A stretch of DNA of 64,000 bases from Sycon ciliatum (lineage: Eukaryota > Porifera > Calcarea > Leucosolenida > Sycettidae), in contig NC_088655.1 of NCBI RefSeq assembly GCF_964019385.1, forward strand, positions 16,491,148 through 16,555,147. Reading direction: 5' to 3'. Shown piece by piece: positions 1 to 64,000 of the stretch (the stretch's first letter is position 1; the number at the start of each line of letters is the position of its first letter). The translations under genes and the position numbers were made by a program. The notes under the pieces were generated by a model. It saw nothing but the letters and a program-made list of their open reading frames with translations, did not search any database and was not told the DNA's origin.

Positions 1-1
1 A

Positions 2-185
2 TCATCTGCTAGCCAGTCCTGATTGTTGCAATTCGTATTCCGACTCTTCGTTCACTGTATTGTGCCGTCGTCGTCATGGTTATGGACTACAGTTAAAAGT
101 GTTGGAAGCTATCTATCAGCGTCTGTACAAGCCTAATTTGTGTGTACAGAAAGATAGTATAATTGGGTTGAAATTGTTCAAGTAA
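2..185 (+). pseudogene. Penelope-like element ORF, C-terminal end
   Basis: An open frame entering from the left edge ends at TAA 183-185. It holds the pattern LKVLEAIY...KPNLC.QK...LKLF. The same block (HLL..., then LK.LEA..I, P.LC.QK) recurs at 1893-2087 and on the minus strand at 41241-41456, so this is a repeat family. The spacing resembles the C-terminal end of the GIY-YIG endonuclease region of Penelope-like retroelements, where an LK.LEA.YI helix precedes a P.L motif; that assignment rests on family knowledge. Only the last ~60 codons are inside the window. Supporting context: a hammerhead-like motif lies 231 bases downstream on the same strand, as is usual in PLE terminal repeats. The reverse transcriptase part would lie left of the window. 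Confidence 0.55.
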
Positions 186-609
186 CGTGTCGTGTTTAGT
201 GCGGCCAAGCTTGGCCGTTAATGTTCTAGGTGTAATGTACTGCTGTTATGTGTTATCACGTTGTCTTTCCTTCCTTTCTCCTTTGTTCATTTCTCGCTTT
301 GATTGTTAAAATTCACACTTGTAAATTTCACTGTTGTTGCTCTTAGTGTTATTTCTGTAACTTAGATTTTCTATAATAGTTCAATTTTTGTTTCAGTGTC
401 CTTTAGTACAACGACGATTCCTGATGAGTGTTGTACGAAAACTTGTTTGAATCCATATATTTTTTCCCTACACCATTTCTTCATATTTTCATCGTTTTAT
501 TGCACATCGTCTCCACCGTTTTTACATTGCATGAATAAAGTACACAAATGTCGGTTCAGCTAGTTTTATTGATTGCGGTTATCAAATTATTGTCTCCTCG
601 CCGTGTGTT
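186..609 (+). mobile_element. PLE 3' untranslated / terminal repeat region
   Basis: This non-coding stretch follows the PLE stop codon. It contains the hammerhead-like motif and an AATAAA at 534-539. No other gene is seen. Homology to the composite repeat begins near 610, so the PLE-derived sequence probably ends between 540 and 609. Confidence 0.4.
416..453 (+). ncRNA. hammerhead ribozyme motif (type I), PLE-associated
   Basis: Stem I is GATTC (416-420) with GAATC (449-453), five perfect pairs. The core CTGATGA is at 421-427 and GAAA at 437-440. Stem II (428-436) is short, G-C and U-A with a possible G-U. Stem III is two A-U pairs (440-441 with 446-447) closed by CUUG. The predicted cleavage site follows U448. 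Very short stem III is typical of hammerheads in Penelope-like elements, and a PLE ORF ends 231 bases upstream. Stem II is weak, so activity is uncertain. Confidence 0.55.
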
Positions 610-1888
610 TAAATTTGAAATCGATAGGTATTTTTGCTCTAACATGCATCCATTGCTCAATAATGCATCAATTTCCTATATGACAAACTTTGGCCTGTGA
701 TTTACTTTGGCCGGTTGGTACCAAGCGGCGAAATCAGCGAAATTAAATCGCCAGCGAAAATTAGTTGATTTTAATACAGTAATCGGATTTTCTGGCCTTT
801 TTGTAGTAATACATGTATATTGACCTGTTGAGCCAATGACGACGCCGAATGCATGGTTGCATGTGGAGCACATTACATAACTTAGCAGTCTCCTAAAATA
901 CGTATCCTGTCCGACGGCAAAAGAGTCTGCAGATTTAGTTTTTCTGCGCGTCGACGGGATGTCTGCGACGCGAAAGTTCAGCTCGCGTTATTTGGCTCAC
1001 ACGTCGAAAAATCAACGCGAGTGACCTGCTGCTCACGTGGAAATTTGGACATTACATAACTTTACAGTCTCCTATAATACGTATCGTGTCCGACGGCAAA
1101 AGAGGCTGCAGATTTAGTTTTGCTGCGCGTCGACGGGATGTCTGTCCTGACGTTCACTGGGACCGGCGCTGACTCTGCCGATCACGGGCGTTCTGGACTC
1201 GACAGGATGTCTGTCCTGACGTTTCCTGGGACCGGCTTAGACTCTGCCGATCACGGGCGTTCTGGACTCAACGGGATGTCTGTCCTGACGTTGCCTGGGA
1301 CCGGCGGACTCTGCCGATCAGGGGCGTTGTGGAGTCGACGGGATCTCTCTTCCGACGTTTTCTGTGACCGGCGCTGAATCGCTCGTTCACGCTTATTTTG
1401 GAGACGACGCGATCTCTCTTCCAAAGTAAATGTATGTTTATGCTGACGCTGTTTATGTTGACGCATCCTATCACCTATTCGGTGTCTATTCTAATTTAAT
1501 TTCCTCCTCGTCTCCCTATTTTTTTCCAAATCTCCCTCTACATCAGGGAGTCGTATACATAATACGACGAATATTGGTACGGTACGGGACAGATACAGGA
1601 GCCCGCAAATATTGTGGACAGCTGTTATGTACAATTCTGTAGAGCCTTTGTAGTCACAGATACGGGACAGATACGGGACAGATACGGGATAGCGCCAGGC
1701 GTGACACAAACAAACAAACAAACAAACACACAAACAAACAAATACCAAATTAAAGCTGTGTGGACCCTGGCTAGCGCCAGACGTTACTGAAGTAACGTCT
1801 TCTGCATAGCTACGGGAATTAAAGCTGTGTGGACCCTGGCTAGCGCCAGACGTTACTGAAGTAACGTCTTCTGCATAGCTACGGGAAT
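610..1888. repeat. Composite repeat copy 1 (1.3 kb)
   Basis: The same block is found at 17690-19023 in the same orientation and inverted at about 25440-26880 and 28030-29440. Order: a module with two copies of a ~180-bp sequence (cattacataac...gtctcct...ccgacggcaaaagaggctgc); 69-bp units carrying gatgtctgtcctgacg and ctgccgatcacgggcg (about 1130-1430); a linker; an array of gatacgggaca; a (GTTT)n-like tract; and two 68-bp units (1753-1888), each with the 20-base inverted repeat gacgttactgaagtaacgtc. Since 69 is 23 codons, several frames stay open. The minus frame reads as charged repeats. No complete gene is present. Confidence 0.85.
1251..1466 (-). pseudogene. Arg/Glu/Gln-rich 23-residue repeats, possible Helitron-type N-terminal region
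   Basis: On this strand the 69-bp units read as charged 23-residue repeats of the type EERSRRLQN.R.R..QRRSQETS. The same peptide appears at 16766-16999 (-), 25560-25720 (+), 26041-26235 (+) and 28787-28981 (+). Such R/Q/E-rich repeats resemble the low-complexity stretches preceding Helitron replicase-helicase proteins in several invertebrates; that is a family-level resemblance only. No helicase or Rep motif is seen nearby, and stops or frame changes limit every copy to under ~75 codons. It could equally be non-coding satellite. Confidence 0.3.
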
Positions 1889-1892
1889 TAAA

Positions 1893-2087
1893 TTGCATTT
1901 GTTGTCTAGCTCAGTGTGTTGTGAAAGTTATGATGATTCTAGGTTCAGTGTTGTTTATTCTGCAAGTACTTCGAGTAGTTTCAAGCAGTTGAAAGTTCTA
2001 GAAGCAGTCTACATTCGCATTCGTAATCCCAGTCTTTGCGAACAAAAAGTGAATGTCACCACACTTACACTCAGTCTTCCAGTACAT
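1893..2087 (+). pseudogene. Penelope-like element ORF, C-terminal end (second copy)
   Basis: The frame shows HLL...SY.DS.FSVVYSAS, then LKVLEAVYI and NPSLCEQK, colinear with the ORF ends at 2-185 and 41241-41456(-). It is interrupted at 2088 by a 178-bp TIR element. The sequence after that element (from 2266) is pyrimidine-rich and resembles PLE 3' sequence near 41150-41240(-). No reverse transcriptase region precedes it, because the composite repeat ends directly upstream. Confidence 0.5.
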
Positions 2088-2265
2088 TAGAGAGGTTTCG
2101 CTGCACGTTGTTCTGCACTACACCGTGACATTTCTCGTCGGTGTACGCGTGGCAAATGTTGGCGTCGAAACTCCCGTTCATGACGGGAGCTGAGGTCAAC
2201 TCACGTTCGACGTGAACGCGAGTTTCACGGTGTAGTGCAGAACAACGTGAAGCGAAACCTCTCTA
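2088..2265. mobile_element. 178-bp TIR element, TA-flanked, family GAGAGGTT
   Basis: The ends are near-perfect inverted repeats of about 41 bp, starting TAGAGAGGTTTCGCT and ending AGCGAAACCTCTCTA. If the outer TA is the target-site duplication, the element is a Tc1/mariner-type MITE. It sits inside a PLE remnant. Elements at 29850-30484 and 31713-31985 share the terminal GAGAGGTT but differ internally. Confidence 0.8.
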
Positions 2266-2423
2266 TTCGCACTCACACACACTTGCCCATGCATACTGTC
2301 ACACTGCACTTGCTGAATTTCCTATCATTTCCCACCTTTACAGTTTTTATTGCCAGTGCCATTTTTCCGAAGTTTGTGCTATTTTTCTTACTATTCTTGT
2401 ATCCTCGGTTTGTTTTCACTCCA

Positions 2424-3310
2424 AGCGTATTATAAAGATGCTCTGTGTTTGCGCTATGGCTGGGTGTCGGATCGTTTGACCTCATCCTGCATTTGTGGCA
2501 ACGCGCCCACGCGTTATCCTGTCCGCCAGGTGGTTTTCCGTCTTTTTAAAGTTAAGACACCATGAAATCCGTGAAGTCGCCGCCAACCTCATTCGCCAGG
2601 TGGCTCACTCGGCATCCGTGGAACCTCCACTGCCACCGCTCTCTGGTGAGCAGTTCAGCGTTTAGTCTGCGTCCTTAGAGGACAATGCTCGCCTCGACAT
2701 CGCTGCCCGTCAGGCGAAATTGCTGGTCAGTCGGCGTCACGCATTTTTTCACAAAAATTTGCGTTTCACATTTTTCACTGCACAACGTCATCAAAATAAT
2801 GCTTCGCGTTGATCGAGCGAAGGATTTTTTTCATCTTCTTTCTAAAATATTTTTGAATTTTAGTAGTGGAAGAGAGAGAAAAGCCTGAGTGGGCTTTGGG
2901 GTGGCTGCTTCGATCGCACAATGTTTGATATACCATTGTATACGGGTTTTCAACCCCTATGCTGCTTCGAATCGTGCTGCCTCAACCCCCGCTGTGTATG
3001 CCCGCCATGAACGCGAGAAGCAGAAAAGGTATGAGGAGAGAACTCGGGAAGGCGAGAGGGACTCCTTCCTGCCAGTCATCATGTTGGCCAGTGGTAGTGC
3101 TGGGAAAGCTGCCACAGTGTTGTACAAGCGCTTGGCTGCTCTTATCTCTGAAAAGAGAAATAATGACCACGCAGTATTCTGTCACCATGGCGTGGATTCG
3201 CACTCGGCTGTGTTTTATGTTGGGAAGGTCCAGCATCATGTGTTTGCTACCTCCAGCGAGATCCAGTGGCGGTTGTCGTTACGGAGGCACGCCTGCGGCC
3301 TGAAGCATAT
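2424..3310 (+). pseudogene. LINE-type retroelement, C-terminal nuclease-like region, broken
   Basis: Pieces in several frames match the C-terminal part of the better-preserved copy at 19384-20748(-). DALCLRYGW and a C.C motif lie near 2430-2490, then a run near 2570-2740 (GEQFS, LEDNARLDIAAR). RVFNPYAASNRA...RHEREK begins near 2950 and continues to about 3290 (EERTREGERDSFLPVIMLASG...LYKRLAALISEK). In the family the ARLD...DVRVFNP block looks like a PD-(D/E)XK-type nuclease core. Unrelated sequence (about 2740-2940) splits it and frameshifts are frequent. Confidence 0.6.
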
Positions 3311-3324
3311 GACTAGCTTAAAAC

Positions 3325-3343
3325 ACACACACACACACACACA
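3325..3343. repeat. (CA)n microsatellite
   Basis: A short run of about nine CA units follows the LINE remnant. Confidence 0.9.
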
Positions 3344-3442
3344 TTTTGAAAGTTGCTTGGACTAAGTTTGACTTGTTTTGTTAGTGTATTATAGTTACTG
3401 CGCAGTGCTGTGCATGCTAGCTACATAATCATAATAACTATT

Positions 3443-3495
3443 TTTTTGGTTTTGCCCGTACAAGAGGCTGTTCCCCGTGAAAAAAAACCCTGAAA
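3443..3495 (+). mobile_element. LINE 3' terminus
   Basis: The sequence tttgcccgtacaagaggctg followed by an A-run matches, in the opposite orientation, the terminus at 19243-19300 of the minus-strand LINE. It is therefore the shared 3' end of that family. Nothing else is recognised from 3344 to 3640. Confidence 0.5.
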
Positions 3496-3644
3496 AGGAT
3501 GGTAGGCGGAAAAACGGAGATTTCGAAACTGAGAATTCCTCGCAAAAAGCTAGAGTAACGTTGCGCACATTTACCTGTACCAAGGACGCACTCAATGGGC
3601 TCTAAAGGTAGGTCTTGCACTCCCCCTGTGACTAGCAACATCCC

Positions 3645-3800
3645 CCTTCGATATCTCGGTTATCTCTGCCTACGACGTCTTTGATACTCTCAAGAGATTG
3701 CCTGTCCATAAAGCTGCCGGTAGTGACATCCCGAACCGCATTCTGAAGGAGACCGCTGGTGTCATTGCCCACACCCTCTGCAAAGTCTTTTATTTAAGTA
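3645..3800 (+). pseudogene. Reverse transcriptase fragment (fingers region)
   Basis: The plus frame reads ISAYDVFDTLKRLP, then HKAAGSDIPNRILKE, then IAHTLCKVF. The K.AG.D.IPN..LKE pattern is the usual motif at the start of the reverse transcriptase domain in non-LTR elements. Only about 50 codons are present and no downstream RT motifs follow, because the shared upstream region of locus A begins near 3795. Confidence 0.55.
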
Positions 3801-4416
3801 TAACACAAGGCTCACTCTCGCGGCGCTGGACACCATTACATCTTGCAATGTGACAAATGAAGAAATAGTGGTAAAATCAACAACTTGCAAGTGTGCGGTT
3901 TTGTAATTTAACTTGCAAGTGTGCGGTTTTGTAATTTAACTTGCAAGTGTGCGGTTTTGTAATTTAAACATACCTATACAATGTAGCACATAGTCTGTTT
4001 TTACCTATCGCCAAAAGCGTTTACCCACAGGAACCAAATGACGCTTGAGACGTGCGAATCAGTATGACAGAGTGATACACGTCCTAACAAAGGTCACAAA
4101 TAGCCCTGAGAACCTCAGCCAATGAAGGAAATCAAGCTCGATAAGGCAGTCTACACTATAATCCCCTGTGTGTTGGATCATTTTACTATCATCCTATGAA
4201 GTGATAAACTAACACAAATGGAAGTAGTCCCATGTATCTGTATTGTAAAACAAACATCATTTCGAAAAGAATCCACTTTTTTCAATAGTGTGTTTTGTTC
4301 ATCACGAATCAAATTTATTGTATGGTGCTCGCGAAGCTCCAGTTTCAAAGCATACTATCCCGTGGTCCTTCCTGGTTGTGTTCATTGCTGGAAGTGTAAC
4401 GGAAGACTTAAAAGCC
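3795..4416 (+). promoter_or_regulatory. Upstream region shared by POU-like loci A and B
   Basis: This block (ctcgcggcgctggacaccat..., then gaagaaatagtg, then gacgtgcgaatcag, then caaacatcatttcgaaaag) is repeated at 21850-22419 before gene B. Parts recur before locus C (38985-39342) and locus D (41940-42680). It is non-coding or 5' UTR up to the conserved ATG at 4417. However, the frame from 4288 also stays open into the ATG and is conserved in A, B and C, including a hydrophobic run WSFLVVFI. An N-terminal extension is thus possible. No TATA box was identified. Confidence 0.5.
3882..3965. repeat. 28-bp minisatellite, 3 copies
   Basis: Three perfect copies of a 28-bp unit starting aacttgcaagtgtgcggttt. 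The homologous site before gene B (near 21935) has a single copy, so the expansion is specific to locus A. Confidence 0.9.
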
Positions 4417-6013
4417 ATGCATAAGAGAAAACGCACCCAGAAACATCAACGTTCCGGTCAAGCCAGTGCTCAAAAAGAAGATGAAATGTCTTCTTCCAGC
4501 AGTCCACACTCAGCCGTAATTGGCAATGAAACCTATAATGTTCTGGAGAAGGAGGACACAGAATATGTTTTGGAGCACCACTCGTCTGCACACGCGTCGG
4601 ATTCATCCTCTGAAGATGACTGATGATTTACGTCGCAAGATTCAGCGGACTTGCTTTGGCGAAAAGGTGAAATCAGGTCGAAAACCAGAAACAATCAAAA
4701 GCGGATACTCCGCAGACCAAGAAGGTGCACAGCAGAACGATCCATTGCCTGACCCCATGTTCCCAGTTTTCGATCAAGATCTCGCTGACAACTGAAGACT
4801 TTTAAAACAGCCATGCACAAGAGAAAACGCACGCAGGAACATCTGCGTTCCGGTCAAGCCAGTGCTCAAAAACGGAGAAGATGAAATGTCTTCTTCGAGC
4901 AGTCCACACTCAGCCGTAATTGGCAATGAAACCTACAATATTCTGGAGAAGGAGGACACAGAATATGTTTTGGAGCACCACTCGTCTGCACACGCGTCGG
5001 ATTCATCCTCTGAAGATGACTGATGATTTACGTCGCAAGATTCAGCGGACTTGCTTCGGCGAAAAGGTGAAATCAGGTCGAAAACCAGAAACAATCAAAA
5101 GCGGATACTCCGCAGACCAAGAAGGTGCACAGCAGAACGATCCATTGCCTGACCCCATGTTCCCAGTTTTCGATCAAGATCTCGCTGACAACTGAAGACT
5201 TTGAAAACAGCCATGCACAAGAGAAAACGCACGCAGGAACATCTGCGTTCCGATCAAGCCAGTGCTCAAAAAGAAGATGAACTGTTTTCTCCAGCAGTCC
5301 ACACTCAGCCGTAATTGTCTATGAAACCTATAATATTCTGGAGAAGGAGGACACAGAATATGTTTTGGAGCACCACTCGTCTGCACACGCGTCGGATTCA
5401 TCCTCTGAAGATGACTGATGATTAATTTTTACGTCGCAAGATTCAGCGGACTTGCTTTGGCGAAAAGGTGAAATCAGGTCGAAAACCAGAAACAATCAAA
5501 AGCGGATACTCCGCAGACCAAGAAGGTGCACAGCAGAACGATCCATTGCCTGACCCCCTGTTCCCAGTTTTTGATCAAGATCTCGCCGACAACTGAAGAC
5601 TGTTAAAACAGCCATGCACAAGAGAAAACGCACGCAGGAACATCTGCGTTCCGGTCAAGCCAGTGCTCAAAAACGGAGAAGATGAAATGTCTTCTTCCAG
5701 CAGTCCACACTCAGCCGTAATTGGCAATGACACCTACAATATTCTGGAGAAGGAGGACACAGAATATGTTTTGGAGCACCACTCGTCTGCACACGCGTCG
5801 GATTCATCCTCTGAAGATGACTGATGATTTACGTCGCAAGATTCAGCGGACTTGCTTTGGCGAAAAGGTGAAATCAGGTCGAAAACCAGAAACTATCAAA
5901 AGTAGAGACTCCGCAGACCAAGAAGGTGCACAGCAGAACGATCCATTGCCTGACCCCATGTTCCCAGTTTTTGATCAAGATCTCGCTGACAACTGAAGAC
6001 TTTGAAAACAGCC
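4417..6013 (+). pseudogene. POU-like locus A: four ~400-bp tandem copies of the N-terminal coding region
   Basis: Copies begin with ATG at 4417, 4813, 5213 and 5614 (a fifth, longer copy starts at 6014). Each encodes MHKRKRTQ(E/K)H..SGQASAQKEDE, a Ser-rich stretch and ...HASDSSSEDD, matching the N-terminus of gene B. Every copy then carries the same one-base gain (gatgactgatgattta where B has gatgatactgagtta), giving tandem stops. The rest of the unit (RRKIQRT..GEKVKS through FDQDLADN) continues in another frame. Copies are nearly identical. Two copies (starting 4813 and 5614) share a variant 'cggagaag' indel near the Ser-rich stretch. No POU-specific domain or homeodomain exists in these units. 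This is an amplified pseudogene fragment. Confidence 0.75.
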
Positions 6014-6842
6014 ATGCACAAGAGAAAACGCACGCAGGAACATCTGCGTTCCGGTCAAGCCAGTGCTCAAAAAGAAGATGAACTGTTTTCTTCCCGCAGT
6101 CCACACTCAGCCGTAATTGGCACTGAAGCCTATAATATTCAGGAGAAGGAAGACACAGATGTTTTGGAGCACCACTCGTCTGCACACGCGTCGGATTCAT
6201 CCTCTGAAAATGACTGATGATTTACCTCCCAAGATTCAGCGGAGTTCCTTAGGCAAAAAGGTGAAATCAGTTCAAAACCCAGAAGCAATCGAAAGCGGAT
6301 ACTTCGCAGACCAAGAAGGTGAACAGCAGAACGATCCACCGCCTGACCCCATGTTCTCAGTTTTCGATCAAGATCTCGCTGACAAAGGGAAGGTGAATTG
6401 CGAAGCTGTAGGTGCATTGTCGGATTCCAGCGAACAAGAAATGTACGGCCAATTTTTCATCGACACATCTTGCAATAGCTCGCCTCAAAGTGTGGCATCC
6501 AACAGCTTTTCGGAACACGGCGCTGTACCCGAGAGTAGCCGGGAAGATCAAAGGTCATCTGAGAGAGTACCAACCAAGACCGAGTCAAGACAGGGCTTAG
6601 TATCCGCTAGTGATTTTAACAGCAATTCTTTCAAGAAAAACCCACGACGAAATAGAGTGTTTTCTCCTGAAGGTGCTTCTGGCAGAAAATCAGACGAGAG
6701 TCATTCCTCTGGATATGCAGCTGATAGCGGAGGCTCGGATAACGACTATGAGGACAATGGTGTTGTGAACCCTTCTGATTCTCTAAAAGTCAGGAACGAA
6801 CGACCACACCGCACGAGAATAACAGTTACCATTGACTCTTGA
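6014..6842 (+). pseudogene. POU-like locus A, terminal long copy lacking both DNA-binding domains
   Basis: This is the fifth unit of the array. It begins MHKRKRTQEH and carries the shared frameshift near 6212. It then stays open as far as the TGA at 6840-6842 through sequence homologous to gene B residues ~70-250 (GYFADQEG, SSPQSVASNSFSEHGAVPESS, SPEGASGRKSDESHSSGYA). Homology to B stops after the acidic stretch DNDYEDNG near 6750, and the tail is unrelated. The POU-specific domain and homeodomain are therefore missing. If expressed it would give at most an acidic, Ser-rich protein. I regard it as a 3'-truncated, frameshifted paralogue. Confidence 0.7.
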
Positions 6843-7628
6843 CAGTCTATTTCAGTTCGATAACTAATAACTAACAATAAAACCACCAGGTAGTTATAGC
6901 GTGCAAATGACAGCGTATATGAGAAAAACGTACACATAAAAGTTATGATACAACATACAACTACAGCGCACACAGCATTCGGCACATAGCGCCTGTAGCG
7001 TATACCACGCTGTAAACGTCAGCGGTACGGCGGAGTCGAGATACAACTGCATTGAAACGAACACAATGTCACAAGCGAGAAGGCCTTTCACTCTTGCGAA
7101 CTTGTGGTTTCATAACATTCTCCCCACCAAAGGGCTTCTCTCGGTCGTACCACAACTGACAAGTCAAGGCGATCCGGGGCTCTGAGTACCGTCCAGAACT
7201 CGTCATCTTCTCATCCGCACACCGTGTCACCAGGGACCCCGCGTCTGTAGTAGTAGCCGAGGCATGTGTTTCCTTGCAGGACCGTTGAACTAAAGACATG
7301 TACATGTGTGTCTCCAGCCCCGTGGCTTTTCGCCTCCATACAAATTACTTGCTCCTTATTATTTCACGGAGAAGGTGGAGAGCCCGAACCTGCAATATTT
7401 TTTTATTATTATTTGCCATGGCGACCCCCCCCCCCCCCCCCCCGTTAGCCCTCATAACTGGCAGGGCAGGGTTGGGCCTTTTTTTCTTTTTCTTGGACAT
7501 ATCTACGTCTTGTTTTATTCACCCATAAAAGAGGCATCGATTGGGGAAAAAAATCCAACTCTTCCCGTCGCTTCCCGATCCGTACGGCAGTACGGTGGCG
7601 TTCCCGTTCCTGGTGTTCACATTGGACG
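6843..7628. other. No confident gene; possible LTR-element scrap on minus strand, poly-C run
   Basis: No supported gene. A minus frame (7305-7069) ending ...MKPQVRKSERPSRL has the basic, Pro-containing look of an LTR-retroelement polyprotein end, but nothing else supports that. A run of about 17 C lies at 7427-7443. Confidence 0.3.
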
Positions 7629-7817
7629 TAGGCCTTGGCGGATAATGCTCGAAAAACAGTAAAACCGGCAGAACCATACAAACCTTATGGCGGGCAATTC
7701 CTCGGATTCTGCTCCATTTCTTTATCCACAATGTGACATACCAAACATGCATGAAACTTACCAGAAAAAGTACCGAATTCTGCCAATTTTTTTGCCGGCA
7801 TTATCCGCCAAGGCCTA
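7629..7817. mobile_element. hAT-type MITE copy 1 (189 bp)
   Basis: Perfect terminal inverted repeats TAGGCCTTGGCGGATAATG / CATTATCCGCCAAGGCCTA are flanked by an 8-bp target-site duplication ATTGGACG (7621-7628 and 7818-7825). The TAGGG-like end and 8-bp duplication fit the hAT superfamily. Internal sequence is shared with 9472-9674 and 16580-16782. There is no coding capacity. Confidence 0.9.
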
Positions 7818-7869
7818 ATTGGACGCCGTTAGACTGACCCGTTGATTACGTCGCGTCCGGTCGCGCCCC

Positions 7870-8070
7870 GTGGAATGTGAGGCTTTTGTTTGTTTGTTTG
7901 TGCCATCGGCATGCCTGGCGCTATCCCGTACCTATCCCGTACCGTATCATGAAGGTGTGTGTTTGTTTGTTTTGTGCCGTCGGCATGCCTGGCGCTATCC
8001 CGTACCTGTCCCGTGCCGTACCGTCAACGTGTGTATTTGTTTGATTGTGCCGTCGGCATATGGCGCTACC
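7870..8070. repeat. (GTTT)n with ggcgctatcccgtacc units
   Basis: Three units of a ~65-bp sequence combine a (GTTT)n run, gtgccgtcggcatgcctggc and gctatcccgtacctgtcccg. The same unit is found inverted at 1640-1740, 17270-17410 and 18720-18880, and direct near 24490-24610 and 27100-27290. Confidence 0.8.
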
Positions 8071-8075
8071 CTTAA

Positions 8076-8863
8076 GGGTTGGTTCACATATCGCCGGTAC
8101 GCGCCGGGAGTCACCGGCGGTGGGCTTCTTGCAACCTCTCCCGGGCGTTGCGATTGTGTGAACTAGTGCAGCCGTAACAAAATCATACGGTAAAATATCG
8201 CAAGGGACCGCCGGCAAAGTAGGACAGTGCCCAACTCTTGCAATCTGTCCCGGCGCCGATCCTGTACAATTTCGACCAAAAGTTGTTTGTGAACCGTTCG
8301 CGCCGGTGATCGCCGGATGCCGGGAGCCAGACTTCGTCAAAATATCAAACCAATACTTGTCCTAAATGTTCCTAAATTGAAGCTAGAGAGGAGGTCCATT
8401 CGCCATTCTTGTAGTCGCTTCAAGGTGGCAAATAAGTCAGCATACCAGCCCGTCCTTCTCGGATGATCTGCTTGACCAGTGTGCAACTTATGAGACAAAT
8501 ACTATTGAAACAAATAGAAAATATGATGGATACATTGGAAAGTTCTTGTGACTTCATCAACGTTTGCAAGCATAATTTCGACACAATCGCTTACTAGACT
8601 GCAATAAAATGTGTATAAGTAGTTTCATGATCTCAAGTAAAAGGTAGCACCGAGTGCCGGCCATCACCAAAAGACCTTGAGCTACTGAAGAAACAAAGAA
8701 TTCAAGCTTCAATTGGCAAACCTGTCGTACCATTTGGGTACATTCTGTACTACTTTGTAGTAGATTTGGTACTCGAACCGTATGCGCAACGGATCGGGAG
8801 CTGGCTCACCGCCGATGTCTTGCGATGTCTTGCGGCGCCAATTTTGCTTATGTGAACCAACAC
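8076..8863. mobile_element. TIR element, ~788 bp, ends gttggttcacata
   Basis: The inverted ends GGTTGGTTCACATA (8077-8090) and TATGTGAACCAACA (8849-8862) flank non-coding sequence. The (GTTT)/gcgctaccc repeat lies on both outer sides (before 8070 and after 8870), suggesting insertion into that repeat. A second inverted pair (about 8080-8125 and 8280-8330, both rich in cgccgg) suggests a nested or internally rearranged structure. No clear target-site duplication was found. Confidence 0.5.
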
Positions 8864-8929
8864 TACGGATAGGTAAGGGGTAGCGCCGTAGCGCCGTTGC
8901 GCCGTACCGTACCATCAAAGACAGCTGGC

Positions 8930-9330
8930 CACAATAGTTAGAAAAGCGATCCTGTCAGCTTTTCTATTATTGAGTTCACAATGTAAGAACTAACCACACC
9001 GCTATTGAGACACTTGTCTACGTATGTTTCTACGTAAGGTGCTCGGCATCTGGACTGGGGAGCTACTCCATGGCTCCTACCATCGCTTGGCCGCGTGCGT
9101 GTGCATGGCAGATATTTAGTTGCAGCCTATTTGGATGTGCATGCAGGAGGAACTCACTTCTTTGGAACTGCTTCTTGCATAAGCTGTTTCGGATATTTCG
9201 TCTCCTGGCATGGCTTAGTTCACTTCTTGGCTGCTGAGACCTCCTTTCACGGAATATTACTCAATGACAGGTGAGTTGACCAGTTCCCTTTGATTCATTC
9301 GATTGTGTTTACTCTTCCTTTACAGCAATA
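8930..9330 (+). repeat. Segment duplicated at 30510-30960, with splice-donor-like site
   Basis: Shared landmarks with 30510-30960 include gaaaagcgatcctgtcagct, tttctacgtaaggtgctcgg, ctgtttcggatatttcgtct and caatgacaggtgagttgacc. The last has the form of a 5' splice donor (CAG|GTGAGT). A third partial copy of the donor segment is near 31062. No long reading frame is shared, so it may be a 5' UTR exon or simply a repeat. Confidence 0.5.
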
Positions 9331-9334
9331 CAAA

Positions 9335-9410
9335 CTGCTTTATGGCAGCTTTCTAAAATAAGGTAATTGTGTTCTAGTCCTGGGTCCTTCCCCTATAAAA
9401 AATTAATAAA
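9335..9410. repeat. Fragment of the fold-back element at 33124-33540
   Basis: The sequence aatacaaactgctttatggc...attgtgttctagtcctggg is a diverged copy of one arm of the long fold-back element at 33124-33540. Confidence 0.6.
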
Positions 9411-9471
9411 ATTGCTTTCCAGTCTTATTGTGAGTGATATTCAGGCCAAGTTTCTGAAGATCAGTAGCGAG

Positions 9472-9674
9472 TAGGGACCGGCGAATTCTGCTCGAAAAGG
9501 TGGCAGATTCTGCTCGAAAAGCAGAAAAATTGGCAGAACCATACAAACCTTATGGCGGGCAATTCCTCGAATTCTGCTCCATTTATTTATCCACATACCA
9601 AACATGCATGAAACCTACCAGAAAAAGTACCGAATTTTGCCAATTTTTCTGCCGGCAGAATCCGCTGGACCCTA
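9472..9674. mobile_element. hAT-type MITE copy 2 (203 bp)
   Basis: It begins TAGGGACCGGCG and ends CCGCTGGACCCTA. It is flanked by an 8-bp target-site duplication GTAGCGAG (9464-9471 and 9675-9682). The interior is closely related to the copies at 7629 and 16580. There is no coding capacity. Confidence 0.88.
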
Positions 9675-9774
9675 GTAGCGAGTGCTATCCCGAGCATTAT
9701 GTTAGCATTACGAAAGCATATACAGGATGCGTATTACAGGAGACCCAAGTTGCTGAAGACCAGTAGTCCTTGCT

Positions 9775-9835
9775 GATAACGTGCTGATAACGTGCTGATA
9801 ACGTGCTGATAACGTGCTGATAACGTGCAGAAAAA
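9775..9835. repeat. 11-bp minisatellite (gctgataacgt), ~5 copies
   Basis: Tandem copies of gctgataacgt are followed by a short piece of the composite repeat (agcctcttttgccgtcggac). From there to 10300 no gene or element is recognised. Confidence 0.85.
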
Positions 9836-10302
9836 GTAAACCTGCAGCCTCTTTTGCCGTCGGACAGGATGCTTAGAATAGGCGCCTGTAAAGTAATGTA
9901 CTGAACTGCCACCAAAAGTACTAGTATTGACATCAGCCATCTCCAACCAATCTATATCTGACGATTTCCAATGCACGAGCCAGGTTCATCCAATAAAATG
10001 ATATAGCGCCCGACAACACACAGCCTTTGCACGAAAAATCCTGTTCTGCACATTCGAACACTACTTTGTTCAAGAGTTCGAAAGTCTCTGGCCAGCCATG
10101 ACTCCTACGCAATGCATATTATGTACTATACGTTAGCCGTAGACCTTGGCTGAACTAAGAAAAGCACGGGAATCAAATTCAACTGCCCTGTTCACTAGTG
10201 CGATTTTGCCATAATACCACTGGCCTTTCTCGGCACCCAATACGTCTGCGATCATGGAGCAATCATTCACTGAAGATCTTGGGTCTTTGTTGTAATACCT
10301 CT

Positions 10303-10756
10303 TCAGTTTTGCGATGACGTTGTTATCAAATAACTGGAGTGTCTTGCCAACGTCATCTTTCCCACTTCACCTGCATAATCCACCCATTCTTTACAATGGT
10401 TGCAGATGAGATCAGGCTGACCACGTTCGACTTTAGCTATCGTGTAGTGTGTATAATATGTGCCATGCAGGTTATTGAGTTGATCACTTACTGCTTTCCT
10501 AGTAGGCTTTTCACGCGGCCGTGCCTCAACGGGAATCCGCAGATATCCGTCATCCTGCATTATCATTAGGATTGTAAACTATGGTAAATGACTCTACAAC
10601 TGTTTCGTTCTCCTTGTTTCATGTGAGTCCGAATATAACCACTGGACCTGATCGAGTCTGTTCAGTCTTGTTCCGCACATTGCCTGCTGTGTCTGAGTCG
10701 TTCCCTGAAACGTTTTCCTCCGTACCGCGCCGATCTGTTTGTCTTCTCTCATGCAT
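10303..10756 (-). pseudogene. POU-like locus F: N-terminus plus POU-specific-like domain, broken
   Basis: Read on the minus strand, an ATG at 10756-10754 starts a peptide like that of locus G (MHERRQTDRRGTEENVSG...). A TGA at 10621-10619 replaces a Ser codon of the G copy. After a further frame change near 10565 the frame continues with MQDDG.LRIP, then TRKAVSDQLNNLHGTYYTHY and TIAKVERG. The last part aligns with the POU-specific domain of gene E (QKAVSERLN..FGTSYT.YQISRFE). No homeodomain follows. It is a decayed member of the cluster in opposite orientation to the other loci. Confidence 0.6.
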
Positions 10757-10799
10757 GTTGCTGCAAACTTCCAGAGCACTGTTCCACTACCTTGCTACT

Positions 10800-12216
10800 T
10801 CGAAGTAGTCAGAACTGTAAATATCCAAGGTGTAATATATCTACTCTAGCCCAATGCAAGAACATTGAAACAAAGGTTGCTGCCTATAACAAACAAAAGC
10901 AACCTTTACAGAACAACGGTCATTGGGTACATTAATACTTTCTCAAAATTGAAATGAGCTCAGTCTTTCAGTACAGTTGCATACTAATACTGAATACTAA
11001 GAGTCGGTCGAGTTAATCAACCCCTGCAAATATGCAATTTTCTCACTACATTTCATTCTAAAGGTCTCCAACTCTTCTCAATGTTGTTTGAAAACCGATA
11101 AAATATTAAGAGCATTTTCAATTTCTTGCTAGTTTGCGTAGGTGCTATTTCAGCTTTCGTGGCCAAGACAGTCTATAGACCTCTGACATAACTGGTATAA
11201 TTATAAACAGGAACCATTTCACGGCTGAGACTGGATAATATGTCATTAATATGCATTTCAATAGCGACCACCTTCGAGGGTTCCAGGTCAGTGCGCTGAA
11301 TAATACTTCAGTGAGTGACATTTCATCGCTGTCAACTGATCGAAAACCCCGTCGATGCTTCGAGAATTCGCGACAGACACACTTCGCCGAATTGCTGTTT
11401 AGGTGATTACCAGTTGGGAGAGGGTTTTTTCGACTACAGATCGTTTCGCCGAATTCTTGTCTCTTAAACATCCTGTGTCAAAATACATGCGCGCAGTGAA
11501 AATGTTATACTGGCCTTCAGAAAAACAAAAAAGCCTTGACACATTAGAAATGCTTCCCAGCCGTGCATTTTCATGTACATGTGTAACAGGTAGCCGAGTG
11601 GTAGGCGCGGTGCAATAAACACGAGTTATCCTTTATTATTATTCTCTTAGGTACACACCTAGGATATATTAGAAGTTAAAGAAGAAGCGGCAAATAAATG
11701 GCTTTCTCTCCGGTGCACACCTAGAGGTTGACTACTTCTTCTTCGAGTTAGCTTTGTCGTTGCTATCTAATATTCTCTAACTAAAACAGAAATACGCAGC
11801 AGCTTTTATGCAGCAGACGCCGTACGTTTATATTTGGAGATACACTGAAATTTATATACATAAGGTCAAGTTCCGTATTGCTTCCGTATTACTTCCGTAT
11901 TAGCCAGGCAGGGATACTACACGTGTACATGATAGGTTGTGCACGTCCAGTACCACCAGTGCACCCAAGTTAGCTGGTGTGTGCGGAACATTGTCGGCTG
12001 CATTTGTAGCGGGCCGCAGTCTCTCGGAGGCAAAAATACAAGGGTCTCAGTGAACACACTGTAACTGGCAATTGAAATGTACTGGAAACGAAATTAACTA
12101 TTTGGCAACTAAATTAACTAACTGGCTATAAAAGAATCGAGAGCAGCAGCTTTTGATACAAAGGCAGACTCCGTACGCTAATGTACGGGGATAAGCTATA
12201 CTCTAAACACTAAACG
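10800..12216. other. No gene recognised; shared low-copy segments
   Basis: No supported gene. 10790-10990 is homologous to 15300-15440 and 20815-20870. 11050-11290 is homologous to 21240-21450, and 11207-11285 holds a single copy of the unit amplified at 47214-47505. gcagcagctttt/cagactccgtacgctaa near 12140-12190 recurs at 19125-19180. Confidence 0.5.
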
Positions 12217-12592
12217 CTATACGCTTTGGAGGCAGCAGCGTGCCAACGCTACACATTTCGGGCTCTGCGCACTGTTCGCTTCAGAGCTACGGAAGATGGT
12301 ACGCTCACCACAGGTCACCCCTTTTCCCAGTGACCCCGGGACGATCTGGTGGGAAGAGTCGTGACTCATCGCGGCTTTTTTTTCTTCATGCAGCCTTTGC
12401 AGGATAGCTCGTTTCCCTTTCGCAGCTCCAGTAAACAGTCTTGTTTCTTCTACTCTTGTCCTCCACGTGGCTATACCCATCCTTGACTAGTTTGGGGTTG
12501 CCTTGCACAGTTGGACCAGTACAAGCGGGACAAGCGTCCATGATTGAGTCTCGAAGATAAATGATTCCATACTCATGGCTCACAAATTTCAT
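12217..12592 (-). pseudogene. FLYWCH-type zinc-finger protein fragment, frameshifted
   Basis: The minus frame reads MDACPACTGPTVQGNPKLV, then KDGYSHVEDKS, then NKTVYWSCERE. The order G.PKLV.DGY.....KS...K..YW.C fits the FLYWCH zinc-finger domain, whose signature is the aromatic DGY and the YWxC ligand. The next expected Cys is Tyr here (SYPAKAA), and a stop follows. A second frame then continues RLHEEKKAAMSHDSSHQ, as the His-containing end would. A frameshift and loss of a zinc ligand make this a probable pseudogene. FLYWCH domains occur in transcription factors and in MULE-type transposases; I cannot tell which. Confidence 0.45.
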
Positions 12593-13235
12593 TCGATGAG
12601 TTGACTACCTCGAAATGTTTCGCGACGAAAGTGACGAACGTGCAGTACACGCGATGGAGTGACGGGGGCGTCACCACTCTTGTCTTGCACGTGGGAATAC
12701 CCATCTTGACTAGTTTGGGGTTGCCTTGCACAGTTGGGCCCGGTAAAAGCGGGACAAGCGTCCATGATTGAGTCTCCAAGATAAAGGATTCCATAGCCAT
12801 GGCTCACAAATTTCATTCGACGAGTTGACCACCTCGAAATGTTTCGCAACGAAAGTGACGGACGTGCAGTACACGCGATGGAGTGACAGGGGCGGCACTA
12901 CTCTTGTCTTGCACGTGGGCATACCCATCCTTGACTAGTTTGGGGTTGCCTTGCACAGTTGGGCCAGTAAAAGCGGGACAAGCGTCCATGATTGAGTCTC
13001 TAAGATAAAGGATTCCATAGCCATGGCTCACAAATTTCATTCGACGAGTTGACCACCTCGAAATGTCTCGCGACGAAATGTCACGCGCCCAACTAACTGG
13101 ATACCGAGTATCAGGGTTAGGGTTAGGTTGAACAATGGCTGAAAATTCAACCCAGGCCAGCAAATCTACACTAGCTGCCACACTACTCTCTTGGGGACGT
13201 GCAGTACACGCGATGGAGTGACGGGGGCGTCACCA
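12593..13235 (-). repeat. ~210-240-bp tandem duplications of the FLYWCH N-terminal segment
   Basis: The segment with gttgccttgcacagttgg, caagcgtccatgattgagtc and gaccacctcgaaatgt is repeated in units starting near 12640 and 12870, with a partial copy at 13195-13235. The first, diverged unit is part of the FLYWCH fragment. On the minus strand each unit re-encodes GYGILYL.DSIMDACPAFTG and GNPKLVKDGY, with frame differences. The YWxC part is not repeated. Confidence 0.75.
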
Positions 13236-13500
13236 TGACTGGGTCCGGCAGCAACAGCACCTGCTGATGCAGTGCTGTCTGCTGCCCCTCCCACTGCTGC
13301 TGCTTCTGCTGCGACGCTTACAATTTGAGCGGATCTTACTGGTGGTCTTGATGTGGGAACAGCAACTGATGCAGCTGTGACTGGAGGCAGCGCGCCATTC
13401 TGAACAACAACCGAAGCTGATGCCTGCCCATTCGTTGCTGTGGCATCTAGTGGCAGCGTCGAGTCCTCTCCTTACTTTGTATAACCTTTCCGGAGTGATG
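13228..13500 (-). pseudogene. Ala/Val-rich open frame upstream of the FLYWCH repeats
   Basis: A minus frame (about 13490 to 13150) is open and rich in Ala, Val, Ser and Pro (QIVSVAAEAAAVGG, DSTASAGAVAAGPSHG). It runs directly into the repeated peptide DAPVTPSRVLHV. It may be the low-complexity N-terminal part of the former FLYWCH gene. I do not recognise a domain. No gene is seen from 13500 to 14080. Confidence 0.25.
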
Positions 13501-14169
13501 CCGCACATGTGCGTCAAAACGTCCTACCCTGATTTCCTGATGCCGCATATGTGCGTCAAGTAAAAGCTTAAACATCACTGTTCAAATTGTCGTAACTCCA
13601 TTGTCCTTTATCCGATCGTCGCGAATGATGCCTCGTTGGAAAGGTGGTATGTCGTTTGATATAGCGCGATGCGGAATCACTGAGTATTGAAGAACGAAAC
13701 GAGAATACGCTTGAAATTGTTTAGAAAATTTGTACGCAGAGCACTTCAAAGTTAGTGTCTCGGCGTGCCTCAAACAGGGACTTTCCCAGTGACTCATCGC
13801 TGCACAGCGCATGCGAAGTAGAGACCAAATGAATCGCTTGAGCTTCATGAATCTGCAGGACTCTAAATAACCGTTCTAAGTGGAGTATAAATTAAGAAAC
13901 GATAAAATTTGTGGAGGCGGGTACAGAATCTCGCTCAGGCGCAATAGGGCGGCTCTCAACAGGCTTGAAGGCGATTCTGTTCCTCCTGCTGGGTGTCTAG
14001 TGGCGATATTCAGAGAGAGGACATCTGTAGCTTTCCAATGAGACTAAAAAGAAATAATTATGAAACTGGTGAGTGAAATTAGATAATGTTCAAGTGCATA
14101 CTGGGACTATTGCGTATGGCAACGCGGCCGGTGGCAGGAATCAGGGGATTTAGCACCAGGGCGCAAAAG

Positions 14170-14310
14170 GTTAAGAAGAAAGAGGACCAAAAAGCGACAA
14201 TTTACGCTAGTATATTCACTAGGACCACCAGTTACTGTACAATCAGCTCTTGTCTAGCATTGCACAACACTGACCAACGGTACAGATATTCTATACCTAA
14301 CTGGCAATTA
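14170..14310. repeat. Low-copy module 'caccaccagttact' (copy 1)
   Basis: A ~140-bp segment with aagaggaccaaaaagcgaca, accaccagttactgtacaat and cattgcacaacactgacc recurs at 36230-36390, 38850-39000 and 47575-47740. At 38850 it directly precedes locus C, and at 47575 it precedes a fragment of the shared POU-like upstream region. It may be an upstream part of the duplicated gene unit. Confidence 0.7.
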
Positions 14311-14406
14311 GTGGATATTATAGCGTAATATGGCGCTGTTTCATCCTCTTTCTTCTGATAAACAACCACTGGCTTTCCACCCAAGTCTTACTTTACTTTC
14401 TATTCC

Positions 14407-14410
14407 TTAA

Positions 14411-14445
<35 letters not shown>
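14407..14445. repeat. (CT)n microsatellite
   Basis: A CT run ending ctccctccag, immediately followed by taatgcggtacagcgtggga, the exon-like module also seen after CT runs near 21805. Confidence 0.85.
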
Positions 14446-14448
<3 letters not shown>

Positions 14449-14477
14449 CAGTAATGCGGTACAGCGTGGGAATTGCC

Positions 14478-14725
14478 ATTGAAGCTTACAATATTCTGGA
14501 GAAGGAGAACACTACTCGTCTGCACACGCGTCGGATTCATCCTCTGAAGATGACACTGATTAACCTCGCAAGATTCAGCGAACTCGGTCCTGCAAGAAGG
14601 TGAAATCAGTTTAAAAAAACAGAAACAATCAAACGCGGATACTCCGCAGACAAAGAAGGCGAACAGCAGAACGATTAATTGCCTTCCCATGTTCTCAGTT
14701 TTCTATCAAGATCTCGCTGACGAAA
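14478..14725 (+). pseudogene. POU-like N-terminal fragment (locus H)
   Basis: Homologous to gene B codons ~28-115: EAYNILEKE, SSAHASDSSSEDDT, RKIQR, KKVKSV, SADKEGEQQND. It has several stops and frame changes. It retains the unshifted gatgacactgatt junction, so it branched before the frameshift seen in locus A. Confidence 0.65.
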
Positions 14726-14925
14726 AGTTACTGTTGTATTCTTTTCAATGATTTCAATTCGCTCAGGGCACAGGCAATACTGCCTTTTCACCGGAGAGAG
14801 GATTCTCCGGTTCCTACCAAAAACGAGAAACCTGCGATATGAATATGTATGAGAAAGATAGGAGAAAAATGAATAATGATGATGTCAGATTACGACAGTT
14901 TAGTTGTTATGCGAGATTTCCCTGC

Positions 14926-15267
14926 TCAATGCGAGTCTTCAGATGGTTTACTAGCGCACAATGGACTAGTTGTTCCGTTTGTCTCGCTGTCTTGTTCGCA
15001 TGACGAGCTGGAGCCGTCGCCAGGGGTATTGGGCGACTCAATGGGAATCCGTTGACGTCTGTCATCCTGCATATCACTGGGTTTGTCGACTATGGTAAAT
15101 GAATCGACAACTGTTTCGTTCTCCTTGTTTGATGTGAGTCCGAACCTAACCACTGGACCTGATCGAGCCTGTTCAGTCTTGTTCGCCACATTCCCTTCTG
15201 TGTCTGAGTCGCTCCCTGAAACGTTTTCCTCTGTACCGCGCCGATCTGTTTGTCTTCTCTCATGCAT
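14926..15267 (-). CDS. POU-like relative G: N-terminal region only, 113 codons
   Basis: An ATG at 15267 opens a 113-codon frame (MHERRQTDRRGTEENVSG, SGSDSDTEGNVANKTEQ, ...TSPLCASKPSEDSH). It is rich in Ser, Asp, Glu and Asn and basic at the start, like the N-termini of the other cluster members. Locus F (10.3-10.8 kb) is its paralogue: sequence identity is high on both sides of the ATG and continues upstream to about 15440. In F the frame leads on to a POU-specific-like domain; here homology ends near 15060 and the frame stops without any domain. It is either a truncated pseudogene or one exon of a longer gene. No known function. Confidence 0.4.
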   Translation of the reverse strand: MHERRQTDRRGTEENVSGSDSDTEGNVANKTEQARSGPVVRFGLTSNKENETVVDSFTIVDKPSDMQDDRRQRIPIESPNTPGDGSSSSCEQDSETNGTTSPLCASKPSEDSH

Positions 15268-15481
15268 GTTGCTGCAAACTGCTAACGCACTGTTCCACTA
15301 CCTTGGTAGTCAGAACTGTAAATATCCAAGGTGTAAGATATCTACTCTAGCCCAGTGCAAGAACATTGAAACAAAGGTTGCTGCCTATAACAAACAAAAG
15401 CAACCTTTACAGAACAACGGTCATTGGATATGTAGTGGGTAGCTCACTCATCCTCCCGCACTTACCCCCCCCCCCCATCTC

Positions 15482-15655
<174 letters not shown>

Positions 15656-15824
15656 ATTGTCTGGCTCTCAGGTTCTCACACACAGTCTTTCTTCTCTCCC
15701 TTTCCCCCACGGTGCGTGATGTGCGCCTTGATCCCGAGACCATTGGTCGGGGGAGCGCACTTCACCTCACCGGCACAGCTCAATAGCACCTACATGCCCT
15801 TTGTAGTCCCCTGTGTTCTCTTGA

Positions 15825-16299
<475 letters not shown>

Positions 16300-16579
16300 C
16301 TCTTCCATTCTATGTAGGCATGTGCACATTCATTAAAAAAAACCGAGTGGAGGCACGACAATCAACAGGAATTAACATTAATCAAACTTTCTCAGATACA
16401 TACCTGGATCATGTAAAAATGCAAAAAAGAGAAGCGGCAACGAAAGAGCTTGGAAGCTCAGGGCCCTACGCTATGCTTTTTTGCTTGCTCATCATGCATG
16501 TAACGTGTCAAAGCTGTGATGGCCCTGGCTAGCGTTCTGGAGTCGAAGGGATGTCTGTCCTGACGTTTCCTGTGACCGG

Positions 16580-16782
16580 TAGGCATATGCGGATAATTCC
16601 GGCAGAAAAATTGGCAGAATTCGGTACTTTTTCTGGTAAGTTTCATGCATGTTTGGTATGTGGATAAAGAAATGGAGCAGAATTCGAGGAATTGCCCGCC
16701 ATAAAGTTTGTATGGTTCTGCCAATTTCACTGCTTTTCGAGCAGAATCTGCCACCTTTTCGCGCATTATCCGCACACCCCTA
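16580..16782. mobile_element. hAT-type MITE copy 3 (203 bp)
   Basis: Ends TAGGCATATGCGGATAAT and ATTATCCGCACACCCCTA, flanked by an 8-bp duplication GTGACCGG (16572-16579 and 16783-16790). The insertion splits a 69-bp unit of the composite repeat, whose intact neighbours provide the empty site. Confidence 0.92.
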
Positions 16783-16999
16783 GTGACCGGTGCTGACTCT
16801 GCCGATCACGGACGTTCTGGAGTCGACGGGATCTCTCTTCCGACGTTTCCTGTGACCGGCGCTGACTCGCCCGTTCAGGATTATTTTGGAGATGACGGGA
16901 TCTCTCTTCGAAAGTTTGTTTTTGCCGACGCATCCTGTCTTTTATTCGGCAACTAACGTCCATTCTAATAGCATTTCCTCGTCTCCCTACTTCGTACAT
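16766..16999 (-). pseudogene. Charged 23-residue repeats (Helitron-like?), copy in partial composite
   Basis: The minus frame carries RMDVSCRIKDRMRRQKQ, TFEERSRHLQNNPERAS and QRRSQETSEERSRRLQN. This is the clearest version of the charged repeat because it includes a short non-repetitive lead (DVSCRI.DRMRRQ) also seen at 25500-25560. The hAT MITE cuts it on the distal side. Assignment to Helitrons is tentative. Confidence 0.3.
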
Positions 17000-17689
17000 G
17001 TATTTCTTTCCAGAAAATCTCTCTGTACAGCAGGGAGTCGTTTACATAATACGAATCCCTGCTATACATCTATATACGTTATAATTATTATGCTATCGGC
17101 CTACATGCGATTCCCGGGCTGGTCGACAGGCGGCCCAGCCAGCCTGCCAGTGGGATCTCGGCCTCGCACACAAATCCACACAAAGTGCTTAAGCACTATC
17201 GGCCTGAATGCATTCCCCCATACACTTCGCATATATACTCATTCTCTTGATGGTACCGTACTCTTGATGGTACGGGACAGGTATGGGATAGCGCCGGGCA
17301 TGCTGATGGCACAAACAAACAACTAATAATTATTGTGGCCGGCTGTCTGTGCTGGTACGGTACGGTACGGGACAGATACGGGACAGCGCCAAGCGTGACA
17401 CAAACAAACAAACACCAAACGAGAGAGCTTGGAAGCTCAGGGCCCTACGCTATGCTTTTATGCTTTTTTGCCTAGCTCATCGTACATGTACATGTTATAA
17501 GAACTGATGGAGTTGTCTTTTTCCGTTCATTAGCGTATTGCAAAAACGTTTCAATCGGTTTGAATATTATGAGTTAGGCAAAAGTATTTGCAGAATTTAT
17601 TGCGGATTGTTGTTTCTCTAATAATCATCTACTTTTGTTTTGCTCCTTCTTTAATTTTTATCTCCTTATATTGTAAATCAACAAATTTT

Positions 17690-19023
17690 GGCCGATGAGA
17701 AAATCAGAAACCTCTCGATTAGAGAGGTTAAGATGCACGTTATTTCCGACGTGACGAGCAGTTTCACGTCAAATTTGAAATCGATCGGTATTTTTGCTCT
17801 CACATGCATCCATCGCTCAATAATGCATCAATTTCCTATATGACAAACTTTGGCCTGTGATTTACTTTGGCCGGTTGGTACCAAGCGGCGAAATCAGCGA
17901 AATGAAATCGCCAGCGAACATTAGTTGATTTTAATACAGGAATCGGATTTTCTGGCCTTTTTGTAGTAATACATCTACATTGACCTGTTGAGCCAATGAC
18001 GACGCCGAATGCATGGTTGCCTGTGGAGGACATTACATAACTTTACAGTCTCCTAAAATACGTATCCTGTCCGACGGCAAAAGAGGCTGCAGATTTAGTT
18101 TTTCTGCGCGTCGACGGGATGTCTGCGACGCGAAAGTTCAGCTCGCGTTATTTGGCTCGCACGTCGAAAAAATCAACGCGAGTGACCTGCTGCTCACGTG
18201 GAAATTTGGACATTACATAACTTTACAGTCTCCTATATAAATACGTATCCTGTTCGACGGCAAAAGAGGCTGCAGGTTTAGTTTTTCTGCGCGTCGACGG
18301 GATGTCTGTCCTGACGTTTACTGGGACCGGCGCTGACTCTGCCGATCACGGGCGTTCTGGACTCGACGGGATGTCTGTCCTGACGTTTCCTGGGACCGGC
18401 TTAGACTCTGCCGATCACGGGCGTTCTGGACTCAACGGGATGTCTGTCCTGACGTTGCCTGGTACCGCCGGACTCTACCGATCACGGGCGTTCTGGAGTC
18501 GACGGGATCTCTCTTCCGACGTTTCCTGTGACCGGCACTGAATCGCCCTTTCACGCTTTGTTTGGAGACGACGGGATCTCTCTTCCAAAGTATGTTTATG
18601 CTGACGCATCCTATCACCTAATCGGCGTCTATTCTAATTTAATTTCCTCCTCGTCTCCCTATTTCTTTCCAAATCCCACTCTACATCAGGGAGTCGTATG
18701 CATAATACAACGAATATTGGTACGGTACGGGACAGATACAGGAGCCCGCAAATATTGTGGACAGCTGTTATGTACAATCCTGTAGAGCCTTTGTAGTCAC
18801 AGATACGGGACAGATACGGGACAGATACGGGATAGCGCCAGGCGTGACACAAACAAACAAACAAACAAACACACAAACAAACAAATACCAAATTAAAGCT
18901 GTGTGGACCCTGGCTAGCGCCAGACGTTACTGAAGTAACGTCTTCTGCATAGCTACGGGAATTAAAGCTGTGTGGACCCTGGCTAGCGCCACTGAAGTAA
19001 CGTCTTCTGCATAGCTACGGGAA
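17690..19023. repeat. Composite repeat copy 2 (1.3 kb)
   Basis: Same order and orientation as 610-1888. It extends further left to a gattagagaggttaagatgc terminus at about 17721, matching 26825-26870 in inverted orientation. Four 69-bp units occupy about 18300-18590. The distal end has one complete 68-bp gacgttactgaagtaacgtc unit and one with an internal deletion. Confidence 0.88.
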
Positions 19024-19242
19024 TAAAGGAACTTTCTCATGTGCACACGTGGAGGCCAGAACAGCTCGGCTCTGTTGTTGTTGAGTTTTAGAAATCAGAA
19101 AACAGTTGTTGTGTCGAAATCAGTAAAGCGCAGCAGCTTTTTAGGGCGGCAGACTCCATACGCTAACGTACGGGGATACGCTAAATACACATGTACGCTG
19201 TACAAGGAGTCAGCTACAGTTGCGCACTAGCAAGGCAGGGGA
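19024..19242. other. No gene recognised
   Basis: Non-coding. Includes gcagcagctttttagggcgg...ctccatacgctaacgtacgg, a segment shared with 12140-12190 and loosely with 11800-11840. Confidence 0.4.
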
Positions 19243-20770
19243 TTTTTTTTTTCACACGGAAAACTGAGCCTCTTGTACGGGCAAAATAACACTTTTTGTG
19301 AAGAATCAACACACAAAAAACGAATCATCAGATATAGTATTTACAGAGTCTGTCACTCAGTAGGATCACTGCACTGTGCAGGTTCACTGGATGCGTGCCT
19401 CCGCCGCCACTAGCACAGCAGGGGACTCAGGCATGGCAGGAGCAAACATGCTCCTTGAGCCACGCAGGCACATAGCACCACAACGCACCAGGGCAAACCC
19501 AAGGCGGCAGCGCAGCAAGGAGATAACCTGCCCGTATGGCTCCTTACTCTTCTCAGCCAGGAGAGAGGCGATCCGCGTGAAAAGAGCATTGGCATGCTTG
19601 CCATAGCCACCAGAGGCAGAGAGCACAACGGGCACGAAGGAGGCATGCTCAACTTCACGTACTCGCTCCTCGTACTTCCGGCGCTTTTCCTGTTCATGGC
19701 GTCTGTAGCTAGCAGCGAGGGAGGTGGCACGATTCGAAGACGCAAAAGGGTTGAACACCCGTACATCAATAAAGATGCGCTCGAATCGGCCACCCCACAC
19801 ACCACTAGCCGCAACGTCCAGCCGAGCTTGCTCCTCCGTGACAGCTGTGCGATGGCGGAAGGCCTCTCCGGTGACGGGCTGGAGGTGGGGTTCCACTGTC
19901 ACGTTGTGAGCGACCTGCCTCAGAGCTCTGGCGGTGATGTCCCTCACCTCGTTGTGTCGCAGCGTCGGGAAGCCACCAAACGGGCACGACAGGGCGTGAC
20001 TCACATTCAGCGGCTTACTGCACACGCAGAGGCTTGGGAGCCGAGGAGGTGTCCAGCCGTACCGGAGGCACAGGCCATCCCGGAAATCTCCCTTGCTGAG
20101 TGTGAAACCATGGCGGCTGAGGGGGCGGCAGGTCAGCCAGCTGGATGCACCCTTTTCTGAGGCCAGGTCGAGAACAGGGGCCAGCTCCCGGTGATCCGAG
20201 CGAAGAGCGTCAGCCATAGACTTGAACGCGCTCCGCTTCTCGGCCCGAACCGTCGCCTTGACCGTCCGGAGCTGAGTCAGAGAGTCGCCAAGAGACGACT
20301 CCTGCTCCAGCAGGCGAGACACGAGGCTAGCCGTGATCCTTCGGGATGAGGTGTACTGTTCAGCCACTGAACAAGGGTCTGCCATACCCAGTCCCCCAAG
20401 CCGGCAAGGCAGAGAGAGTAGGGAGCGAACAGTTGTCCCAGGTGGAGCCTGACCCGTGATGGCCGGGATGAGCCGACCGCTGATTGCGTGTTCCAGCGGT
20501 TCAAGCAAGGATGGCGGGATGGAGGAGGTCCGGCAGAGGAAGGACCACTTGTTTTGCAGGCCCTGTGTGAAGGCGGAGTAGGCGGCCTGTGGCTGCGATG
20601 CAGCGATGGTCGTGAGCTGCGCAACTTCCTCACACCAGGTGGCGACCTTGGACTGGACAAATTGTTCTATAAACTCATCCGTGCCCAAAGGTGCACCAAG
20701 GTGGCGGCAACCATCACACGTGACCTGCACACCGGTCCCCTCGAACATCTTGATAGCAGCTGCGTACCTG
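19243..20770 (-). mobile_element. 5'-truncated LINE-type retrotransposon copy
   Basis: The element is read on the minus strand. Its 3' end has tttgcccgtacaagaggctc, followed by an A-run (the T-run at about 19242-19251 on plus). Its 5' limit lies near 20770-20815, where homology to the 10.9-kb region resumes. It was apparently inserted 5'-truncated into a sequence also found at 10940-10990. Confidence 0.65.
19384..20748 (-). CDS. Retroelement protein, C-terminal half: post-RT region and PD-(D/E)XK-like nuclease
   Basis: A 454-codon frame without breaks. First ~125 residues: the region after the RT catalytic motifs (RHLGAPLGT, NKWSFLCRT, LEPLEHAISGRLIPAITG, LPCRLGGLGMADP), a pattern frequent in non-LTR elements of corals and sponges. 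Middle: a long helical linker. From about residue 225: DGLCLRYGW, a C.C...H.L.C zinc-knuckle-like motif (CVCSKPLNVSHALSCPFGG), LRHNEVRD, then ARLDVAASG and ERIFIDVRVFNP, which resemble the acidic core of PD-(D/E)XK nucleases. C-terminus: RRHEQEKRRKYEERVREVE and a hydrophobic end. The RT catalytic domain (YxDD) is absent through 5' truncation, so this copy cannot mobilise itself. A decayed relative is at 2424-3310(+). Confidence 0.65.
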   Translation of the reverse strand: MFEGTGVQVTCDGCRHLGAPLGTDEFIEQFVQSKVATWCEEVAQLTTIAASQPQAAYSAFTQGLQNKWSFLCRTSSIPPSLLEPLEHAISGRLIPAITGQAPPGTTVRSLLSLPCRLGGLGMADPCSVAEQYTSSRRITASLVSRLLEQESSLGDSLTQLRTVKATVRAEKRSAFKSMADALRSDHRELAPVLDLASEKGASSWLTCRPLSRHGFTLSKGDFRDGLCLRYGWTPPRLPSLCVCSKPLNVSHALSCPFGGFPTLRHNEVRDITARALRQVAHNVTVEPHLQPVTGEAFRHRTAVTEEQARLDVAASGVWGGRFERIFIDVRVFNPFASSNRATSLAASYRRHEQEKRRKYEERVREVEHASFVPVVLSASGGYGKHANALFTRIASLLAEKSKEPYGQVISLLRCRLGFALVRCGAMCLRGSRSMFAPAMPESPAVLVAAEARIQ

Positions 20771-20898
20771 GAGGGCTTGACCAGGAGGATACTACGGACA
20801 CAGCAATACTTTTCCGAAATGAAAATGAGCTGAGTCTTTCAGTACAGTTACATACTAATACCAAAAGTGTTTATGCACCCTTGCTATAGCGCTAATAC

Positions 20899-21164
20899 CA
20901 AGAGTACATGAAAACCAGAGTGTGCAGCTCGGATGGGTTGCTGTCACGGCGGAATTCCGTGATTACATCATTTTAGTGATGTAGTGCGTAAACGTAGGAT
21001 TCAGGCGGGTCTCTTTCTGCACAACTGCAGCTCAGTTGTACGCACTACTCCATTTCCCGCCTCAGATCCGCGCCAAATATGATGTAATCACGGAATTCCG
21101 CCGCGACAGACACCCATAGCAGAAAAGGTCCCAGGCTGCACACTCTGGTTTTCATGTACTCTTG
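20899..21164. mobile_element. TIR element, 266 bp, ends CAAGAGT, 7-bp TSD
   Basis: Inverted ends CAAGAGTACATGAAAACCAG and CTGGTTTTCATGTACTCTTG. A second inner inverted pair (cggaattccgtgattacatc and its complement) lies inside. Target duplication CTAATAC at 20892-20898 and 21165-21171. The locus at 10980 (actaatactgaatacta) resembles the empty site. A related element is at 47938-48301. Confidence 0.85.
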
Positions 21165-21331
21165 CTAATACTGAATACTACGTGACGGCTACGGTTATCA
21201 CCTTTTGCAAATATACAAAGGTTCTCACTATATGTGATTCTAAAGGTCCCCAACTCTTCTCAATGTTGTTTGAAAACAGTTACAGCATTCACCCCCAGCG
21301 TTTGCAATTTCGTGCTAGTCTGCGGAGGTGC

Positions 21332-21332
<1 letters not shown>

Positions 21333-21382
<50 letters not shown>
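21333..21382. repeat. Poly-T tract (~50 bp)
   Basis: A nearly pure T run. It interrupts a segment (gtgctatt...agctttcgttgc) that is continuous at 11142-11160, so it is an insertion relative to that paralogous sequence. Confidence 0.9.
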
Positions 21383-21385
<3 letters not shown>

Positions 21386-21544
21386 ATTTTAGCTTTCGTT
21401 GCAAATGCAGTCCATACACCTCTGAAATAACTGGAATAATTATAGACACGAACAGTAGACACTCATTCATATCATCATGTCGAGTTCGCATCTTATTGCA
21501 AAGCAGATGAACACCATGATGGTGTTTGAAAATATTTATTTCAC

Positions 21545-21645
21545 ACATGCATTTTCTGATTTCTTCCCCAGTGTATGATTTACTGCGTTTTAATCCATTG
21601 TGCTAATTTGCCAGTGGAAGAGGCCTATAAAAAAAAGGATGAACT
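21545..21645 (+). mobile_element. LINE 3' terminus fragment
   Basis: The segment ttttctgatttcttccccag...ccattgtgctaatttgcc...gaggcctataaaaaaaa matches, on the opposite strand, the terminus at 63660-63790. It also matches 41720-41815. These are independent 5'-truncated 3' ends of one LINE family. Confidence 0.55.
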
Positions 21646-21784
21646 CCATGACATTTTCCAAACTAACACATACTCAGGCAATGGTGGATCTGAACCTGGG
21701 CATGCAGGTGAGTGCATTTTGAGTTTGCGTTCACCATGACGTGGCCAGCACCCCGGATTAAGGCTTTGCAGTGAAAGGGTTAAT

Positions 21785-22419
21785 GCCTCTCTCTCTCTCT
21801 CTTCAGTAATGCGGTACGACGTGGGCGTTGACCCTAAAACTATTGGTCCGTGACTGTCCATCACTCATTCTCGCGGAGCTGGACACCATGAGTTTTGCAA
21901 TGTGACGAGTGAAGAAATAGTGATAAAATCAACAACTTGCAAGTGTGCGGTTTTGTAATTTTCACATAACTATGCAATGTAGCACATATTCTGTTTTTAC
22001 TTATCGCCAAAAGCGTTTACCCACAGAAACCAAATGACGATTGAGACGTGCGAGTCAGTGTGACAGAGTGATACACGTCCTAAGGCTAAGAAAGCTGACA
22101 AATAGCGCTGAGATTCTCAGCCATTGAAGGAAATCAAGCGCCATAAGGCAGTCTACGCTAGAATCCCCTGCGTGCTGTGCCATTTTACTATCAACCTGTG
22201 AAGTGATAAACTAACACTATTGGAAGTAGAACCATGTACCTGTATTGTATAACAAACATCATTTCGAAAAGAAGCCACTTTTCTTCAATAGTGTGTTTTG
22301 TTCATCACGAATCAAGTTTAGTGTACGGTGATCGCGAAGCTCAAGTTTCAAAGCACACTGTCCCGTGGTCCTTCCTGGTTGTGTTCATTGTTGGAAGTGT
22401 AACTGAATACTTAAAAACC
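21785..22419 (+). promoter_or_regulatory. Upstream region of POU-like gene B
   Basis: It starts with a (CT)n tract ending ...ctcttcag, then a short exon-like module (taatgcggtacgacgtgggc). From 21850 it is homologous to 3795-4416 upstream of locus A. From 22060 parts are shared with loci C and D (ctgagattctcagccattga, caaacatcatttcgaaaag). The CT run plus CAG would serve as a splice acceptor. The frame from ATG 22234 is open into the conserved start at 22420. Confidence 0.5.
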
Positions 22420-23604
22420 ATGCACAAGAGGAAACGCACGCAGGAACATCGACGTTCCGCTCAAGCCAGTTCTCAAAAAGGAGATGAACTGTCTTCTTCG
22501 AGCAGTCCACACTCGGCCGTAAGTGGCAGTGAAGCCTATAAGATTCTGGAGAAGGAGGACACAGATGTTTTGGAGCACTACTCGTCTGCACACGCATTGG
22601 ATTCATCCTCTGAAGATGATACTGAGTTACCTCGCAAGATTCAGCGGACTTCGTCGGGCAAGAAGGTGAAATCAGTACAAAAACCGGAAGCTGTCAAACG
22701 CGGATACTCCGCAGACCAAGAAGGTGAACCTCAGAACGATCCATCGCCTGACCCCATGTTCCCAGTTGTCGATCAAGATGTCGCTGACAAAGAGAAGGTG
22801 AATTGCGAAGCTGTGGATGCATTGTCGGATTCCAGCGAACGAGAAATGTGCGGCCAACTTTTCATCGACACATCTTGCAATAGCTCCCCTCAAAGTGTGG
22901 CATCCAACAGCTTTTCGGAACACGGCGCTGTGCCAGAGAGTAGCCGGCAAGATCAAAGGTCATCTGAGAGCGTACCAACCAGGACCGAGTCAAGACAGGG
23001 TGTAGTATCTACTAGTGATATTGACAGCAATTCGTTTGAGAAAAAGCCACGGAATAGAGTGTTTTCTCCTGAAGGTGCTTCTGGCAGAAAATCAGACGAG
23101 AGTCATTCCTCTGGATATGCACCTGATAGCGGAGGCTCGGATAACGACGATCAGAACGACGGCGAAAGATTTTCGCCTTCTCCTCCAGCAGTGACGGAAT
23201 TGGCAGAACGTTTTAATCTTAAACGGCTAGAGAGAGATATGAGCACTCGAGTCGTCAGCGAACAACTGAATGCTCGATTCAATACCCAATACAGTTGGTC
23301 GAAAATCAGTAACTTCGAACACCGCAATTCTGAAGAGGAATCTTTCTGCGAACACATTCGAAAGTGGATAGAGGATGAGGATGTCGCTGTCAGCAGCCTT
23401 CAGAAGAGTAGTACTGGAAGAATACACTTTGACAAAGATGTCCTTAAAATTCTTGAACAAGCCTACATCGAGAATCAGAATCCAAAAGGCGAATGGTATG
23501 ACAAGATTGCAAAACAGTTGAACTGTGACTCGAAGAAGATACGCCAGTGGTTTGCAACTAGGAGGAGCTTATCACGAAAAATTAAACAAAAAGGAAAATT
23601 CTAA
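22234..23604 (+). CDS. POU-like homeodomain protein B (intact)
   Basis: Best-preserved of the MHKRKRT-type loci. The conserved start MHKRKRTQEH is at 22420 (395 codons including stop); ATG 22234 would add 62 residues with a hydrophobic run. Numbering from 22420: basic KRKR start (likely nuclear localisation), Ser/Glu/Asp-rich low complexity to ~245, POU-specific-like domain ~250-312 (LAERFNLKRLERDMSTRVVS, then YSWSKISNFEHRN, then IRKWIEDED), ~16-residue linker, then a homeodomain ~330-390 (LEQAYIENQNP, IAKQLNCDSKKIRQWFATRR). The homeodomain has POU-class ENQ.P and IR.WF but Thr at the position of invariant Asn51. The Gln residues used by POU-specific domains to read DNA are also replaced. No introns are apparent. 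Likely a nuclear DNA-binding protein with altered specificity; function unknown. Confidence 0.7.
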   Translation: MYLYCITNIISKRSHFSSIVCFVHHESSLVYGDREAQVSKHTVPWSFLVVFIVGSVTEYLKTMHKRKRTQEHRRSAQASSQKGDELSSSSSPHSAVSGSEAYKILEKEDTDVLEHYSSAHALDSSSEDDTELPRKIQRTSSGKKVKSVQKPEAVKRGYSADQEGEPQNDPSPDPMFPVVDQDVADKEKVNCEAVDALSDSSEREMCGQLFIDTSCNSSPQSVASNSFSEHGAVPESSRQDQRSSESVPTRTESRQGVVSTSDIDSNSFEKKPRNRVFSPEGASGRKSDESHSSGYAPDSGGSDNDDQNDGERFSPSPPAVTELAERFNLKRLERDMSTRVVSEQLNARFNTQYSWSKISNFEHRNSEEESFCEHIRKWIEDEDVAVSSLQKSSTGRIHFDKDVLKILEQAYIENQNPKGEWYDKIAKQLNCDSKKIRQWFATRRSLSRKIKQKGKF

Positions 23605-24250
23605 CTAATCAACAGGTTTTTTAGCTGATATTATTGGTGAGAACAAATTCAGTAGCTAAGTCCAATCCCGTACACTGACCGATTGTGTCACTGCAAAAGT
23701 GCGAAATCTCTACACAACCAGAAAAACAACCAGCACCCCATATCACTGCACACAAACCGAGAGCATTTCCTTGGATGCTAGATTTTCTGAGAGTTTATTC
23801 TGGCTGCCCATGGAACACGGAATGGAGGGACCAATGTGGTGGGTGCGATGGCGAAATGATAAGGTGTTTTTGGTCTAATCATGGCAGATTTCTTAAGTTA
23901 TGAGAACACTCGTCACTACTCTACGATACTTGTTACAGGATGAACTAACACTATTCCGCATTTCAATCACCAATCATTCAAATTATACTTTTCGCCTTAC
24001 TGTAGCTTTGTTTCCTCAATGTCTCGCTCTCTCACTCTCTATTCTTAGCTCTACATCATCCATGTCGTTTGCCGTGGGAGCTAACCTTGCGGCCATCGGC
24101 CACGGAGTTACTTCAATTAAATAGCACGGTGTATGCACGTATTGCCATTACCCAATTGCTCTGCTACAGTCTTGTCTCAGTTGTGTTGAATACGAGAAAG
24201 GACGACTGACGACATATTATTATCCAGACATTACAACGGGAACAGGTAGG
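23605..24250 (+). other. Downstream region of gene B, shared with loci C and D
   Basis: About 500 bases after the stop are homologous to 40531-40860 and 43868-44330 (ctaatcaaca, ccgattgtgtcactg, ccagaaaaacaaccagcacc, ctggctgcccatggaacac, gcgatggcgaaatgata). This may be 3' UTR. At 24015-24120 a pyrimidine tract ending tattcttag precedes an exon-like module (atgtcgtttgccgtgggagc...) homologous to 44329-44420. Confidence 0.5.
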
Positions 24251-24267
24251 TTGGTGGAACGACATTT

Positions 24268-24660
24268 ATTCCCGTAGCTATGCAGAAGACTTTACTTCAG
24301 TAACGTCTGGCGCTAGCCAGGGTCCACACAGCTTTAATTCCCGTAGCTATGCAGAAGACGTTACTTCAGTAACGTCTGGCGCTAGCCAGGGTTCACACAG
24401 CTTTAATTCCCGTAGCTATGCAGAAGACGTTACTTCAGTAACGTCTGGCGCTAGCCAGGGTCCACACAGCTTTAATTTGGTGTTTGTTTGTTTGTTTGTT
24501 TGTTTGTTTGTTTGTGTCACGCCTGGCGCTATCCCGTATCCGTCCCGTACCGTATCGCACAGCTGGCCATTTGCTGGCTCCCGTATCTGTCCCGTACCGT
24601 ACCGTACCATCAAACACAGCTGGCTACAAACAGCTGGCCACAATATTATGTACATGTACA
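24268..24660. repeat. Composite-repeat tail: three 68-bp units plus (GTTT)n
   Basis: Three copies of the 68-bp unit with the 20-base inverted repeat gacgttacttcagtaacgtc, then (GTTT)n and gctatcccgtatccgtcccg. Orientation is opposite to 1753-1888. Confidence 0.88.
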
Positions 24661-25434
24661 TGTATACGACTCCCTGTGTGTTGCAACTGTGCTTGAAGGG
24701 GACGGTTGCACTTTTCGTAGCTCCGTTTAATCTGAGTTTTCAGTCGTTCCTCTTACTAGTCTTGCCAAGGGGGTGGGTCTGGGTCCACCAGAGTTGCCCC
24801 TGGCGTATTTCTGAATTTGCTGGGGCGAGGGTTCCGCGACGCGGTCGCCAAGGCAGTGTCTTTTCAGTCACGACTGTTGTCATCCTCGTCTCTCCATTCG
24901 CGGTGGTGTAGCTGACCCCCGAATGGTTTCAAACTGCGAAGCTCGGAGGAATACAGTGGTGGCAGAGGCATGAGCTGTGAGTGGAGACGGTTGCTGGAGA
25001 TGGATGGTGATGCAGGGAGAAGAGTTACGCTGCCTGACGCCGCGTGGGAAATTGTTTGAACCTGCAATTTCAGTTCGAGCGCGGTGGACTTCTAGACGAT
25101 GTGTCCTCATGGCTGTTTTTCAACGCTTGGCCTATCGCTGATATCCCTGCGTGGGATGTTCTTCCAGTGGAGTCCAGGTGGGACTTCGGGTGCCCACACT
25201 CCATCACCTGGTTGATTGTTTCGGAACTGCAAAAATAATTATTGTTTCCTATTTTGTGCGCATCTCTTGTCATCTCTCTTTTCTATACGTCGCACACCAG
25301 ATGTACTACTATCGCCGTCTTTCTCTTGCTTTCTCTCCCTGCTTGCTGTTTTTTTGTTTCTGTTGCCACTGTCCCTCATCATACCCATGCTTGGGTGGTG
25401 GCCGGCCTGACCCGTTAGGGTAGCTGCCAATACA
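24661..25434. other. No gene recognised
   Basis: Unique-looking sequence of about 770 bases. Frames are short and unsupported; 25300-25400 is pyrimidine-rich. I see no RNA gene or element ends. Confidence 0.4.
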
Positions 25435-26885
25435 GTACGACTCCCTTATGTCTAGAGAGACTTTCTGGAAAGAAATAGGGAGACGAGGAGGAAATGAAAT
25501 TAGAATGGATGTTAGTTGCCGAATAGGTGATAGGATGCGTCAGTAAAAACATACTTTGGAAGAGAGATCCCGTCGTCTCCAAAATAGGCGTGAACGGGCG
25601 AGTCAGCGCCGGTCACAGGAAACGTCGGCAGAGAGATCCCGTCGACTCCAGAACGCGCGTGCTCGGCAGAGTCAGCGCCGTTCCAGGAAACATTTCCATC
25701 AGTTCCCACAACATGCACGATGAGCTAAGTAACAAAGCATAGCGTAGGGCCCTGAGCTTCCAAGCTCTCTCGTTTGGTGTTTGTTCGTTTGTTTGTTTGT
25801 TTGTTTGTTTGTTTGTTTGTGTCACGGCTGGAGCTATCCCGTATCTGTCCCGTATCTGTGACTACAAAGGCTCAACAGGATTGTACATAACAGCTGTCCA
25901 CAATCTTTGCGGGCTCCTGTATCTGTCCCGTACAGTTCGTCGTATTATGTATACGACTCCCTGATGTAGAGGGAAATTTGGAAAGAAAAAGGGAGACGAG
26001 GAGGAAATTAAATTAGAATAGACGCCGAATAGGTGATAGGATGCGTCAGCATAAACATACTTTGGAAGAGAGATCCCGTCGTCTCCAAAATAAGCGTGAA
26101 CGAGCGATTCAGCGCCGGTCACAGGAAACGTCGGAAGAGAGATCCCGTCGACTCCAGAACGCCCGTGATCGGCAGAGTCCGCCGGTTCCAGGCAACGTCA
26201 GGACAGACATCCCGTCGAGTCCAGAACGCCCGTGATCGGCAGAGTTTAAGCCGGCCCCAGTAAACGTCAGGACAGACATCCCGTCGACACGCAGAAAAAC
26301 TAAATCTGCAGCCTATTTTGCCGTCGGACAGGATACGTATTTTAGGAGACTGTAAAGTTATGTAATGTCCAAATTTCGACGTGAGCAGCAGGTCACTCGC
26401 GTTGATTTTTCGACGTGCGAGCCAAATAACGCGAGCTGAACTTTCGCATCGCAGACATCCCGTCGACGCGCAGAAAAACTAAATCTGCAGCCTCTTTTGC
26501 CGTCGGACAGGATACGTATTTTAGGAGACTGTAAAGTTAGGTAATGTGCTCCACAGGCAACCATGCATTCGGCGTCGTCATTGGCTCAACAGGTCAATGT
26601 ACATGTATTACTACAAAAATGCCAGAAAATCCGATTCCTGTATTAAAATCAACTAATTTTCGCTGGCGATTTAATTTCACTGATTTCGCCGCTTGGTACC
26701 AACCGGCCAAAGTAAATCGCAGGCCAAAGTTTGTCATAATTATAGGCAAATGATGCATGATTGAGCAATGGATTCAAGTGAGCAAAAATACCGATCAATT
26801 TCAAATTTGACGTGAAATTGCGCGTCACGTCGGAAATAACGTGCATCTTAACCCCTCTAATAGAGAGGTTTTTATTTCTCATCAG
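25435..26885. repeat. Composite repeat copy 3 (inverted, partly doubled)
   Basis: Read on the minus strand it matches 17690-18880. The distal 69-bp and linker parts occur twice (25435-25795 and 25860-26290), separated by the gggccctgagcttccaagct module and a (GTTT)n run. It ends with the terminus ttaacccctctaatagagag near 26845-26870, the counterpart of 17721. Confidence 0.85.
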
Positions 26886-26954
26886 CCAAAATTTGTTGAT
26901 TTACAGTATAAGGAGATAAAAAGAAAAGAAGGAGCAAACCAAAAGTAGATGATT

Positions 26955-27290
26955 ATTCCCGTAGCTATGCAGAAGACGTTACTTCAGTAACGTCTGGCGC
27001 TAGCCAGGGTCCACACAGCTTTAATTCCCGTAGCTATGCAGAAGACGTTACTTCAGTAACGTCTGGCGCTAGCCAGGGTCCATACAGCTTTAATTTGGTG
27101 TTTGTTTGTTTGTTTGTTTGTTTGTTTGTTTTTTTGTGGTACGCCTGGCGCTATCCCGTATCTGTCCCGTACTGTACCGTACCAGCAAAGGCAGCTGGCC
27201 ACAATATTTTTGTTTGTTTGTGCCATTGACATGCCTGGCGCTATCCCGTACCTGTCCCGTACCATCAAGAGTACGGCACCATCAAGGGAA
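26955..27290. repeat. 68-bp units and (GTTT)n / cccgtacc repeats
   Basis: Two 68-bp gacgttacttcagtaacgtc units, then (GTTT)n and ggcgctatcccgtatctgtc repeated twice, ending at the TGA target of the 525-bp element. Confidence 0.85.
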
Positions 27291-27293
27291 TGA

Positions 27294-27818
27294 GGCTGCG
27301 TTTACACGGAGACGAAACGAAACGAAACGGAACGAAACGGAACGAAAACGGGCTGGCCTCGAATCGTTTTCAAACCGTTTACACGAGTACGGCAAATCGT
27401 TTTGAACCGTTTACACGAAAACGGAAAACGGGCGATCAGGCTGGAGTTAGCACGTGCTGGCTTGGCGCAAGGTCGGGAAGTAACACGTTAGTTGGAGTTG
27501 GTACGTGCTGGTGATCGCAAAGGTCAGGTATTTCCCGCGAAATATAGTCCCGCGCGAAATGGTTTCCATGACCGCGCTCCGTTTCCAATCGTTTTCACTG
27601 TTTTCACCGTTTACACGAGAACGAAAACGTTTTGAAAACGTTTTGAAAACGTTTCAAAACACTTTGAAGTGCGTTTCCATTTGGTTCCGTTTAGGTATCG
27701 TTTTCGGGCGTTGTCGTGTCAACGATAGTAGTAAACGCAACGATTTCGTTCCGTTTAGGTCCTACTTCGTTGTCGTGTAAACGGATTTTTTTTCAATCGT
27801 TGTCGTGTAAACGCAGCC
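27294..27818. mobile_element. TIR element, 525 bp, ends GGCTGCGTTTACACG, 3-bp TSD
   Basis: Left end GGCTGCGTTTACACGGAGAC and right end GTCGTGTAAACGCAGCC are inverted. The flanking TGA (27291-27293, 27819-27821) is the 3-bp duplication. The empty site is visible at 17230-17260, read on the other strand, where gaatgagtatatatgcgaag is uninterrupted. The interior has many cgttttgaaaacg/ccgtttacacga subrepeats and no transposase. A 3-bp duplication fits PIF/Harbinger- or CACTA-type elements. Confidence 0.85.
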
Positions 27819-27821
27819 TGA

Positions 27822-28030
27822 GTATATATGCGAAGTGTATCGGGGGAATGCATTCAGTGCAGCAACATTTTGTGTGGATTTGTGTGTGAGGCCGAGATCC
27901 CACTAGCAAGCTGGCTGGGCCGCCTGTCGACCAGCCCGGGAATCGCATGTAGGCGGATAGCATATTAATTATAACGTTTATACAGTCATGTAGATGTATA
28001 GCAGGGAGGCATATTATGTAAACGGCTCCC
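27822..28030. repeat. Segment shared with 17040-17240 (inverted)
   Basis: gcgaagtgtatcgggggaatgcattc, the ctgggccgcctgtcgaccag stretch and tagcatattaattataacgt match 17040-17240 on the other strand. The first part is also the start of the tRNA-like SINEs near 29600 and 33545. Confidence 0.7.
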
Positions 28031-29445
28031 TGCTGTATGGGGAGCTTTTCTGGAAAGAAATACGAAGTAGGGAGACGAGTAAATGCAATCAGAATGGATG
28101 TTAGTTGCCGTCAGTAAAATAATAAGAAGAAGATAAACGCCCGTGATCGGCAGAGTCAGCGCCGGTCCCAGGAAACGTCAGGACAGACATCCGTCGACTC
28201 CAGAACGCCCGTGATCGGCAGAGTCAGCGCCGGTCCCATAGCTATGCAGAAGACGTTACTTCAGTATCTCATTGAAACGTTTTTGCAATACAATTATGTA
28301 GCTAATCAAAGGAAAAAGCAAAAAAAAGCCCGTGATCGGCAGAGTCAGCGTCGATCCCATAGCTATGCAGAAGACGTTACTTCAGTACATTGAAACGTTT
28401 TTGCAATACAATGATGTAGCTAATCAAAGGAAAAAGGATTTCCATCAGTTCTAACAACATGCACGATGAGCTAGGCAACAAAGCATAGCGCAGGGCCCTG
28501 AGCTTCCAAGCTCTCTCGTTTGGTGTTTGTTTGTTTGTTTGTTTGTTTGTTTGTGTCACGGCTGGAGCTATCCCGTATCTGTCCCGTGTCTGTGACTACA
28601 AAGGCTCTACAGGATTGTACATCACAGCTGTCCACAATATTTGCGGGCTCCTGTATCTGTCCTGTACCGTACCAATATTCGTCGTATTATGTATACATAT
28701 GACTCCCTGATGTAGAGGGAGATTTGGAAAGAAATAGGGAGACGAGGAGGAAATTAAATTAGAATAGACGCCGAATAGGTGATAGGATGCGCCAGCATAA
28801 ACATACTTTGGAAGAGAGATCCCGTCGTGTCCAAAATAAGCGTGAACGAGCGATTCAGCGCCGGTCACAGGAAACGTCGGAAGAGAGATCCCGTCGACTC
28901 CAGAACGCCCGTGATCGGCAGAGTCAGCCGGTCCCAGGCAACGTCAGGACGGACATCCCGTTGAGTCCAGAACGCCCGTGATCGGCAGAGTCTAAGCCGG
29001 TCCCAGGAAACGTCAGGACAGACATCCCGTCGAGTCCAGAACGCCCGGGATCGGCAGAGTCAGCGCCGGTCCCAGTAAACGTCAGGACAGACATCCCGTC
29101 GACGCGCAGAAAAACTAAATCTGCAGCCTCTTTTGCCGTCGGAAGGGATACGTATTTTAGGAGACTGTGAAGTTACGTAATGTCCAAATTTCGACGTGAG
29201 CAGCAGGTCACTCGCGTTGATTTTTCGACGTGCGAGCCAAATAACACGAACTGAACTTTCGCGTCGCAGACATCCCGTCGACGCGCAGAAAAACTAAATC
29301 TGCAGCCTCTTTTGCCGTCGGACAGGTTACGTATTTTAGGAGACTGTAAAGTTATGTAATGTGCTCCACAGGCAACCATGCATTCGGCGTCGTCATTGGC
29401 TCAACAGGTCAATGTACATGTATTGCTACAAACGACGTTTGTTGC
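28031..29445. repeat. Composite repeat copy 4 (inverted)
   Basis: Same order as 25435-26780 on the same strand. Extra features: two direct copies of a ~110-bp sequence ending in agctatgcagaagacgttac...aatgatgtagctaatcaaag (28225-28435). The 69-bp units at 28795-29100 again encode, on plus, EERSRRVQNKRERAIQRRSQ. Confidence 0.85.
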
Positions 29446-29504
29446 TACAGTTTGGTATTCGTTTGTGTGTTTGTTTGTGTCACGCCTGCCGCTATCCCGT
29501 ATCT

Positions 29505-29650
29505 GACGGCAAAAAATCATAGGGATGTTATAAATTTTTCAATTCTCCTATTTTTTTCAGGCATATCCTGGGATTCGAACCCGCACTATCGCCCTACATG
29601 CATTCCCCCATACACTTCGCATTCATACCCATTCTTCCAAGTTGCTTCAC
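29505..29650 (-). mobile_element. tRNA-like SINE (minus)
   Basis: On the minus strand it runs gcgaagtgtatgggggaatg, gggcgatagtgcgggttcga (B-box-like GGTTCGAATCCC), then an A/T-rich tail with taacatccctatgatttttt. A plus-strand copy is at 33541-33660. It is likely a tRNA-derived SINE; no complete cloverleaf is drawn. Confidence 0.5.
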
Positions 29651-29849
29651 GTTATGATCTTGCGTTTGAAAGCCCTATTTGAATATTGCGGGCAGCTGTA
29701 TGTGGCCAGCTGTGTTTGATGGTACGGTACGGGAGACGGTGTCGTATTACCCTCGATCGTACCTGTCCCGTACCTATCCCTACCGTACCGTATCATCAAA
29801 GACGGCAGGCCACAATGCATACTCAAATAGGGCAAATGCAAGATCATAA

Positions 29850-30484
29850 TAGAGAGGTTTTGCATTCCGAATTTCGGAATTATTTTCGGAATGTGGCGGC
29901 AGCAGTCGAAAAAGTAGTCGAACTTTCGGAAGTGTGGTGGCGAAAGTGCATGGTTTTCCGAAAATAGATTTTCGGCTCTTTCATGTTTGGGAGTGCATAT
30001 TTGAATACAAAAAAGTGTATTTTTCATGTTTGTATTTTTGCTTTCTGCTGCTCTCGATTATTTGAAAAAAATTCCACGTATGTAGTTTTGATTTTTGCTG
30101 GTTTTGCTGCTCTCGCTGATCTCGCCATGTTGACTAATCTTCTCACACTTCATCACACTCTATCTTCCTTTGCCCTGGAGCCTACTAACAGTACAAGACA
30201 GTAGTTCGCCAACCTCGTCTTCAGCTGTTGGATCACTTGGTCCACCATCAGTCCGTCCTGGTCTTCGAACCGCAGGCAAATTCAGTTTGACCTGCGCACA
30301 TGGATTTGATCCTGCTCAACCCCTTCGACGCTCTCTATTTTATTTTGCATGGCAACCCTTGGAAACGAAGTCGAATCAGATTTTCGGAATGCAAAACACT
30401 GAAAATACCGTTTTTCGGAACGCGCTTTTTTCGGAAAAGCACAGTCGAAAATCATTCCGAAATTCGGAATGCAAAACCTCTCTA
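29850..30484. mobile_element. TIR element, 635 bp, TA-flanked, GAGAGGTT ends
   Basis: Ends TAGAGAGGTTTTGCATTCCG and CGGAATGCAAAACCTCTCTA, more than 30 bp of inverted repeat that is itself palindromic (ccgaatttcgg). The interior is non-coding. It shares its outermost bases with 2088-2265 and 31713-31985. Confidence 0.82.
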
Positions 30485-30509
30485 ATGTGAAGCAACTTGG
30501 AAGAATTAG

Positions 30510-31140
30510 TATGTATTTAGAAAAGCGATCCTGTCAGCTTTTCTATTATTGTGTTCACATGGCAAGAAAAACGACATCGCTATGCTACGTAAGTTTCTAC
30601 GTAAGGTGCTCGGTATTTCACTTAGGCTACGTACATGTAAGTCTCTACGTAAGGTGCTCGGTATTAGATCTACCAACGGGTGGTAGCCGCGTGCTGTGCA
30701 CGTGCACGGCAGCCGGCAGACATTGTGCAGTGCATGCAGTCGACTAGTCTGTGTTCGGATGTGCATGCGCGAGTAACTTCCTTCTTTGGAACTGCTTCTT
30801 GTATGAGCTGTTTCGGATATTTCGTCTCCTGGCCTGGCTTATTTCGTTTCGGCGCTGCTGAGACCTCCTTCCGCGGAATATTACTCAATGACAGGTGAGT
30901 TGACCAGTTCCCTTTGATTCATTTGCTTGTGTTGACTCTTTCATATACGAAAAGTGTGCTGATTTTGGGCGGAATGCAATAAATAATGGAAAAGCTGCCA
31001 GGATCTCCTTTCTAAATTTAGCTTTTCCGCTGCCGAGGCCTTCTTTTACGGAATACTCGATGACAGGTGATCTCTGAGTTGACCTGTTTCCTTCGATTCA
31101 TTTGCTTATTTATGCTCACCCTTTCATTTACGGAAACGTG
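30510..31140 (+). repeat. Segment duplicated from 8930-9330, with internal repeats
   Basis: Same landmarks as 8930-9330, here with an extra copy of tctacgtaaggtgctcggta (30595-30660) and a second donor-like copy gatgacaggtgatctctgag (31062). Between 31140 and 31400 there is an exon-like pattern (ctacag|tgtgcgaagaacgcgag...cttgacg|gtaagg), too short to support a gene. Confidence 0.45.
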
Positions 31141-31712
31141 TGCTGATTTTATTCGGATTTAGATCCATTTTTATCTCTTTGCCCTTGTCTACAGTGTGCG
31201 AAGAACGCGAGTTCACCTTCTTGACGGTAAGGCTCATGTTAGATGTGTTGTCGAAATACTCATATTCATTGTACATTGGTACGTTACAAGTAAGGCACTG
31301 GTCAGTGGCATACTATCGTTGGCAGTTCCCAATCTGGAGGGAAAGATTCAAGGACCCAATGACCGAGTTTGCAAAATAAATTCGCATACGGTATCAGGGA
31401 AAATCTCCATTGTGGAGAGGTTCAGTAAACTTGTTTGCTTCATACGAAACAAGCCAATGGGTGCAGTCTCGTCTCGTGAAGATCTCGTACATGTACTTGT
31501 GTGATTGGATTTGTTTACTCGGTCTGGGGCTGTTTGATTTATTATTTGTGAGTACCGCCGAGATTGCACTGCCCCAAATAAAGTTTCGTGCCGCCAAAGC
31601 AAGAATTACGATCTGCAATCTGTTTGTAGTACCTGCAAGAATGTGCTGTACATGTATCGTACTTTCTCTATTGCTGTTTCAGTTGCCGTCATGTTGCTAA
31701 AGAAACGTTCAG

Positions 31713-31985
31713 TAGAGAGGTTCTGCAAAACGAAAATTCGAACGAAGTTTCGCGACAGTCCTTGCGAAAGTGTGTACAAATTTTGGCACGATCTTTGCGT
31801 TCTGCACATTTTCGTAGTTTGCGCGGGCCAAGTGCACGTACGCCATGACCCGATCTCACGAAATTTCCTACCACAGTTCATTTCGTGTTCCCTGCAAGTT
31901 TCGCGTCCAAAGTTCGTGCGAAGTTTCGCACTTCACGACGTAGAACGAAAGTTTGTACGCATTTTCGTTTTGCAGAACCTCTCTA
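31713..31985. mobile_element. TIR element, 273 bp, TA-flanked, GAGAGGTT ends
   Basis: Ends TAGAGAGGTTCTGCAAAACG and CGTTTTGCAGAACCTCTCTA. The interior is rich in cgaagtttcgc palindromes. Flanking sequence on the right (31990-32020) resembles 31430-31460, so a local duplication may also have occurred. Confidence 0.82.
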
Positions 31986-32839
31986 GTGACTCATTTGTTT
32001 CATACGAGACTAGTCAATGAGTTGGTGTGGCTTAGAATCTTTCGCTGTAGAAGAAATCTATTCGTGTGTCTATTGGAGAAATAATTGTATGCACTGGTTA
32101 TTATATAAAATAGGTTAAGACAAACTCCCCAGAATAAATACCATCGGTCCCTTGGTGTTCGTCCTAAAGAGGTTCGACTGGATATCATTCATACTCACCA
32201 AAATATGTGTAAGATTTTATTATTTATGGAGTGCCTTGTTTATCTCTCAGTACCACCAAGCATAGCCTTGCCCCTTTTATCCTCAGGATCAGTGTAGTTG
32301 TTGGAACGAGGTGTTGTACTCAGCAATGTATTTGTTTACATTTAATACATGTTTATTGTTCCTCCTTTGCTGTGTTGTTTTAGAAAATCGTGGACTAACA
32401 GTTTGAAGTCATTGAACTACTTCCAAAAGTTGTATCGACATCAACAGGATTACTATTTCAGTGCAATATGATGCAGGATGACCTTATCACGATAACCCAC
32501 GATTATAAACCATTATAAACACAGAATCAACAAAAAACATCTGCGACACGCACCTGGTTACATTTCTCAAATAAATCTGATCCAGGGTGGGGAAATCTGA
32601 AATATCTGAAAGGCAAGACAATTTTATGACAGAGTCATGAAATTCTGCAACAGCAACATGCACAGAATGACCTCCGTATAAAAAAAAGTATCACCACGGT
32701 CCATCACTACTCACATGTTTCCCCGCAGAAGAACATGCTAGCCTAGTGCCATTTTCTGCAAGAAAAGACTTGCACCTCAATGCGTATAATACGGTATTGA
32801 TAATTATGATGTGAAGGCCATCATTTACATATTGATATA
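31986..32839. other. No gene recognised
   Basis: About 850 bases without supported genes, repeats or element ends. Confidence 0.4.
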
Positions 32840-33081
32840 CAGTAGAGTCGCGCGCTGAAGAACGTGGAGCCCAAGAACGTCCAGCCTGAAATACTAAGAA
32901 CGCCACAGCCTAAAGCTAAGAACGGCGGTGTTGGTTTTCTGGCAGCTTGTGGGATACATATGATCCAGTACGCACTGTTTCTAAGAACGTGCTATAAGAA
33001 CGCAGCCAGATTGCTGAAAAAAATAAGAACGTCCCAGGCTAACCCCTTCAAAACAACGTTCTTGGGCGCGCGACTCTACTG
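32840..33081. mobile_element. pogo-like MITE, 242 bp, TA target
   Basis: Ends CAGTAGAGTCGCGCGC and GCGCGCGACTCTACTG flanked by TA on both sides. CAGT-type ends with a TA target fit the pogo/Tigger branch of Tc1/mariner. The interior has about seven copies of (c)taagaacg. There is no transposase. Confidence 0.85.
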
Positions 33082-33123
33082 TAGGCCATTCCATTGATTG
33101 GTGACAGAAAAAAACAAAAGAAA

Positions 33124-33540
33124 TTATAGCAATAAAAACTGCTTTATGGCAGTTTTCTAAAAAAAGTTATTGTGTTCTAGTCCATGGACCCCGTCTAAAA
33201 AGTAAGAAATTAACGAAATGTGATAGCCGAAAATTAAAATTTCACACAAAACCTCACAACAATCACACCCAGAATGAAAAGCTACATGTAGAAGACCTTT
33301 TCCCCTCGTGATCCTCTTTCCTATGCATACATAAAATGCATGTTGCCAATTGTTGGTGCAGTACAAGTTTAATGTTGAAAGCAGCATTTCAACTGTTGTG
33401 ATTATTGTGAGGTTTTGTGTGAAATTTTAATTTTCGGCTATCACATTTCGTTAATTTCTTACTTTTTAGACGGGGTCCATGGACTAGAACACAATAACTT
33501 TTTTTAGAAAACTGCCATAAAGCAGTTTTTATTGCTATAA
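33124..33540. mobile_element. Fold-back element with ~145-bp arms
   Basis: The arms 33124-33268 and 33396-33540 are near-identical inverted repeats, starting TTATAGCAATAAAAACTGC. A ~127-bp loop separates them. A diverged single arm is present at 9335-9410. No coding capacity. Confidence 0.92.
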
Positions 33541-33720
33541 TGCGAAGTGTATCGGGGGATGCATGTAGCGGCGCGATAGTGCGGGTTCGAATCCCAGGTT
33601 ATGTCTTAAAAAAAAGGAATTTTTTAAAGAATTTATAACATCCCTATGCTTTTTTGTCTAGGTCATCAAGGCAAAAAAGCATAGCATAGGGCCCTGAGCT
33701 TCCAAGCTCTCTCGTTGGAG
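33541..33720 (+). mobile_element. tRNA-like SINE (plus) and shared 3' module
   Basis: gcgaagtgtatcgggggatg, then gcgatagtgcgggttcgaat (B-box-like), an A-rich stretch and taacatccctatgctttttt; the counterpart of 29505-29650. It is followed by the cagggccctgagcttccaagc module shared with the composite repeats. Confidence 0.5.
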
Positions 33721-33893
33721 ACTGTGCTTATATTAGAGATAATACGGTACATAAATACATACATACATATATGCTGTTTGCGTTATGCAGAGCTCACTGA
33801 CTTGTCAGTTTGAGCACTCTGGCAAGGTACGTTCGGGCCTGATTGGAAATTTTTATTTCCATTGCTATCAGGTTCGGCCTCATTTCCTCTGTG

Positions 33894-33937
33894 CTGCGCT
33901 GACGAGTCCACAAAGGACGAAACAGTTCTGTCCGCAG
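33894..33937 (+). ncRNA. Hammerhead ribozyme, type I, unit 1
   Basis: Stem I CTGCG (33894-33898) with CGCAG (33933-33937); core CTGACGA; stem II GTCC/GGAC with loop ACAAA; GAAA; stem III ACA/TGT with loop GTTC; cleavage triplet GTC, with the cut after C33932. All conserved core positions are present. Confidence 0.92.
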
Positions 33938-34119
33938 ATTGAGTATTTCGCTCCTGCTCTTGTAGCAGTTGAGCACTCTTGCGTGGGGTAGTGCCTTTGC
34001 TGTTTGCGTTATGCAGAGCTCACTGACTTGTCAGTTTGAGCACTCTGGCAAGGTACGTTCGGGCCTGATTGGAAATTTTTATTTCCATTGCTATCAGGTT
34101 CGGCCTCATTTCCTCTGTG

Positions 34120-34163
34120 CTGCGCTGACGAGTCCACAAAGGACGAAACAGTTCTGTCCGCAG
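34120..34163 (+). ncRNA. Hammerhead ribozyme, type I, unit 2
   Basis: Identical to the unit 1 ribozyme, exactly 226 bases downstream. The RNA segment between consecutive cleavage sites would be 226 nt. Confidence 0.92.
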
Positions 34164-34345
34164 ATTGAGTATTTCGCTCCTGCTCTTGTAGCAGTTGAGC
34201 ACTCTTGCGTGGGGTAGTGCCTTTGCTGTTTGCGTTATGCAGAGCTCACTGACTTGTCAGTTTGAGCACTCTGGCAAGGTACGTTCGGGCCTGATTGGAA
34301 ATTTTTATTTCCATTGCTATCAGGTTCGGCCTCATTTCCTCTGTG

Positions 34346-34389
34346 CTGCGCTGACGAGTCCACACAGGACGAAACAGTTCTGTCCGCAG
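34346..34389 (+). ncRNA. Hammerhead ribozyme, type I, unit 3
   Basis: Same core and stems as units 1 and 2. The only change is in the stem II loop (ACACA instead of ACAAA), which leaves the structure intact. Confidence 0.92.
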
Positions 34390-34540
34390 ATTGAGTACAT
34401 ACATATATACATACCCGTTAAACGAACAGGTCCTGTACACGTACATACATATATTTCCGTATACGTTACACCAAGCAGTGCTGTGGTCCAACACAGTTCG
34501 TTCTACATGGAGAAACAAAATCATTTTATTCATAACAAGT

Positions 34541-34782
34541 GGACTAAAACACTTTGAACACCTTGAAAATGATGAAAATGATTAGTAGACTAAAACATGT
34601 CATTGCTTGATAATTAGACAAAAACATTCTGTGGATGGACTAAAACCAGTTTTGAACACTTTCAAAATGTTTAGACTAAAACATGTCATTCTTGATAATT
34701 AGACTAAAACACTTGTGGATGGATAGACTAAAACAAGTTTGTGTGATAGGTATACTAAAACATGAATGTGAGACTAAAACAA
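34541..34782. repeat. Nine dispersed copies of GACTAAAACA
   Basis: (A/G)GACTAAAAC or a one-base variant begins near 34541, 34587, 34614, 34638, 34673, 34701, 34725, 34751 and 34771, separated by 20-45 bases of mostly different sequence. Part of the spacer (atgtcattcttgataatt) is itself repeated. It lies 3' of the proline-rich gene. Confidence 0.75.
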
Positions 34783-34893
34783 TTGTTTCAACTGAAAGTC
34801 TAGACTTGGGACATTAAGTTGATGTTGCTGGAACTCCGGCCATTCCTAGGGTTCGACTAACTCTGGCATCTGTGGGCGAATAGCCATGACAAC

Positions 34894-35601
34894 CTATTCA
34901 CTAATAGGCTCCAGTTTGTTGAATGGCTTAAACCGAGCGGCTCGAGGATGACGGTCAACGCGCCCCCTCGGAGTGTAATGGTCTCTTTCTACTCGGGGGG
35001 CCTGGTTTTCGCGCATCGGTACGAATACGTTAATAATGCGCCCATGACGATCTGTTTCCACAGTGCGTCCACATCCCTTCGGGTAGTCACGTGGTGGAAG
35101 TATCGGGGCACGTACGGGGTAGTCCCGTGGTGGTGGAACCGGAGCCGAACCACGTAGAGGGTAGTCTCGTGGAGGGAGTGCTGGTGGCGGCGTGGGGGGT
35201 GATGGCGGCGGCGTTGGGGGAAGTGGTGGTGGCGCCGCGGACTCCTCAACTGCTGGGAGTGGTGTTCGCACCGCAACTGCTGGGAGTATTGATGCTGCGC
35301 CCAAAGCTGGTGCAAGACTCGCCCTCCGACGTGGAAGTCTACGTGGAGGCAACGGTGGTGGAACGGGCTCTTGTGATGCCGATACTGAACATTGTTGCTG
35401 CTTCGTAGTAGCTCCCGTTTCAACTACCGGGGGTGGTGTTGACACCACAACTGCTGGGAGTGGTGGCGGCGTTGACTCCGCACGCACTGCTGCACCCATA
35501 GCTGGTGGAGCACGAGGCCGTCGACGAGAAGGCAACGGTGGTGGCACTGGATCTTCGTTTTGAGATACTGAACCAAGCTGTTGTTGCTGTGTAACCTCCA
35601 T
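34894..35601 (-). CDS. Proline-rich protein with SH3-ligand-like motifs
   Basis: A 235-codon intronless frame from ATG 35601 (context gacATGg, favourable). N-terminus: MEVTQQQQLGSVSQNED. Then PPPLPSRRRPR near residue 20 and PPPLPPRRLPRRR near 80, both of the PxxPxR type bound by SH3 domains. A proline-only stretch follows (~125-145), then three PPRDYP repeats (~146-175) and a basic, more complex C-terminus (GRTVETDRHGRIINVFVP, ARFKPFNKLEPISE). No signal peptide or membrane segment. The two halves show an internal duplication (both PVPPPLP.RR blocks are preceded by SVSQNED or SVSASQE). A TATA box lies 157 bases upstream. I do not recognise the family; a scaffold or adaptor role is inference only. 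Confidence 0.6.
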   Translation of the reverse strand: MEVTQQQQLGSVSQNEDPVPPPLPSRRRPRAPPAMGAAVRAESTPPPLPAVVVSTPPPVVETGATTKQQQCSVSASQEPVPPPLPPRRLPRRRASLAPALGAASILPAVAVRTPLPAVEESAAPPPLPPTPPPSPPTPPPALPPRDYPLRGSAPVPPPRDYPVRAPILPPRDYPKGCGRTVETDRHGRIINVFVPMRENQAPRVERDHYTPRGRVDRHPRAARFKPFNKLEPISE

Positions 35602-35757
35602 GTCGATGCTCTCCTGCTACAAAGCTAACGGTTCGACGTCTAAGATTCTCAAAGAGAGTCGAAAATAGGAATGAGCCTTCGTCCAGTTGGATGGCACTGT
35701 TGTTGTTGAAGTTCTCGCACATTACAAATCACAATGGATACAGGCGATGGCGCCTCC

Positions 35758-35765
35758 TTTTATAG
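35758..35765 (-). promoter_or_regulatory. TATA box (TATAAAAG) of the proline-rich gene
   Basis: On the minus strand the sequence is CTATAAAAGGAGGCGCC. It lies 157 bases before the ATG at 35601, predicting a start of transcription near 35730 and a ~130-base 5' UTR. Confidence 0.55.
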
Positions 35766-36480
35766 TTGCGAGTCACATCACAAATTTCACATACAGGTAT
35801 GATTATTGTACGCTATACAATCGCTACACACATGGACAGTATGTTATGTGTGTTATCCCTCCCAGTACACAAACGTATACATACACCTGCAAGTTGCCAA
35901 CGGTAACAATTAACTATGATCTTAGCGAAGACGTACCGCTTCCAGCGTGCCTCAAACAATACTACAAAAACTGACCAGTGATTTTTCATTAGCGCCTACA
36001 GTTATACGCCCTATCCGATCTTTGTGCTCAGCAGTTACATGATTGTAGGCTCTTCAGCCTCTTGCAGTACACAAGTGATAATGCGAATTCCACCGCCTAA
36101 GCTCGAGGTGTCTATTGTACATGTACTAGGCTGTCGTCGCCTTCCAATTCACTTCAGATAATATACAGCATAAACCATAGAAGGAACGCCGAGGGTATAC
36201 AGCGTACATATATCCATAAGCCTTTGGGTAATGCTGAAATATAATTATTATTTTATAGAAAATATAAAGGACCAAGGAACTACAAGTTATGCTATAATGC
36301 TCACTAACACCACCAGTTACTAAACAATCAGCTCATGCGATAACATTGCACGACACTGAGCGACGGTACTGACGTTCTACAACTAACTGGCTCACAGCTC
36401 TAGCACGTCTTGCAGTTCCTTGGTGCTTTCTGTTTTCTAAAAATATGTTATCCTTAGCTCTCCATCCGAGTCCATAAAGA
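35766..36480. other. No gene; includes low-copy module copy 2
   Basis: No supported gene. 36230-36390 is the caccaccagttactaaacaa...cattgcacgacactgagc module also found at 14170, 38850 and 47575. Confidence 0.45.
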
Positions 36481-36740
36481 TTATTATTATGTCTCCTTTA
36501 TTCACATCTTACGAAGGCGATAAGCCAGACCAACCGGGAAGATGTTTCCATGGGTGGGACAGCAAAAACAAAGTGAAAACATAAAAAGCTAAAAACCAAA
36601 GGGACAAGAAATAGGGGAAGGAAGAGGAAGAAAGGAAAGAACCTCAATCCGAACTCGAATATAAAAACAAATAATAAAGAATTTGCAGCCACATATATTC
36701 TACAAGTGATAAGGACGTAGAGATCGGTCAAAGCTCGAAA
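36481..36740 (-). mobile_element. LINE 3' terminus fragment with (AAT)n end
   Basis: The plus strand has attattattatgtctccttt followed by A-rich sequence. The same arrangement, (ATT)n then a T-rich start, marks 3' ends at 55961 and 57846. It is probably the 3' end of a minus-strand R4-like LINE. Confidence 0.4.
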
Positions 36741-36884
36741 CTTGGTGAGCCGAATGATGTTATGAGATTGTTAAGACATTGGGATTCGGAATCGGTACCA
36801 GTCTATTACTGACGCTTCTAGAGTCCGCTCTGAAGTAGCACAAGGGACAAAAGAGACTGAAGAATGAAAACAAACCTTATAGTA

Positions 36885-37078
36885 TCAAGTGGTCCGTTAT
36901 GAGGGGAGCCGCACCATACTCTAACATCTCGAAGCACTGCAACCTGTGTTTCGCCGAGAAGTTAGCGATTGCCTGGGCCGACAACACCCGCTCCCTCAAC
37001 AAGAGGTCAGAGATTGCGTCCAAGTGTTTTCATGAAATCAAGTCCTACCTCCGTAACTTTGTTCGCAAGGTCACGTGA
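36885..37078 (+). pseudogene. Penelope-like element fragment (Cys-rich part of GIY-YIG region)
   Basis: The frame reads APYSNISKHCNLCFAEKLAI, then LNKRSEIASKCFHEIKSYL. The PYSN...C.LC..EK..I........LNKR.EI..KC.H pattern is the Cys/His-containing segment near the C-terminus of Penelope-like proteins. It is cut off at 37078 by a stop and replaced by R4-like 5' sequence. Confidence 0.5.
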
Positions 37079-37099
37079 ATCTAGCTGGTACTGCCGCTG

Positions 37100-37200
37100 C
37101 CTATTTTGTGTGTGTGTGCCGATGTGGTTGGCGAGGCTCATCCGACCAGAGGTCTCGGAATCATAGCCTACGACCAGGCATCGATAGGAATGCAGCTAGG
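37100..37200 (+). pseudogene. R4-like LINE N-terminal fragment
   Basis: ADVVGEAHPTRGLGIIAYDQ...SIGMQ matches the start of the frame at 62802(-). The homology ends where the GA microsatellite begins. Confidence 0.6.
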
Positions 37201-37214
37201 GAGGGAGGGAGATC

Positions 37215-37380
<166 letters not shown>

Positions 37381-37659
37381 CACGAGAAAGAAATAAAATA
37401 AAACAAGAAAGAGATGATGGACGAGGGTAGTTGCTCATTGACGGGTGACATAGCCTCGCAGGGAGTCCGTAGCCCAGAGCCAATTATTTTGACGCAAGTG
37501 GCGACGGACCTTCGTCTTGAAGGATTGGAGAGACTTCAACTGGGGCATCGGATCCGGAAACATGTCTTACAGAAGCTTGTTCCATTCATCCACTACACCA
37601 TATGGGAACGAACGCTGGAGAAAGTTGGGGGCCGTAGGGAGGAGCACTGCTTGTAGCTG

Positions 37660-37991
37660 ATGCTGCTGGCGGACACGGAGCTGCAACCTTGTCCGCGGGA
37701 CGAGGCTTGCTTCCTGGCGAGGCGGCACGAGTGCCACCTGGAGCTACCGGAACGTCGGCACCGGCGGACGGATGTTGTGCCGCGCATTGTGACAGGTGTG
37801 GTCGCTGCTTTCGCGGTGGCCGAGGACGGGGTAGGCATCGCTGTTCAAGGGTGGCGTATAGACCAACAGCAGAGGAGCGCTCAGCCTTCCAGCACGTGTG
37901 CATATGCGGCAAGCGGATGCGACTACCGGTGCACCTGGAGCGTCATCGAGCGTCGTGTCCTCTCTCTCTGTCTTCTCAAGTTTCCCAGTGA
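37660..37991 (+). pseudogene. Zinc-finger-like fragment, possibly the 5' part of a LINE
   Basis: The plus frame from about 37689 has CDRCGRCFRGGRG...HRC, then CICGKRMRLPVHLERHRASC. The second resembles a C2HC/C2HH finger. R2/R4-type LINEs carry N-terminal fingers, and an R4-like N-terminal fragment lies just upstream, but direct linkage is not shown. The 37410-37660 stretch has no recognised feature. Confidence 0.3.
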
Positions 37992-38039
37992 TGGGATTAC
38001 GTGACCCTTTTGCGGCAGTGACTCTACAGGACAGGACAG

Positions 38040-38285
38040 GTGTGTATGTGTGTGGATGTGTGGATGTGTGTGTGTGTGGATGTGTTTGTGTGGATGTGTG
38101 GGTGAGAGTGAGTGAGTGTGCGCATGTGTGAGTGTGTGTGTGTGTGTGTTTGTGTGAATGCGTTAGAAAGAGAGTGCGTGTGGGTGATTGGATAAGTGCG
38201 GGTGCAAGGATGTGTGCGGTAGGTGTGAGAATGGATGGACTAGTATTGTGGGCGTACGCGCGCGCGCGTCTGTGTGTGAGAGAGA

Positions 38286-38320
<35 letters not shown>

Positions 38321-38530
38321 ATTTAGAGAATGAGTGTGTGGTACATGGTGTGTCTGTGTGTGTGAGAGATATTTAGAGAATGAGTGTGTGTGTGTGTGTG
38401 CTTGGGTGAGTGATATATTTAGAGAACGAATGTGTGTGTGTGTGTGTGAGAGAGAGAGATTCAGAGAATGTGTGTGTGTGCGTGCCCGCGCGTGTGAGTG
38501 TACGTGAGAAAAGGGAGAGTGTGTGTGTAA
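38040..38530. repeat. (GT)n-rich region
   Basis: Long interrupted (GT)n with tttagagaatgagtgtgtg units (four diverged copies, 38320-38470). Open frames here are artefacts of the repeat. Confidence 0.9.
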
Positions 38531-38849
38531 TGGTGTGGGCATGTCTAGATTTTGCATTTAAGTCCCCAGCTCTCTTCTACATCATTCACGTAGGAAGACT
38601 TTTGCGCTATAATACGCCTCGCCTATGGTACCCCTCAGAATTTCCCACCTTGCTGACCTTATGTTCTGGCTGCACGTTTTGGATCCATCAGTTGCCTGAT
38701 GATCGTAGTAATACGTGCCACTCAGAGTTGTGACAAAGTTTCCAATCTCTCTCTTGTGTACAACGCTCTGCCCTACATGGGTATTGAGCACTCTTCGGAC
38801 AGTGAAGCACACCACTTGACTACGTCTTCCCTGCTTACATTTTTATAAG

Positions 38850-39342
38850 AAAAAGAGGACCAAAGACCGACAAGTTACGCTATTACATCCACTAGCACCA
38901 CCAGTTACTTAACAATCAGCTCATGCGCTAGCATTGCACAACACTGAACAACGGTACTGACGCTCTACTACACCTACGTGCGAGGCAGTCTGACTGAGTG
39001 ATACACGTCCTAAGGAATGTCACAAATAGTGCTGAGATCATCAGCCATTGAAGGAAATCAAGCGCAATAAGGGAGTCTATAGAATCCCCTGTGTGTTGTG
39101 TCATTACTTTTTACTATCGAACTGCAAACTGATAAACTAACACAATTGAAAGTTATTCCATGTCCCTGAATTGTAAAACAAACATCATTTCGAAAGGAAT
39201 CCACTTTTCTTCAGTAGTGTGTTTTGTTCATCACAAATCGTTAGTGGTCAGTGCTCGCGAAGCTCCAGTTTCAAAGCATACTCTCTCGTGGTCCTTCCTG
39301 GTTGTGTTCATTGTTGGAAGTATAACTGAAGACTTAGAAGCC
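38850..39342 (+). promoter_or_regulatory. Upstream region of POU-like locus C
   Basis: The 'caccaccagttactt' module (38850-39000) is followed by the shared upstream block (gagtgatacacgtcctaagg, cagccattgaaggaaatcaa, caaacatcatttcgaaagga). The frame from 39160 is open into the conserved ATG at 39343, as in loci A and B. Confidence 0.5.
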
Positions 39343-40530
39343 ATGCATAAGAGAAAACGCACTCTGGAACATTAACGTTCCGGTCAAACCAGTGCTCAAA
39401 AAGGAGATGAACTGTCTTCTTCGAGCAGTCCACACTCGGCCGTAATTGGCACTGAAGCCTACAATATTCTGGAGAAGGAGGACACAGAATATGTTTTGGA
39501 GCACTACTCGTCTGCACACACGTCGGATTCATCCCCTGAAGATGATACTGATTTACCTCGCAAGATTCAGCGGACTTCATCGGGCAAGAAGGTGAAATCA
39601 GTTCAAAAACCGGAAGGAATCCAACATGGCTTTTCCGGAGATCAACAGCGTGTACAGCAGGATGATCCATCGCCAGACCCCGGGAGCGCATATTTCGATG
39701 AAGATCTTGCCTATGCAAGGGAAGAGGAGGTGCAATGCAAAGATACGGATGCATCGTCAGAGACCAACGAACAGGATATGTGTATCCCGCTAACCAGTAA
39801 ATCATCTTGCAATAGTTCGTCTCACAGTGTGGCATCCAGCAGCTCCTCGGAACATGGCGCTGTACCAGTGGGTAGCTGGGCTGATCAAAGGCCATCTGTG
39901 AGAGCACCGATCAAGGCAGCGTCAACACAGGGTTTTGCGTCTGCTAGTGACGTTGAAAGCGATTCATTGGAGAAAAAGTCACCGAACCGGGTGTGCTCCT
40001 CTGGTAGTTATTCTGGAAGTAGTTCAGAGGAAAGTAATTCCTCTCAATATGCAGCTAATAGCGAAGACTCGGAGAACGACTATGATCCCCATGACGACGA
40101 GGTTTCACCATCTCTTCAAGCAGTAACAGATTTGGCAAACCGTTTCAAAAATAAACGGTCAGAGAGAAATATGAGCACTCGAGTAGTCAGCGAGCAACTG
40201 AACGCTCGATTTAAAACCCTATACACTCCGTCAAAAATCAATCACTTCGAAAATTGTAACTTGAAGCAGCCGTGTGAATCTCTCTGCGAACACATTCGAA
40301 AATGGATAGAGGATGAGGAAGTTGCTGTGACCAGCCGTCAGAAGAGTAGTACTCGAAGGAGACACTTTGACAAAAACGCGCTTCGAATTCTTCAACAAGG
40401 CTTCATCGAGAATCAGTATCCAAAAGATGATTGATATGACAATATTGCAAAACAGTTGAACTGTGACTCGCAGAGGATACGCAAGTGGTTTGAAACCCAG
40501 AGGCGTAAAGAAAAGCGTAAAACCAAATAG
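39343..40530 (+). pseudogene. POU-like homeodomain locus C, full length with two in-frame stops
   Basis: Homologous to gene B along its whole length and in a single frame. Stops: TAA at 39373-39375 (codon 11, where relatives have a sense codon after EH) and TGA at 40432-40434 (where D has Trp, PKDDWYD). Regions: KRKR start; Ser/Asp-rich part; POU-specific-like domain near 40123-40320 (NRFKNKRSERNMSTRVVSEQ, SKINHFENCN, IRKWIEDEE); homeodomain 40340-40530 (ILQQGFIENQYP, IAKQLNCDSQRIRKWFETQR, then RKEKRK, a POU-class ending). Thr stands at the Asn51 position. There are no frameshifts in ~1.2 kb, so loss was recent or the stops are bypassed. A TTG/ATG downstream of codon 11 could restart translation. 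Confidence 0.65.
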
Positions 40531-41065
40531 ATAAATTCTAAGTAATCAACAACCTTTTCTAACTGATATTTTCCAAAAGCAAATTCAGTAACGCAGTCAA
40601 CTCCCAGTACACCGATCGATTGTGTCATTGAAAAGGTCAGAATTCTGTGCAGAACCAGAAAAAAAGCTTCTCATGTCACTGCACACCAACAGAGAGCAGT
40701 TCCTCGGATGTTAGTCCTTCTGAGATTAGAGTCTGGCCAACCATGGAACACTAAATCGAGATACCAGTGTGGGTAGTGCAATGGCGAAATGATATTATTT
40801 TCTTGTTTTTACTACGGTAGAATTCTAAATTTGGGAGCACACCCTTTGGTGTTATTATCAATTAGTACAGTTTTTTTGTTATTGTTTTTCTCCTTTTAAA
40901 TTGAGTTTTTTCAGTTTATTGATTGATTTTATTTTAATTATAAAAAATTGATTTGACAAAATAATCTACGTGGAAAGAAAAGTTTATTAATAGCTACGAA
41001 AAAGTATGAATGCCGCAGACATCACCACGCAACATGGCAATTTGTTCAAGGTTTGAGATGGTGTG
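40531..41065. other. Downstream region of locus C; AT-rich sequence
   Basis: 40531-40860 is homologous to sequence after B and D (ccgatcgattgtgtcattga, tggccaaccatggaacacta). 40860-41000 is AT-rich without features. Confidence 0.5.
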
Positions 41066-41105
41066 TTTCCAGAATCGATTTTCAAGCTCCGATCATCAGT
41101 GGAAA
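41066..41105 (-). ncRNA. Hammerhead-like motif (degenerate stem II), PLE-associated
   Basis: On the minus strand: stem I TTTCCA/TGGAAA (six pairs), core CTGATGA, GAAA, stem III AA/TT closed by TCGA, cleavage triplet TTC. Stem II (TCGGAGCTT) hardly pairs, so the ribozyme is probably dead. Its layout and its position downstream of a PLE ORF end parallel the motif at 416-453. Confidence 0.42.
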
Positions 41106-41456
41106 TACGGAACTAAAGTGATCAAGGGAAAAACAAAGGTAAAAAATCCAAAGAAATGTGACACATGACGCGTACGTATTACAAAGCGTGAGGGCTAAGA
41201 TAAAGAGTAAGTGTGACAAATGGGCATGAACAGTGCAGAAACAACTCATGAACACGGGGTTCAAGCAACCTCGCGAAAAGAACCTAATTGCTACAACATG
41301 TTCTTTTTGCTTACACAAATCGGGCTTATGCGTACAAATACAAACAACTTCAAGGGCCTTCAACTTCTGGACATAACGGGCACGACACAGTACAGAGAAG
41401 TGGGAAACATCATACACACTCAAACAATTGGGACGAGATAACAAATGCAAGTGCAC
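41106..41456 (-). pseudogene. Penelope-like element ORF, C-terminal end (third copy) and 3' region
   Basis: The minus frame holds HLLSRPNC..VYDVSHFSVLC, then LKALEVVCI and HKPDLCKQKE. It is colinear with 2-185 and 1893-2087. The frame runs on into probable 3' non-coding sequence. Confidence 0.5.
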
Positions 41457-41499
41457 GGCTCACACAGCTTTAAATTGATTTGAAGTTTTTTTTGGTTTG

Positions 41500-41815
41500 G
41501 GTTTGAAATTCTTTATTTTGCACAATGTAACTCTTGTTGGTTTGCGCCTTGGAGAAGTGTTGGAGCTAGGTGTCAGGCGCCGAATGTCTCAATACTCCTT
41601 GTCAGTTTTGTGCCATTTTGTCGCACTCGCTGACTGTATAAGATCTGGTTACGTTGATGGACAGTTAGTCATAGCTCGTAACATTTTGTCCTTCTCCTTT
41701 TCACAATTCTTTACTTTGCACATGAAATTTTCTGATTTCTTCTCCAGTGTGTGATTTATTGCATTTTAAACCATTGTGTTAATTTCCCCGTAAAATAGGC
41801 CTGATAAGCACATCC
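41500..41815 (+). repeat. Low-copy segment and LINE 3' terminus
   Basis: 41545-41710 (ttggagctaggtgtcaggcg...ggttacgttgatggacagtt) is inverted at 46385-46490 and 46070-46140. 41720-41815 is a LINE 3' end like 21545-21645. Confidence 0.6.
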
Positions 41816-41939
41816 TTCACATTACGTTACGATAATTGTTACAGGATGAACTCACATTATCACGCATTTCAATCACCAACCACTCAGATTTTACTGAACG
41901 GCCGACCTAAATTTCCCTTATCCTTATCGGTCACAATTA

Positions 41940-42682
41940 GTGCTGAGATCATCAGCGAATGAACTAAAATAAGCGCATTAAGGGAGTGCAGGGAATCCCC
42001 TGTGTGTTGTGTCATTTTGCAATCAACCTGTGAACTGATAACCTAACACTTTTGGAAGTAGTCTAAGGTACCTGTAGTGTAAAACAAACATCATTTCGAA
42101 AAGAATGCACTTTTCTTCAGTAGGGTGTTTTGTTCAACACGAATCAAGTTTATTGTACGGTGCTTGTAAAGCTCCGGTTTCAACTCATACAGGAGAATGT
42201 GTTACATTCTTCACAGTGTAACACATTGTGAAGAAGTGGAGGTAAAGTCAACAACTGGCGAATGTGTATTCTTGTAATTTTCACATCATTCTATAACGTA
42301 ACACACATCTTTTCTTATTTTTCTCCCAACTTATTTACCAACAGGAAGCATTCCATAATTGAGACATGCGAGTCGCCTAACGGAGTGATTCACGTTCTAA
42401 GGAATGTCACTATCAGCGCTTATATCAACGACTTTTGAAGGCAATCGAGCGTATGAAGCAAGTGTATGGAATTCCCTGTGTATTCTGACATTTTAGTGAT
42501 AACATAGCAGTATTGTAGGAGGCCGAATCCCCACCTGCCTGTATTGTAAAACTAACCTCATTTCGAGAAAAGGCCACTTTTGCCGAGTACGGTATTGTTG
42601 TTCCCCAAGGCTCACCGAACTGTCCTGTACGGTGCTCGCGAAGCTCCTGTTGCAAAGTAGCTACACTGTAGGTCTAAGAGTC
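41940..42682 (+). promoter_or_regulatory. Upstream region of POU-like locus D (internally duplicated)
   Basis: Shared upstream motifs occur twice: tgctgagatcatcagcgaat...caaacatcatttcgaaaaga (41940-42110), then a diverged second series (gagacatgcgagtcgcctaa...taacctcatttcgagaaaag, 42360-42570). The conserved ATG is at 42683. Confidence 0.5.
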
Positions 42683-43867
42683 ATGCCTAAGAGAAAACGA
42701 GAGCAACAGGACGAACGTATCGGTGAGTGCACTGCTCAAATAGGCAATACGCGGTCTTCTGTGAGCAGTCCACACTTGTTCGGGATGGGCCCAGAAGACT
42801 ATAATACTTTGGAGAAGTAGGAATCATATGTATCGGAGGACTATTCGTCACAACAGGCTTTGGATTCACCCTCGAAAGGGAACAATGAAATGGCTCCCAG
42901 GATTCAGCAGACTCCGGCCAGAAAGAGGGAGAAAACAGTTCCAAAACCAGACGGAATCAAACCTGGATTCTCCGCAGAGCAACAATGGGCACAGCAGGAT
43001 GATTTGTCGCCAGACCCCGTGATCGCATATTTCGATGAAGATCTTGCTTATGCAATGGAAGAGGAGGTGCAATGCAAAGATACGGATGCATTGTCAGAGG
43101 CCAGCGAACAGGATATGTGCATCCCTCTAATCAGTACATCGTCTTGCAATAGTTCCTCTCACAGTGTGGCATCCATCAGCTCCTCGGAACATGGCGCTGT
43201 ACCAGTGGGTAGCTGGGATGATCAAAGGCCATCTGAGAGAGCACCGACCAAGACCGCGTCAACACAGGGTTTTCCGTTTGAAAGCGATTCTTTGGAAGAA
43301 AAGCCACCGAAGAGGGTGCTCTCCGCTGATAGTGCTTCTGGAAGTAGTTCAGTCGAAAGTAATTCCTCTGGATATGGAGGTGATGGCGGAAGTCCGGAGA
43401 AGAAATTTGCCGATAACGACGACGACAAGGTTTCACCGTCTCTTCAAACAGTAACCGATTTGCCAAACTGTTTCAAACTTAAACGATTAGAAAGGAATAT
43501 TGGCATTCGAGTAGTCAGCGAACAACTGAACGCTCGATTCAAAACCCAGTACAATTGGTCACAAATCCATGACTTCGAACACCGTAATTCTACGCAGCAA
43601 TTTTTGACCGACCACATTCAGAAGTGGATTGAGGATAATGATTTCGCTGTCAACAACTGTCAGAGGAGTAGTACTGGAGGAAGAAGTGCTGCACGTCAAT
43701 ACTTTGACAAAAACGATCGTAAAATTCTGGAGCAAGGCTATGCTGAGCATAAGTATCCAAAAGATGATTGGTATGACGAGGTTGCCAAGCAGCTGAAATG
43801 CAACTCAAGAAGGATAAGATGTTGGTTCCAAAAAAAGAGGTATTATGAAAAGCGTTCTTCCAAATAG
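42683..43867 (+). pseudogene. POU-like homeodomain locus D, one in-frame stop
   Basis: Starts MPKRKREQQDERIG at 42683. One TAG at 42818-42820 interrupts the frame where relatives have GAG (LEKED), after which it is open for 349 sense codons to the terminal TAG at 43865. POU-specific-like domain near 43440-43645 (NCFKLKRLERNIGIRVVSEQ, YNWSQIHDFEHRN, IQKWIEDND); 26-residue linker with SSTGGRSAA; homeodomain near 43690-43855 (ILEQGYAEHKYP, DEVAKQLKCNSRRIRCWFQK, then RYYEKR). Lys replaces Asn51. The longer, more diverged linker and N-terminus show D is the most distant of the MxKRKR-type loci. A start downstream of the TAG could still give a protein with both domains. Confidence 0.65.
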
Positions 43868-44274
43868 GGCATTTCCAACTAACCAACACGCTTTCTAACT
43901 GCGATGTTTGAAAACGAAATTCCGCAAACAACTCTTGGTTGTTGACCGGTTATGTCCCGGAAGAAGTCAGAATTCTGTTCAAGAAAAACAGAAAAAACCA
44001 GCGCTCCATTTCTCTGCGAACAAACCGAGACATGTTCCTTGGATTCTAGTTCTCCTGAGAGCAGGGTTAGGCCTTCACCTGAACACGGGTTCGACATGGC
44101 GAAATGAGTATTATTCTGGTGTTGGTCTATTTACGATAGGATTCCAAAGTTATGTACACATTTATACTTGAAGTACAATGTTACTTGATGAACTCACAAC
44201 AACACGCAATTCAATCTCCAACACCCCAGATTTTACTTTGTCGCCATACTGTATTTTCGTTTCTTCAATGTCTT

Positions 44275-44308
<34 letters not shown>

Positions 44309-44330
44309 TTTTCTTTAGTTCTACCCCATG
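43868..44330 (+). other. Downstream region of locus D with (CT)n tract
   Basis: Homologous to the regions after B and C. It ends with a CT-rich tract and tctttag (44270-44318), a splice-acceptor-like sequence followed by the exon-like module atggcgtatggcgttagagt (44329-44420). Confidence 0.5.
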
Positions 44331-44419
44331 GCGTATGGCGTTAGAGTTGATTCTGATACAATTGTTCCCGGAGTGTCCAGCAGTCTGGCACAGTACATGT
44401 ACTTCCTGCCGTCACCCAA

Positions 44420-45050
44420 TCGTTCTGCTACAGTTTCTTTACAGTCGTATTTTCTTTACTTTTCGTAATGGCATGTACAGGTATTCCGACCAAGTAATAG
44501 TAATATCTATTTGTTGCCGGAGAGCATTGCTAAACCCTCCTAATAAATCAATGAGTCACTGCGAACCAGAAACACCTACTAGTACTATGGTTCAGTGGTT
44601 CTCTGCCTGAAAGACTTCGCATAGTGGTAGATTATTCCTTTGTCCAGACGTGACCAGGCCAGAAAAAGAAAAATCTACCACTACTATTAGACGGACCTCC
44701 TGAAGATGGCATCATCAAAATTAAGACTTTGCACAGTCGGCATGCATACAAGGAAACGCCCTTGTTTGTCTACATTTCCTCACACATTGCCATAGTCACT
44801 TTCTTCATATATTTATCTGCATGGCCAATGGTTCGTAGATGTCATTGGCAGCAGGGGCTAATTCCAGCACAGTCTAAAAGGAAGATCTGTACTTTCACCT
44901 GTTGCTAGTATGCCTTGCTTCTTCCTACCACCTGAAGATGTTACACCATTTTCTCGCAACTGTTCACAACGCCCTAAGAGATGATAGGGCGAAGAATGGA
45001 CCACCTCGAGCCTGTCAATACCTAGTTAATTGGTTTCATCACTTTGGTTT
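44420..45050. other. No gene recognised
   Basis: About 630 bases with only short unsupported frames. Confidence 0.4.
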
Positions 45051-45051
45051 A

Positions 45052-45914
45052 GATTTCGTGGTTTTTGGCCTTTGACCACTTTGTGGTGGATCTAATCTAC
45101 TCAACTACCGCCGCTTTAGGAAATACAACAGCACCTTGCTTCATAGAGGGTGAGGGTGTCCCAACTTCCCCAACTACCACGGATGCAGAAAACGCAGCTT
45201 CCAGCCATGTCTCACTCGATCCGTTATTTTTTGTCCCAGGTGTGTATACGGCTTCTAAAGGAAGTCGAGCATTGATCTGATTAGGAGTGATTGTGTGGGC
45301 GAATCCTAAAGAGTATTCCATAAACCTGGAAAAAAGTAAGAATGAAATATGCGCAAATAGTTGGGTTAAACATCATTTTAATTCCCCTTACCTTTCCTGG
45401 TGTGTGCCATTGGCGGGTCGTCACAATACCAAAGACATGTGAACTCGTGAACGATGTGGCACCATCCACCGAGCCGGGATTACCCACTTTGACACACGAA
45501 AACATGCTCTTGACGTTCACTGCCGTAAGCAGAAGAATGGACACCGGATACTTTAATAATTACAAGCAGAAAGAAATATGTTGTGCACAAAAACATCATA
45601 CAGTGCTCCTGTGTTGAACCGCGTCAACGCATTGGCATGTACGATGTTGACAATACATTAGGCTATTACTCGAAAAACATTTTTTTTTAGCTCCAGAGAA
45701 ACAAAGTAGAATGTACGCATATCGTCAATTGCGAAGAATGAACCCAAATTCTGGTATATCTTCAATGAATTGCACAGAACATGTCTTATAATCACATAGT
45801 TATAATAAAAAGCAATAAGTAAATCCTCTAGGATCAAAAGGCGCAGATTGCAGCGCCTAAACGGTGAGAAGTGAGTCGATTAGATCCACCAGTAAGCGGT
45901 CAAAGACCGAAATC
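45052..45914. repeat. Inverted repeat pair, ~60 bp arms, ~860 bp apart
   Basis: Left ctttgaccactttgtggtggatctaatc (45081 on) and right, inverted, gattagatccaccagtaagc...gaccgaaat. Identity is imperfect. It could be a decayed TIR element or two inverted copies of a repeat. The interior has no recognised protein. Confidence 0.45.
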
Positions 45915-46059
45915 CCATTAGCTGCATCCATGTAAACCCTCGTGCCGGGCCACGAGTTCCCAATTAACTGTGGGTCGCAGCACGGCTGGAAAAATTCTTT
46001 CCGCTTCCAAGAAGGACTTTGATCCTGGAGGGTTGTGGCGTTCCCACGGCGGATGCGGA

Positions 46060-46500
46060 TTGTGAAAAGAAGAAGGGCAAAATGTTACGAGTTATGACTA
46101 CCTGTCCACCGACGTAACCAGATCTTACACGCGGAGAGTTGGGTGTGGTCCTCGAAAGAGTGCTCAATGCACCGGGGTGCAGAGCTTCATACAAAAAGAA
46201 TAGAATGGGATACAGAGATTGGGCTGGCTGTGACTCAGAAGTTCACGCCTGTGGCGATCATCAGACAGCAATGATTACAAAACTCAATGAATGTTCTTGA
46301 TAGAGTGTGGTAAGGTGCTTGTGGTATCAGAGAATTTAAGCGCAAATAAGGTCCAGCGGTGATTCTATGCATGTACTTGCAAGATCAGCGCCAGACAGTA
46401 ACCAGATCTTATACAGTCAGCGAGTGCGACAAAATGGCACAAAACTGACAAGGAGTACTGAGACATTCGGCGACCTGACACCTAGCTCCAGTCTGTGAAG
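46060..46500. repeat. Inverted copies of the 41545-41710 segment
   Basis: 46070-46140 and 46385-46490 each match parts of 41545-41710 on the opposite strand. They are separated by ~240 bp of unrelated sequence. Confidence 0.6.
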
Positions 46501-46539
46501 TGGGTTTTGGTTGAATTGGGTGTCGGCGAATAGTGCATT

Positions 46540-47170
46540 CTGTGAGACTGGCACTCTGTGAAGTGTCATTCTGTGAGTTCGGAATCTGTGAAAAGTCACA
46601 CAGTGAAACTGGATTCTGTGAACTGTCGCATATCCAGCACAGATAATTACAGTGAAACCTGTGTAAGGCGACCCCTCAAGGGACGAGAAAAAGTGGTCGC
46701 CGTGGCCAGGTGGTCTTCTTATCCAGGTTCAGTGGGTCAAGTGACCATACCCACATGTGATACATCATTTTGATCAGTGCATCACAGTGCACACACCTAT
46801 GCTACTCTACTCTCTAGCACGACTCATGTGCCTGGCCGGGCATCGGGTCCTCAGACCTGTCAAATGTCGTGTATGCACCATGTAGATCATTCTACTATTC
46901 CTGCACTGATGTGTAGATCTACCATGCCTGGAGCGCCATGCAATGCATACATTTACATGACTAGCCCTGTGGAACGCGGTCGCGGGTGGGTGGTCGCCGG
47001 TCGCGTTGAGCGAGTGGTCGCCTTATCCGAGGGGTTTTGAAAGTGAATGCGTCCGTGACAAGGAAAAGTGGTCGTCATGGTCCAGTGGACGCCATATTCG
47101 AGTGGTCGCCATATTCGAGTGGTCGCCATATTCGAGTGGTCGCCATATTCGAGTGGTCGCCATTACAGGT
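46540..47170. repeat. gtgaa(a)ct(g)gattctgtg and gtggtcgccatattcga repeats
   Basis: 46545-46630 has about five diverged tctgtgaa units. 46660-46740 and 46985-47165 have gtggtcgcc motifs, ending in five tandem copies of the 17-bp unit gtggtcgccatattcga (47085-47160). The middle is non-coding. Confidence 0.7.
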
Positions 47171-47213
47171 TTTACTGTAGTAGTAATCACCAAAACGTAC
47201 ACTAGTATATAGA

Positions 47214-47505
47214 GGAACCATTTCAGGACTGAGACTGGATAAAAACCCATTTCAGGACTGAGACTGGATAAAAACCCATTTCAGGACTGAGACTGGATAA
47301 AAACCCATTTCAGGACTGAGACTGGATAAAAACCCATTTCAGGACTGAGACTGGATAAAAACCCATTTCAGGACTGAGACTGGATGAAAACCCATTTCAG
47401 GACTGAGACTGGATAAAAACCCATTTCAGGACTGAGACTGGATGAAAACCCATTTCAGGACTGAGACTGGATAAAAAATATTTCAGGACTGAGACTGGAT
47501 AAAAA
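47214..47505. repeat. 28-29-bp minisatellite, ~11 copies
   Basis: The unit is ccatttcaggactgagactg plus gataaaaac. Two units have gatg for gata, and the last are shorter. The flank gcatttcaatcacgaccatc continues as at 11250-11275, where the unit is single copy. Confidence 0.93.
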
Positions 47506-47574
47506 TCACATTAATACGCATTTCAATCACGACCATCTTCGATTATACATGTACTTGATCTCCTCGCTTAACAT

Positions 47575-47810
47575 TTTTATAAGAAAAAAGAGGACCAAAG
47601 AGCGACATGTTACGCTGTTAAATCCACTAACACCACCAGTTACTTTACAATGAGCTCATGCGCTAACATTGCACAACACTGAACAACGGTACTGACGTTT
47701 TACACCTACGTGCGAGGCAGTATGATAAGAGTTATACCCGTTCTAAGGAATGTCACAATTAGTGCTGAGATCCTCAGCCATTGAAGGAAATCAAGCGCAA
47801 TAAGGATCAA
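47575..47810. repeat. Low-copy module copy 4 and truncated POU-like upstream region
   Basis: The 'caccaccagttactt' module is followed by gttatacccgttctaaggaa...cagccattgaaggaaatcaa, the shared upstream sequence. It then breaks off, and no POU-like coding sequence follows. Confidence 0.65.
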
Positions 47811-47937
47811 GCAAACCGCCCATTTAGACCCATATCAACATTTTATCTCACATCGCTATTGTCACTATATTCCCAATTATCACTCTTCTATGTCGACCTC
47901 CACTAATTATTGTGATCCTTGACTGGTCCTATATTAC

Positions 47938-48301
47938 CAAGAGTCCATAAACAAGAGTATGCAACTGTGATCTCTTTTCTATGGGCCAGATGCGCGGCGC
48001 GCTGCCTACATTACATCATTCAGCTGCAGTCCGCGCACTGCGGAAAATCAAACACCGCACTTTTCCTCTGGTTTGAAATGAACTTTCGTACGGAACTGGA
48101 GTTCACGCGCCAGAATTTAGAGATCGGGTAGGTACTGGAACGAATCGAGCAAAAACAGATTGGCTCGTACGAGAAATTGTGAGTTTGAATGCATGCTTTC
48201 AGAGCGTGATGAAGGCAAGTTACGTAATGAAGTCAGCGCGCCGCGCACTGCGCACTACTGACCCATAACCACAGTTGCATACTCTTGTTTATGCACTCTT
48301 G
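47938..48301. mobile_element. TIR element, 364 bp, ends CAAGAGT, 7-bp TSD
   Basis: Ends CAAGAGTCCATAAACAAGAG and CTCTTGTTTATGCACTCTTG, with TIRs of about 33 bp. Flanked by ATATTAC (47931-47937 and 48302-48308). Related to 20899-21164. There is no transposase. Confidence 0.85.
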
Positions 48302-48448
48302 ATATTACCCATATCGCCGTAATATCGACCGCTTGTATCGACCGCTTGTATCGACCACTTTAGGCATTGTAATCTTTCGACTTTGGAGGGACTTAGAAAC
48401 TTTCTCTCCACTTCAAAAAGAAAATTTGAAAGAAAGAAGACAAAGGAA

Positions 48449-48535
48449 GAGAACAAGCAGGATTCGAACCCACGACAGTATGGATCTGAAGCAACCCCTT
48501 ATACCACCCAGCCACTGTGCTGCAGGTGCTGAACC
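48449..48535 (-). mobile_element. tRNA-like SINE head
   Basis: On the minus strand an A-box-like stretch (cagtggctgggtggtataag) is followed 40 bases later by a B-box gggttcgaatcctg. The mid part resembles a class II (Leu-type) tRNA. An A/G-rich tail follows towards 48400. The acceptor stem does not pair, so this is a SINE or tRNA pseudogene. Confidence 0.45.
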
Positions 48536-48668
48536 CTGTTGTTCTTACAGTCTTGTACCCAAAATAGGCAACATCCTATGTACACTATAGTACAAATGCT
48601 ATACTAAAAAGGTTAAAATAGCTCCTAAAGGTTCAAATTTTGGGGTTATGGCAAAGCAATCGTCATAA

Positions 48669-48734
48669 ATAGGATATTGACCTCGATTTCGGTCTATATG
48701 GGAAATATAGACCTCGTCTTGGTCAATATCCTAT
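48669..48734. repeat. 66-bp compound palindrome
   Basis: Outer arms ATAGGATATTGACC / GGTCAATATCCTAT (14 bp) and inner arms GGTCTATAT / ATATAGACC (9 bp). They could fold into a long hairpin. No coding. Confidence 0.85.
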
Positions 48735-50080
48735 ACGTATATCAGGCCCACTCGTCCACATCGAAAGTTTCAATTCCTTGCAAGGGTGTGGAAATAATTT
48801 GGCGCAGATCTCACGGTTACGCGGGCACATCCAATGTGTTCTACAGGGAAGGTATTTACTCCACCTATAACTAGTTTACTTCATACACCACATGAACATA
48901 GAGCGCAACTGCTTACAGCTTTGGGGCTAATAGGATCTGACCACAAGTTTGTTTGTTTTTGTATTGTATTGAGAACGTTCCAATCACTTTGAAATTTATT
49001 CTTTGTGGATCAGTGGTTCTGCTGAGATCAGGCTTCGACATTTTGGATCAACAGCTTTGTGACTTGACGTATTGAATCAGACATGCATGTCAGGGCAGTA
49101 TCGAAACGGTGAAACCATCCCGAGCGTTCTGCAAGTGACGGTGCCATTCCACGTGGTCATGAGGATGCTTCTAATGTTACCTCACGAAGACCTACCGCAA
49201 CAGTGGCCTGTACAGCTGGCGTGGTAACTGACAAGAAGGAATGTTGTGAACGACAGGGCTCATCAACGACTCCATAGTCTCTCGATCTCTTCATTTCGCC
49301 CACGGAAAAACCCTCAAGGACTCGTTGAAACCTTTGAAGAGTATGGTTGCCGTACATGTAGGTGTGGACTCGACATGTCGGAGCAAAGTGACCAATTGTT
49401 TTTTCAACTAAATTGCACTTCCACAATCTTTGCTTGTCGTGCGAAACGCAATTATTTGTGTACCTGTGGATGGTGACTCTGCTCCACCATGTATGAAAAT
49501 ACTGTGTGGCGGATTACGCTCAGCTCGTTTTAGCTGTTTCCGCCTTTCCCACATCGATCAGCAGCTCCCAAACACTTCAGATACATCACTTCGCAGGCCG
49601 AATCAGGCGATGTCGACCTTTTGTAGGCTGGACCGATCCATGATAGACGGCGCACGGCACTGTCGTTTCTTTCTCTACTACTAAGTACTGCAACTGAGTA
49701 CTAGTAGATCTGCCATGATAATAAATAAGAGGATTTGTGGTGTTGTGTGGTATTGTGTGGCTGCAAGTGGAAACAAAAAACTGGAGCACTTGAAAACTGC
49801 AATTACCACGAGGGAAAACAAAGACCACGTTAGCAGGTTCAACGGAGTTGCGCAGAACAAGAGCAAGCGCCGGAGTATATTTTGTGAGTGAAAAATACAT
49901 TTTTTGCACTCTTTCGCTACGCTCAGCCGTGAAAAAAACTTTTCTCTGCAGAATTCAAGGAAAATAAAGTTTCACCGAAAATGACATAATTTACAGTACA
50001 GTCAAGTTTGTAGTGGCATGAGGCTTGATTGTATTGACCACGCTACATGGTGCTCACTCCCACTGCGTGCTTGGACATGG
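48735..50080. other. No gene recognised
   Basis: About 1.3 kb. Frames up to 107 codons are present but show no domain or conservation within the window. Confidence 0.4.
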
Positions 50081-50425
50081 CCTGAAGAAAGCAGTGCTCA
50101 CATTAATTCAATGTTCCAGGCAGACTTTACCGGATCACAACAAGCTAGCAAATCCAGCACATTAATTCAATGTTGGTCTCCGTAAGGAATCCCACTGCGT
50201 GCTTGGACATGGCCTGAAGAAAGCAGTGCTGACGTTAGCATTCCAGGCAGACTTTACCGGATCACAACAAGCTAGCAAATCCAGCACATTAATTCAATGT
50301 TCCAGGCAGACTTTACCGGATCACAACAAGCTAGCAAATCCAGCACATTAATTCAATGTTGGTCTCCGTAAGGAATCCCACTGCGTGCTTGGACATTAAT
50401 TCAATGTTGGTCTCCGTAAGGAATC
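50080..50425. repeat. Scrambled tandem repeats (cagcacattaattcaatgtt)
   Basis: Three blocks are reiterated in varying order: ccactgcgtgcttggacatg, ccaggcagactttaccggat...gctagcaaatccagcac, and attcaatgttggtctccgta. A related single copy is at 55250-55320. Confidence 0.85.
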
Positions 50426-51472
50426 TATCGCGTACTGTCTGATTTGATAGTAAACCATAATTATGGTTAGAAACTCATACATGTACTGGCTTGCGTGGCC
50501 TTGCTAGGATTCGTCGTGCTTTATAAGGCGTTATTGTGTTGGTGTCATGTTTGCTTTACAGATTCGCACCTTAGCTGTTGTACCCCTGAACCTTAGCTGT
50601 TGTACCCCTGAAGTTGTTTTGTTTTACTACTTGCGTTGCTAGAAATCATCACGCTTTGATCTTGAGTGACGTAATAATGTGTTGATTCTCTAAATGGGTT
50701 TCGTTCTTTGTGCATTACTTCGTGATATTTATGCCTACTTTTTACCACCAACTTTGCAACCAAACTGAAACATCATTTCTCTTCACCCCTGATTTCAGCA
50801 GGTTGCGAATTATTTCTTTCATTGCATGCGAATTTCCCGCCACCATTAAGCATTTTCTCAACTTCATGAAACTTTGTGAACATTTGACAAGTTCGTACTT
50901 CTCGCTTTCGGAATTAATTCATGGCTCTATACATCTTAATACTACACGTACGCACCTTTTTGATAACACGATTTGCCTGGTGCTAAATCACAGGTCAAAG
51001 AGCTGACATGGCACAACAGTTGCAGTATCACCATCAAAGGTTTGCTGATCACGCCATATGTGTACGTGACATCAAAACATACTTGAGGGTATAACAGAAC
51101 GACAAGGGCAATCAAGGTAAATTTAGCTTCTAGTTAAAGTTTCATGCTTTCGCAATCATCAGGCAACACATTCACACTTCAGGGAATAACACCCATGAAT
51201 TGTAACAGACGTTCTGCAGAAACTAGAGATGACAGCATTGTGATACCTTATCGCGTTGTTAGCATATGAAAGAATGGTCATAGAGGAGGTCATCCTCGCA
51301 TTCTGCGGAAAGTCTCATTGTGACCAGTAGAAGTTACTTTGGACCTGTTGTCGACTTTGTTGTCGAACAGTGGCCACTTTGTTCTTTTTCTAGTCGAAAC
51401 AACCGTATGCTGACCAGTCGCTATTCCTGGTTCTCTCTACGAAGCCAGTCTGCTCGCAAGTGACTCACAGCC
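50426..51472. other. Upstream region of gene E
   Basis: No supported coding sequence. No TATA box seen near the start. The stretch lacks the upstream block shared by A-D. Confidence 0.4.
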
Positions 51473-52816
51473 ATGTCTGGTGATAGACAACGGACAATCT
51501 CGCCCCAAAACTCATCGGCTTCTAACCTGGAACCGAGTCGTAAGCGGTCTGCAACTACTTCCCAATCTCCAGAAACAGAACTTGCTCCTGCAGATGGGGT
51601 GTTGAAGACGAATGAGGATCATGATGCATTTTCCTTACCGCAACACCGCTCACAAGGATCTTCAGAACAGAGAACAGCGCACGAGCGTAAAACGAAATCC
51701 CCATTGCAGCTCAGTGAGAGTGCAGGAGAACTGGTCAAGAAAGAAATTAACGACGTCGTCAATTCCACACTGCAACGCGCGCCGCAAGGCTATCCAGAGG
51801 AAAAACCTATTCCAATATCAGATTCGGACGATAACTTGGCAAAATGCTTCCGGCAAGAAAGGATTCGAAGAAATCTTTCCCAGAAAGCTGTCAGTGAGCG
51901 ACTGAATCATCTTTTCGGAACCAGCTATACTGTTTATCAGATCAGTCGTTTCGAATTAGGTAAACAGCAGCGTATGATCAACCATGATGATATTAAACTG
52001 TGGCTTGATGAAAAAAATGCAACGGGCCAGTCGAACGTTGGAAACGGCAGGGGTGCATATTCTCGCTTTGACTCTACGGACAAGAAATTTCTTGTCGATT
52101 ATTTCCGTAACCAACAGAGTCCATCAAATGAAGAATGCCCCAAGATCGCCGACCACGTGAAGTGTGACTGGAAGAAAGTACATAGTTGGTTTCGGCACCG
52201 GAAGACGAAAGTTGCCAGTGCTACCTCTGACCAACCACTAAGCGTGTCATCCACCAGCAAGGAAAGAGAGAGAGGTTCCTCCCAAACTCATTTTGACTCT
52301 ACGGACAAGAAATTTCTCGTAGATTATTACCGTAACCAACAGAGTCCATCAAATGAAGAATGCGCCAAGATCGCCGACCACGTGAAGTGTGACTGGAAGA
52401 AAGTATATCATTGGTTTTATGACAGGAGAAGGAGGATGGCCAGTGCTACCTCAGACCAACCACTTAGTGTGTTTTCCACCAGCAAGGAAAGAGAGAGAGG
52501 TTCCTCACATGCCAGCTCATCAAAGCAAAAATCGTCAACAACGTTTATAACTAAGAGCAGTGTGGCAAACACCAGTTTCTCTGTGAGTGCTGAATATAAG
52601 AGCGGGTTAGGTGTGCGCATTTCATCTCGAGGTGGAGCACCCGAGGACGCCAGTTTGGAAGGTTCGGCGAGAGATAGTAATCCTTCGGAAACTTTCAAAC
52701 ACCAATTAGAGGAGAATTTGGCATATTGGCACATGTCTGATAAACGAGCTAAAATATCCAAGCATTGGTTGAAAGGTCAAGAGAATCGTATGCTTTTTCA
52801 AGATCGTTCGCCCTAG
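51473..52816 (+). CDS. POU-like protein E: POU-specific domain plus two tandem homeodomains (intact)
   Basis: A 447-codon intronless frame from ATG 51473 (context cagccATGt). Residues 1-115: Ser/Glu/Gln-rich, with RKRSATTSQ. POU-specific domain ~122-185: LAKCFRQERIRRNLSQKAVS, FGTSYTVYQISRFELG, IKLWLDEKN; it keeps the Gln of the recognition-helix region (SQKAV) but not the QTT triplet. Homeodomain 1 ~199-248 (FDSTDKKFLVDYFRNQQSP, KVHSWFRHRK) and homeodomain 2 ~281-330 (FDSTDKKFLVDYYRNQQSP, KVYHWFYDRR) are recent duplicates, each followed by the same Ser/Thr linker (ATSDQPLS, STSKERERGSS). His and Asp replace Asn51. The C-terminal ~110 residues are of unknown type. Known POU proteins have one homeodomain. 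Probably a nuclear DNA-binding protein; targets unknown. Confidence 0.75.
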   Translation: MSGDRQRTISPQNSSASNLEPSRKRSATTSQSPETELAPADGVLKTNEDHDAFSLPQHRSQGSSEQRTAHERKTKSPLQLSESAGELVKKEINDVVNSTLQRAPQGYPEEKPIPISDSDDNLAKCFRQERIRRNLSQKAVSERLNHLFGTSYTVYQISRFELGKQQRMINHDDIKLWLDEKNATGQSNVGNGRGAYSRFDSTDKKFLVDYFRNQQSPSNEECPKIADHVKCDWKKVHSWFRHRKTKVASATSDQPLSVSSTSKERERGSSQTHFDSTDKKFLVDYYRNQQSPSNEECAKIADHVKCDWKKVYHWFYDRRRRMASATSDQPLSVFSTSKERERGSSHASSSKQKSSTTFITKSSVANTSFSVSAEYKSGLGVRISSRGGAPEDASLEGSARDSNPSETFKHQLEENLAYWHMSDKRAKISKHWLKGQENRMLFQDRSP

Positions 52817-54049
52817 ATCTGGACTGAAAATGAACGGTTCAGCTATACACTCATTGCTAGATATCACCCATGAATACACATTCTCATGCAGATCAAGTCA
52901 CAGCAGACACACAAGAGATAAATATTGGCAAACACGCAGTCAAAAGTAGACACTATCTGCTCCCTTCAAGTTAGATACCTTCATTTTACCACACTAACTC
53001 ACCGGTAACGTTTTAATCAGCACAGAATCTTCTGTATGTCCGTTTCGGCTTTCTCTCTTCCTGTTTCTCTCTATCCTTGTCATGTGCGTACTAATCCGTA
53101 GGGTTTTGATCAGGGATTGTGTGCCCCTTTGATCTCCTATCTTGTGTATCATCCCTGCTCGGTCTTTGCTTCTTCGCTGTTCACGTTTTCTCTTTGTTAT
53201 CCATTCGTCGAGTAAGCGTTTTCAGAAATTTATTATTTACAAGCGCTGTAGAAGTTATCAGTGACTAAATCTTTCGAGATAACATTGACCATATTCACAA
53301 GTCTCTAGCAAGAGTCACTCACTGTGGATCAAAGTAACTATGACTTCTTGAAGCAAGAATTCAGATTGAAGCATTATTCGCTCCACATTTGCCTGAAAGT
53401 CGAAAGAGCCCGTCACTATGACAACACCCGACCAGATTAGACGTGAATTTTACTGTAGCATTGGGATACCAGGTGGAGTCGTTATTAAAGCACATTCTGT
53501 GAAACAACTTTCACGACGTATCGCGATGTAATATACATACACGCTCGTTTATACCGGTACAATGCCAGCTATGTGGAACTTACCCGAACCGAATCAGCAA
53601 GAGCGTTGTGTCTTGAGAGAAACGGGACGCATGCGTTCCGTATAGTCTCATGACACTCACAAGTGAAAAACTCGGTCATAATGCTTTTACTCAAACAGTA
53701 CTTAATACAACTCTGAGTCGTCACATCATTGTACGGTAGAGTGTCGCACTCTGTTTCACTTCATAACATTGACAGGCAAACTTGTGGTGTACCAGATATA
53801 GTGTCCTGAAGGAAGGGCACACTGGCCATATTTTGTGCTGAACCTTTTGCCATTTTCCAATAAACCGGTGACGTGTTGGATTCACGCATTAAAGGGAGGG
53901 TAACAGAACGTTTTCAAACCTTATATGCCGCATGCCAAACCGTTTGGCATGCGGCATATACACCGAATGTCAATTAACACAATGCACCGACCCTGGGCCT
54001 AAAGAGGGGATGAGGCTTACAGCCTTACACACCGGAAAAAACGGTACAT
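52817..54049. other. Downstream of gene E; no gene recognised
   Basis: Probable 3' UTR and intergenic sequence, with AATAAA at 53859-53864. Includes the perfect palindrome at 53922-53960. Confidence 0.4.
53922..53960. repeat. Perfect 39-bp palindrome (19-bp arms, 1-bp centre)
   Basis: TATATGCCGCATGCCAAAC, one C, then its exact complement GTTTGGCATGCGGCATATA. Confidence 0.97.
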
Positions 54050-54663
54050 GTGATCCTTCGCTGGTTCCTTGAACCTCCTTACTTTACCCAAAAAATGGAA
54101 CACAATGGTCGACCATATGGCCAAGACTTTGTTCTCAAGGATTGCCGTTCTCCGCCACCACTGGCAGTGCCTCCTAATGCCATGCCGTTCAACCTACTTG
54201 AAACGTACATTTTTTACCCACATTCCAATATTCATGCGACAGCTTTTCAACTTACCTTTCCCCTGCACAACGTGATTGTCTTGAGAATCATTTCACGCGA
54301 GCTGTGCGTCTTGTCTGCTCTGCTTCCTTCGTGTCTTCAACTCCCCTCTTTTGGAATGCCTCAGCAATCAACCCCTGCAATCAAAGTATTGCCGCAAACT
54401 CCTCTTGCTAACTCTTCGTGTTATTCATAATAACTGTAGTGTGCTTCTTCATGACCTCATTGCAAATTTGTGGCACACCCCTTCGAAAAAGGAGCACAGA
54501 TGTTCCCCTGCTTCTTTTCAAGAGGTTCGCATCCGCCGCCGCCACACGGAGACCCTCAAACCAATGTCCCGCTCTATGGAATAAGTTGCCTGCATGTATA
54601 CGATCATTGGAGAAACTAGGTCCATTCCAGACTGCTCTTTTATCCCACTTGAAAATTCACTGA
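54050..54663 (+). pseudogene. Non-LTR retrotransposon RT, C-terminal end, decayed
   Basis: In several frames, ending with CPALWNKLPACIRSLEKLGP and FQTALLSHLKIH then TGA at 54661-54663. The (P)LWN.LP..IR....L..F...L...L pattern is the standard end of CR1/Jockey-type LINE RT proteins. AATAAA-containing sequence near 54815 (attaaataaaaccaatccaa) may be its 3' end. Confidence 0.6.
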
Positions 54664-54834
54664 CAAACGTTGCTCACTGATCAAATAATGATGTTCTTTC
54701 CTCCACTTTCTAAAACTCTCCTCTATTTTTTTTGAAGATCTTTTCCTTTTTCTTATAATTAATTGTGTGGCTGTAGTGTAAAAAGGCAACACTTCCTCTT
54801 TATTCTTCGACATTAAATAAAACCAATCCAATCA

Positions 54835-55640
54835 TTCCAAATTACATGTACTTCGATGTGCATCTATAGCGGTTACGTGTACCTGTCAAATTCCTTGGTC
54901 AGTATAGCTTTGGAGGATGCATATTGACATGTCCCGACGGGGGTTTTAGGCAAATGATTTTTCTCAGTAGGAACATGTCACGATATTCCAATTCAGCAAT
55001 GACGGAAAATGATTTTGCCCTGCCCAATGTCGCACCAACACGGTCAATTTTAACTTTCAAATGACGACGTTTTCCCCACATTCTAATGAACACATACCAG
55101 CAATGTTATTTTCCGATGAGAGTATCGTAGAACAGAACCTGGAATTCCCCGTCCATGTACATGCATTCGTGTACATACAGTAACACACAGTAACACCTGG
55201 TGTAAGCGGCATCTGGGTTTAGCGACCACCTGCTCTTAGCGACCGTTGCAGTGCTGACGTTAACATTGCACGCAAAGCTTTCCGGATCACAAGAAGCTAG
55301 CAAATCCAGCACCTTTGGTTGCAATGCGGCTCTTCTGGTAGTAAGGCGCCCTGGTAAACAAAAACAGGAAGCAAAACTCGAGAATAGCCCTTCTTAGCCT
55401 AATCATGGTCCTATTTGTGCTAGTATGTAAGCACAGAGCCTCAAGCTTGGAGATGTTGTGGCACATTGACTTATGGTGCTCTCGGTAAGGAATCTATCGC
55501 ATACTACCCCCCCCCCCCCCCACCCCCCCTCTTTCCCAATCTGTACTCTCTTGTACCATCATCCGTCAATGTGATGAACCCGACGATAGGCGATCAGCCT
55601 CTGGATCATCACCCTAATAAATTTGTACAACTGTATTTTC
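54835..55640. other. No gene; short repeats and poly-C
   Basis: 55180-55330 holds cacctggtgtaagcggcatc and the agctagcaaatccagcacc unit shared with 50080-50425. A C-run with one A lies at 55506-55527. Confidence 0.5.
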
Positions 55641-55960
55641 CCGTTTGTCTCTTTCCCTCAAAACCAGTCAATATTTTATGACTTGGGGCTCCCCGCGTGC
55701 TATTTTGTACGTGAAGTGTGTGGGTTACAGTGAGGGCTACGTCCCACCCGCCTGTGTGGATTCACAGGAAGTGTGAGTTACGAAGTCTGAAGAAAACGTT
55801 GAACGGTCTCTGCTTGGATGACGACTACACCATAGCTCAGCGGTTAGAGCATCGCTGGCTACAAGCGAGGGTCCCTGGTTCGAGTCCTGGTGGTGACAGT
55901 CAATTTTTTCTTCAGACTTTTCCCGATTGGCTCTTTCCCTCAAAACCAGTCAACTGTATT
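55641..55960 (+). mobile_element. Composite SINE-like repeat with tRNA-like core (copy 1)
   Basis: Includes ccctcaaaaccagtcaatat, gtgaagtgtgtgggttacag, gattcacaggaagtgtgagt, gaagtctgaagaaaa, the tRNA-like core 55823-55901, ttcttcagacttttcccg and again ccctcaaaaccagtcaac. An inverted copy spans 63225-63510. Confidence 0.75.
55823..55901 (+). other. tRNA-like sequence (A-box and B-box) inside repeat
   Basis: A-box tagctcagcggttagagc, B-box ggttcgagtcc, and a perfect anticodon stem TCGCT/AGCGA with loop GGCTACA. Position 33 is G rather than U, the T-stem has a central mismatch, and only five acceptor pairs form. Copies at 63282-63360(-) and 63563-63641(-). A SINE promoter is more likely than a functional tRNA. 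Confidence 0.6.
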
Positions 55961-56640
55961 ATTATTATGAGTCTTTATTCCACTCCAAATTGAAAATAAA
56001 AATAAAAATTGGATGTATTACACTAACTCACCGGACTTATCATAGCCAAAGGTAAGCAGCACGGAATAATATATGGAAAAAGGTAAGGTAGAGATAGAGG
56101 AAGGGAGAAAGGCGCATTTACCACCACAGGCATTAAAGCTCAGAGGTATCATGACAACAGGTATTGCAGAAAGGGGAGCATCAGAAGTTGGCGAAAAATT
56201 CAGGCCGGCAAAGCTCATCACTGGGCACAACCTCCAATGCGCACCCACAGAAAGATCAAATACGAATACCCACAGAATTACCCCAGTGTTTCAATTACAA
56301 ACTAAAACGAATACAATAACATACAGAGCATAAAAAACCCACCAGGGACAGCGAAGAGCCCTATGCTGCACCCAAAACAGATCTTAGAATGGCCATCGAG
56401 CCAAGGATAGCAGCCTGCTGCAGTTCATGAAGGTGCCGCTCTTCTCCACATAGCTGCTTAATTGAGGTATCCGCTTCCTTCGTCCGGCTACCAAAAGTAC
56501 CAACTATGATGGGCACTACGGACACTGCCTCTCGCTGCCAAATCTGCCCAATTTCCACTGCGAGGGGCAAGTACTTCGCTCTTTTCTCAGCATGTTTTAG
56601 TGTCACTCTATGATCCAGTGGCACACTGACATCAATAAGT
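55961..56640 (-). mobile_element. R4-like LINE copy 1 (5'-truncated)
   Basis: Minus-strand 3' end at the (ATT)n of 55961-55975. Coding end at 56361-56640: LIDVSVPLDHRV, AEKRAKYLPLAVEIGQIW, VVPIIVGTFGS, ILGSMAILRSVLGAA. This matches the end of the nuclease region of the copy at 58321-58734. It is cut at 56640 by the (ATT)n next to the hammerhead array. Confidence 0.65.
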
Positions 56641-56665
56641 TATTATTATTATTATTATTATGAAG

Positions 56666-56709
56666 CTCAACTGATGAGGGGTGAATTCCCCGAAACACTG
56701 TGTATTGAG
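56666..56709 (+). ncRNA. Hammerhead ribozyme, type I, 477-bp array unit 1
   Basis: Stem I CTCAA (56666-56670) / TTGAG (56705-56709); core CTGATGA; stem II GGGG/CCCC with loop TGAATT; GAAA; stem III ACA/TGT with loop CTG; cleavage triplet GTA. All core residues are present. Confidence 0.88.
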
Positions 56710-57095
56710 CAGGGAGTGGTGCTTTCTTGCAGGTTTGCCGAGTCGAAGGTTCGATGGACTTCTCGTGTGCTCTGGATTGCAGTCGTGAGTCAGTCAAGTG
56801 TCAAGTAAAGTCGGCGGAATAGCGCGAGCTCCGGTGTGGGGAGCAAACCTTTCTTACAAATCATCGCCGAAGTCGCAACCACTACTTCGTACTGTTGTGC
56901 CCAGCGCGGGCTTGCGACTAGTTGGTTTGGAGGTGACAGCGTTGTGAATGACCGAGGGTCCTCGACGTCTGTCTCACCGTCCAGGAGCTTCACTGACTCA
57001 CGCTGCTATCTGGTGTTCACGAGGTGTTTGTCACGCTGGAAGCGGAGCGTCTCTGTAAGTTTGTATCCCTGGTGATGTTTGTGCCTGGAGAGCAC

Positions 57096-57103
57096 TATAT
57101 AAG
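57096..57103 (+). promoter_or_regulatory. TATA box in 477-bp unit (first junction)
   Basis: TATATAAG lies within the inverted repeat gagcac...gtgctc and 40 bases before the hammerhead at 57143. It predicts transcription starting just upstream of the ribozyme. Confidence 0.5.
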
Positions 57104-57142
57104 TGGTGCTCTTCTGGCACAATCTTCCTCAGCCTACTCAAG

Positions 57143-57186
57143 CTCAACTGATGAGGGGTGAATTCCCCGAAACACTGTGTATTGAG
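57143..57186 (+). ncRNA. Hammerhead ribozyme, type I, 477-bp array unit 2
   Basis: Identical core and stems to unit 1, 477 bases downstream. Confidence 0.88.
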
Positions 57187-57572
57187 AAGGGAGTGGTGCT
57201 TTCTTGCAGGTTTGCCGAGTCGAAGGTTCGATGGACTTCTCGTGTGCTCTGGATTGCAGTCGTGAGTCAGTCAAGTGTCAAGTAAAGTCGGCGGAATAGC
57301 GCGAGCTCCGGTGTGGGGAGCAAACCTTTCTTACAAATCATCGCCGAAGTCGCAACCACTACTTCGTACTGTTGTGCCCAGCGCGGGCTTGCGACTAGTT
57401 CGTTTGGAGGTGACAGCGTTGTGAATGACCGAGGGTCCTCGACGTCTGTCTCACCGTCCAGGAGCGACACTGACTCACGCTGCTATCTGGTGTTCACGAG
57501 GTGTTTGTCACGCTGGAAGCGGAGCGTCTCTGTAAGTTTGTATCCCTGGTGATGTTTGTGCCTGGAGAGCAC

Positions 57573-57580
57573 TATATAAG
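57573..57580 (+). promoter_or_regulatory. TATA box in 477-bp unit (second junction)
   Basis: TATATAAG, 40 bases before the third hammerhead, as at 57096. Confidence 0.5.
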
Positions 57581-57619
57581 TGGTGCTCTTCTGGCACAAT
57601 CTTCCTCAGCCTACTCAAG

Positions 57620-57663
57620 CTCAACTGATGAGGGGTGAATTCCCCGAAACACTGTGTATTGAG
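57620..57663 (+). ncRNA. Hammerhead ribozyme, type I, 477-bp array unit 3
   Basis: Identical core and stems to unit 2, 477 bases downstream. The unit after it is cut at 57846. Confidence 0.88.
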
Positions 57664-58320
57664 AAGGGAGTGGTGCTTTCTTGCAGGTTTGCCGAGTCGA
57701 AGGTTCGATGGACTTCTCGTGTGCTCTGGATTGCAGTCGTGAGTCAGTCAAGTGTCAAGTAAAGTCGGCGGAATAGCGCGAGCTCCGGTGTGGGGAGCAA
57801 ACCTTTCTTACAAATCATCGCCGAAGTCGCAACCACTACTTCGTATTATTATGGAGTTGGCTTTATTTCACTCACGTTGTCATGACATGAGGTAAGAACC
57901 CCATCACCGGGCCAAAAGAGACTAAGGGTAATGAGAGAAAAAAAATAGATAAATGGCCAACGCAATGAAGACCGAAGCAAAAAGGATTGTAAAAACCAAA
58001 GCAAAAATATTGAAAGCCGACGCAGAAACTGAGAGACGGACAGAAATAAGCAGAACGGTGGAGGAGGCCAGGACATATTCGAATACAAAAAGATGGAGGA
58101 GGACAAGACATATTCGAATACAAAAAGAGTAATCACAAAAATGAACTACCAGTACAGGAATAGACCTGTAGAAATAGAGGAAGAGATGAATGCAGGACAT
58201 AAACAAATGGCAAGAGAAAAATCAGGCTGTGAGGACCGTCATACTGCACATTCATGGATGTCAAAGCAAATGCGGTATTGGAGGTTTATACAGACTAGCT
58301 CTACCCGTAACATGAGGAGC

Positions 58321-59259
58321 CTAATGCCGAATGCCCAGAACCGACTTGATGATGTTCAGCGTGCCCAGGATAGCACATTGCTGAGCCCTTTCAATGCGCA
58401 GAGTGCCTGCCAATGCCAACACAAAGTGTGACAGGGACACACCAGTCAGTCCACCAAGCGCCCCAACAACCAGGGGCACAACGCGGACATCATCCACATG
58501 CCAGATGCGCCGCAGCTCTTGGCAAAGGGGAGCGTACTTTGTTATTTTTTCGGCGATTTTTGTGGGCACATTCTGGTCCAATGGAACACTGACATCCATC
58601 AGCAGCACCTGTGTGCTGGACCGCAACACCAGGTCTGGACGGTTGTGGCGCACTTGCGTATCCGTTGGGATATTGAACTCCCACAGGAGCTTCATGTCAG
58701 GATTTTCCGTGACATGCACAAGATGATGCTTCATCGGGTTGCTTCCTGGCTAACCCAGACCATGCCGCTTGCATAGTGCCCAATGCACCAACTTGACGAG
58801 CGTGTCATGCCGTTCGATATACAGTGTTTTGGCTAGGGCTGGGCAACAGGCCACAATGTGATCAACTGTTTCTCCGCGAGTGCCGCAAACTCGACAAATG
58901 TCCACAACGTCTCCCCGTCCAATGACCGTGACCTGATAGTGCCTGGTCGCAATGGCCTGATCCTGTACAGCCAGCAAGAGTCCCTCTGTCGCAGGCCTGA
59001 TCGTTGGCGATTTCAGCCAGCGAAAACTCAAACCCAGGTCCAAGCCTGCATCAGAAGCTCGTCTCCAGAACTGGCCATGGAGAGGCTTACCTTGGATAAC
59101 GGCCAGGCACCGGAGAGCAACGGCCTTCTTGACAATGACTTTTGTGGCAGTCTCCAAGTCTGGTAGGTCAAGTTGACCCAGAAGTCTGGAGGCTTGACGT
59201 GTAACTGATTTTGACGGTGCCACATCATTGTCGTGATGGCGCTTAGCCCCATCCCTCAC
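58321..59259 (-). pseudogene. R4-like LINE C-terminal part: CCHC motif and restriction-like endonuclease
   Basis: The frame from about 59259 contains CRVCGTRGETVDHIVACCPA, a C-x2-C...H-x4-C knuckle that precedes the nuclease in R2/R4-type elements. An in-frame TAG lies 58750-58752. In the same frame it continues LLWEFNIPTD, then RPDLVLRSSTQVLLMDVSVP, then KIAEKITKYAPLCQELRRIW and VVPLVVGALGG to a stop near 58321. RPD...DVSVP is the PD...DxS/A core of the restriction-like endonuclease. The shown start at 59259 is simply where the interrupted frame resumes. Confidence 0.7.
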
Positions 59260-59319
59260 ACAAACAAGTCAACAAAGAGGCATCTTTGGATTGAGGAGTG
59301 CTGGTTTCGAAACAACTGG

Positions 59320-59812
59320 TTTGAAGCTCAAAGTAGAGCTGGTGTTAGCTCAGAGCAGAGCTGCTGTTAGCTCAGAGCAGAGCTGCTGTTAGCTCAGAGC
59401 AGAGCTGCTGTTAGCTCAGAGCAGAGCTGCTGTTAGCTCAGAGCAGAGCTGCTGTTAGCTCAAAGTAGAGCTGCTGTTAGCTCAAAGTAGAGCTGCTGTT
59501 AGCTCAAAGTAGAGCTGCGGTTAGCTCAAAGTAGAGCTGCTGTTAGCTCAAAGTAGAGCTGCTGTTAGCTCAAAGTAGAGCTGCTGTTAGCTCAAGGTAG
59601 AGCTGCTGTTAGCTCAAAGTAGAGCTGCTGTTAGCTCAAAGTAGAGCTGCGGTTAGCTCAAAGTAGAGCTGCTGTTAGCTCAAAGTAGAGCTGCTGTTAG
59701 CTCAAAGTAGAGCTGCGGTTAGCTCAAAGTAGAGCTGCTGTTAGCTCAAAGTAGAGCCGCTGTTAGCTCAAAGTAGAGCTGCTGTTAGCTCAACGTAGAG
59801 CTGCAATGCTAA
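59320..59812. repeat. 22-bp minisatellite, ~22 copies
   Basis: The unit is agctgctgttagctcaaagt plus ag. The first ~6 copies carry the variant cagagcag, the rest caaagtag, with occasional gcggtt. The variants are in blocks, so expansion happened from each end or in two phases. It lies inside the LINE between RT and nuclease regions. Confidence 0.95.
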
Positions 59813-60114
59813 ATGGATGTAATATAGCGCAAGGCAGAGCCGCAGCAAATAGCTAGATAACACCAGTTGTGAGAGTGGACCCGATTAGTGGGCACGATAA
59901 TTATGATGGTGTGAATAAGTTGGTTAGGGAGGGATGGTGGGAAAAGAAACACTGCTGAAGCACGATCCGTTGTCTGGAAGAGCACAACAGGGCAAGCAAG
60001 ATTTGTTTTTCTTTTGAGCAAAATGGGCTGGTGCCATTTGTGATTACGCAGCAAAACAAAGCGCATGACGTCAGTCTTGAATGCAGTACAAAGCAATGCA
60101 GTGCAGTGTGTGCG

Positions 60115-62802
60115 CTAGTTCGGATTGTTGCTAACAAGTACTAGCACAGCTAGTACACCATTAACAGCAGCCAACAGTGGCACGTTTCGGTGGTGGGCTT
60201 GTAGGTACCGCGCCACCGGGACACGGGTTCTATCCAGGAGATCCCGGAATGATAGAATTCCTCGACCACCCATGTCACGAGGCAGGTGGACCCTGGCGGC
60301 AGAGTCCTTGGGGTGGCGGGCGTGTGCTTTAAACAGTGCTTGGCGGGTCTGTCGGTCGAGTTCCTCTATCTCTGCCTTTGTCCACTCAACGATGCACAGA
60401 GAGTAGAGGATGACTGGAATGGCAAAGGTGTTGATGGCTTTGACCAAGTTCCTGGCGTTCAATTGAGACGAGCATATCAATTCAAGACGGCGGCCGAACT
60501 CAGCCTTTGCTGTGGTCTTCAATTCGGTGGCGTGATAATGTGCTGATTCCGGGACACCAAGGTACCTGTAGGACTCCTCCGCCTGCAGCTTAGCAATGGC
60601 GTGACCCTGGAGTGTCTGGAGAGCAGACTGCTGATCGCTCTGGGCTCTCCCCCGTTTCATAGTGAGCCAGCTAGACTTTGACGGGTTGAAACGCATACCA
60701 ATGCAGTCGCCCATTGACTCCACAACATTGGTCATGGAGAGCAGATTATTGTCGTTTCGGGCGAAGAGCTTCATGTCGTCCATGTACAACAGGTGCTATA
60801 CAGGGCACACCTGGGCCGGTGGGCCGCAGCGGTAGCCAAGACCCGTCCTGGTCAACTCGCCACTGATCGGATTTAGAGACAGGCAAAATAGCAGTGGAGA
60901 AAGGGAATCGCCCTGGAAAATGCCACGGTGGATAGATATTGGGCGACTGAATGCACGGGGTGTTTGACCAGGCAGTACCATTTGCGTTCTCCAATGATCC
61001 ATCATGCTTGAGATGCATGAGACAAGATTGTCTGCAAAGCGGTAGATCAACAGGCATCTCCGGATCCACTGGTGAGACAGGCTATCGAAGGCTTTGCGGA
61101 AGTCCACCCAGCATGTCGAAAGATTCCGACTACGGGATGCTGCATCCTCTAGAACCATCTTATCGATCATTAGTTGGTCAAGGCATCCGCCACGCCCTGG
61201 AGTACAGCCAACTTGCTCATCTGCAAAGATATCCTCTGAAGATAAATGGCGCCACATGGCAGCAGCGAGTAAGGATGTGAATATCTTGCTAATCGCTGGC
61301 AGGCATGTTATTGGGCGATAATTCTCGGGCCTAGAAAGGTCTCCTTTCTTAGGCAGTAGAGTGGTGATACCAAACGAAAACCAGGCCGGCGACTCTGTCT
61401 CTGCATCCAGGATTGATTGAAAGGAGACCACAAGACGCTCGTGGATAGACGAAAACTTCTTCCACCAAAATGCATGGATCTTGTCCCGTCCTGGGGCTTT
61501 CCAGTTGTTTGATTTCTTCAAGATGTCCCTGAGGTCCTCCAGTTGAAGAATGACACGGTCTTGTTGTTGAATCTCCTCACAGTCCCTCTCCAAATTATCA
61601 AGCCAAGCACCGCCACGCAGCTCCACGGGTTGTTCCAGTATAGATGACCAGAACTCAGTAACAGCCTCAGCCGATGGATGCGCAGCAGCCTGGTCGAAAG
61701 GTGGCTGCCCAGGTATTTCCGTAGACTTGGTCATATTGCGGTAGAACTGACGCTCATTCGTGACGAAAACACGATTCTCCGACCTGTGTGTTGCCTCTAG
61801 CTTATAGCGCCGGATCCGTGCGGCTGTTGCTTCTAGCTGCATTTTCGTATACTCCAGTAGCTGGCGGGCCTGATCCAAAGTCTGGACTTTATATTGCCGG
61901 TGGATCCTGTGCTGCTTGATGTTGGTGTCAGAGAGGGATCCATCACGCAGGAAGCTGGTCAGCTGGGAGACGTCAGCCCTCAGTGCACAAACACGTTTTT
62001 CAAGGCGTTGTCGCCAGGCAGGCAAGGAGCGTTCTCCTCTAGCTGTCTCAGGGGTACCATCTGTATTGATATCCAGCAGTGAGAGTACAAGCTTGGCCCC
62101 AGCATAGACCATGTCACTGATCTGGCCAAGCGAGGTGGTGTCATCTCGCAACCCAGGGTCACACTCCAGAAGTCTAGGGAGTATCTTGTTCACACGGGCA
62201 GTGGCAGAGGCCAGGGACTTCCTGGCCACGTGCCTAGGTACTGGTAGGCTCGACCTGGACTCTGGAGTAGTTGAACCGCACTGTTCGTAGATTTCAACAA
62301 GTTTGGTGTAAAGTGGTGTACTGTCTGGCTCGAACGCACCCAGGGTGTCACTAGCGTTGGTGCCAGTTTGCATTGCTGCGCCAGTACCATCACCCGAACC
62401 ACCTGATGTAACTGAGGTGTCAGGACTAGCTCCACGAAAACCATCAACAGAAGCGTCCAGCAACTCGCTGTGGGTGGCCTCAGCAACTTCTGGGCTAGTC
62501 AGCATGCCGTCACACGAACCAGGCACCAAGATCGACGCACCAGACTCACCCAAAGCATTCGCCTCCGGCAGCTCCGCAGGCACAGCGTTATCAGTGCCAG
62601 CCGTCACGAGCAATCCGTCCCTTCCGAGCCGAGCCTTTATCTCATCAAATTTGATGTCGGTAATCTTTTTTGTTCTTTTCACAAACCTTAGCTGGTCCAT
62701 GAGGTTCTGCTTAGACAACGGTAAGTCGGGCTGCATTCCTATCGATGCCTGGTCGTAGGCTATGATTCCGAGACCTCCGGTCGGATGAGCCTGGCCAACC
62801 AC
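60115..62802 (-). pseudogene. R4-like LINE reverse transcriptase (in-frame TAG before the YMDD motif)
   Basis: About 895 codons in one frame with a single TAG at 60796-60798. N-terminal ~330 residues: ADVVGQAHPTGGLGIIAYDQ, acidic/Ser/Thr-rich, then basic helical. From ~residue 420 the RT: NNWKAPGRDKIHAFWWK (motif 0/1), LLPKKGD, NYRPITCLP, CTPGRGGCLDQL, CWVDFRKAFDSLSH (motif A with Asp), GIFQGDSLSPLLFCLSLNP (motif B). Then the TAG, then LLYMDDMKLFA (catalytic motif C) and the thumb to a stop at 60115. MDDMKLFA is typical of the R4/Dong branch. The TAG separates the polymerase from its catalytic motif. First in-frame ATG is near 62736; the conserved frame begins earlier. Confidence 0.75.
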
Positions 62803-62820
62803 ATCGGCCCATCGCCCCTA

Positions 62821-63224
62821 CTCCCCTTCGTCTTGTTGTCCAGTGTCATTTCAGTTGTCCTCGTCCCCTGATTATTAGTAGGGCTGTGTTTTTTAGTAAA
62901 AAAAAAAAAAAAAACCTGACTCCATTCCATCAGCATCCGGTCTCCGTACACACGTACCGTACCGCCGACTGAGGCTATAAGATAACATCTTGCAACATCT
63001 TCGTTGTCCTGTCGGCTCCATTTCAACCTCCTGTTGGCTGGCTCGGACATACACTAACGGCAAATACTACACAAAATGATAGACAAGGGCTACTTGACAC
63101 GAGGAATGCAACAGTGGGAAAAGCGAAAAGGAATAGGAGCGGGCAGTATGTGGAGAAGCCCACTCTGCCAGAGCTCCTATTTTTCAAACTTGCTTCTGCA
63201 TCGCGGTTATTATTCTTATTATTA
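62821..63224. other. No gene; poly-A tract
   Basis: An A-run of about 16 at 62898-62915. Otherwise no supported feature. Confidence 0.4.
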
Positions 63225-63645
63225 TTCTTATTAACTGGTTTGAGGGAAAGAGACAAACGGGAAAAGTCTGAAGAAAAAATTGACTGTCAGCACCAGGACT
63301 CGAACCAGGGACCCTCGCTTGTAGCCAGCGATGCTCTAACCACTGAGCTATGGTGTAGTCGTCATCCCAGCAGATGCCGTTCAACATTTTCTTCAGACTT
63401 CGTAACTCACACTTCCTGTGAATCCACACAGGCGGGTGGGACGCAGCCCTCACTGTAACCCACACACTTCACGTACAAACTAGCACGCGGGGAGCCCCAA
63501 GTCATAAAATATTAACTGGTTTGAGGGAAAGAGACAAACGGGAAAAGTCTGAAGAAAAAATTGACTGTCACCAACAGGACTCGAACCAGGGACCCTCGCT
63601 TGTAGCCAGCGATGCTCTAACCACTGAGCTATGGTGTAGTCTTAT
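63225..63645 (-). mobile_element. Composite SINE-like repeat (copy 2, with second tRNA-like core)
   Basis: The inverted counterpart of 55641-55960 occupies 63225-63510. A further partial copy (63511-63641) repeats aactggtttgagggaaagag, aaaagtctgaagaaaaaatt and the tRNA-like core. Cores at 63282-63360 and 63563-63641 on minus. The partial copy is joined head-to-tail with the first. Confidence 0.75.
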
Positions 63646-63649
63646 TCTT

Positions 63650-63795
63650 CTTCTTCTTCTTATTTTTTTTTATTGGGGGTGCAAGCCTCTTTTACGGGCA
63701 AAAATTAACACAATGTATTAAAAATGCAATACAACATACACTGGAGAAGAAATCAGGAAAATAAAATATGAGCTCAAAAATGGAACGAAAAATAG
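63650..63795 (-). mobile_element. LINE 3' terminus (minus)
   Basis: Plus-strand T-run, then gggggtgcaagcctctttta, cgggcaaaaattaacacaat and ctggagaagaaatcaggaaa, the inverted counterpart of 21545-21645 and 41720-41815. The LINE body would extend rightwards beyond the window; 63796-64000 is A-rich without a recognised frame. Confidence 0.55.
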
Positions 63796-64000
63796 CAAAT
63801 AGAATCAAAACTCACGATGGAATCAAACTCATGATGGAAACTACAACCCAATGAGTTGGAAAACCAACCACAGAATTAGATATTGGGAATAGAGTCAGAC
63901 ACAACAACAACCGAAATCAGTACACCAAAAATCTGTCCTACAAAAAAACAAAGGAACAAGAAAAACAAGAAAGACGAAGTACAAAGAATCCCCAAAAAAG

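Follow-up and report, generated by a model that had tools for sequence, protein, structure and literature searches.

Introduction

Metazoan non-LTR retrozymes were described, with experiments, by Cervera and de la Pena (2020; PMC7229834). In that account, the elements consist of tandem type I hammerhead units of 150-450 bp, carry no LTRs and are bordered by target-site duplications (TSDs) longer than 4 bp, and their RNA circles measure about 170-400 nt. According to the same source, closure of these circles in vitro is far better by tRNA ligase than by the ribozyme, and the elements are probably copied by the reverse transcriptase of LINEs or of Penelope-like elements. Repeats of Nematostella are reported to carry TSDs of 15 bp (PMC4918200).

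Two other groups of hammerhead-bearing elements are relevant here. Plant LTR retrozymes resemble the animal ones in being non-autonomous, in bearing hammerheads and in having a circular RNA intermediate, whereas they differ from the array described below in their type III hammerheads, their LTRs and their 4-bp TSDs, as given in PMC4918200. Penelope-like elements bear minimal hammerheads in which stem III is usually absent (PMC7761336), and they are reported to favour AT-rich targets (PMC11167929, PMC3846280).

The window analysed here is a stretch of 64 kb. The tandem array that it contains at 33773-34395 very probably arose when a metazoan non-LTR retrozyme inserted into the genome, and it is an ordinary, well-preserved example of the kind already described.

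Results

Architecture of the array and its flanking repeat

The array, which the original prediction had placed correctly, was analysed with Tandem Repeats Finder (period 226, 2.8 copies, 99% matches) and by direct comparison of its units, which gave 2.76 copies of a 226-bp unit arranged purely head-to-tail, with no internal region and no LTR (Table 1). Units 1 and 2 showed 0 differences over 226 positions and unit 3 differed from unit 1 at one of 171 positions, by an A to C change at unit position 141 (window 34365), so that a single difference was found in the 397 positions compared. This change falls in loop II. The units are indeed near-identical, with the sole difference of unit 3 in a loop, as had been claimed.

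The perfect 13-bp direct repeat TACATACATATAT, also foreseen in the original prediction, was the longest word common to 33720-33775 and 34385-34430. The 226-bp periodicity spans 33772-34397, so that one base at the left border and two at the right border could belong either to the element or to the flank; therefore, the target duplication proper is 10-13 bp long and exceeds 4 bp even at 10 bp, when the ambiguous bases are counted as element. The repeat is microsatellite-like and hence less informative than its length implies. The number of units is not an integer, and the 3′ end lies 11-13 nt beyond the last cleavage site; the earlier wording of dimeric insertions does not fit this copy, which is no dimer.

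A second copy of the 226-bp unit was not found elsewhere within the 64-kb window. Two ORFs of at least 100 aa overlap the array (34192-34557 on the + strand and 34246-34581 on the - strand). Both were among 63 window ORFs scanned against Pfam, one of which gave a single weak match, to a viral protein model (E 0.0039); this was taken for chance, and the array probably encodes no protein. Inside the 226-bp unit, no TATA-like box was found and the best candidates for Pol III A and B boxes, judged against the consensus, had 2 mismatches each, and no promoter within the unit is claimed.

Table 1. Coordinates of the features in the window.
Feature	Position	Strand	Evidence
Left 13-bp direct repeat TACATACATATAT (target-site duplication, 10-13 bp), in TACA-type microsatellite	33760-33772	.	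Direct comparison
Unit 1, 226 bp	33773-33998	+	Tandem Repeats Finder, direct comparison
Hammerhead 1, stem I to stem I, predicted cleavage after C33932	33894-33937	+	Descriptor; Rfam 30.1 bits
Predicted 226-nt monomer/circle, between cleavage sites 1 and 2	33933-34158	+	Read from sequence
Unit 2, 226 bp, identical to unit 1	33999-34224	+	Direct comparison
Hammerhead 2, predicted cleavage after C34158	34120-34163	+	Descriptor; Rfam 30.1 bits
Second predicted 226-nt monomer, with loop II variant	34159-34384	+	Read from sequence
Unit 3, partial, 171 bp, one difference at 34365	34225-34395	+	Direct comparison
Hammerhead 3, predicted cleavage after C34384	34346-34389	+	Rfam 34.6 bits; descriptor
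Right 13-bp direct repeat TACATACATATAT	34396-34408	.	Direct comparison
10-bp direct repeat TATTATTATG flanking second array, TTA microsatellite	56653-56662, 57844-57853		
Second hammerhead array, 477-bp units, 2.48 copies	56663-57843	+	Descriptor, repeat comparison
Second-array hammerheads, 3-bp stem III	56665-56710, 57143-57186, 57620-57663	+	Descriptor
Tandem repeats, period ~67-69 bp	1130-1373, 1748-1892, 18294-18536, 24268-24477		
Tandem repeats, period ~67-69 bp	25561-25691, 26113-26296, 26955-27095, 28810-29102		

Hammerhead ribozymes in every unit

The presence of three intact type I hammerheads in the 226-bp array is far above chance. A purpose-made descriptor of the motif, requiring the core, three helices and no G at the cleavage position, gave 8 matches in the 64-kb window, three of them in this array, three in a second array and two single, compared with 3 matches altogether in 200 dinucleotide shuffles of the window. 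The plain core pattern was matched 7 times in the window against 0.74 expected.

The descriptor bore out the claim of an intact core, a 5-bp stem I and a stem II in every unit. The cores, at 33899, 34125 and 34351, are accompanied by a perfect stem I (CUGCG/CGCAG) and by a 4-bp stem II with a 5-nt loop. Stem III was drawn by the descriptor as 4 bp with a 2-nt loop, although 3 bp with a 4-nt loop is more plausible. On the opposite strand of the unit, the descriptor gave no hammerhead. The predicted cleavage positions (Table 1) were read from the sequence.

All three hammerheads were also matched by the Rfam type I model (Hammerhead_1, gathering score 34), the search that had been proposed as a check of the original prediction, although only the third reached the gathering score, with 34.6 bits at 34345-34390 (E 6.9e-05). 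The matches at 33893-33938 and 34119-34164 stayed below it, with 30.1 bits each (E 0.0021), and the matched stretches differ from each other at the loop II base only. Thus, the descriptor recovered 3/3, Rfam placed 1/3 at or above its gathering score, and 3/3 had an E value of 0.0021 or better. The description of the hammerheads as canonical is slightly generous in wording, as two of the three are below the Rfam threshold.

Folding of the predicted circle

The predicted 226-nt circle had a folding energy of -75.6 kcal/mol, compared with -62.2 (sd 4.4) for its shuffled versions (z -3.0; 1/200 shuffles as low), and 66% of its bases were paired, short of the fraction above 70% that PMC4918200 states for such RNAs. 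The free-energy model favoured other folds over the hammerhead. The gap was 4.9 kcal/mol for the ribozyme of unit 1 taken alone and 5.1 kcal/mol for that of unit 3; it was 12.1 kcal/mol when the transcript ran from the start of the element to ribozyme 1, 5.4 kcal/mol when it ran from the first cleavage site to ribozyme 2, and 8.4-8.5 kcal/mol in the predicted circle. Hence this model, which considers secondary structure only and ignores tertiary contacts such as that between loops I and II, lends no support to the hammerhead fold, though shuffled contexts reach equally large gaps in the circle.

In the competing fold predicted for the circle, the catalytic core is paired to a segment that lies upstream of it. 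When the remainder of the circle was shuffled, 139 of 300 circles reached a gap of at least 8.4 kcal/mol, and the energy of the duplex between the core and the upstream segment was attained by 235 of 1000 shuffles. As shuffled sequence yields an equally strong signal, an anti-ribozyme switch was rejected.

A second, unrelated hammerhead array

The second hammerhead array of the window is composed of 477-bp units, of which the first two show 4 differences and units 2 and 3 are identical over the retained part of unit 3. Its flanking repeat TATTATTATG is 8-10 bp long allowing for ambiguous bases. A TATATAA box inside the unit starts 47 bp before stem I, at 57096 and 57573. Both its GC content (53%) and its unit length place this array outside the published range for animal retrozymes, and the 226-bp and 477-bp units have no significant sequence in common (best blastn E 0.53). 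The hammerheads of the second array were unreported by Rfam up to E 5. They are of type I and possess a stem III, in contrast to what is usual in the minimal hammerheads of Penelope-like elements as given in PMC7761336, and the length of this stem barely distinguishes the two arrays, with 3-4 bp in the 226-bp array and 3 bp in the second one. Our guess, prompted by those minimal hammerheads, is that the second array could be Penelope-like, perhaps a pseudo-LTR or a non-autonomous derivative.

Discussion

Comparison with described elements

With metazoan non-LTR retrozymes, the 226-bp array shares units that measure a few hundred bp, lie in tandem and carry type I hammerheads, the absence of LTRs, a TSD longer than 4 bp and a well-paired predicted circle. 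Its unit lies within the range of about 150-450 bp published for these elements and is nearest in size to those of the coral Acropora millepora (220-240 bp) and the jellyfish Nemopilema nomurai (227 nt) (PMC7229834). The GC content of the unit, 49.6%, is at the upper edge for animal retrozymes, under the limit of 50% given in the text of that article and over the limit of 45% given in one of its figure legends (PMC7229834). The original interpretation as a retrozyme is thus supported, as the features of the class that can be tested in sequence are either present or borderline. Other traits of the class are the lack of a primer-binding site, of a polypurine tract and of a protein-coding region, a dispersed occurrence in many genomic copies, expression as linear and circular monomers, and tertiary contacts between loops I and II.

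The near-identity of the units and the intact direct repeat argue for a young-looking insertion, although the likeness of the units could also be kept by gene conversion. Conservation had been taken as a sign of recent activity; the two features do bear on the age of the insertion, but not on present activity.

Weighing of other explanations

Ordinary satellite DNA would also appear as a tandem array, if a hammerhead-bearing segment of 226 bp had been amplified by DNA-level duplication or unequal crossing-over and this copy had never been retrotransposed. Homogenisation would likewise give near-identical units, and in flanks that are themselves microsatellite-like it is less surprising that a word is repeated across the array. 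However, tandem duplication would not make a perfect 13-bp repeat at both borders of a non-integer array, and three intact-looking ribozymes suggest RNA processing, so that we regard this origin as unlikely. Less probable still is the chance integration of a reverse-transcribed exogenous agent, either a viroid-like or a satellite circular RNA. Viroid-like agents too have a small, well-paired, self-cleaving circle, but tandem genomic repeats with type I hammerheads are the architecture described for animal retrozymes (PMC7229834), and the descriptor result for the other strand of the unit also speaks against such an agent. Viral contigs and prokaryote species genomes gave no exact match to the hammerhead pattern, and phage records gave no blastn match to the array; the viral and phage results count against an exogenous origin as weak tests, and all three negatives weigh little because an animal retrozyme is not expected in those collections.

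The presence of a possibly Penelope-like hammerhead array only 22 kb away, and the AT-rich simple targets of both arrays, raise the question of whether the 226-bp array is itself a part of a Penelope-like element, that is, a pseudo-LTR array and no independent retrozyme. Penelope-like elements and Terminons resemble the 226-bp array in their type I topology, their tandem or partial-tandem copies and their AT-rich targets (as described in PMC7761336 and PMC11167929), whereas the array differs from them in its short unit, in a hammerhead good enough for the Rfam type I model and in its probable lack of a coding ORF. The two arrays are separated by this same model, which finds the first at E 0.0021 or better and leaves the second unreported at E 5, and by the lack of significant similarity between their unit types. 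In addition, neither a Penelope-type RT nor a GIY-YIG domain was found among 73 window ORFs compared with Pfam. On these grounds, such an origin appears highly improbable.

Proposed life cycle of the probable retrozyme

By analogy with the published class, transcription through the array would produce a multimeric RNA, which the hammerheads would cut into pieces of 226 bases, and a host tRNA ligase of the RtcB type would close these pieces into circles. A reverse transcriptase supplied in trans would then copy the circle for more than one round, and the resulting tandem cDNA would enter the genome at an AT-rich target, of which 10-13 bp would be duplicated. The units, their near-identity, the ribozyme cores, the direct repeat and the target are read directly here. 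As the array crosses three uncut cleavage sites, has neither end at one of them and extends over 2.76 units, it was probably copied from a circular or an uncut multimeric template, rather than from a self-cleaved linear monomer. As a clean, young-looking insertion, the array could be cloned to test cleavage and circularisation.

Insertion sites of the two arrays

Each hammerhead array has an AT-rich microsatellite as its insertion site (33760-33772 and 56640-56662). Of 5000 points drawn at random from the remainder of the window, 4-9 were as simple and as AT-rich as either site, for windows of 20 to 40 bp, a fraction that is slightly low because points inside the masked arrays were skipped and 5000 was kept as the denominator. 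Thus, both sites are among the simplest 0.1-0.2%, approximately, of the window, in a pattern that was noticed after the fact and with n=2.

These targets agree with a published proposal in which retrozymes are mobilised by Penelope-like machinery, although two insertions prove nothing. Since AT-rich microsatellites received both arrays and the flanking direct repeats measure 13 and 10 bp, the retrozyme and the unrelated, perhaps Penelope-like, array might have been inserted by the same kind of endonuclease, a tentative reading that we hold to be rather unlikely. If it were true, the proposed Penelope-like helper could be tested here through the targets and end points of both families. More generally, two hammerhead families side by side offer a handle on which reverse transcriptase and endonuclease move animal retrozymes.

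Other contents of the window

Hammerhead-like sequences were also detected outside the tandem arrays. The descriptor gave single matches at 421 (+) and 41955 (-), which may be due to chance, and the core pattern was matched at 51139-51162 (-); as none of the three has a tandem partner, they are not claimed. The first of them falls in a single hammerhead-like fold at 416-453 (+), which has a 3-bp stem II and may have arisen by chance.

The Pfam scans covered 10 + 63 of the 104 ORFs of at least 100 aa, the 31 omitted being mostly low-complexity or overlapping frames. Homeodomain or POU matches were obtained in 4 of the 10 ORFs of the smaller scan, with one POU match below the curated cut-off. 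They suggest that the host is probably an animal, as would be expected for a metazoan retrozyme. The long ORFs with such homeodomain or POU-like matches are located at 22210-23604, 39376-40434, 42821-43867 and 51464-52816 (+). For the last of these, no protein relative was found at E 0.001 among 4253 candidates.

Broken frames of an R2-like non-LTR retrotransposon (RVT_1 series) extend over approximately 58750-62817 (-), and RVT_1 was found in this set of frames only among the 73 ORFs scanned. For the reverse transcriptase of the window, 5 relatives were found among the best 7997 candidates scored. One of them, P0001, from an ENA contig, was 97% identical over 65% of the 673-aa query, and its best solved relatives were R2 retrotransposon proteins. 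Finally, the first half of the window is dotted with tandem repeats whose period is about 67-69 bp; they belong to two or more sequence types and occur in both orientations (Table 1).
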